A stretch of 36,455 nt of DNA, from positions 1 to 36,455 of the forward strand of contig QNXS01000035.1 in the NCBI GenBank assembly GCA_003978865.1, given 5' to 3'. The position numbers were made by a program, and so were the translations under genes. Shown here piece by piece: positions 1 through 36,455 of the stretch (position 1 is its first letter; every line of letters begins with the position of its first letter). Under the pieces are notes generated by a model. That model saw only the letters and a list, made by a program, of their open reading frames with translations, had not been told where the DNA came from and did no database searches. This DNA comes from Archaeoglobus sp. (GTDB lineage: Archaea > Halobacteriota > Archaeoglobi > Archaeoglobales > Archaeoglobaceae).

Positions 1-153
1 AAGCATTTGGTACCCAAAACTGATGAGAAAATCCCCCAAGACTCTAATTGTGTTTGTCCGCTTGTCTACATTACAAATGAAGGATTAATAACTAAAGAAG
101 CACGGTGGATTGAAAACTCACCAATGCACCAAATTATGTTAAGATTTGCTTGA
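1..153 (+). CDS. C-terminal fragment of an uncharacterised protein, truncated by the window edge
   Basis: Frame +1 is open from base 1 to TGA at 151-153 (KHLVPKTDEKIPQDSNCVCPLVYITNEGLITKEARWIENSPMHQIMLRFA*); convergent with the next gene; not in the supplied ORF track. Confidence 0.5.
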   Translation, partial: KHLVPKTDEKIPQDSNCVCPLVYITNEGLITKEARWIENSPMHQIMLRFA

Positions 154-164
154 TATGAAACCAT

Positions 165-1592
165 TTAACTTCTAATCTGTAACCCAACAATTCTATCCAC
201 TTCCTTCAAAAACTTTTCCTCTGATCCTTTGGGTATTGTTGCACCAGCAGCAATACAGTGTCCCCCTCCCTTTCCACCGACTTTCTCAGCGGCAATTCTC
301 ATCACTTCTGAAAGATCAACTCCAAGTTCAACCAGCCTCTGAGTTGCTCTTCCAGACACCTTGACGCCGTCATCGGTATTAGCAAAGGCAATTATAGGTT
401 TTTCAAGATTGGCTTTAGAGAAGTACATCCCGGCAACGATTCCAACTATTGTATCCATTATCGCATTTCCTGCATGAAAGTACTGAATGTTTTCAAGTTC
501 TGTAATTCCAATTTCATCAACTAACTTTATTCCCTCTGATAAGTTTCTTCTATGATTTTGAAGTAGAACTCTTGCTCTTTTTAGAGCTTTCTCAAACCTC
601 GAACTGGATATGCTCTTACACACTCCAAGACATACATCCAAACCGACATCCTCATACCCATACCTAGCAGTAGCATTAAGCAGAGTTGAGAACTCCATTG
701 CATCTTTAAGTTCTGTACCCTCCGGCTGCTCTTTTAATATGTAAACCTCTCCAACAAGCCTTTCTATTGAACTCAGCGGATAACAGTATTTCATAAGCAG
801 TTTTACAAGAGCTGAAGTTATCCTAATTTTTTCATTTCTTTTTAAATCAATCCATCTTCTCCACAGCTCGCCCTCTTTTGGTGGAACGCTGAGAGAAGTC
901 ATAAACTTGATAGAACCTTCCTCGCTACCACTCAAACCCGGAAGAAAAGGATCAAACGTAAACTCAAGCATCTTATAGACGGGTCTTGTTTGTTTCCCAA
1001 AAAGCCTGATATCCCTTGTTATTTCCAGAACCCCCTCCTTAACACCGTCTTTAAGAATTAACCTGTTGTAGGACAGAAGTTTTCCACTCCGAAAATCCTG
1101 CAGATCTCCAACACAGCCAACTACTGCCAAAGATGACAAATTCCTATTAGCCCTATTCATATATCTTGCCACGAGGTACGTGGATGTAGCACCTCCAAAT
1201 TCGCAGCTACCATCTACACCAAAATCGTGGGGATTTAGCTGGTAGCCAACTCTCCTCAAAGGTACGTGGTGGTCAGTTATTATACATTCCACTCCATGTT
1301 TTTCTATCAAATCTATCTGCCCACTTCCCAGATCTGTGAACCATACAAATTTACCCGTATCAGCAACTTTTTCAATAGCTCCCTCATCAAGCTGTTTTAT
1401 AAAAACAACTTTGCATTCAATGCCAGCGTTTATCAGAGACTGACAGGCTATAGCTCCTGAGGTTATGCCATCGGCATCAACGTGGGTTACGATAAGAACA
1501 TCCTTTCTACTTTTGAGTGTTTTTGCCAGTTTGCAGGCTCTTTTGCACATCTGCTCGAACTTCAGTTTTTTCATTATTTTTTCACTCAACAA
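165..1592 (-). CDS. DHH-family phosphoesterase / archaeal RecJ-like single-strand nuclease
   Basis: THVDADGITSGA, ITDHHVP and GGKGGGHCIAAGA motifs of the DHH/DHHA1 family. Confidence 0.9.
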   Translation of the reverse strand: MLSEKIMKKLKFEQMCKRACKLAKTLKSRKDVLIVTHVDADGITSGAIACQSLINAGIECKVVFIKQLDEGAIEKVADTGKFVWFTDLGSGQIDLIEKHGVECIITDHHVPLRRVGYQLNPHDFGVDGSCEFGGATSTYLVARYMNRANRNLSSLAVVGCVGDLQDFRSGKLLSYNRLILKDGVKEGVLEITRDIRLFGKQTRPVYKMLEFTFDPFLPGLSGSEEGSIKFMTSLSVPPKEGELWRRWIDLKRNEKIRITSALVKLLMKYCYPLSSIERLVGEVYILKEQPEGTELKDAMEFSTLLNATARYGYEDVGLDVCLGVCKSISSSRFEKALKRARVLLQNHRRNLSEGIKLVDEIGITELENIQYFHAGNAIMDTIVGIVAGMYFSKANLEKPIIAFANTDDGVKVSGRATQRLVELGVDLSEVMRIAAEKVGGKGGGHCIAAGATIPKGSEEKFLKEVDRIVGLQIRS

Positions 1593-2629
1593 GACGGTAA
1601 ATTAAGTTGCTGATTTCTCAACTTCTCAGCTAAAACAAACGGATCACTAGATACAACAGATGCTCCAGCGTACAATTCCATTCCGCCAATATCTGCTGTT
1701 TTAGTTTCAATATTTCCTCTGTCAACAAGTCTAAGCAGAATTAAGTCTTCCTCGCCAAGAGGTGGCAGATAAGCCGCAACGTTAAAGCTCATAACGCCTA
1801 AGGAATAGTAGCATTTAAGAGCGAGAGAGAGTGGCTTAGCAAATGATTTTAGTTTCTTTGAGACCATCAGTACTTCTTTTTCCTTTACAGGTGTAAGATA
1901 AACAAAAACTGACGTGTCTTCAAATTTAAACCCAAGTCTGAGTTTGTTGTGGATATAAAACAAATCTTCTAAGTACTCACTTCCATAATTCTCAAAGTAT
2001 CTATTTCTGATTTTTTTGAGTTGCAGAGGTTTCGGATATGGCTCCTCAGCTATCAGTGCTTGAGCATGACCGTGTATTATACTTGCTCCGGCTCTCCAGA
2101 GGCAATTCCACATAAAAAATGGATATACTGCCTTTGGATTGTGAACGTTTGCCTTCTCAAACCACGTTTCAACAACATTGAAGATATCATCTATGACATC
2201 AACATCACTAACAAGAGGGTTGTGCTCTTTGAAGATAACTACCGCATGCATGCAATCGTACTTTGCAATGTTGCTTGCAGTCAGACAGTGTCTGCCCACA
2301 ACCCTACCAAATACATCAGCCGGCGTTCTTTTTATTGCATCGCAAAAAGCACAGTCTTTAACTTCGAGATTTACTTCACTTTTCGCATCAAGAGGTCTCT
2401 TGGCTCTGAGTTCATTGAAAAGTGTGCTTTCATGACTGAGTTTGTTTGTAATTCTAACTATTCTCTGCCTTTCACATTCTCCAAATCTACTTTTAGCCCA
2501 CTCCCTTATTTCCCGGGGTAAGCTTAGCTCACCATCACATGTTCTGATAGAAAATATTCTGTAAAATATTCTTCTAAATTCCTCAGACTCAGAGTTAACG
2601 ATCTCCTCAATCTCAGATATTCTATGCAT
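1586..2629 (-). CDS. Galactose-1-phosphate uridylyltransferase-like (HIT superfamily) protein
   Basis: IIHGHAQ motif, CAFC zinc-type pair; overlaps the recJ-like start by 7 bp. Confidence 0.75.
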   Translation of the reverse strand: MHRISEIEEIVNSESEEFRRIFYRIFSIRTCDGELSLPREIREWAKSRFGECERQRIVRITNKLSHESTLFNELRAKRPLDAKSEVNLEVKDCAFCDAIKRTPADVFGRVVGRHCLTASNIAKYDCMHAVVIFKEHNPLVSDVDVIDDIFNVVETWFEKANVHNPKAVYPFFMWNCLWRAGASIIHGHAQALIAEEPYPKPLQLKKIRNRYFENYGSEYLEDLFYIHNKLRLGFKFEDTSVFVYLTPVKEKEVLMVSKKLKSFAKPLSLALKCYYSLGVMSFNVAAYLPPLGEEDLILLRLVDRGNIETKTADIGGMELYAGASVVSSDPFVLAEKLRNQQLNLPSC

Positions 2630-2698
2630 GAATTAATTTTACTGCTGGAAGGTTAAGTCTTTCGGCTCTTAAAAGAACGTGTATTTTACATGTTTCTC

Positions 2699-4048
2699 TT
2701 AGATAATCCTGAAAATTTTTAAGACTGCCACCTTCAAAACTTCGGCAATCTTTATTCCTGTTATTCTGTAAACGTACCATATACCAATGAACGTTCCTGC
2801 CATACTCCCCAAGTTTGTGAGAGCTGCTACAAGCAGAACTTTAAAGATTTTGTTCCTAAAAAGTTCTCTCAACGAACCGACATTGGTTAGTTCTTCCACA
2901 TCTTTTGATGTTGGCTTCCTAACCCATGCTTCAACCAAGCCTGAAAACCATCCCGCTGCTATTGTTGGGTTTATCGATGTGAGCCAAGCAATAAGGAAAG
3001 CTGTGAGGATTGAAAAAGGATGTCCGCCGGCCAGTGCAGCACCCACCGCTGACAGAACGCCATTAATTAAAAACCAGTATATGAACGCTTTAAGCAAAAG
3101 CCTACTGCTCAGTGTTGTTGCAACTGATGCAAACATCGTAACTATCAGAACGAAAACCAAATAACCTAAAATTTTACCGTAGTTTCTTCCTTTTTTCACC
3201 TCAACGAGCAAGTTTACGGGTGGTATTCTCGATGGATTTTTCAAGTAACTTTCAATCCCTTTTTTGTGCCCAGCTCCAACAACCGCAACTATACTTGAAT
3301 AGTGCTTGGATGCTTCCACCAGATTTGCAGCCATGTATGCATCTCTTTCATCTATCAGTATTTTCGCTGCAGAAGGTGCTATATCCCTGAATTCTCTAAC
3401 CAAAAGCTCAAGCACATCCTCCTTGAGCATCTCATCAATATCTATTTCTTCCTCCTCAAACAAACTCTTCAGAAGGTTGTAGACAATCTTGAGCTTCTCT
3501 TTTATGGAAAGATTGCTCCAGAATCTCTTAAAAGTAATTGATATATCCCTATCAATGAGAAGAATGTCTGCCCCTATATCTTCAGCCTTCCTTATGGCTG
3601 CGAGCATTTCATCTCCGGGTTTAACCCCGTATTCTTCTCCTATTTTCCTCTGAAAGTAGCTCAGTAAAATCTGGAAAAGCAGGAGATGCGCCTCACCCCT
3701 CTTTATAACCTCAACTATTGGAACTTCCTGTTTTTTCCCCTGAAGAGCCATTAATCTCTTGTAATCAAGTTCTACAGCAACAGCCTCTGGTCTATACTCT
3801 TCTATCACGCTCAGTACTTCCTCAACACTCTTTGGTGAAACATGTGCAGTACCAACAACTACGATTTTTTTATTAATGCCAGCTTCATTTTCGATCTCTA
3901 CTTCATTTTTAGTTTCACACTCTGCTTTGTTGTTTTTGCCATTTTCACAGCTTTTACCTCTATTTTTGTCAGTATTGAAAAACAAAGTTGTAATTATTCC
4001 CAATTTACCTACACCATTTGAAAGTTTTGAAGTGAATCTCACATTCAT
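2699..4048 (-). CDS. TraB/PrgY family membrane protein
   Basis: VVGTAHVSPKSVEEV N-terminus, VVGAGHKKGIE, C-terminal transmembrane helices; the low-complexity K/E/N N-terminus may mean a downstream start. Confidence 0.85.
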   Translation of the reverse strand: MNVRFTSKLSNGVGKLGIITTLFFNTDKNRGKSCENGKNNKAECETKNEVEIENEAGINKKIVVVGTAHVSPKSVEEVLSVIEEYRPEAVAVELDYKRLMALQGKKQEVPIVEVIKRGEAHLLLFQILLSYFQRKIGEEYGVKPGDEMLAAIRKAEDIGADILLIDRDISITFKRFWSNLSIKEKLKIVYNLLKSLFEEEEIDIDEMLKEDVLELLVREFRDIAPSAAKILIDERDAYMAANLVEASKHYSSIVAVVGAGHKKGIESYLKNPSRIPPVNLLVEVKKGRNYGKILGYLVFVLIVTMFASVATTLSSRLLLKAFIYWFLINGVLSAVGAALAGGHPFSILTAFLIAWLTSINPTIAAGWFSGLVEAWVRKPTSKDVEELTNVGSLRELFRNKIFKVLLVAALTNLGSMAGTFIGIWYVYRITGIKIAEVLKVAVLKIFRII

Positions 4049-4192
4049 GAGAGAACTTTGGTATTAAAAAAGATTGGGGAAAATTAACACAACCAAGTAA
4101 ATAGAAAGTTGAAAAGTTTGGAAGTAATGTAGATAGCCGGAAACTTAAAATAGTATGAAAAAATAGCTCGGGTAAATTGGGATGTGGAAGAC

Positions 4193-4549
4193 ATGGTATC
4201 GGACGAAATTAAAGATAGAGCCATAGCTCTTGCGGGAGCTATTTTGGAATCGGAGGAGTATAAAGACTTTATTAATAAAGAGAGCGTATTAAAAGAGGAC
4301 GAGGAAGCCCAAAGGCTTCTTGCTGTTTTTCAGGAGAAGCAGAGAGAGTTTATGGCAATGCAGCTTAATGGAGAAATGAATGAACAGCTTGTTAACGAAC
4401 TCAGCGAAATTCAGAATAAGCTTAACAGTATGAGCAGTGTGATAAGTTTTGTAGATTCGTATCAGAGATTCGTTAACTTGCTTGGAGAAATAGGGGAGAT
4501 TATAAGCCAGGAAATACAGTTTGATTTTGGAGAGGCGTACAGAGGTTAG
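4193..4549 (+). CDS. YlbF/YmcA-like helical protein
   Basis: ILESEEYKDFINKESVLKEDEEAQRLLAVFQEKQREFMAMQLNGE pattern; ATG at 4193 is alternative to GTG at 4184. Confidence 0.7.
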   Translation: MVSDEIKDRAIALAGAILESEEYKDFINKESVLKEDEEAQRLLAVFQEKQREFMAMQLNGEMNEQLVNELSEIQNKLNSMSSVISFVDSYQRFVNLLGEIGEIISQEIQFDFGEAYRG

Positions 4550-4620
4550 GATTGCTTTTAGGAGTGCCTTTATTTCAATTAGAATTATGGATTTTTTGTA
4601 AATTTTTATTTTGCTCTAAC

Positions 4621-5790
4621 TTAATCACCACGATTCTGATGTTCATCTTTCTTTACTCCCTTCACTTTTTTGATGTAGTAAGTTATGGGACTTGAAACTC
4701 CACAGTCACCGTAGCAGTTGTGATATGTTCTCATAGTTTCGCAAGAGGGACAAACGTATTCAGAGCCTTTTCCCCTATATCCAGCAATGTGTTCCACCTG
4801 ATACCTCGTTTTTTCCTCATCAAAGTCTGGAGCAGAGCTAAAAAGTTCTACGATTGAGTTAACGTTCATACCTATGTTCAGTAAAAATGCTGTAACAGCA
4901 AACCTTGCAGTGTGCGGAATGTTAATTCCCTTTTGCAAATCTGATAAAATTTTTTTCATGCATGGTGGTATGCAGTCAAGCCTGATAGGTAGAGAAACTT
5001 CAACTCTCTCAGCACTACTCTCTATGCTCTCCACTTTTTTAAGTAGATCGCTCGGTAGAGAAATTTTTGCAGGCTGCTCAAGCTTTTCCCGCAATATTTC
5101 TTCCATCAATCTTATTAACTCTCTCTCGGTTATCTCCACCCACCCCCCCTTAATCTTTCTGTTAACGAGTCTCCACTTCTCATCTCTTATTTTAACAATC
5201 CCCTTAAGGTACGAGCTAACGTGAATGCAGCTATCTCTCCCAAATCTTGCGAGAATACCGAGATCCGCTGCTAAAAAACTCAGTACATCGTATCTACCCT
5301 CTTTCAGCTCGAATTCAAAGTTCTGTCTATACGCTCTTGCTTCCTGAACTGCAAACTTTCTTCTAATCCACGGGCTCAGATGCCACAGAATTGCCCTGCA
5401 ACACAGGTAGTAAACTGCTGAGCTTTTTGCTTTTGCCTTGAGTTCTATGTATTCAGAGGATTTCTGATAACAATTCTCAAAACACTTGCAACACATCTCG
5501 CACCTAAAGTTGAGATTCTTGAGATGTTCACAATCAACACAATCTTTTTCGCACGATGAGCATAAAATTGGCCAGCTCTGCTCTATTTTAAATGGTTTTT
5601 CTGAATTAACTTCCTTATCTACAACAGACCTTATACTACTAACCGCCGCTTCTATTGCTTTTCTTTCTATATCTCTCTCAGATTCGAATATTGAACTTGG
5701 AGAACCGTACTCTTTTTCAAGAAACTTTCCAGTAGCTTTAACAAATGGATACTTTGCTATGATTGGTAAAATGGGCAGATACGGCTGCAT
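4621..5790 (-). CDS. priL: DNA primase large subunit PriL (4Fe-4S)
   Basis: CIPPCMKKIL...NIPHTARFAVTAFLLNIGM...VEHIAGYRGKGSEYVCPSCETMRTYHNC. Confidence 0.92.
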   Translation of the reverse strand: MQPYLPILPIIAKYPFVKATGKFLEKEYGSPSSIFESERDIERKAIEAAVSSIRSVVDKEVNSEKPFKIEQSWPILCSSCEKDCVDCEHLKNLNFRCEMCCKCFENCYQKSSEYIELKAKAKSSAVYYLCCRAILWHLSPWIRRKFAVQEARAYRQNFEFELKEGRYDVLSFLAADLGILARFGRDSCIHVSSYLKGIVKIRDEKWRLVNRKIKGGWVEITERELIRLMEEILREKLEQPAKISLPSDLLKKVESIESSAERVEVSLPIRLDCIPPCMKKILSDLQKGINIPHTARFAVTAFLLNIGMNVNSIVELFSSAPDFDEEKTRYQVEHIAGYRGKGSEYVCPSCETMRTYHNCYGDCGVSSPITYYIKKVKGVKKDEHQNRGD

Positions 5791-5792
5791 TC

Positions 5793-6608
5793 TCAGACCA
5801 GTTTTAATATTGTAAATTCATCGCAGTGAAGTGTATTTCCATCAGCCCTACAGCTAAAAACCTGAATGGGATCTCCTATATCTGCATTTCTGTAAACATA
5901 GAGGTCATTCCATAACATGAGTTTTACTCTCCCGCTATTGTCAGAAACATGTATGCTTGCATATTCTCTCCCCCTCAACTTTCTAAGTTCTCCAATTCCA
6001 CTAATTCTACCCTTTATACATATTCTACCGCTAAAAGATGATATTTTACTGATAGGTTTAAAAAAATCAAATGAATTTAGTTTGTTCTCTTCCTCACTTA
6101 TGCTTTCAGCCACAAAAATATCTCTATCTGCCTCAACACCTATCATCGATACGAACTGCCCTTCTTCAACATTACTTCTGCTCAGGTTATAACAGCTCAG
6201 GCATTTGCCTTCATTAACAATGGATATAACCCTATCCTTTACAGCCACAACCAATCCGCTGATGACTTTTCTCTTTTGTTTAATTACGTTCAACTCGTCA
6301 ACCTTAAGCATTTCTCCAGCAAAAACTCCTGAAACAGATACAACACTACCACAGGACAGTCTTGGTACGTACCTTAGGAGTTCTCCTCTAAGCAAAGCTC
6401 TGCATGATTCGATTCCAATTCTGGAGTGAAGCTTCAAATCAACTATCGCTCTTTCGGGAGAGAGGTACAACCTGATTTTTTTCACTTCACCTCTCAGTTT
6501 AATTTTACCCATTGCATACAGAGCCAATAGTTTCAGTGTCTCCTCATCAACAAGTCCTTCAAACTTTTCAATAACGTCTTTAACATCTTTCCCGTACAGC
6601 TCAGACAT
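5793..6608 (-). CDS. OB-fold nucleic-acid-binding (RPA-like) protein
   Basis: C-terminal OB fold KGRISGIGELRKLRGREYASIHVSDNSGRVKLMLWNDLY; directly upstream of priL. Confidence 0.75.
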   Translation of the reverse strand: MSELYGKDVKDVIEKFEGLVDEETLKLLALYAMGKIKLRGEVKKIRLYLSPERAIVDLKLHSRIGIESCRALLRGELLRYVPRLSCGSVVSVSGVFAGEMLKVDELNVIKQKRKVISGLVVAVKDRVISIVNEGKCLSCYNLSRSNVEEGQFVSMIGVEADRDIFVAESISEEENKLNSFDFFKPISKISSFSGRICIKGRISGIGELRKLRGREYASIHVSDNSGRVKLMLWNDLYVYRNADIGDPIQVFSCRADGNTLHCDEFTILKLV

Positions 6609-6665
6609 TGACAGAATTTGAGCCTCACCCTAAAAATTTATTGTTCTAAGCATGCATTACAGAAC

Positions 6666-7322
6666 ATGCATTTATCAGACAGAATGAAGGATGAACTTAT
6701 GAAGTTAGATTTCGACATTCACTACATATCTGTGACCTCAAGGAAGTCTGACCTGCATCATGGAATGATAAGACTGATAATCTCAACGCTTGCAACTTCA
6801 GATGAGTTGGAAAACTTAGTAAAGAAAGACGTTCGAAAAAATCCGGATTGTAATGGCAAGTACACTGTAAAGTTGACGAATGCCGGAAAAAGTAGAATTG
6901 CATACATTGACAGTAAAACACACGCAACACTTGTAAGTATATGCAAAAACAAGAGAGGTAGGGAAAGAGTTTTTCCTTTCAGCAGAGAGGAGATGGATTC
7001 AATAATAAGCATGTATTCCCCTCCAGACAGAAGCTACTGTGTAAACTCTTTGAGAAGAGCAGTTATAGAAATACTTCAGGATTGTTCATTCTTTGGAGAG
7101 AACTTTGTATCGATGATACTGGAGGGAAGAACTGGTAGAAAAGTATGCGATTTCTTAGATGACTTTCACCCGTTTTTCTCAGGTATGTGGGATTTTGAGG
7201 ATGAGGAAGTAGCTGCAGATTTTGTCAAATTGTATTCCGAGATTACAGGGGAATCTCCAGACAAAATAGCTGAAATCTTGGGAGAAAGTGAAAAAAGAAT
7301 TAGGAGACTACTTAACTACTGA
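6666..7322 (+). CDS. Uncharacterised archaeal protein
   Basis: Long ORF; the called TTG start at 6618 overlaps a TATA-like AAAAATTTAT, so ATG at 6666 is preferred. Confidence 0.6.
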   Translation: MHLSDRMKDELMKLDFDIHYISVTSRKSDLHHGMIRLIISTLATSDELENLVKKDVRKNPDCNGKYTVKLTNAGKSRIAYIDSKTHATLVSICKNKRGRERVFPFSREEMDSIISMYSPPDRSYCVNSLRRAVIEILQDCSFFGENFVSMILEGRTGRKVCDFLDDFHPFFSGMWDFEDEEVAADFVKLYSEITGESPDKIAEILGESEKRIRRLLNY

Positions 7323-8509
7323 ATTAACCCCATTAAACCCAATCTTACAAACATTAGGGGCAAAAGCAAACAACCCATACAGTTTAGCCTTTTCACATCA
7401 AGTTTCTCAGGCAACAACCCGACCAAGCAGCTAACAGTAAACAGTAACAGACCCGTTACTCCTGTAAGCAAGATTACAGCCGAAATTACAAAAATAAGGC
7501 TGATCAAACACAAAGCTCTTAAATTAATCAATCTAAGAATTCTTTCAGCAAGTATTCCTGCTAAAATTGTTATAATTGCAGAGAGCACAACTGAAAAAAG
7601 GCATAGAATTAAAATGTCGGCGGGATTTAAAATTTTGTAAACTTGCTTTAAAGCTAAGGTGGCACCACTTCTCGCTCTTCCAGCACTGATCATTACAGCA
7701 AAACAAAGCAGGGCGTTTGCCGTGTTTGCAGCACCTGTAGCTGAGACGTAGTTTTCAGCATCACTTTCTTTTAATGGAGAAACAGCAAGCAAAGAAGCCA
7801 CACCAGAGCTTATACCCGGAAATAAAGATACAATCATACCTGAAACTGTTCCCATCAATGCAGAAAGCGGTTTTAGCTTAACAAGTATACTCTGCTCCGG
7901 CAAGTTTCTGATACCTTTAACACCTCTGTAAAGTATCGGAAAGGCAAACAACCCAGAAAACAATGGTAAAAATAAATCCTTATTGGAGCTAAGTTTAAAG
8001 ACAGCAATGCCAATAATACCTGAAAGGGTGAATACCATCAGTGCCTTCATAGAGCTAAAAAATGGTGAATACCTGCCTGCAAAAGAGTTACCTCTTTCTA
8101 TAATAACGAAAAGGGAAGTTAAAATTAGAATGGGCAGTATAAACTCCTCGAGATAGCTCACCTTAATGAATCTTAGAATTGCATAGAATAGCGGTATTGA
8201 TGCTATAGCGGCGATTACACCGGAGAACGTAGATATTGTGATAGCCTCAATCCCCCTACCGTCGAGACTCATTTCGTGTGCAGGATAAACCGAAACTGCA
8301 AAACTTTCATCAGGGATGCCAAGAAACGTTGCTGGGATTACATCCGAAAATGTATGAGCGATTGAAGCAGAAATCACTACAATTATCAAATTTTTATCGA
8401 CAGGTCTGCTTGCACTCAAGAGAGCTATAGCTGTGTTAACGTGAATTCCCGGGATTATCCCAGTTAAAGTTCCGAGAAAGACGCCGAGTACTGCTACTAA
8501 AATATCCAC
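7316..8509 (-). CDS. TctA-like (DUF112) polytopic membrane protein
   Basis: Multiple TM helices; GTLTGIIPGIHVNT, SIAHTFSDVIPATFLGIPDE, LFPGISSGVASLLAV. Confidence 0.8.
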   Translation of the reverse strand: MDILVAVLGVFLGTLTGIIPGIHVNTAIALLSASRPVDKNLIIVVISASIAHTFSDVIPATFLGIPDESFAVSVYPAHEMSLDGRGIEAITISTFSGVIAAIASIPLFYAILRFIKVSYLEEFILPILILTSLFVIIERGNSFAGRYSPFFSSMKALMVFTLSGIIGIAVFKLSSNKDLFLPLFSGLFAFPILYRGVKGIRNLPEQSILVKLKPLSALMGTVSGMIVSLFPGISSGVASLLAVSPLKESDAENYVSATGAANTANALLCFAVMISAGRARSGATLALKQVYKILNPADILILCLFSVVLSAIITILAGILAERILRLINLRALCLISLIFVISAVILLTGVTGLLLFTVSCLVGLLPEKLDVKRLNCMGCLLLPLMFVRLGLMGLIQ

Positions 8510-8608
8510 GTTTGTATTAATTTTTTCTTGCTTATATATCTTGCTGGATTTATTTTAGCATCACTTTATTGCATCACTTTATTAATCCAACACCTTAAAA
8601 CTTTAAGT

Positions 8609-9544
8609 GTGTCAGAATACATTAGATGTTCTCACTGCAGAAGAAAAGCAATATACTATCAGAGGCATTCTGGCAGACATCTATGTAAGAAGCACTTTAT
8701 TTACGACTTTGAAAAAAGAGTTCGCTACGCTGTAAAGAAGTACAGAATGATAGAGAGTGGCGATAGAATAGCCATAGCTCTGAGCGGTGGCAAGGATAGT
8801 GTGGCTTTAACACACTTGCTTGCAAAACTATACGGAGAAAGGAAAGATTTAGAATTTTTCGCAGTAACTGTGGACGAGGGAATTGACGGTTACAGACCTC
8901 CCACAGTCAAAATAGCAAGGAAGATAACAAAAGAACTGGGAATCGAACATAGAGTTGTATCATTTAAAGAAAATTTTGGACTTAAACTTGATGAAATGGT
9001 AAAAATCGGTGATAAAAAGCCCTGTACCTACTGCGGTGTATTCAGAAAGTACTTGCTGAACAGAACTGCAAGAGAAATGGGTGCCAACAAACTTGCAACT
9101 GCTCATAACCTTGATGATGAAACACAAACAATCCTCCTGAACTTTCTGCAATCGGATATAGAGAGACTTGCAAGACTGATACCACAGAGAGTACAGAGAG
9201 GACTTGTGATGAGAATAAAGCCTTTCAGAGAAGTTTATGAGAAAGAAGTTCTTGTTTACTGCATAGTAAATTCTCTGCCAGTGGACATGAACGAATGCCC
9301 GTATAGCCATTTTCCAGTTAGAGCCATGGTAAGAGATTTCCTTTATGAATTTGAGAACGCATATCCCGGTAGAAAGTACTCCGTTATGAGAAGTTTTGAA
9401 GCGCTAATTCCCTGCTTGAAAGAAATGTTTCCCCAGATAGATCTGAACAGATGCGAGAGGTGCGGTGAGCCTACACCTTCAAAGGTTTGTCAGGCATGTA
9501 AACTTTTAGAGGAGCTTAGAACTGCTAAGGATTCCAGTTCTTAA
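8609..9544 (+). CDS. ttuA: tRNA 2-thiolation enzyme, TtuA/NcsA (TIGR00269-type) family
   Basis: PP-loop ALSGGKDSVAL, N-terminal CSHC..C zinc site, CTYCGVFRKYLLN, C-terminal CERCGEPTPSKVCQAC; GTG at 8609 preferred because the upstream extension is hydrophobic and untypical. Confidence 0.85.
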   Translation: MSEYIRCSHCRRKAIYYQRHSGRHLCKKHFIYDFEKRVRYAVKKYRMIESGDRIAIALSGGKDSVALTHLLAKLYGERKDLEFFAVTVDEGIDGYRPPTVKIARKITKELGIEHRVVSFKENFGLKLDEMVKIGDKKPCTYCGVFRKYLLNRTAREMGANKLATAHNLDDETQTILLNFLQSDIERLARLIPQRVQRGLVMRIKPFREVYEKEVLVYCIVNSLPVDMNECPYSHFPVRAMVRDFLYEFENAYPGRKYSVMRSFEALIPCLKEMFPQIDLNRCERCGEPTPSKVCQACKLLEELRTAKDSSS

Positions 9545-10646
9545 TTTTGATGCTTTTCCCGGCAAGTTTTAACATTGAAACTCTGAGCAAAGCCACAAAA
9601 GAAAGTACCAGCCATGCTGGCGAATATACGAAGTAAAAAGCAGGTAAAAGCAGATAGCTGATCTTCCATTCGAGTTTCTTTGCTGCAAAAACTTCAACAA
9701 TAGCCCAAACAGTAAAAGTTACAATCCCAACAATTGCATTTTTTATCATTCTCTCCTGAAACAACAGAAAAAGCACTAAAAAAAGAACTTTTTGAGGTAA
9801 ACATAGTACAAGAGGTAATATGAGGTAAACTATCTTCGTCAAAACATCTCCAGTTACTATATTATTCAAAATGAATGCTACCACTGCCGGAAAAATTAAG
9901 TATAGAGCAGGCATCCACAGCACAGGTTTTTTTGCTAAATCTGTTAAAGAGTTTAGTATTGCCTGAGCTCCGCCAGTAGCCCATCTTTCTCTCTGAAGTA
10001 CCCATTCCCTAATAGTTTTTGGACAGGTAGTTTCAGCTTTTCCGGCAGTTCCAAACCTGTAACCCTTTAAACCAAGCCTTATACCAAGATCAGTGTCTTC
10101 ATTTATAACATTTCTAAATCCATCTAATGCATAAAATACCTCTTTTTTTATGGCAAAGGCAGCTCCGTTAAGTCCCAGACAGGAGTTCAACTTTTCCGAT
10201 ATTTTGGCAACTGCAAACATGTTCAGATAGTCTATATTTACAAGTTTTTCTAAAATACTGTTCCCACTGATCTCCTTCCTTATTTCAATAGCATCGTAGT
10301 TTTCTAATGCTTTAACAATATCATCAAGACTTGAAATGAGTTTTGTATCGGCATCAATAAATAAGAGGTATTTCCCCTCCGCAACTCTTGTGGCTTCGTT
10401 TAAAGCTCTCCACTTTCCTCTCCTCTTCCAACTTAGACATACCTTAAAAGAGTACTTTTTTAGCAAAAATTCAAGATGGGGTTTTGGTTCATCTGCAGCA
10501 ACTATAAATTCACTTTTTACCTTGCTCCTACTTAGCTTCAGGTAGTTCTCTTCTATGAATCCCGCATCCTTGTAAGCTGCAAATATCACAGATATCAGAG
10601 GTTTATTCATGTTCTTTTCATTACTGGCATTGCTGGATTTTTGCAC
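9525..10646 (-). CDS. Family 2 glycosyltransferase, membrane-associated
   Basis: PLISVIFAAYKDAGFIEENY, FIDADTKL, RERWATGGAQAI (QxxRW-like) and C-terminal TM helices. Confidence 0.85.
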   Translation of the reverse strand: MQKSSNASNEKNMNKPLISVIFAAYKDAGFIEENYLKLSRSKVKSEFIVAADEPKPHLEFLLKKYSFKVCLSWKRRGKWRALNEATRVAEGKYLLFIDADTKLISSLDDIVKALENYDAIEIRKEISGNSILEKLVNIDYLNMFAVAKISEKLNSCLGLNGAAFAIKKEVFYALDGFRNVINEDTDLGIRLGLKGYRFGTAGKAETTCPKTIREWVLQRERWATGGAQAILNSLTDLAKKPVLWMPALYLIFPAVVAFILNNIVTGDVLTKIVYLILPLVLCLPQKVLFLVLFLLFQERMIKNAIVGIVTFTVWAIVEVFAAKKLEWKISYLLLPAFYFVYSPAWLVLSFVALLRVSMLKLAGKSIKIKNWNP

Positions 10647-10681
10647 GGGGAAACAGTGAGAAGGGTATAAAAAAAGTTTTG

Positions 10682-11758
10682 CTATTTTGTAGGAATACTC
10701 TTCATTACCATTAATGAAACTACTGCTATTAATACAGCACCTGCTATCGAGTATAACAGGTACTGTAGAGCTGAATACTTTAAGTTTAATTCAATACTTC
10801 CTGATAGTATAAATAGACTTGCTCCCCATAGTACGAGTCCAGTAGCTACGAGCATGAAAGGTACAACCATCTGCTTTTTTATAGGTTTTTTCTCAACCAA
10901 ATGGTCGATTATTTTTCCAAGAGCAGCAGCTATCGCTCCAGAGACAATCCACCACACAGATCCATATATGAAAGCGGTAACAAGTACTATAACTCCGGGA
11001 GCAATCTTTCCGTTGTATAAACTCCATACTAAGTCTACACCCTGAACAGAACCGATTAACACTAAAATTAAGGAAACAACGTAGGCAATAAAAGATATTC
11101 TCCCCTCAAGCAGAGCCTTTTTGAGCGTGGAAAAGTACTCCTCAACGGCATCTTCAAAACCATAAGCCTTTATTAATAAGTAAAACCCAACTGTAAGTAC
11201 TATTACTCCTGTTCCCCATTCAGGATAGTGTGCCAAGAGAAAAACCGAGTAAACTACAAAGATTATACCAAGTGGTGTCAGTGTCATTTTTGCTATCTTA
11301 GGATCGTCAAGCATTTTCTTGATCAGAAAGTATGTATTTTCTATTGTCCTGCTCTGTTTGACCACTATCCTGTTAACAGCATCTATCTTGAATCTACTTG
11401 ATATGAGGGGCATTATGTACTCATCCTCTCCTCCATCACTCACAACAACAACTTTCTCAGCTTTCAGATTTTTCTTCAACCAATCCAGTTGTTCCGCTAT
11501 CTTCGAGTCAGATACAACACCTACTCTCTCATCACCACAAACCGTAGCAACTTCAACATTCTCTCCAGCATTTTTTAATTCATCGTAAACTTTAACAGCA
11601 CCAAACATCGTGTTTACATCAGATTCCTCAGGATCGGCTAACGCCAGCTTCACAGCAGCTTCAACATTTGCTTGCCTACCTATAACGGGGGATTGTATGC
11701 CCGTTTTCCTACCAAGATCATCATCCCTATCAATAGCAATAACAAGTTTTTCGGGCAT
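10682..11758 (-). CDS. DUF373 family archaeal membrane protein
   Basis: AIDRDDDLGRKTGIQSPVIGR...ALADPEESDVNTMFGAVKVYDEL signature with C-terminal TM helices. Confidence 0.85.
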   Translation of the reverse strand: MPEKLVIAIDRDDDLGRKTGIQSPVIGRQANVEAAVKLALADPEESDVNTMFGAVKVYDELKNAGENVEVATVCGDERVGVVSDSKIAEQLDWLKKNLKAEKVVVVSDGGEDEYIMPLISSRFKIDAVNRIVVKQSRTIENTYFLIKKMLDDPKIAKMTLTPLGIIFVVYSVFLLAHYPEWGTGVIVLTVGFYLLIKAYGFEDAVEEYFSTLKKALLEGRISFIAYVVSLILVLIGSVQGVDLVWSLYNGKIAPGVIVLVTAFIYGSVWWIVSGAIAAALGKIIDHLVEKKPIKKQMVVPFMLVATGLVLWGASLFILSGSIELNLKYSALQYLLYSIAGAVLIAVVSLMVMKSIPTK

Positions 11759-11808
11759 TCAAAAAACAATAGTTACCATGATTATATAACACTTGTGAGG
11801 TGGTTGCA

Positions 11809-12750
11809 ATGAAAGACAGCGATATTAAAAATTCAAGAGAATTGTTCAAAAGGATAAATGCAGAATTCTACAAAAGATACTCAAGGATTGATGATAGCGA
11901 TGAATTCTGGGATTTTATGGCAAAACCGCTGAGACAGAGTATAAGAGTAAACACAATTAAAGGTGAAGTTAGAGAGGTACTCGATCTTCTAAAGGAAAAG
12001 TACGGAGAAAAATTCACCCAGATTCCCTGGTGTGAAGAAGGATTTTTCAGTGAAGCTAAAATCTCAGGTTCGTCAATAGAACATCAGCTCGGGCTTATAT
12101 TCTTTCAGGAAGCGTCATCCATGATACCCCCAACTGTTATGAATGTTAAAAGAAAGAGCAGAATACTCGATATTGCAGCTGCACCGGGAGCAAAAACTAC
12201 CCAGATAGCTCAATACGTTAATAATGATGCAATGATCGTTGCAAACGATGTAAAGTACTCAAGAATAAACGTACTGATATCCAACCTTCAGAGGTGCTCT
12301 GCAATAGCTCATGTAACAATGTGCGATGGTAGAAATTTTAGAAAATATCCGGAATGTTTTGATTACGTTCTACTTGATGCTCCATGCAGCAACACGGGAA
12401 TGGTAAGGAAGAATTACAAGTATGCAAAGATATGGAAGATTAACGAAGTTCTCTCTCTATCAAAGCTTCAGAAACAGCTCATACTTGCTGCATACGAAAC
12501 TTTAAAGAGTGGTGGAACTCTTGTTTATTCAACCTGCACAATAGAGCCATTAGAGAACGAAGAGGTTATTGATCATCTTCTATCAAACACCGATGCCAGA
12601 CTTGAAAAAGTCAGAGTTGCTAAGGGAGTTGAGCCCATAACAGAATTTGAAGGTAGAGTTTACTCCGATGAAGTTAGAAAGTGCCTTAGGATACACCCTC
12701 AGTGCAACGATACGGAAGGGTTTTTTGTTGCAAAGATTATAAAACCGTAG
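11809..12750 (+). CDS. NOP2/Sun (RsmB/F) family RNA m5C methyltransferase
   Basis: DIAAAPGAKTTQIAQ, LLDAPCSNTGMVRKN, VYSTCTIEPLENEEV. Confidence 0.92.
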   Translation: MKDSDIKNSRELFKRINAEFYKRYSRIDDSDEFWDFMAKPLRQSIRVNTIKGEVREVLDLLKEKYGEKFTQIPWCEEGFFSEAKISGSSIEHQLGLIFFQEASSMIPPTVMNVKRKSRILDIAAAPGAKTTQIAQYVNNDAMIVANDVKYSRINVLISNLQRCSAIAHVTMCDGRNFRKYPECFDYVLLDAPCSNTGMVRKNYKYAKIWKINEVLSLSKLQKQLILAAYETLKSGGTLVYSTCTIEPLENEEVIDHLLSNTDARLEKVRVAKGVEPITEFEGRVYSDEVRKCLRIHPQCNDTEGFFVAKIIKP

Positions 12751-12759
12751 GGTGGTCGT

Positions 12760-13200
12760 TTGAAGGTTAAAAAAGATATAACAGACTTCGTTACAGAAAA
12801 GCTCAAAGAACAGTTCGGAATTGATGAACCGGAACTCAGATTTTATGAAGGAGGTAAGGGGAAAATTTATACATATAAATACAAATTGCCAGAATTTTTA
12901 AAAAAGTACCTTGTTCAATCCGGGATATACTTTGGAAGAATTGAGAAAGATGGCGTAAGGTTGAGTATAGATGGGAGTTCGCTTGTTGGCAAAAAAGCAG
13001 ATGCTTGCAGAGTTGAGTTGAACGACGTAGAAGCAATCAATTGGATGAGTGGAAGAGATATTAAAAAAGATTCAAAAACGAAGTGTTGCTACATATTACT
13101 TAAATGGAGAAGTTTCTTTGTTGGGTGTGGCAAATTATTCAGAGAGAATGAAGAATTAAAAATAAAAAACTTCGTACCGAAAAACAGAAGGGTTAGGTAA
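12760..13200 (+). CDS. NOP2/RsmF-associated PUA-like RNA-binding protein
   Basis: TTG start just after the methyltransferase; WMSGRDI...VGCGKLFRENEELKIKNFVPKNRRV resembles the RNA-binding tail of RsmF-type proteins. Confidence 0.65.
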   Translation: MKVKKDITDFVTEKLKEQFGIDEPELRFYEGGKGKIYTYKYKLPEFLKKYLVQSGIYFGRIEKDGVRLSIDGSSLVGKKADACRVELNDVEAINWMSGRDIKKDSKTKCCYILLKWRSFFVGCGKLFRENEELKIKNFVPKNRRVR

Positions 13201-13230
13201 AGTATTATATATCTGCTACTCTTAGCTCTA

Positions 13231-13677
13231 ATGTATATGGGACTTGTTGCTGAAGTGTTTGGAGTCTACGCAGCCCCCGGTGTTTTTGGTATTTCCCCGG
13301 TTGTTGTTTTAAGGGCTGAGGACGGTAGAATCCTCCCGATATACATTGGAATATCTGAGGCAGTTGCAATTCATTCGGCATTAAAAAACGAAATACCACC
13401 CCGCCCCATGACCCACGACTTACTTGTAGAAATAATAAAAAGGTTGGGAGCAAAAGTTGAAAAAGTAATTATAGATGATCTTGTGGATAATACTTTCTAC
13501 GCTCGCTTAATCCTTAAAAGAAATGATAGCGAGATTGAAATAGATGCAAGACCGAGCGACAGTATAGCGCTTGCTGTCAGGCTTGGAATTCCAGTATATA
13601 TAGATGAAAAGGTGCTGAACGAAGCATATAAGGATGAGCTACCTGAAGATTTTGTGGATTTCGATCAGGTGATCTGA
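13231..13677 (+). CDS. Bifunctional nuclease family (DUF151) protein
   Basis: VVLRAEDGRILPIYIGISEAVAIHSAL...RPMTHDLLVEIIKRLGA...DARPSDSIALAVRLGIPVYI. Confidence 0.92.
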   Translation: MYMGLVAEVFGVYAAPGVFGISPVVVLRAEDGRILPIYIGISEAVAIHSALKNEIPPRPMTHDLLVEIIKRLGAKVEKVIIDDLVDNTFYARLILKRNDSEIEIDARPSDSIALAVRLGIPVYIDEKVLNEAYKDELPEDFVDFDQVI

Positions 13678-13689
13678 TACTTAAAGGAG

Positions 13690-14853
13690 GTGAAAACAAT
13701 GGGAGATGAACTTAAATCTCTTGTAAGATACGACTACGAGGTTGTTGATTCTGAGGAGACGATCTCAAAAGTTATTCCGATGTTTGAGGAGGGGAAAAAA
13801 AGTGCCATACTCGTTAAAGAAGGGGAGGAGATAGTTGGGGTAATAAGGGATAGAGATCTCATGAGGGGCTGCGTTATGGTTAACCCCCATGAGACTAAAG
13901 TGAAAAAGTTTATGATAAAAACAGGTGTTTTGAGGTATGAAGAACTCACAATTGAAAAAGTTGCGAGAAGGTTTGTTGAGGATTCAACTCCTTTTGTGCT
14001 GGTTAAAGCTGATGGTAAGTATGGAGCTATATACATTAACGAGTTTCTAAATGTAGTAAAGAATGAATTTAAGAACGTAAAAGCAAGAGAGGTCATGAAT
14101 CCCGATGTTATAACTATAAATGAAAGAGATAGCGTGGCAAAAGCCCTTGCCACAATGAGAAACCATGGAATAGACAGACTCGTCGTTGTTGACGATAACC
14201 ACAAAGTTGTTGGAATAGTTACGGGTAAAGACATAATAGACAGAGTAATTTCTCCAAAGAAAGAGAGCAGGCTCGGTGGAGGAAGTGGAAAAGTTGAGAG
14301 ATCTCTGTCAATAATGGTGGAAAGTGTTATGAGTTACCCTGTAATTATGGCAGACAAGCTTGATTCCGTATCTAAAATTATTGACTTAATGGTTAAGAAC
14401 AACATTTCAAGTGTTGTAATAGCAAGAGATAGAATTCCCGAAGGAATAGTGATCAAAAAAGACTTACTTGAAACACTTATAAAAAGAAAGAGTCCAACAG
14501 AGTTTCAGGTTCAGCTAATAACGAAAGATCTATCGATGGATGATTTTGACAAAAAAGCTCTGATGGATGACTTAGAAAAGTTTATGAGGAAGTTCAGAAA
14601 CTTTATTGGAAATGCTGTTCTGTTTGTTTATATTAAAAGACACAAGGAGAACTTCAGAAGTTTACCCTTAGTACACGTTAGAATAAAACTCACAAGTGAT
14701 AAGGGCACTTTCTTTGTAACCGGTGAGAGCTGGGGTGTTGAATTCGCCCTCAATGCGACACTAAAGAAACTTGAGAGAGCGGTTCTCCAAGAGAAAGAAC
14801 TGTTGCTCGACAGAAGAATGGTTAAAAAATTCTACGAGGAGACAATACTATGA
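13690..14853 (+). CDS. Tandem CBS-domain protein with C-terminal ribosome-hibernation (HPF/RaiA)-like domain
   Basis: Four CBS units (EVMNPDVITINERDSVAKALATMRNHGIDRLVVVD etc.); tail HVRIKLTSDKGTFFVTGESWGVEFALNATLKKLERAVLQEKE; AAAGGAGGTGA Shine-Dalgarno upstream of ATG 13699. Confidence 0.85.
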   Translation: MKTMGDELKSLVRYDYEVVDSEETISKVIPMFEEGKKSAILVKEGEEIVGVIRDRDLMRGCVMVNPHETKVKKFMIKTGVLRYEELTIEKVARRFVEDSTPFVLVKADGKYGAIYINEFLNVVKNEFKNVKAREVMNPDVITINERDSVAKALATMRNHGIDRLVVVDDNHKVVGIVTGKDIIDRVISPKKESRLGGGSGKVERSLSIMVESVMSYPVIMADKLDSVSKIIDLMVKNNISSVVIARDRIPEGIVIKKDLLETLIKRKSPTEFQVQLITKDLSMDDFDKKALMDDLEKFMRKFRNFIGNAVLFVYIKRHKENFRSLPLVHVRIKLTSDKGTFFVTGESWGVEFALNATLKKLERAVLQEKELLLDRRMVKKFYEETIL

Positions 14854-15245
14854 CAGAATATAAATTCAAACACAGTGTTGAAATAATTGATGTACCAGAA
14901 GAGTACACGTTTTCGGATTTTGCAAGAAACTTAGCTGCAATGGATGTCGATACTGTTTACTACTTTGATGGCAGACTGTACCATATAGACTATGAAGTTA
15001 CAGATGCTGTGGTGGAAAAGTGCCTTACAGTAGTGGAAGTTATAACTTCCGTGTCTTTTTGTAATGTTTCCGAGTATAGAAAATGGATTCTTTACCATGG
15101 AAACGATGATGAAGCTGAATATGTTTCAAAGATAAAAAAGATAAGAGGAGATACAGTAATAATCCACGTGCTAAAATCAGAGAACAGATTTATCAGAAAA
15201 GTTAATGAACTCATAAATTCTGGTAAATATAAATCATTTTGTTAG
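14850..15245 (+). CDS. Uncharacterised protein, ATGA-coupled to the CBS/HPF-like gene
   Basis: 131-codon ORF, 4-nt overlap with the upstream gene. Confidence 0.6.
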   Translation: MTEYKFKHSVEIIDVPEEYTFSDFARNLAAMDVDTVYYFDGRLYHIDYEVTDAVVEKCLTVVEVITSVSFCNVSEYRKWILYHGNDDEAEYVSKIKKIRGDTVIIHVLKSENRFIRKVNELINSGKYKSFC

Positions 15246-15390
15246 TAACTATTTAGCTTAATTATAATTAAGTTATTTATTTTAATTATAAAATTATTTC
15301 TATTCTATCAAACATTAAAGTGATGTTAGATAAATTCGCCGAAAACCTTATTAAGTAATAATGATAATGATGTATTAGAGGTGATAAATT

Positions 15391-15642
15391 GTGGAAAGAT
15401 ATATAATCGCCCAGACGCAGTTACCAGAGGATACAATCCAAAAATTGAAGGAAAAAACCGGTGAAAGCACAATTAAGGATGCCCTTGCAAAAGCCATAGA
15501 ACACTATCTCATGTGTGTTTACGTTGAACCTCCCAAGAAAGAAAAATACAAGAAAAGGAGAAGCGGCAGGCTACCAATATATCTAACTGAACTTGTGGAA
15601 CAGTACAAGGAGATGATCTCAGGAGAAATGATCAATGATTGA
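15391..15642 (+). CDS. Small archaeal protein, DUF5371-like
   Basis: GTG start preceded by GAGGTGATAA Shine-Dalgarno; LPEDTIQKLKEKTGESTIKDALAKAIEHYL. Confidence 0.6.
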   Translation: MERYIIAQTQLPEDTIQKLKEKTGESTIKDALAKAIEHYLMCVYVEPPKKEKYKKRRSGRLPIYLTELVEQYKEMISGEMIND

Positions 15643-15721
15643 GATTTGTTAACACAGAAACTATTGTTAGCATAAGGGAAATAAGAAAATAAAAATATAC
15701 CAGTAACCCCACGCAAATACT

Positions 15722-16342
15722 ATGAGTAACTCTGATATTTTATTAATTTCAGACCCGGGATATGAAGGATCATCTTTATTATTTAATCTTGCTTCGCGTT
15801 TATCCCCCAACATAGTCTGGATTGCATCTGAGCCACCTGCGATAATCAATGCAATAATTAGATCTTACAACTTCAAGGGTAAACTCTGCATAGCCACTCC
15901 AAAGCAGTGGAAAGGATATAACTTTGTCAATCTAATGAATCTAAACGAAGTAAGTATCGCTATATCTAAGGCTGGAGAGAACATGGACAGATTCATACTT
16001 TTAATATCTGTAATACCAGAATTGCTTTTAATACACGGTCTTGAAAAAACCTATCTTTTTATACTAAACACAATATGGAAAATACACAATCAGGGCGGAA
16101 GAACTCTTGCATTAATAACGAAGGGCGCTCAGAGCAGAAAAGACGAAATAATGATGTCTCGACCGTTTTCTATGGTTTTCAGGTTGAAAAAGGATCTAAT
16201 CGATGATACGTGGAAAAGATGGTTAATAGTAGAATCTCCCTGTGTTTCCAAGGAGGTGACACCAATAGATGTTGAAGACTACAAAGTCAGCATTCCAGAA
16301 TCCGTTATGGAGGCAATAGCCAGTATAAAGAAATTCAAATAG
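15722..16342 (+). CDS. Degenerate RecA/KaiC-like fold protein lacking Walker A
   Basis: ILLISDPGYEGSSLLFNLASRLSPNIVWIASEPP at the expected P-loop position; later hydrophobic strand FILLISVIPELLLI. Confidence 0.5.
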   Translation: MSNSDILLISDPGYEGSSLLFNLASRLSPNIVWIASEPPAIINAIIRSYNFKGKLCIATPKQWKGYNFVNLMNLNEVSIAISKAGENMDRFILLISVIPELLLIHGLEKTYLFILNTIWKIHNQGGRTLALITKGAQSRKDEIMMSRPFSMVFRLKKDLIDDTWKRWLIVESPCVSKEVTPIDVEDYKVSIPESVMEAIASIKKFK

Positions 16343-16390
16343 ATAATAGATTTCAGAAATATTTAATACAGTTTTTCCAAACTCCAAGTT

Positions 16391-17230
16391 ATGTACGTAA
16401 TCCCCGGACCAGCGTCACCCGTACTATCCAGTAGAGTTGCAACCAAACTCAATTTGCCTCTCGCTAAAGTAGTTTACAGTGTATTTCCAGATGGAGAGCT
16501 TTACGTTAAAGTTGAAAAAGGAGTCAAGGATGCTGTGGTTATTCAGAGCATAAGATCGAGTGATGATATTGTCTATCTCATGCTGCTGTTCGATATTCTT
16601 TCAAACTACAGGTTGATTGCAGTAGTACCGTACATGGGCTATGCCAGACAGGATAGGGCATTTAATGAGGGTGAAGCTGTAAGCATAAGGGCGATAGCAG
16701 AATTTCTGGAGAATCATGCAGAAAAAGTAATCTCTGTAAACTTGCATAGCAGAGAAGCTGCTTCTCACTTTAAAAATCTTGTAGAAATAGATGCGATGAC
16801 TGAAATAGGCAGATACTATATCGGGCAGGACGTAATAATGATATCTCCCGACAAAGGTTCATTAGAGAGGGTTAAAGTTGCTGCAAAAGTAGCTGGCTGT
16901 GAATATGACTACCTTGAGAAAGTCAGGATTGATGCTGAGACCGTAGAAATTTACCCAAAAAATATTGATGTAGAGAACAAAAGAGTCGTAATTGTAGATG
17001 ATATTATATCAACAGGTGGAACTATAGCCAAGGCTGCTGAAACACTTAAAGCAAGTTACATTGAAGCTGCCTGCGTTCATGCAGTATTAGCAGCAAATTC
17101 CCTAAACAAACTATTTTCATCAGGAATTAAAGATGTCATAGCGACGGACACTGTAGAACAGGCAGTAAGTAAAATAAGTGTAGCCGATTTGATTGCAGAG
17201 AAAATTACCGAGGTTTGTGAGCTTTATTGA
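16391..17230 (+). CDS. prs: Ribose-phosphate pyrophosphokinase
   Basis: FPDGELYVKVE, VVPYMGYARQDRAF, VVIVDDIISTGGTIAKAA. Confidence 0.96.
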   Translation: MYVIPGPASPVLSSRVATKLNLPLAKVVYSVFPDGELYVKVEKGVKDAVVIQSIRSSDDIVYLMLLFDILSNYRLIAVVPYMGYARQDRAFNEGEAVSIRAIAEFLENHAEKVISVNLHSREAASHFKNLVEIDAMTEIGRYYIGQDVIMISPDKGSLERVKVAAKVAGCEYDYLEKVRIDAETVEIYPKNIDVENKRVVIVDDIISTGGTIAKAAETLKASYIEAACVHAVLAANSLNKLFSSGIKDVIATDTVEQAVSKISVADLIAEKITEVCELY

Positions 17231-17873
17231 AATTTGAATAATGGCAAAATGATTTAAATGGACAGTTATCGCATAGGGGATTTTGAGGTTTGCAGACGGT
17301 TTGTCCAAAACCAACCATAGCTTTGTTGACTTTAATCCATAAATCTTTTGGAATTATCTTTTTTAGTTCCTCCTCAGTTTCGCTATTTGATTTTGTAGAA
17401 ACTATACCAAGTCTGTTGGCTATCCTGTGCACATGAGTGTCAACACCTATAGCATTTTTGCCGAAGGCTGAAGCAAGAACGACATTTGCTGTTTTTCTAC
17501 CCACACCCGGCAACTTTATCAGCTCTTCATAAGTATCAGGCACTCCTCCAAGTTTTTTAATTTCCTTAGAAAGATCCTTAAGCCTCTTAGCCTTTACCCT
17601 ATAAAAACCAACTCCTCTAATGAGTTTTTCAATTTCCTCCACTGATAGTTTCTCCAATTCTTCCGGAGATCCCGCTTTTGAAAGGAGTCTCTTGCAAGCT
17701 TCTGCAGTTACTTCATCTCTAGTTCTTGAACTGAGAACTGTGAAAACAAGATGCTGAAAAGGTGTTTTAAGAAAGTTTAAATTAAAAACAGGAGCTTTAT
17801 TTTTTATTGCGATATTCTCCATTACATCAAAAATGTGCCTGAGTTCATTTTCCGTCAATTTTAAAACCATCAC
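17205..17873 (-). CDS. nth: Endonuclease III
   Basis: LPGVGRKTANVVL (HhH), GVDTHVHRIANRLG, CKPQNPLCDNCPFKSFC 4Fe-4S loop. Confidence 0.95.
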   Translation of the reverse strand: MMVLKLTENELRHIFDVMENIAIKNKAPVFNLNFLKTPFQHLVFTVLSSRTRDEVTAEACKRLLSKAGSPEELEKLSVEEIEKLIRGVGFYRVKAKRLKDLSKEIKKLGGVPDTYEELIKLPGVGRKTANVVLASAFGKNAIGVDTHVHRIANRLGIVSTKSNSETEEELKKIIPKDLWIKVNKAMVGFGQTVCKPQNPLCDNCPFKSFCHYSNFNKAHKPR

Positions 17874-17879
17874 TTTAAA

Positions 17880-18107
17880 TTACCTTATCTCAATTTTTAT
17901 TTTTCCCTCTCTCTCCATCTGTCCGAGCATTTCAAGAAACTCAGTAACAGTCATGTTCAGCCTTTCCGCTGCCTCCCTTATAGTCATAGATTCATTAACT
18001 GTTCTTTCAATTGTCCTGCGCTCCTTGGGCTCCTTAAGCTCGAAATGTTCACAAATTTCAGCTCTACCTCCACAGCTTGAAAAGTACTTGCAAAATATGC
18101 AGGACAT
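17880..18107 (-). CDS. Small protein with Cys-rich N-terminus and predicted HTH C-terminus
   Basis: MSCIFCKYFSSCGGRAEICEHFELKEP...MTIREAAERLNMTVTEFLEMLGQMEREGKI; internal ATG at 18107 preferred over 18146. Confidence 0.55.
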   Translation of the reverse strand: MSCIFCKYFSSCGGRAEICEHFELKEPKERRTIERTVNESMTIREAAERLNMTVTEFLEMLGQMEREGKIKIEIR

Positions 18108-18188
18108 CAAAGTACGTTGGTAAAATGTAACATAAATTTTACTCAAAATTTAACCCAAGTCTGCGTCCTCAAAAGTTTTAAATCTTAC

Positions 18189-19241
18189 ATGCTTCTTTTC
18201 CGGGTTGTGAAGGTTGTTGTTGCTGGCTGTGGCATAGCCGGGGCTGAATTTTTGAGACATTTCCCGGGAGAGGCTATTGTTGTTTCTCCAGAACCAAATT
18301 TGGTTTGTCAGGCGTTATTCCCGGCATACATAGCCGGAAAAGTTGAAGATAGTGAACTGTCTATCGACTTAATTCCTTTTTTTGAGAGCAGAGGTATCAG
18401 TTACTACCCTAACAAAGTTTCAGCTATAAATACTAAGTACAAAACACTATTCACAAAAGCCAGTATTTTAAGAGATATAAACTATGATTTTGCAGTTATA
18501 GCAGTAGGTGGTGAGAATTGCACGTACGGTATTAAAGGTGTTGAGAAAGCTCTATCTTTCAACGACTTTAAACAGGCAAGAAAGACAAAAAAGAGGATTG
18601 AACATGCAAACAAAGTTGTTGTGGTTGGTTCGGGTATAACCGGTGTTGAAACCGCTTACGAACTTGCAGATAAATACAAGATAACCATAATCGAAGCACG
18701 GAATAGAGTACTTCCAGCCATGTGTGAGAAAGCATCATTGTTTGCTAAAAGATTGCTTGAGAAATCCGGTGTTAATGTTGTCACTTCCTGCAAGGTTGAG
18801 AAAATAGAAAAAAATGAAGTTTTCACTTCACGAGGTAGATTTGAATTTGATGAAATTTTGTGGTGTGCTGGCATCAGAGGCAGGAGGATTCCCGGACTGA
18901 GATACAACAGATCTGGAATAAAAGTTGATGAAAGTCTCAGAGCTGATCAAAACGTTTTTGCGATAGGAGATTGTGCAGATGTAAAAGTTGATGGTGATGT
19001 TGCAACAAAAACCGCTCTTGAAGCTGAAAGACAGGCAAAATTTGTTGCAAAAATTATAGCCAAGAGTGTAGATAAAAGCTATAGACCGTTTTCAACAGTC
19101 AACAGACCTTTTGCAATCATTACCTTTGGTAACAGGGGAATTATTGTTAAGGGTAGTTTTGTCCTGACTTTACCGCAGGGACTCATATACAGATTAAAAA
19201 GAAAAATAATAGAGAATTTTTTCAAAAAATTTAAAGTCTGA
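18189..19241 (+). CDS. FAD/NAD(P)-dependent pyridine-nucleotide-disulfide oxidoreductase (NDH-2-like)
   Basis: VVVAGCGIAGAEFL and VVVVGSGITGVETAYELA dinucleotide-binding motifs, VFAIGDCAD; GTG at 18207 is an alternative start. Confidence 0.85.
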   Translation: MLLFRVVKVVVAGCGIAGAEFLRHFPGEAIVVSPEPNLVCQALFPAYIAGKVEDSELSIDLIPFFESRGISYYPNKVSAINTKYKTLFTKASILRDINYDFAVIAVGGENCTYGIKGVEKALSFNDFKQARKTKKRIEHANKVVVVGSGITGVETAYELADKYKITIIEARNRVLPAMCEKASLFAKRLLEKSGVNVVTSCKVEKIEKNEVFTSRGRFEFDEILWCAGIRGRRIPGLRYNRSGIKVDESLRADQNVFAIGDCADVKVDGDVATKTALEAERQAKFVAKIIAKSVDKSYRPFSTVNRPFAIITFGNRGIIVKGSFVLTLPQGLIYRLKRKIIENFFKKFKV

Positions 19242-19276
19242 TATTCGGTAACACAATGTTAAGTTTTAGTAATAAC

Positions 19277-19288
19277 AAAATATATAAA
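19277..19288 (+). promoter_or_regulatory. Putative TATA box for the CODH/ACS operon
   Basis: AAAATATATAAA about 75 nt upstream of the cdhA ATG in an AT-rich intergenic region. Confidence 0.5.
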
Positions 19289-19360
19289 CATGATAAATTT
19301 TAAAAATCAACCCTCAATGCCTCTTTTATCAAGCAATCATTAAACTGATCAGGTGGTTTA

Positions 19361-21766
19361 ATGGGTATTAAAATTGGTAATGGAACGTTTGTAATAGACG
19401 AGTTAAGGAACATTACGATAAAAATAGGTCAAATTGTTGGAGAAGAAGAAATAGAAGAGTTTAAAGAAAAACCAGAGGAATTTACAACACCAAGACCACA
19501 CATACTCGACCTTCGTCACTGGGATAGAAAACTCCTAAGTCGCTACGAGCCGATATACGCTCCTGTTCAGGATTTTTGCAATTTGTGTACAATGGGACCA
19601 TGTGAACTGACAGAAAACAAAAAAGGGGCATGTGGTATAGATCTAAGAACTCAGAAAGCAAGAATGAACACAATAACCTGCCTCATAGGAGCCTCAGCAC
19701 ATGCAGCTCATGCAAGGCATCTAATTCACTACCTCTTAGAGAAGTTTGGAAAGGATCACCCAATAGATCTTGGACCGGATATAGATATAACAGCTCCGAA
19801 CATAATGCTTGTATTTGGTATAAAACCAAAAACTGTGGGGGATCTTAAGAAAGTTTTAGATTACGTTGAGCAGGAGATCGTAAGAGTTCTACACACGGTA
19901 CACACGGGACAGGAAGAGAATTACTTAGATTTTGAATCAAAAGCCCTTCATGCTGGTATGCTCGACCATGTCGCCATGGAAGCTGCAGACATAGCACAGA
20001 TTGCGGCTTTTAACTATCCCAAAGGTGATCCTGAAGCTCCCTTAATTGATGTGGGTTTTGGTGTTCTTGAAGTTAGCAAACCAATCATACTGATCATAGG
20101 TCACAACGTGCTACCTGCAAGAAATGTGGATGATTATCTAAGAGAACACGGGCTTGAAAATGAAGTTGAGATAGCTGGTCTGTGTTGTACTGCAATAGAC
20201 ACCTCCCGTTACGATCCAAAAGCAAAGGTGGTTGGCACTTTAAGTTACCAGTTAAGAGCTATAAGATCGGGAATTCCAGACGTTGTTATAACGGATGAAC
20301 AGTGCATAAGAGCAGATACTTTTAGAGAGAGTGCAAAAATGGGTATACCTCTAATAGCAACTTCAGAGGCGTCGGTTAGAGGGTTGCCTGATAGAACTGA
20401 CGATAACCCAGATACTGTAGTAAATGATCTTGTCTCCGGAAAGGTTAAAGGCGTTCTTATAAGAGATCCAGATAAAGTTGGGGAGATTGCAGTCAGGGTT
20501 GCCATTGAGATGCATGCTAACAAATGCAGAAAGTTTGGCAACGATATTCTGAGAGATGTAGAGAAGTGTATATTTTGTATGAACTGTGTCTTTGCATGCC
20601 CCAGCAACTTAAGAATAGATAAAGCCATGAAATTTGCTAAGAATGGGGATTTCAGGTATTTTGAGAAGATTGAAGATTCATGCATAGCTTGTGGTAAATG
20701 CGAACAAGTATGCCCGGCAGAAATAAGAATAGTTGACGTAATAATGAAAGCGACCCACACTTACATGGTTAAAAAGACCGGTAAAATGAGGGCAGGTAGA
20801 GGCCCCATCAGAGACACTGAAATTAGAAAGGTCGGACAACCAATAGTTATGGGAACGATACCGGGAGTTATAGCTCCAATAGGCTGTCCAAATTATCCAA
20901 AATCAAGAAAAGAGGTTGCAGAGATAATAGAAGAGTTTCTAAAAAGAAAATACATAGTTGTCACGATTGGATGTCATGCAATGGATCTGGGTATGTACAG
21001 AGATGAGGAAGGAAAAAGTCTGTATGAAAAGTATCCCGGTGTCTTCGATTCCGGCGGTTTAGCTAACTGTGGTAGCTGTGTTTCAAGTTCCCACATAACC
21101 GGAGCTGCAATAAAGATAGCAGGCATTTTCGCTCAGAGACCACTCTTAGGAAACTATGCTGAAATAGCAGACTACATACTCCACAGAATTGGTGCTGTTG
21201 GTTTGGCATGGGGACCATATAGCCAGAAGGCGTGGAGCATAGCTATGGGTTTCAACAGACTCGGTATACCCGCTGTTGTTGGTCCACACGGTTCAAAGTA
21301 TAGAAGGGGATTGATTGGGAAGGTGTGGAAGAAGGATGCATGGTACGTCTACGATATAAAAACGAGAAAGAAGATGCAAATAGAACCATGTCCGGACTGT
21401 CTATTTGTTGTAGCTGAAACAAAGGAGGAGGCAATAGTTCAGCTTGCAAGACTTTGCATGAGACCTGCAGACACGTACATGGGCAGACAGATAAAGCTGA
21501 CACACTACTTGGAATTATCTAAGAAGTACTTGGGATGTTTGCCCGATGACTGGCATCTTTATGTAAGAACTGAACTTGATTTGCCTACACGAATGAAAGA
21601 GAAACTCCTGAAATTGCTTGAAGACAGCTATGGATGGAAAATAGACTGGAACAGAAAGAAAATAATTGAGGGTCCTGTAAGAGGTTACGATGCGGGTTTT
21701 AATCCAACGATGGTTGAACAGGTTTACGAGAAATATACCGGAGAGAAGTTAGATGATAAACCTTAA
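19361..21766 (+). CDS. cdhA: CODH/ACS complex alpha subunit (Ni-Fe-S CO dehydrogenase)
   Basis: CNLCTMGPCELTENKKGACGID, two ferredoxin motifs CIFCMNCVFACPS and CIACGKCEQVCPAE, GGLANCGSCVSSSH. Confidence 0.96.
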   Translation: MGIKIGNGTFVIDELRNITIKIGQIVGEEEIEEFKEKPEEFTTPRPHILDLRHWDRKLLSRYEPIYAPVQDFCNLCTMGPCELTENKKGACGIDLRTQKARMNTITCLIGASAHAAHARHLIHYLLEKFGKDHPIDLGPDIDITAPNIMLVFGIKPKTVGDLKKVLDYVEQEIVRVLHTVHTGQEENYLDFESKALHAGMLDHVAMEAADIAQIAAFNYPKGDPEAPLIDVGFGVLEVSKPIILIIGHNVLPARNVDDYLREHGLENEVEIAGLCCTAIDTSRYDPKAKVVGTLSYQLRAIRSGIPDVVITDEQCIRADTFRESAKMGIPLIATSEASVRGLPDRTDDNPDTVVNDLVSGKVKGVLIRDPDKVGEIAVRVAIEMHANKCRKFGNDILRDVEKCIFCMNCVFACPSNLRIDKAMKFAKNGDFRYFEKIEDSCIACGKCEQVCPAEIRIVDVIMKATHTYMVKKTGKMRAGRGPIRDTEIRKVGQPIVMGTIPGVIAPIGCPNYPKSRKEVAEIIEEFLKRKYIVVTIGCHAMDLGMYRDEEGKSLYEKYPGVFDSGGLANCGSCVSSSHITGAAIKIAGIFAQRPLLGNYAEIADYILHRIGAVGLAWGPYSQKAWSIAMGFNRLGIPAVVGPHGSKYRRGLIGKVWKKDAWYVYDIKTRKKMQIEPCPDCLFVVAETKEEAIVQLARLCMRPADTYMGRQIKLTHYLELSKKYLGCLPDDWHLYVRTELDLPTRMKEKLLKLLEDSYGWKIDWNRKKIIEGPVRGYDAGFNPTMVEQVYEKYTGEKLDDKP

Positions 21767-21786
21767 CGATTAAACATATATAATCG
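21767..21786. promoter_or_regulatory. Inverted repeat with embedded TATA-like element upstream of cdhC
   Basis: CGATTA-AACATATA-TAATCG immediately after the cdhA stop codon. Confidence 0.4.
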
Positions 21787-21804
21787 AACGTACAAGGTGA
21801 TAGG

Positions 21805-23331
21805 ATGGCGGAAAGAAGAAAGTTGGAAATTCCGGAAGGTGTTAAAGTCAAAGTTAGTCAGGGAGAGGAATATGACTTTCCCGTTGATGTATCTCCAATG
21901 CATGAAGGAGAAAGAATAAGAAAGGGAGATATGTACGTTGAGCTTGCAGGTCCAAAACAGCCAGGTTTTGAATTGGTTATGGCTCTGCCTGCCGAGGATG
22001 TAGAAGACATGAAAGTAACACTTGTAGGAAAAGACCTTGATGAGCTTGAGGAAGGTAAAGCTTATCCATTTGCCATGATATATTACGTTGCAGGAGAGAA
22101 AATAGACAACGATTTGGAGCCAATAATAGAAAGAAGAAATCATGACTTTCAGAATTACATAGAAGGTGTAATGCATCTCAATCAGAGGTACGATATATGG
22201 ATAAGGGTGGGAAAGAATGCTGTTGAAAAAGGTTTGAAAAGCCTTATAACAGTAGCAAAGGCAGTTATGCTGCTTTTCAAGAATGAGATGCCGTTCATAG
22301 AAAAAGTAGAGGCAGTTTATGCAACTGACAGAGAATTTGTTGAAAAAATGCTTAAAGATGTTGCCATTCCCATATTTGAGGAAAGAGATGCAAGAGTTGA
22401 AGCACTTCATGACGAAGATGTAGAAGAATTTTATTCCTGCACTCTATGCCAGAGTTTTGCTCCCTCGGATGTATGTATAATAAGTCCAGACAGACCGTCT
22501 CTTTGTGGTGCCATAACATGGTTTGACGGTAGAGCTGCGGCAAGAGTTGATCCCGAAGGACCAAACAAACCCGTGCCCAAGGGGGAGTTAATTGATAGTG
22601 TAGGCGGTGAGTATAGTGGAGTTAATGAGTTTGCAAAGACTGAGAGCGGGGGAGTAACTGAAAGAATAAAGCTGCATAGCTTCCTTGAATGTCCTCATCC
22701 GTCCTGCGGATGTTTTGAAGTGATAGGATTCTACATGCCTGAAGTGGACGGGATAGGATGGATTCACAGGGGTTATCCTGAACCGGCTCCAAACGGTTTA
22801 ACGTTCTCAACTATGGCTGGTCAAACCGGCGGTGGTAAACAGGTTGTAGGATTTCTGGGTATAGGTATGAGTTACTTCAGAAGTAAAAAATTCATTCAGG
22901 CTGATGGAGGATGGTACAGAGTTGTGTGGATGCCAAAGGAGCTAAAACAGAAGGTACTAAAATATATACCAGAAGATATGAGAGATAAAATAGCAACTGA
23001 AGAGGATGCAAAAAGCATAGAAGAGCTGAGAGAGTTTTTGAAAAATGTTGACCATCCGGTGGTCAAGGGTGTTGTGAGACCAGTCGATGGAAAAAAGATA
23101 ACTGAAGGATGGGTTGAGGAAAGAGAGGAAGTTGAAGAAAGAGAAGAAGTTAGAGAGATAACTCAGGAAGAAGTTCAACAAACACAGATGCCGTTTCCGG
23201 AATTCCAGCAACTTCAGCAGTTTCAGGTGCCGTACATGCAGTCAGGACCAAAAATAAAGTTAGTGATAAAGAACGCTAACATCACAATAGATAAAATAAT
23301 TGTTAAAAGAAAGGAGGAAAATAAGAAATGA
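21805..23331 (+). CDS. cdhC: CODH/ACS complex beta subunit (acetyl-CoA synthase)
   Basis: SCTLCQSFAPSDVCIISPDRPSLCGAITWFDGRAA; FLECPHPSCGCFEV (A-cluster cysteines); Glu/Gln-rich linker then KIKLVIKNANITIDKIIVKRKE tail. Confidence 0.96.
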   Translation: MAERRKLEIPEGVKVKVSQGEEYDFPVDVSPMHEGERIRKGDMYVELAGPKQPGFELVMALPAEDVEDMKVTLVGKDLDELEEGKAYPFAMIYYVAGEKIDNDLEPIIERRNHDFQNYIEGVMHLNQRYDIWIRVGKNAVEKGLKSLITVAKAVMLLFKNEMPFIEKVEAVYATDREFVEKMLKDVAIPIFEERDARVEALHDEDVEEFYSCTLCQSFAPSDVCIISPDRPSLCGAITWFDGRAAARVDPEGPNKPVPKGELIDSVGGEYSGVNEFAKTESGGVTERIKLHSFLECPHPSCGCFEVIGFYMPEVDGIGWIHRGYPEPAPNGLTFSTMAGQTGGGKQVVGFLGIGMSYFRSKKFIQADGGWYRVVWMPKELKQKVLKYIPEDMRDKIATEEDAKSIEELREFLKNVDHPVVKGVVRPVDGKKITEGWVEEREEVEEREEVREITQEEVQQTQMPFPEFQQLQQFQVPYMQSGPKIKLVIKNANITIDKIIVKRKEENKK

Positions 23332-23417
23332 AGATAATTTTAAGTGGTGCAAATATCTATATCGAAAGTATAAGAATTGAAAAATTACCTGAAAATAAAG
23401 GAGATAAGAAGAGGTGA
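23328..23417 (+). CDS. 29-aa micro-ORF similar to the CdhC C-terminal tail
   Basis: ATGA overlap with the cdhC stop and GTGA overlap with the cooC start; AGGAGG upstream; MKIILSGANIYIESIRIEKLPENKGDKKR. Confidence 0.65.
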   Translation: MKIILSGANIYIESIRIEKLPENKGDKKR

Positions 23418-24187
23418 GATGGATAGTTGTAGTTGCTGTAACAGGTAAAGGTGGTACTGGAAAAACTGTATTTGCTGCAATGCTGATAATGTATTTACAT
23501 AAAAAAGGTAGCTTGCTTGCTGTTGATGCTGATCCTGATTCCAACCTTCCAGAAACACTTGGAGTGGGAAAAGTGGAGAAAACACTGGGTGATATTAAAG
23601 AGCTTTTTCAACACACAAGGGATGAAATTAAAGGAGATAAGGAGGTATGGTTTGAAGCTAAAGTATTTGAAGTTATAAACGAGCTCGATAATTTTGATTT
23701 GCTTGTAATGGGCAGACCGGAGGGGGAGGGATGCTACTGTTACACAAACAACTTGCTCAGGGGAATACTCAGAAAGTTCATGCGACACTACGATTTTGTT
23801 GTAGTTGATTGCGAGGCGGGCTTGGAGCACTTTAGCAGAAAAACAATAGATAGGGCAGACTGCATTATAGTCGTTTCAGATACTTCAAAAAAAGGCTTGA
23901 AGACTGCCAAACGGATATCCGAGCTAATGGATGAGCTTGGTATTAGAGCTAAGAAGGCATTAGTTGGAAACAAAATTACAGATAAAAGAGCGAGAGATAT
24001 AATGATGGAGTTTGCGCTCAGAACAGGTTTTGAGTTTCTTGGAGCATTACCGTACGATGAAAAACTTGTAGAATGCGAGATGCTTGGAGTGAGCCTTAAA
24101 GATTTACCCGAATGTGAATTTAAAAGAGAATTTAATAAAGTATTAAAAAGATTTGAACAGTGGTGTTTAGGTGGTAGTAATGCCTGA
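23414..24187 (+). CDS. cooC: CooC-type Ni-insertion/maturation ATPase
   Basis: VTGKGGTGKTVFAAML deviant P-loop, VDADPDSNLPETLG, GRPEGEGCYCYTNNLLR. Confidence 0.93.
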   Translation: MRWIVVVAVTGKGGTGKTVFAAMLIMYLHKKGSLLAVDADPDSNLPETLGVGKVEKTLGDIKELFQHTRDEIKGDKEVWFEAKVFEVINELDNFDLLVMGRPEGEGCYCYTNNLLRGILRKFMRHYDFVVVDCEAGLEHFSRKTIDRADCIIVVSDTSKKGLKTAKRISELMDELGIRAKKALVGNKITDKRARDIMMEFALRTGFEFLGALPYDEKLVECEMLGVSLKDLPECEFKREFNKVLKRFEQWCLGGSNA

Positions 24188-25502
24188 AGGTAAAATAACT
24201 CTTGAAGATATACTCAAATTGCTATCTAAGTATGAAATTAAGGAGCTTGAAGGTGTTAAAATAGAGGGTGGAGACATAGAAATAGAATTTGAAATGGGTG
24301 CATATCCAAACTTTCAGGCTATAGGCATGGAGCTGGGACTTGCGGCATACCACCTTGCAAGAGTTGCTATGATGCTTGGTTTCCCTGTTCAGCAGTTGTT
24401 TGCCCAGCAACAGCCGGCTTATCCAGCTCAAATACCTCAGGTTCCAACTCAGCTGAAAGAAGAAGAAAAGATTGAGTTAATAGAAAAAAAGTTTGAACCA
24501 TACAGACAGGAGTGGAGCGGATACGTTGAGGAAGTTCAACTTGGAGCTACTCCAAAAGAGGGAGGAACAAGAAAGTATACAATAAAACTTGGTGGAGAGA
24601 AAAGTCTACCATTTTACCTGTTTGATGCCGAACAACCACACCTTCCAAGTATCTCAGTTGATGTATTTGATAGAGCTGTTCCACTTCCCAAGGCTATAAG
24701 AACTCATTACGAGGATGTTATGGGTCATCCGGATGAGTGGGCTAAAAAGGTAATCAAAGATTTTGGAGCTGATGCTGTGACAATTCATCTGATAAGCACT
24801 GATCCACTTCTTGATGATACTCCACCTCACGAAGCAGTCAAAACTGTAGAAGAAGTTCTTCAGGCTGTAAAGTGCCCGATAATAGTGGGAGGTAGCGGAA
24901 ACAAGGAGAAAGATCCGGTTCTACTTGAAAAAGTTGCAGAAGTTGCTGAAGGAGAGAGAGTTCTACTCGCAAGTGCAACTCTTGATACGGACTGGGAAAG
25001 AGTTGGCAGAGCTGCAAAGGAGCATGGACACTGCGTTCTGGCATGGACACAGATGGACATAAACAGCCAGAGAACTCTGAACAGATACTTGCTTAAAAGG
25101 ATTGGTTTGCCAAGAGATAGCTTGGTCATGGATACAACAACAGCTGCACTTGGTTATGGACTTGACTACGCTTATACCAATATGGAAAGAGCCAGGTTAG
25201 CTGCTTTAAAGGGCGATGAAGATTTAGCATTTCCAATTTCCAGTGGCACAACAAATGCGTGGGGTGCCAGAGAGGCGTGGATGAAGGAATCTCCACTTGA
25301 AGGAGACTACTCATGGGGCATGAGAGAACACAGAGGACCGCTCTGGGAGATACTTACAGGATTAACACTATCACTTGCTGGAGTTGACATATTCATGATG
25401 ATGCATCCAGTAAGCGTTGCCGTTTTGAAAGAACTCATTCACACTCTTGGAGGTAAAAAGAAGGAAGTGGAGTATGAAGACTGGATTACCTCCGAACTAT
25501 AG
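24180..25502 (+). CDS. cdhD: CODH/ACS complex delta subunit
   Basis: KYTIKLGGEKSLPFYLFDAEQPHLPSISVDVFD; HEAVKTVEEVLQAVKCPIIVGGSGNKEKDP. Confidence 0.95.
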   Translation: MPEGKITLEDILKLLSKYEIKELEGVKIEGGDIEIEFEMGAYPNFQAIGMELGLAAYHLARVAMMLGFPVQQLFAQQQPAYPAQIPQVPTQLKEEEKIELIEKKFEPYRQEWSGYVEEVQLGATPKEGGTRKYTIKLGGEKSLPFYLFDAEQPHLPSISVDVFDRAVPLPKAIRTHYEDVMGHPDEWAKKVIKDFGADAVTIHLISTDPLLDDTPPHEAVKTVEEVLQAVKCPIIVGGSGNKEKDPVLLEKVAEVAEGERVLLASATLDTDWERVGRAAKEHGHCVLAWTQMDINSQRTLNRYLLKRIGLPRDSLVMDTTTAALGYGLDYAYTNMERARLAALKGDEDLAFPISSGTTNAWGAREAWMKESPLEGDYSWGMREHRGPLWEILTGLTLSLAGVDIFMMMHPVSVAVLKELIHTLGGKKKEVEYEDWITSEL

Positions 25503-25513
25503 GAGGTTAAACT

Positions 25514-26932
25514 ATGAAGGTAAAAAGCCCCCTTGAAATTTACAAGTTGCTTCCCGGCACAAACTGTGGAGAGTGCGGATTTGATACGTGTATGAGTTTT
25601 GCTGCTCACATCTTGGATAGAAGCGCAAAAATTGAGGATTGTAAGCCTCTTATCGAACAGGCAAAAAAGAATGATAAAGCTGCTGAGAAATTAAAAAAAT
25701 TAATAGAAATTACAGCTCCTGAAGTGGATGAGGTTGTAATTGGAAAGGATTTAAAGATTGGTGGAAAGGAAGTCCTGCACAGACATGAACTTACTTTCTT
25801 CAATCCTACAGCTTTATTTTTTGATGTATGTGATACTATGGATGAAAAAACAATTGATGAAAGGTGCAGCCGGGTTGTTGAGTATAAGAAGTTCTATGTC
25901 GGAAAGTATCTAACCCTCGACGGAATAGCTGTTAGATGTACTTCAAACAATCCTGATCAATTTGCAGAAGTGGCTAAAAAGGTCGCTGGTTACGGGAAGC
26001 CAATAATTCTCGTAAGTTTGAATGCTGAGTGTATGGAGAAAGCACTTAAAGCCGTTGGAAGTGATAAACCATTAATTTATGCGGCAACTCCAGAAAACTG
26101 GATGGATTTCCTTAAACTTGCCAAAAAGTACAGTGTTCCTGTGGTTGTAAGGAGTAAAGACCTTAATATGTTAAAAAGTCTGGCAGCAACATTTAAGGCT
26201 CATAAAATATCGGTAGTTCTTGATCCTGTTACGGAACCTGCCGGTAAGGGCTTGCAGAGAACTTTTGAAAGAGTTATTCAAATAAGAAGAACGGCTATTC
26301 TTGGTCAAGATAAAGATATAAACTGCCCGATAATGGTTACACCTATTGCCGCTTGGACAGTCGAAGGAGATGATATTGGAAAAATGTACTGGGAAACTGT
26401 TATCGCTGCCCTTTTTATTGTTAAATACGGAGATATAATGATTATACATAGTGTTGAACCTCACACAATAATGCCTCTTGTAACACTAAGAGAGAACATC
26501 TATACTGATCCAAGAACCCCCGTCCAAGTTGAACCGGGATTAAAAGCTATAAACAACCCTGATAAAAATTCTCCTGTTTTAATAACAACGAACTTTGCTT
26601 TAACGTACTATACAGTTGAGAGTGACCTCCAGAGTTCAGGAGCAAGTGGATGGCTTCTTGTGCTTGACACAGAGGGTTTGGGTGTTGAGGTAAGTGTTGC
26701 AGGAGGGCAGTTCGCACCCGAAAAAGTAAAGCAACTAATGGAGGAAACCAAGATAGCTGAAAAAGTTAATCATCGCTACTTGGTAATTCCGGGACTTGCT
26801 GCAAGACTTCAGGGAGCTTTGGAGGATGAAACCGGATGGAAGATACTTGTAGGTCCTACAGATTCAGGAAGACTTAAAGCATGGTTAGAGCAAAATTGGC
26901 CACCCGGAAGCGGAGTTGAGGTGAAACAGTAA
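25514..26932 (+). CDS. cdhE: CODH/ACS complex gamma subunit (corrinoid iron-sulfur protein)
   Basis: LLPGTNCGECGFDTCMSFAAHI 4Fe-4S motif; VLHRHELTFFNPTALFFDV; SGASGWLLVLDTEGLGVEVSVAGGQFAP. Confidence 0.96.
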   Translation: MKVKSPLEIYKLLPGTNCGECGFDTCMSFAAHILDRSAKIEDCKPLIEQAKKNDKAAEKLKKLIEITAPEVDEVVIGKDLKIGGKEVLHRHELTFFNPTALFFDVCDTMDEKTIDERCSRVVEYKKFYVGKYLTLDGIAVRCTSNNPDQFAEVAKKVAGYGKPIILVSLNAECMEKALKAVGSDKPLIYAATPENWMDFLKLAKKYSVPVVVRSKDLNMLKSLAATFKAHKISVVLDPVTEPAGKGLQRTFERVIQIRRTAILGQDKDINCPIMVTPIAAWTVEGDDIGKMYWETVIAALFIVKYGDIMIIHSVEPHTIMPLVTLRENIYTDPRTPVQVEPGLKAINNPDKNSPVLITTNFALTYYTVESDLQSSGASGWLLVLDTEGLGVEVSVAGGQFAPEKVKQLMEETKIAEKVNHRYLVIPGLAARLQGALEDETGWKILVGPTDSGRLKAWLEQNWPPGSGVEVKQ

Positions 26933-26951
26933 CTGTTAAAGGGTATTAAAA

Positions 26952-27341
26952 ATGATGGTAGATGACAATATCATATATGAAAGGTTTGTACTTTTTAGGG
27001 ATTTTTTCTATGATGGTTATTACTATGTAAACGGTGAAAAGGAGTATGCAGAAAAGTTACTGCCAGAAATTGCAGAGCAACTATCTGTAGATTACGACCC
27101 AAAAGAGTTAGAAAAATCTTTGACAGAATTAGCAAAAAAGATTACCAATGAACAGTTACAGGATTTGTTCGCCAAATATAAACCTGAATGTTGTTCATTA
27201 ACAAGATGTAACAAGGATTTCCTTGGCAGATATTATACATATATAAATGGCTCAGGTAATCTAGAGATAAAGGATAGCAGTGAAAAAGTCAGGAATAAAG
27301 CTATAAATGCGATACAGAATCTTAGTGAGAATGGTATATAA
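26952..27341 (+). CDS. Uncharacterised protein, or N-terminal piece of the following broken ATPase locus
   Basis: Open frame ends in TAA 27339-27341; the same frame stays open through to the ATPase ORF. Confidence 0.4.
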   Translation: MMVDDNIIYERFVLFRDFFYDGYYYVNGEKEYAEKLLPEIAEQLSVDYDPKELEKSLTELAKKITNEQLQDLFAKYKPECCSLTRCNKDFLGRYYTYINGSGNLEIKDSSEKVRNKAINAIQNLSENGI

Positions 27342-27416
27342 TTTTTACATTCAGTCGTTGAATGTTACAAAAAATATAAACCAGAGTATGGTTGCAGACG
27401 TGAAGAATTATACAAA

Positions 27417-28294
27417 ATGATGGTAGAGCTTGGGTATGTACCAAAAAATCCATCATCAAAAACAATATCAGTTTTATCTGGATATGAGATAGTATGCAAA
27501 GATAAACATTCATACTGGATGTCGATGGAGACAGTTCCAGTTGTAGATGAAGTGTTGCATAAATTTTTACATAGTAGTGATACTGAAACAAAAAATAATT
27601 TTCAGGAGACAATCGACAGGGGACCAATAAAAGTGCCAGATAGTATATTTGACCCAATAATTGGATATGACAAATATAAAATGTCAATGCTCAGAGCTTT
27701 GAGAGCAAAAAAACCAGTACATGTATTACTTGTAGGACCACCAGCTTCTGGAAAGACTTTGTTCATGTTACAGATTTCAAAATATGTTGAAGGTGCAGAA
27801 TATTACAGAGGTGAGCAGAAAATTACAAAGACAGGATTAATCGAGTTTATAATTGACAAAAAACCGAGAATATTACTAATAGACGAAATAGCAGAAGTTC
27901 CAAAAAGTGATAGGCATACGCTTCTTGGTATAACTGATACTGGAATTGTTACTGTGCTAAAACATGATACACGTCATAGAATTAAGGTTGAACAAGGGTA
28001 TGGTGTGCAACAACAGAGGAGCATAAACTGAGAGAGGATTTCAAATCTAGATTTGTAATATACAGGTTTAGCAGATATACGAGAAGTGAGTTTATCAATG
28101 TTGTAAAGCGGTATTTACCATTAGAGGAGGGTGTAGATGAAAGCATTGCAGAGTATATAGCTGAAAGTCTTGCACCGTATACTAGAGATATTAGAGATGC
28201 AATACAAATTTCCAGGATGTGCAAAACAAAGGATGAGATAGATGAGGAGATTGAACTACGGTACAGAGGATACGACGATGAGATATTTCAATAA
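27417..28294 (+). pseudogene. AAA+ ATPase interrupted by a frameshift
   Basis: Walker A GPPASGKT, Walker B ILLIDEIAE in frame 0; after about 27992-28004 the coding signal continues in a frame shifted by -1 (..CATTEEHKLREDFKSRFVIYRFSRYTRSEFINVVKRYL..YDDEIFQ*). Confidence 0.7.
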
Positions 28295-28518
28295 TGCAAA
28301 AATAAGCTTGGACATTCAATCTGGCAATAATTATACTTCAAATAGTCAATCTCCTACATCAAAAGATAAGCAATAATACGTTGTGAATTCTTTGAATTTA
28401 TAAAAGTGTTAATATAATATTTATTAAATCTAATGATATTATATTTTAAAATAATGAAAAAGCTTAAATAACGTGATATATTATATATAACAAAAGAATT
28501 ATAAACGGGGCACAAACA

Positions 28519-28582
28519 ACGACGATGATGAGAGGACCCCTCTGAGCTAAAGCCGTGATGAGGGTATTGAGTTCTGAGTCGT
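28519..28582 (+). ncRNA. Box C/D small guide RNA (archaeal sRNA)
   Basis: Terminal stem ACGAC/GTCGT; C box ATGATGA 28525-28531; D' CTGA 28542-28545; C' GTGATGA 28555-28561; 12-nt guide GGGTATTGAGTT; D CTGA 28574-28577. Confidence 0.85.
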
Positions 28583-28616
28583 AATCTATAAATATTTTTT
28601 AAGAGTAACAGATTTT

Positions 28617-29777
28617 ATGAAAATTAAAGAGATAATGTCCTTTCTTTTAATCGTTCTTCTGTGCACGTGTATTTCCGGGTGTGTTGAAAGCGTAAAGTCT
28701 CACAGTAATATAAAGCCTCACAGTAATAAACTCAGCATTGTTGATGACATTAACCTGTTCTCATTTAAACTTCTAAAAGCATGCAAAAGTAAAGGAAATC
28801 AATTTATCTCACCTATAAGTATTGAATTCGCTTTAGCTCCAATAGCTGACGGTGCTGGAGGAAATACAAAAACTGAAATACTTAAAGCTTTGTGTTTGCC
28901 CTCTAATGACTCGGTTAGGAGGCATGATTTTGCAAATCTATACGAGCATCTCAACACAAGTAAAAATTTGACAATAGCAAATGCTCTATGGATACAAAAA
29001 GGATATCCAATAAAGAGAAAATATATGGAGAACGTTAAATACTACCATGCCGAAATTCACTACGTTAACTTTGAATCCGAAAGAGCTGCAAGAGAGATAA
29101 ATGAGTGGATAAGCAAAGAGACTAATGGGAAAATAGATAAAATAGTTAGTAGAATTAATCCTTTAACAAAGCTTGCCGTAACTAATGCCATGTTTTTCAG
29201 TGGAAAGTGGAAGTACATGTTTGAAGAAACTTCAATGAAATTTTACTCTCCAGAAAGCGTAAACAGAGTCAAAGCGATTGTCAGTATTTCCCGCTACAAC
29301 TATACCAACTATAGCGGTATTGAAGCTGTAGAAATACCTTATGCCAACCAAAATTATTCTATGATAATAGTAATGACTAATAACATAAGTTTAGAAATTT
29401 TCAAAAAATTAACAAATAATATGAAAACAAAATTAATTAAACTGTATATACCGGAACTTGAAATTAAAAAGGGCTATGACTTGGAAAAACCACTATCGAA
29501 ACTTGGCATCAAAGTTGCATTCACTCCTAAAGCAAACTTCTCCGGCATATCCAATATGAAACTGTACATCGGTTGTGCAAAGCACAAAACCTACTTAAAA
29601 ATTGACAAAAATGGGACTGTTGCAGCAGCAGCAACTTACATTGGAGTAATTGCCACTGCAATTCCTCAAAACTACAAGGTTGTTAAAATAAACAGACCAT
29701 TCTACATATTCATCGTCAGAAACATGGGCAAAAAGAAACTAATACTGTTCTCCGGAAGGATAGTTACAGTCACGTAG
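28617..29777 (+). CDS. Serpin-family protease inhibitor, predicted lipoprotein
   Basis: Signal peptide with lipobox-like ISGC; NQFISPISIEFALAPIADGAGGNTKTEI, TNAMFFSGKWKYMF, hinge KNGTVAAAAT, NRPFYIFIVR. Confidence 0.92.
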   Translation: MKIKEIMSFLLIVLLCTCISGCVESVKSHSNIKPHSNKLSIVDDINLFSFKLLKACKSKGNQFISPISIEFALAPIADGAGGNTKTEILKALCLPSNDSVRRHDFANLYEHLNTSKNLTIANALWIQKGYPIKRKYMENVKYYHAEIHYVNFESERAAREINEWISKETNGKIDKIVSRINPLTKLAVTNAMFFSGKWKYMFEETSMKFYSPESVNRVKAIVSISRYNYTNYSGIEAVEIPYANQNYSMIIVMTNNISLEIFKKLTNNMKTKLIKLYIPELEIKKGYDLEKPLSKLGIKVAFTPKANFSGISNMKLYIGCAKHKTYLKIDKNGTVAAAATYIGVIATAIPQNYKVVKINRPFYIFIVRNMGKKKLILFSGRIVTVT

Positions 29778-29798
29778 GCAGTAAAACAGATTCAGTTG

Positions 29799-30215
29799 CT
29801 ATCTTAGCACATCAAGCACAATAGCCGGGCATATTCTTTTTACCCCTTCAAGCTTTTCTATTCTACCGTGTATTTCTGAGAGTTCTTCGACTGATTCGGC
29901 AACTATTTCAAGCATTATCATGTGGTCTCCGGTTGTCAGTATAATTGATTTTACCCCTTCCACATCCTTAAGCTTGGATATTATGCTCCAGAGTTTTTCC
30001 GGTACAACGTCAACACCGGTTAGTGAAGCGGACAGACCAGCTGTCTTGTAGTTAATAACTACTTTATAACCAAGAATTACTTTTTCTCTTTCAAGTTTGG
30101 AAATTCTCTTTCTGACAGCGGTTTCAGTTATTCCCAAAACTTTTGCGATTTGAGTTTTTGGGGTTCTAGCATTTTCCATAAGTATCTTCAGTATGGTTCT
30201 ATCCTTAGTGTCCAT
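29799..30215 (-). CDS. Lrp/AsnC family transcriptional regulator
   Basis: MDTKDRTILKILMENARTPKTQIAKVLGITETAVRKRISKLEREKVILGYKV HTH plus RAM-like domain. Confidence 0.93.
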   Translation of the reverse strand: MDTKDRTILKILMENARTPKTQIAKVLGITETAVRKRISKLEREKVILGYKVVINYKTAGLSASLTGVDVVPEKLWSIISKLKDVEGVKSIILTTGDHMIMLEIVAESVEELSEIHGRIEKLEGVKRICPAIVLDVLR

Positions 30216-30248
30216 TGTGTAGCCTTTTATTTTAACGTATATATATGC

Positions 30249-30269
30249 TTTGTTCGAATTTCGAACAAA
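30249..30269. promoter_or_regulatory. Perfect 21-bp palindromic operator candidate
   Basis: TTTGTTCGAA-T-TTCGAACAAA in the divergent lrp/peroxiredoxin intergenic region. Confidence 0.7.
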
Positions 30270-30302
30270 ACTTTTTTATTTCATTAGCAATAAGTTCAAG
30301 AT

Positions 30303-30959
30303 ATGTGTATGAACCTACCTTTGCTTGGAGAAAGAGCCCCAGAATTCAAAGCACTGACTACCAAGGGTGTTATTGAATTTCCAAAAGATTACGAAGGAAG
30401 CTGGGTAGTTCTATTTTCACACCCAGCAGATTTTACACCAGTTTGTACGACTGAATTTGTTGCATTTGCAAAAAGATATAAAGAATTTAAAGAAAATAAT
30501 TGTGAACTGATCGGACTGAGTATAGATCAGGTTTTCAGTCATATTAAGTGGGCAGAATGGATAAAAGAAAAGCTCGGGATTGAAATTCCATTTCCAATAG
30601 TGGCGGATGATAGAGGCAAGATTGCAGAAATGTACGGAATGATTCATCCAAATAAGGGTACAAATACAGTAAGAGCTGTTTTTATAATCGATCCAAAAGG
30701 TGTGATCAGGGCAATGCTGTACTATCCGCAAGAACTCGGAAGAAATATGGATGAGATTCTTAGAATGGTCAGAGGATTGCAGATAAGTGACCAGAACGGA
30801 GTGGCTTTACCCGCCAACTGGCCAAACAATGAACTGATTGGAGATAAGGTAATAATACCACCAGCAACCGATGAAAGCACAGCAAAAGATAGACTTGAGA
30901 AAATGAAAGCTGGAGAAATTGAGTGCTATGACTGGTGGCTCTGTTACAAAAAACTGTAA
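30303..30959 (+). CDS. Peroxiredoxin (Prx6/AhpC-TSA family)
   Basis: [25 protein letters not shown] active site; [17 protein letters not shown]; the second ATG at 30309 is an alternative start. Confidence 0.95.
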
Positions 30960-30980
30960 TGGTTAGTGAGGTGATGATTT

Positions 30981-31553
30981 GTGAAAACATTGGAGAATTT
31001 AGTTAAGGCTTTTATGGGAGAGAGTATGGCAAGAAATAGGTACACTTTCTACGCAAAAATCGCAAAGAAGGAAGGATACGTGTTTGTCTCTAAGGTTTTC
31101 TTAGAGACTGCCGAGAATGAAAAAGAGCATGCCGAAACACTATTCGAGCTAATTCAGGAAATCAAAGGTGATGTATCATCCGTTAAATTTGAGGGTGAAG
31201 CTCCGCTAACTCTAAGCACTACAGTTGAAAATCTGAAGTGTGCGATAGAGGGCGAACACTACGAAAATACGGAAATGTATCCTGAATTTGCTAAAGTTGC
31301 TGAGGAGGAGGGTTTTAAGGAGATAGCTGAGAGACTGAAAGCTATCGGTCAGGCTGAAGTTCATCACGAAAATAGGTACAAAGCTATACTTGAGGCAATT
31401 GAGACAGGCAGTATGTTCAAAAGAGATGAGGAAGTTGCATGGGTTTGCTTGGAGTGTGGATACATCCACTACGGAAGGGAGCCTCCCGAAAAATGCCCGA
31501 GCTGTGGACACGACAAAGGCTACTATGTTGCAATAGATATGCTAAACCTTTAG
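30981..31553 (+). CDS. Rubrerythrin
   Basis: GESMARNRYTFYAKIAKKEGY, ENEKEHAE, AEVHHENRY, rubredoxin-like CLECGYIHYGREPPEKCPSCGHDK. Confidence 0.95.
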   Translation: MKTLENLVKAFMGESMARNRYTFYAKIAKKEGYVFVSKVFLETAENEKEHAETLFELIQEIKGDVSSVKFEGEAPLTLSTTVENLKCAIEGEHYENTEMYPEFAKVAEEEGFKEIAERLKAIGQAEVHHENRYKAILEAIETGSMFKRDEEVAWVCLECGYIHYGREPPEKCPSCGHDKGYYVAIDMLNL

Positions 31554-31572
31554 TCCAAGAGGTGAATTTGAC

Positions 31573-31908
31573 ATGATGGTATATACAGAGGGCGATAAAG
31601 CTTCAAATCACAAACCCAAGATAGAGTGTCCTGAAAGCGTTAAAAAGGGGGAGAAGTTCGAACTCAGAGTTTATGTTGAAGGACATCCAAACAAAGTAGA
31701 ACACTCAATAAGGTGGATAGAAACTTATTTTTACGAGGATGGAAGAGATTTTAACCCCGTAATGCTTTGTAAGTCTACCTTCTCTGAGTTTGTAAATCCC
31801 GATATAAAAGTAGAAGCAAAACTTGAGAACGGTGGAAAAATTGTTGCTTTAGCTTACTGCAACAAACATGGATTGTGGAGTGAAGAAAAAGAAATAAAAG
31901 TTGAGTAA
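31573..31908 (+). CDS. Superoxide reductase (neelaredoxin-type)
   Basis: SNHKPKIECPESVKKGEKFELRVYVEGHPNKVEHSIRWIE...YCNKHGLW iron-site pattern. Confidence 0.9.
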   Translation: MMVYTEGDKASNHKPKIECPESVKKGEKFELRVYVEGHPNKVEHSIRWIETYFYEDGRDFNPVMLCKSTFSEFVNPDIKVEAKLENGGKIVALAYCNKHGLWSEEKEIKVE

Positions 31909-31952
31909 CTTATTTATACTCTTCTCTTTTTAATCTATTTTTTGGTGGTTGA

Positions 31953-33128
31953 ATGGTGAAAGTATGCAGGGATGTTTACTGGGTCGGGGCTATAGACTGG
32001 TGCGAAAAAGATTTTCATGGTTTTGAAATCCATAGAGGATTAACGTACAATTCCTACCTTATTACCGATGAAAAAGTTGCTTTGATAGATGGCGTGAAGC
32101 ACAATTTTGTCCGCGACCAGTTAAGAAAAGTTGAAAACTATGTAAAAATTGAGGACATAGAGTACTTGGTTGTTAACCATATTGAACCAGACCACTCTGG
32201 AAGTATACCTGAAATAGTAAAAAGGGCAAACCCAACAGTAATCTGCTCAAAAATAGGTAAAGAAGGGCTTGAGGATTACTACGGATGCGAAGGATGGAAT
32301 TTCAAACCTGTTAAAACTGGAGATAAAGTGAAGCTTGGAACAAAAACCCTGACATTCATTGAGACACCGATGCTCCACTGGCCGGATAGCATGATGACGT
32401 GGATGGATGATGGAAAGGTACTGTTCTCAATGGATGTTTTCGGTCAGCACTTTGCAGGTTCTGAAAGGTTCGATGATGAACTTGGAGTTGGTGAAGCCGT
32501 GAAATGGGCAAAAATCTACTATGCCAACGTGTTTATGCCGTTCGGAAAAAACGTTCTAAATACGGTTAAAAAACTGAGAGACCTCAATATTGAACCGGAA
32601 ATCATAGCTCCATCCCACGGGATTGTATGGAGAAATCCAGAAATTATACTCAAAAAATACATCGAATGGGCAAAATTTAAGAGTGATAAAAAGGCAGTTA
32701 TAGTGTATGATACAATGTGGCATTCAACCGAAAAGCTCGCAATGGCAATAGCTGAGGGAATAATGTCCAAAGGAGTTAAGGTCAGAATATTTAATGTTAG
32801 GAAGGATGCTTGGACAGATATAATGGCAGAAGTACTTGATGCAAAAGCGGTATGTGTAGGTTCACCAACAATGAACGGTACTGTGTTTCCATCAGTAGCT
32901 GGATTTCTCACCTATATGAGGGGTCTAAAACCCAAAAACAAGATTGCTACAGTATTTTCAAGTTATGGCTGGGGAGTTGGAGCATACGAAGAAATAATAG
33001 AAGTTCTAAAGGATATGGATTTTGGAATTATTGAAGGATTGAAAGTGAAGTTTAAACCAACAGAGGAAGAATTAGAGGTTGCAAGAGAGCTCGGAGAGAA
33101 GATAGGCGAAATAATTGTTGAGCGATAA
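31953..33128 (+). CDS. FprA-type A-type flavoprotein (diiron flavodoxin-like oxygen/NO reductase)
   Basis: VNHIEPDHSGSIPEI diiron ligands, C-terminal flavodoxin domain VYDTMWHSTEKLA, GSPTMNGTVFP. Confidence 0.95.
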   Translation: MVKVCRDVYWVGAIDWCEKDFHGFEIHRGLTYNSYLITDEKVALIDGVKHNFVRDQLRKVENYVKIEDIEYLVVNHIEPDHSGSIPEIVKRANPTVICSKIGKEGLEDYYGCEGWNFKPVKTGDKVKLGTKTLTFIETPMLHWPDSMMTWMDDGKVLFSMDVFGQHFAGSERFDDELGVGEAVKWAKIYYANVFMPFGKNVLNTVKKLRDLNIEPEIIAPSHGIVWRNPEIILKKYIEWAKFKSDKKAVIVYDTMWHSTEKLAMAIAEGIMSKGVKVRIFNVRKDAWTDIMAEVLDAKAVCVGSPTMNGTVFPSVAGFLTYMRGLKPKNKIATVFSSYGWGVGAYEEIIEVLKDMDFGIIEGLKVKFKPTEEELEVARELGEKIGEIIVER

Positions 33129-33174
33129 ACCTGCGAGGAAAAATATTTAAAGATTGTTCTCAGAATGAAAAAGC

Positions 33175-33444
33175 ATGGATTTAGAAGATATTGAAGACAT
33201 AATAATGGAAACTGTTGATGAGGAGGATGTTGAAGAAGATGAAGCTCTTGCTGAAATACTCAAACTCGCAAACAAGCTTGTAAAGCTACTCGATGGAGTT
33301 AAAAGCTATGAAATTAGAGAGGCTGCTTCCCTCACACTCATTAAAGAGCTTGTGCAAAATGATGAAGTTTTAAGAGGTCTGGCAACAAAAATGCTTCAGG
33401 ATATGTGCTACGGTATGGATGATGATGAAAACTACGTTTCCTGA
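33175..33444 (+). CDS. Small acidic uncharacterised protein
   Basis: 89-aa ORF preceded by TATA-like AAATATTTAAAG; MDLEDIEDIIMETVDEEDVEEDEA. Confidence 0.55.
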   Translation: MDLEDIEDIIMETVDEEDVEEDEALAEILKLANKLVKLLDGVKSYEIREAASLTLIKELVQNDEVLRGLATKMLQDMCYGMDDDENYVS

Positions 33445-33484
33445 TTCTTAGATTTTTTTAGATTATAAAATTTTATATGAAATT

Positions 33485-33826
33485 CTAAAATATCATACCA
33501 GATACGTACGATGCTACTTTGACCCCTATCATAACAAAAATAGCAATTACCAATGTTTCTACACAGGCTTTAAAGCTTATTTCTCTGATAATCAATGCCG
33601 AAAGCAAATCCGTCAGCACGGCAAATGCTAAAGCCGCTAACAGTCCATATCTATTGAATACAAGTACCATTACAACAACAAAGGGCACTGATAGAAGGCT
33701 ACCAACAACTGCAAGTTTAACAAGATTGATGTTTGTTGAATTTGCTATTACACTTGTCATTCCAGCCATTCTCGGGCAAATAATGAACAAAGCAAATGCC
33801 AGACTTGCTATTAGCAAATTCCTCAT
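33485..33826 (-). CDS. Small membrane protein, feo-operon-associated
   Basis: Several predicted TM segments; ATG at 33826 with GGGGGAGGAT Shine-Dalgarno preferred over GTG at 33841. Confidence 0.6.
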   Translation of the reverse strand: MRNLLIASLAFALFIICPRMAGMTSVIANSTNINLVKLAVVGSLLSVPFVVVMVLVFNRYGLLAALAFAVLTDLLSALIIREISFKACVETLVIAIFVMIGVKVASYVSGMIF

Positions 33827-34233
33827 TTTATCCTCCCCCACAACTTTTCTGTTTTATCTTTCAAATTATCCCCCAGCCTAATTGACAAAACTCCCAGAAC
33901 TGAAAATGGTAGTAGTAGAATTTCTGGTCTAATAGCGAAGCTGTAGCCATTTCTAGATATCAACGAATCCATAGCATTGGCTAAAATTACTAATACGTAC
34001 AGTAATCCAAAAATGGCTAACAACATCGAACCAACAAATAGGTACGCTTCATCATCCAAGATACATCCTCTCAGAAAAATTAAAGATATTACAATCAAAG
34101 CAAATCCTCCAAAAACATCCGGTGGTATGTAATTAATATTAATTTTAAAAATTCCGGATAGAGTTTCAGCTATACCAAAAATTAAAGTTACTATAGATAA
34201 TAATAACATATATACAACCTCATATACCCTCAT
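33823..34233 (-). CDS. Small membrane protein, feo-operon-associated
   Basis: Predicted multi-TM 136-aa ORF abutting feoB. Confidence 0.6.
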   Translation of the reverse strand: MRVYEVVYMLLLSIVTLIFGIAETLSGIFKININYIPPDVFGGFALIVISLIFLRGCILDDEAYLFVGSMLLAIFGLLYVLVILANAMDSLISRNGYSFAIRPEILLLPFSVLGVLSIRLGDNLKDKTEKLWGRIK

Positions 34234-35493
34234 TTACATCACCCTCCCAAAACAGACTATTAGTCCAGCTACAACATATGCCAGCACGAGTTCGTAAAGT
34301 ACAACAAATCCTACCCACTTCCACTCTCCAAGTTCACTCTTTAGAACGCCTACTGTGCCCAAGCATGGTAGATATATCAGAGTGATTGCCATCATTGCAA
34401 GGGCTGTTACTGGATTGAAGTCATGGCGAATGCCAGCGCAAACGTTTCCAGAATAGAGGAGTCCAAATGTACCCACTACCAACTCCTTAGCCATAAACCC
34501 ACTGAGTAAAGCTACACCTGCCTTCCAGTTCAATCCAAGTGGTCTGATGAGTGGCTCTACAACATGCCCAATTAAAGCGGCATAGGAATTCCCTATTAAT
34601 TTTCCACCGGCAGTCGCACTCCAAGGAAAATGTGTGAGATACCACATAACCATAGCTCCTGCAAACAGTATCGTAGCTGCTTTTTTAAGGAAAATCTGTG
34701 TTCTTAACCACGCACCGGATAAAACACTTCTCATAGATGGCATACTGAAGTCCGGCATTTCCATTAAAAATGGTGAAAGTTCTTCACTAAAGAATGCTCT
34801 TCTTACGATAGTAGCCATTATTGCAGCGAGAACGATACCGAGTATATACATAGAGACAATTACCGCACCCTCATATCCTGCAAAAAACACTCCCGCAAAC
34901 AGAACGTATACTGGAAGTCTCGCACTGCAGGACATTAGCGGATTTATAATAATACTTATTTTTCTATCAACATCACCTTTTATTGTCCTCGTGGCAAGTA
35001 TTGCTGGAACGTTGCAACCAAATCCAAGGAGCATTGGAATAAATGATTTTCCGTGCAGTCCTATTTTTGTCATTGCTCTATCCATAACGAATGCTGCCCT
35101 CGGCAAATATCCCGTATCTTCCAAAATCCCCAGTGCTACAAAAACAAAAATTATAGGTGGCAAATAAACTAATATAAAACCGAGACCGCCAAAAACACCA
35201 TCTCCTACAAGAGATGCAAGCACCTTGCATGGTATGTTTAATTTTGCCCAGTTTGATGCAATAGAGAAAAGAGAAGCTATTGCATCACTGAAACATTGAG
35301 AGACATCAAAAGCAAAGCGAAACACTGCCCACATTAACGTTAGAAATATAGGTATGCCCAAGTATTTGTCCAAGACAACCGTATCAATTAAGTCGGACAC
35401 CGTCTTTTGTTTTAATTTTTTTTCAACACTCTTGCTAACAATTTTATCAATAAGTTCGTATCTCGCACCAACAATCTCGTCTAAGAAATCCAC
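34234..35493 (-). CDS. feoB: FeoB membrane (Gate/nucleoside-recognition) domain as a separate polypeptide
   Basis: LGIPIFLTLMWAVFRFAFD, GYLPRAAFVMDRAMTKIGLHGKSFIPMLLGFGCNVPAILATRTI; GTG start with GGGAGGTGAT Shine-Dalgarno. Confidence 0.92.
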   Translation of the reverse strand: MDFLDEIVGARYELIDKIVSKSVEKKLKQKTVSDLIDTVVLDKYLGIPIFLTLMWAVFRFAFDVSQCFSDAIASLFSIASNWAKLNIPCKVLASLVGDGVFGGLGFILVYLPPIIFVFVALGILEDTGYLPRAAFVMDRAMTKIGLHGKSFIPMLLGFGCNVPAILATRTIKGDVDRKISIIINPLMSCSARLPVYVLFAGVFFAGYEGAVIVSMYILGIVLAAIMATIVRRAFFSEELSPFLMEMPDFSMPSMRSVLSGAWLRTQIFLKKAATILFAGAMVMWYLTHFPWSATAGGKLIGNSYAALIGHVVEPLIRPLGLNWKAGVALLSGFMAKELVVGTFGLLYSGNVCAGIRHDFNPVTALAMMAITLIYLPCLGTVGVLKSELGEWKWVGFVVLYELVLAYVVAGLIVCFGRVM

Positions 35494-36164
35494 CGCTCTA
35501 TCACCTCCCTACTTAAATTTGTAAGCTTAAAAATTTCCTCATCTCCTTCAAGTAATTTAATTGCAACAAATCTTGAGGGATAATCTGGTAATATATTTTG
35601 TTTAATAATTTTTTCCTGAATAGTATATATTATTTTCTCGATTTTGTCATTATATTTTAAATATATTTTTGATTTGCTTTTCATCGCGAAGTAAACCGCT
35701 CTTTTTAATTCATCAATACCTATATTCTTTATAGCAATTGTTGGAACTATTGGTAATTTTAATTCCTTTGATAAATTTTTGACATTTATTTTATATCCTT
35801 TAGTTTCAGCCAGATCCATTTTATTTAAACAGATTACTACATTAGCTTCCATTTCCAGCAGTTGTAGAGTCAGGTAGAGATTTCTCTCAATATTTGAAGC
35901 ATCAACAACGTTCACAACAACATCAGGTTTCTCGTTGATAATGTAGTCTCTCGCAATTTTTTCATCTATGGTGCTGGCGGTAAAACTGTAGATGCCGGGA
36001 AGGTCAACCACCTGAAATTCTACATCCATGTATCTGCAAACACCTTCCTTCTTTTCAACCGTCACACCCGGCCAGTTTCCAACTTTCTGCTTAGCCCCAG
36101 TTAGGGCATTGAATATTACTGATTTTCCAACGTTTGGGTTTCCGGCAAGAGCTACTTTTCTCAT
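35481..36164 (-). CDS. feoB: FeoB GTPase domain as a separate polypeptide
   Basis: VALAGNPNVGKSVIFNALTGAKQKVGNWPGVTVEKKEG, VVDLPGIYS, LNKMDLAE. Confidence 0.94.
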   Translation of the reverse strand: MRKVALAGNPNVGKSVIFNALTGAKQKVGNWPGVTVEKKEGVCRYMDVEFQVVDLPGIYSFTASTIDEKIARDYIINEKPDVVVNVVDASNIERNLYLTLQLLEMEANVVICLNKMDLAETKGYKINVKNLSKELKLPIVPTIAIKNIGIDELKRAVYFAMKSKSKIYLKYNDKIEKIIYTIQEKIIKQNILPDYPSRFVAIKLLEGDEEIFKLTNLSREVIERWIS

Positions 36165-36388
36165 TCTTTCACCTTAACAATAACGCTCTCAGCTTCATCT
36201 CTTCTCAAAGATATACAGTAACTTCTTACTTCAAATTCAATTGGATCTCTAAATGGTGCATTTCTTATCATTCTAATCTCAGTTCCTTTGCTAATTCCCA
36301 TGCTGAGCATTTTTCTCTTGATATCCAAATCTCCTTTAATTTCAACAATTACAGCTTTTTGATTTGGTTCAAGCTCACTGAGTTTCAT
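36161..36388 (-). CDS. feoA: FeoA
   Basis: 75-aa SH3-like ORF overlapping feoB; LSMGISKGTEIRMIRNAPFRDPIEFEVRSYCISLRRDEAESV. Confidence 0.93.
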   Translation of the reverse strand: MKLSELEPNQKAVIVEIKGDLDIKRKMLSMGISKGTEIRMIRNAPFRDPIEFEVRSYCISLRRDEAESVIVKVKE

Positions 36389-36433
36389 GTTTTGTAATTC
36401 AATTTCGGTATTAAAATAATTTACCCTTATAAA

Positions 36434-36452
36434 ATTAGGTTACAAATCTAAT
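36434..36452. promoter_or_regulatory. DtxR/MDR1-like operator candidate upstream of feoA
   Basis: ATTAGGTTA-C-AAATCTAAT, imperfect 9+1+9 palindrome next to a TATA-like element (ATTTTATAAG on the minus strand). Confidence 0.45.
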
Positions 36453-36455
36453 ACC

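Follow-up and report, generated by a model that had tools for sequence, protein, structure and literature searches.

Many anaerobic archaea use the CODH/ACS complex to build acetyl-CoA from CO2, and acetate-using methanogens use it to cleave acetyl-CoA. What holds this megadalton complex together, and what role the unresolved C-terminal extension of its acetyl-CoA synthase (ACS) plays, are open questions (PMC11474084). The locus described here raises a related one: is the 29-codon reading frame (micro-ORF) lying between cdhC and cooC a gene, and if so, what might its product do in the complex? The window, a stretch of 36,455 nucleotides from an Archaeoglobus sp. assembly (contig QNXS01000035.1), contains an Archaeoglobaceae CODH/ACS operon with the order cdhA, cdhC, micro-ORF, cooC-like gene, cdhD and cdhE, all on the plus strand. 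The named genomes closest to it are MAGs of the Archaeoglobaceae, which are heat-loving archaea. Pfam matches identify cdhA (19361..21766), which encodes the CODH alpha subunit, cdhD (24189..25502), which encodes the CFeSP delta subunit, and cdhE (25514..26932), which encodes the CFeSP gamma subunit. The 508-aa acetyl-CoA synthase (beta subunit) is encoded by cdhC (21805..23331; PF03598, PF19436, TIGR00316). Directly 3' of the micro-ORF lies a cooC-like P-loop ATPase gene (23414..24187). Pfam assigns its product to the P-loop NTPases (CbiA/Fer4_NifH), and the name CooC rests on gene position and similarity.

The micro-ORF (23328..23417 including its stop codon, plus strand) runs from ATG to AGG TGA and translates as MKIILSGANIYIESIRIEKLPENKGDKKR, as a sequence-only reading of this DNA had first proposed. 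Its start overlaps the cdhC stop codon by 4 nt (ATGA, 23328-23331), and its stop overlaps the GTG start of cooC by 4 nt (GTGA, 23414-23417). An AGGAGG resembling a ribosome-binding site lies within cdhC at 23312-23317 on the plus strand, 10 nt 5' of the micro-ORF ATG; these signals, too, had been read correctly. The encoded peptide has no family match in Pfam or NCBIfam and no matching chain in the PDB, and our search of the literature on small proteins of the cdhC-cooC operon found no published description of it.

The same reading had aligned the peptide with the C-terminal tail of CdhC, and this alignment holds. Across the whole of CdhC, the top ungapped BLOSUM62 match falls on residues 484-507 (IKLVIKNANITIDKIIVKRKEENK; 23254..23325, plus strand) with a score of 51, which was reached against CdhC in 0/20,000 shuffles of the micropeptide. 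An HMM built from fused CdhC tails only was run on 17,251 ORFs, taken from 120 loci and both strands. Apart from CdhC itself, its matches at E <= 0.004 were 31 ORFs, all of them micro-ORFs or stand-alone tails; most micro-ORFs reach this value, while the first unrelated ORF appeared at E 1.8. Profile-profile comparison of tails and micro-ORFs with hhalign gives a probability of 97 and an E-value of 1.5e-10, and none of 120 column shuffles did as well. Within its family the window copy ranks with the most diverged; on its own it reaches E 0.05 against the tail HMM and E 6.5e-10 against the micro-ORF HMM. Judged by these comparisons, the micropeptide and the C-terminal tail of CdhC are genuinely homologous. 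The hhalign match, together with the conservation and codon selection described below, supports the idea that the micropeptide represents a stand-alone copy of the beta-subunit tail.

Conservation was assessed among genomes of the window's own phylum, for which the labels of families, genera and genomes (f-, g- and G-) are arbitrary handles. A profile search over 55 whole Archaeoglobaceae genomes, with E <= 1e-8 taken as a strong match, finds 37 with the micro-ORF at the junction of cdhC and cooC, drawn from 9 of 13 genera and with one strong match each; in G253, which has two cdhC loci, one micro-ORF adjoins each. No strong match lies away from the junction in any of the 55 genomes, and the second-best profile match per genome is usually the CdhC tail itself. 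The position between cdhC and cooC is kept in every relative carrying a micro-ORF, and the junction ORF is 24-43 aa long in most Archaeoglobaceae (for example MEEEVKKVKLILKGAQIHIPELIIEEEE, MEEKKEERKFIKITLKGAEIKVSEVIVEE and MKEDKQDSGKFKIILKGAKIYIEKVKFEEE). Genome G139, which we take to be Archaeoglobus fulgidus, carries the micro-ORF, and the micropeptide is probably present in that laboratory organism. The A. fulgidus cdhCDE genes are given as AF0376-AF0379 (PMC3949148). If, as the order of the genes suggests, these four tags correspond to cdhC, cooC, cdhD and cdhE, no number remains for the micro-ORF.

The spacing of the genes is conserved in a looser sense than the window suggests. The sequence-only reading had made its case depend on the recurrence of both the ORF and its double 4-nt overlaps in close relatives; the ORF and its tight spacing are indeed conserved, but the exact double overlap is not universal, and the start of the micro-ORF relative to the end of cdhC varies among relatives (-3, 0, +1, +4, +5 and +10). 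These offsets bear on the possibility that a conserved -1 frameshift or read-through yields a double-tailed CdhC. The micro-ORF frame of the window is indeed -1 with respect to cdhC, and a slip at AAG AAA would fuse the two; however, no single recoding event fits the range of offsets, and the micro-ORF of each relative has its own start codon. We regard recoding as scarcely credible and reject it because the frames relative to cdhC vary among relatives.

The micro-ORF is absent from genera g4, g6 and g12, from two genomes of the window's own genus (G004 and G005) and outside the Archaeoglobaceae. Parsimony on the CdhC tree accommodates this distribution with one gain and four losses. Within the Archaeoglobaceae it has been lost at least three times (in g4, in g6 and in G004/G005), and it is therefore not essential everywhere.

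Codon-level comparison indicates what kind of constraint acts on the frame. In a codon model on the CdhC tree (28 taxa, 17 codons), the micro-ORF core has an omega of 0.088 (2dlnL of 201 against omega 1), a value slightly biased in favour of low omega by anchoring the core on the conserved motif, and the CdhC tail, used as a control, gives a similar omega of 0.066. Within genera, micro-ORF differences at codon positions 1/2/3 number 78/49/357; genus g5 shows 23 synonymous and 0 nonsynonymous differences, and the window's genus has a pS of 0.73 and a pN of 0.23. The micro-ORF is under strong amino-acid-level purifying selection, on which the earlier claim had also been staked; the refuting outcome that it had named did not come about. 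The 29-aa ORF is a protein-coding gene.

Two other accounts of the junction can be weighed against these data. An ORF that is short and missing in some relatives might have arisen by chance or be the decaying remnant of a tail duplication. Against this stand the 0/20,000 shuffles, the omega of 0.09 and the same junction in 37 genomes, which make such an origin next to inconceivable and refute it for the family; the individual copy in the window may nevertheless be decaying. Alternatively, the ORF might merely hand ribosomes from cdhC to cooC, with a functionless peptide as by-product, as the 4-nt overlaps at both ends and the Shine-Dalgarno-like sequence would suggest. Purifying selection on the amino acids contradicts this account, the sequence is a homologue of the tail, and the exact overlaps differ among relatives, so that a pure coupling function appears highly improbable.

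In other archaea the tail occurs as a protein of its own. Families f8, f9, f19 and f21 have a tail-less CdhC, and directly after cdhC they encode a small protein of its own that bears the tail motif. These stand-alone proteins are 58-81 aa long, with an A/P/T/G-rich or charged linker and the same motif at the end (for example MSDKKPLKLKIKKKESSPTTAAPKAQVSATEHIPQTGGIKLVLKNAKIHIDQVIIRKK), and NCBIfam CdhC models match them over the models' C-terminal positions only. They resemble the Archaeoglobaceae micropeptide in being the same module, free-standing and in the same genomic position. Unlike the micropeptide, which is a bare module additional to a fused tail, they replace the CdhC tail. Judged from these gene arrangements, the CdhC tail is a detachable module that is exchanged between fused and free forms among archaea. 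The bacterial-type CODH/ACS found in the same phylum (G058 and G042; loci L152 and L170) has neither the tail nor the CdhD extension.

Stand-alone tail proteins of f8, f9 and f21 also have in common an N-terminal KLxLKxK-like segment. The tail-less CdhC ends in a winged-helix-like segment, for which there is one weak HTH_24 match (E 0.0012). At loci L132, L133, L136, L137, L138 and L144, the presence of this winged-helix-like end coincides exactly with a tail encoded on its own. The KLxLKxK-like segment might bind the winged-helix-like end of CdhC and so form a split tether. Family f21, presumably Methanotrichaceae, has two tandem tail proteins in 6/6 genomes examined, one of which we take to be Methanothrix thermoacetophila. 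At the f21 loci L144 and L153-L157, each of the tandem small genes after cdhC encodes an A/P-rich linker followed by a CdhC tail module. These tandem genes possibly encode overlooked ACDS subunits in acetate-using methanogens. We considered whether the second Methanotrichaceae-like copy (RGATVHIQEVVI) is especially close to the micropeptide, and rejected this because the micro-ORF profile gives copy 2 no higher a score than it gives copy 1.

Gene position also invites the view that the peptide is a maturation helper, one that would act with CooC in CODH or ACS metal loading, presenting or capping the tail-binding site, and that would be absent from the finished complex. The micro-ORF lies between cdhC and cooC wherever it is found, and the stand-alone tails of f8, f9 and f21 lie there as well. 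The f19 genome, however, lacks a cooC between its stand-alone tail gene and cdhD; where the peptide is absent, cooC directly follows cdhC; and the homology is to the tail of a structural subunit and not to any maturase. We consider a dedicated role in maturation quite improbable.

A related motif is found in a second subunit of the complex. When 234 40-column windows over CdhA, CdhC, CdhD, CdhE and CooC were scanned, the best non-tail match to the tail profile was the N-terminal extension of CdhA (IDELENVQINIGKIVEEEE), with a score of 19.5 against 11.5 for the next; in the shuffling test its score of 19.3 was reached by 0/120 column shuffles. The relation between CdhA and the tail is significant and rests on about 12 aligned columns. 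In the window the CdhA motif reads FVIDELRNITIKIGQIVGE (19388..19444, plus strand). The CODH alpha extension (CdhA 1-30) shares L-[EK]-N-[AV]-x-I-x-I-[GD]-K-[IV] with the micropeptide; it differs in being part of CdhA, where it is conserved in archaeal-type CODH, and in a relation weaker than that between tail and micropeptide. These residues are unmodelled in PDB 8RIU; in Ethanoperedens the alpha N-terminus 1-30 is unmodelled and is thought to stabilise other ACDS subunits (PMC11493965). The N-terminal extension of CdhD, which looks alike by eye, was rejected as a third copy of the motif, its score of 7.0 being reached by 30/120 column shuffles. Small stand-alone ORFs resembling this CdhD extension occur at L132 (after the tail ORF) and at L142 and L149 (between cooC and cdhD), and a CdhD-extension-like ORF, MTEIKLEDLMKIFEGADVAELENVTINGNVEIEATSGGG, matches positions 4-71 of NCBIfam NF003375 (E 8e-9).

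Structure predictions place the module after a disordered linker in CdhC. AlphaFold2 models window CdhC as ordered to residue 438, followed by a predicted disordered linker (residues 439-484, 23119..23256 on the plus strand; pLDDT <50) and the tail (residues 485-505; pLDDT about 50-58). In a 36-aa relative of the micropeptide, the module is modelled with a pLDDT of 82-85 as extended, with no internal strand pairing; such a model is consistent with a peptide that acquires order on binding a partner. In Methanosarcina, the ACS C-terminal extension (~75 aa) is unresolved and of unknown function, with a proposed role in ACS movement, and limited proteolysis or detergent treatment of ACDS results in a truncated beta subunit (PMC11474084). 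By homology, the last ~20 residues of the M. thermophila CdhC/ACDS beta extension (residues 398-472; PDB 9C0S/9C0T) correspond to the micropeptide. Compared with the archaeal ACS extension, the micropeptide is a separate gene, without catalytic domains or a long linker, and occurs alongside a fused tail. Docking peptides are a feature of multienzyme complexes such as polyketide synthases, in which likewise a short conserved motif and a disordered linker position a mobile catalytic domain; the likeness is one of layout, and no sequence relation to the micropeptide is claimed.

Taken with these observations, the reading we favour, and hold to be somewhat probable, is that the micropeptide serves as a subunit of ACDS (CODH/ACS), docking together with the tail of CdhC and the extension of CdhA. 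The tail motif of CdhC, on its disordered linker, would anchor acetyl-CoA synthase in the ACDS complex, and CODH alpha would add a related motif borne on a flexible N-terminal extension of its own. Translated from the cdhC message via coupled re-initiation at ATGA, the micropeptide would dock beside both, with the chains sharing a beta-type contact, and would act as a structural subunit by completing the anchor or making it more stable. Anchored in this way, ACS could swing between CODH and CFeSP and yet stay in the complex. We infer the translation, docking, binding, partner set and anchoring role of the micropeptide from sequence. The earlier suggestion of a possible assembly or tethering peptide of CODH/ACS gains independent support, short of proof, because other archaea show the tail exchanged between a fused and a stand-alone form, because the CdhC tail is predicted to follow a disordered linker, and because the CdhA N-terminal extension carries a related motif.

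The charge of the C-terminus provides a further clue to where the micropeptide may sit. It is basic in the window and its congeners and acidic in other genera. Outside genus g1, micropeptides end acidic (with one neutral exception), CdhC tails end basic or neutral, and the CdhA motif is followed by acidic residues. Because of these differences the micropeptide and the CdhC tail may occupy complementary and not redundant positions, which is only a hint since the micropeptide of the window's genus ends basic. The point matters for a competing reading in which the micropeptide is a decoy or regulator, a free tail that would fill the receptor of the CdhC tail and thereby set how firmly ACS is held or how many copies of it enter the complex. 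Its motif is identical in kind to the CdhC tail and comes from the same message through tightly coupled sites. Operon coupling, however, suggests a fixed ratio and not regulation, the acidic ends of most micropeptides outside g1 against basic CdhC tails suggest a different or complementary position, and Methanotrichaceae-like genomes have both copies free and thus no fused tail to compete against. Competition of this kind strikes us as unlikely.

A broader version of the co-docking model, which we put forward tentatively as possible and not as probable, is that the micropeptide folds jointly with the CdhC tail and the CdhA extension into an interchain beta hub, with one short rung per chain, that holds the megadalton CODH/ACS together. 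Its strands would have been freed in some lineages (the Archaeoglobaceae micropeptide, the Methanotrichaceae-like tandem tails) and fused in others. In either form, conservation and selection make it probable that the micropeptide belongs to the complex that forms or cleaves acetyl-CoA and has been overlooked there, as a very small candidate CODH/ACS subunit missed by gene prediction. One module that is fused, free, duplicated or lost across archaea amounts to a natural experiment, and the micropeptide, the module variants and the second motif copy in CODH alpha together offer a concrete, testable docking model.

Several other features of the window deserve mention. The gap between cdhA and cdhC (21767-21804) holds no cdhB (epsilon subunit) gene, and the sole PF02552 match of the source genome, whose assembly is 77% complete, is a 264-aa ORF on a different contig. 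In the congeners G002 and G003, a diverged cdhB lies immediately upstream of cdhC. The epsilon subunit may have been lost in part of the window's genus. Immediately 3' of cdhE lies a 129-aa ORF without a Pfam match (26952-27341), followed by a possibly truncated 204-aa AAA ATPase-like ORF (27417-28031) with sub-threshold AAA/MCM matches only. Further downstream of the CODH/ACS operon, positions 28617-29777 encode a predicted lipoprotein-type serpin (PF00079, E 1.5e-81), a kind of protein that is unusual in archaea.
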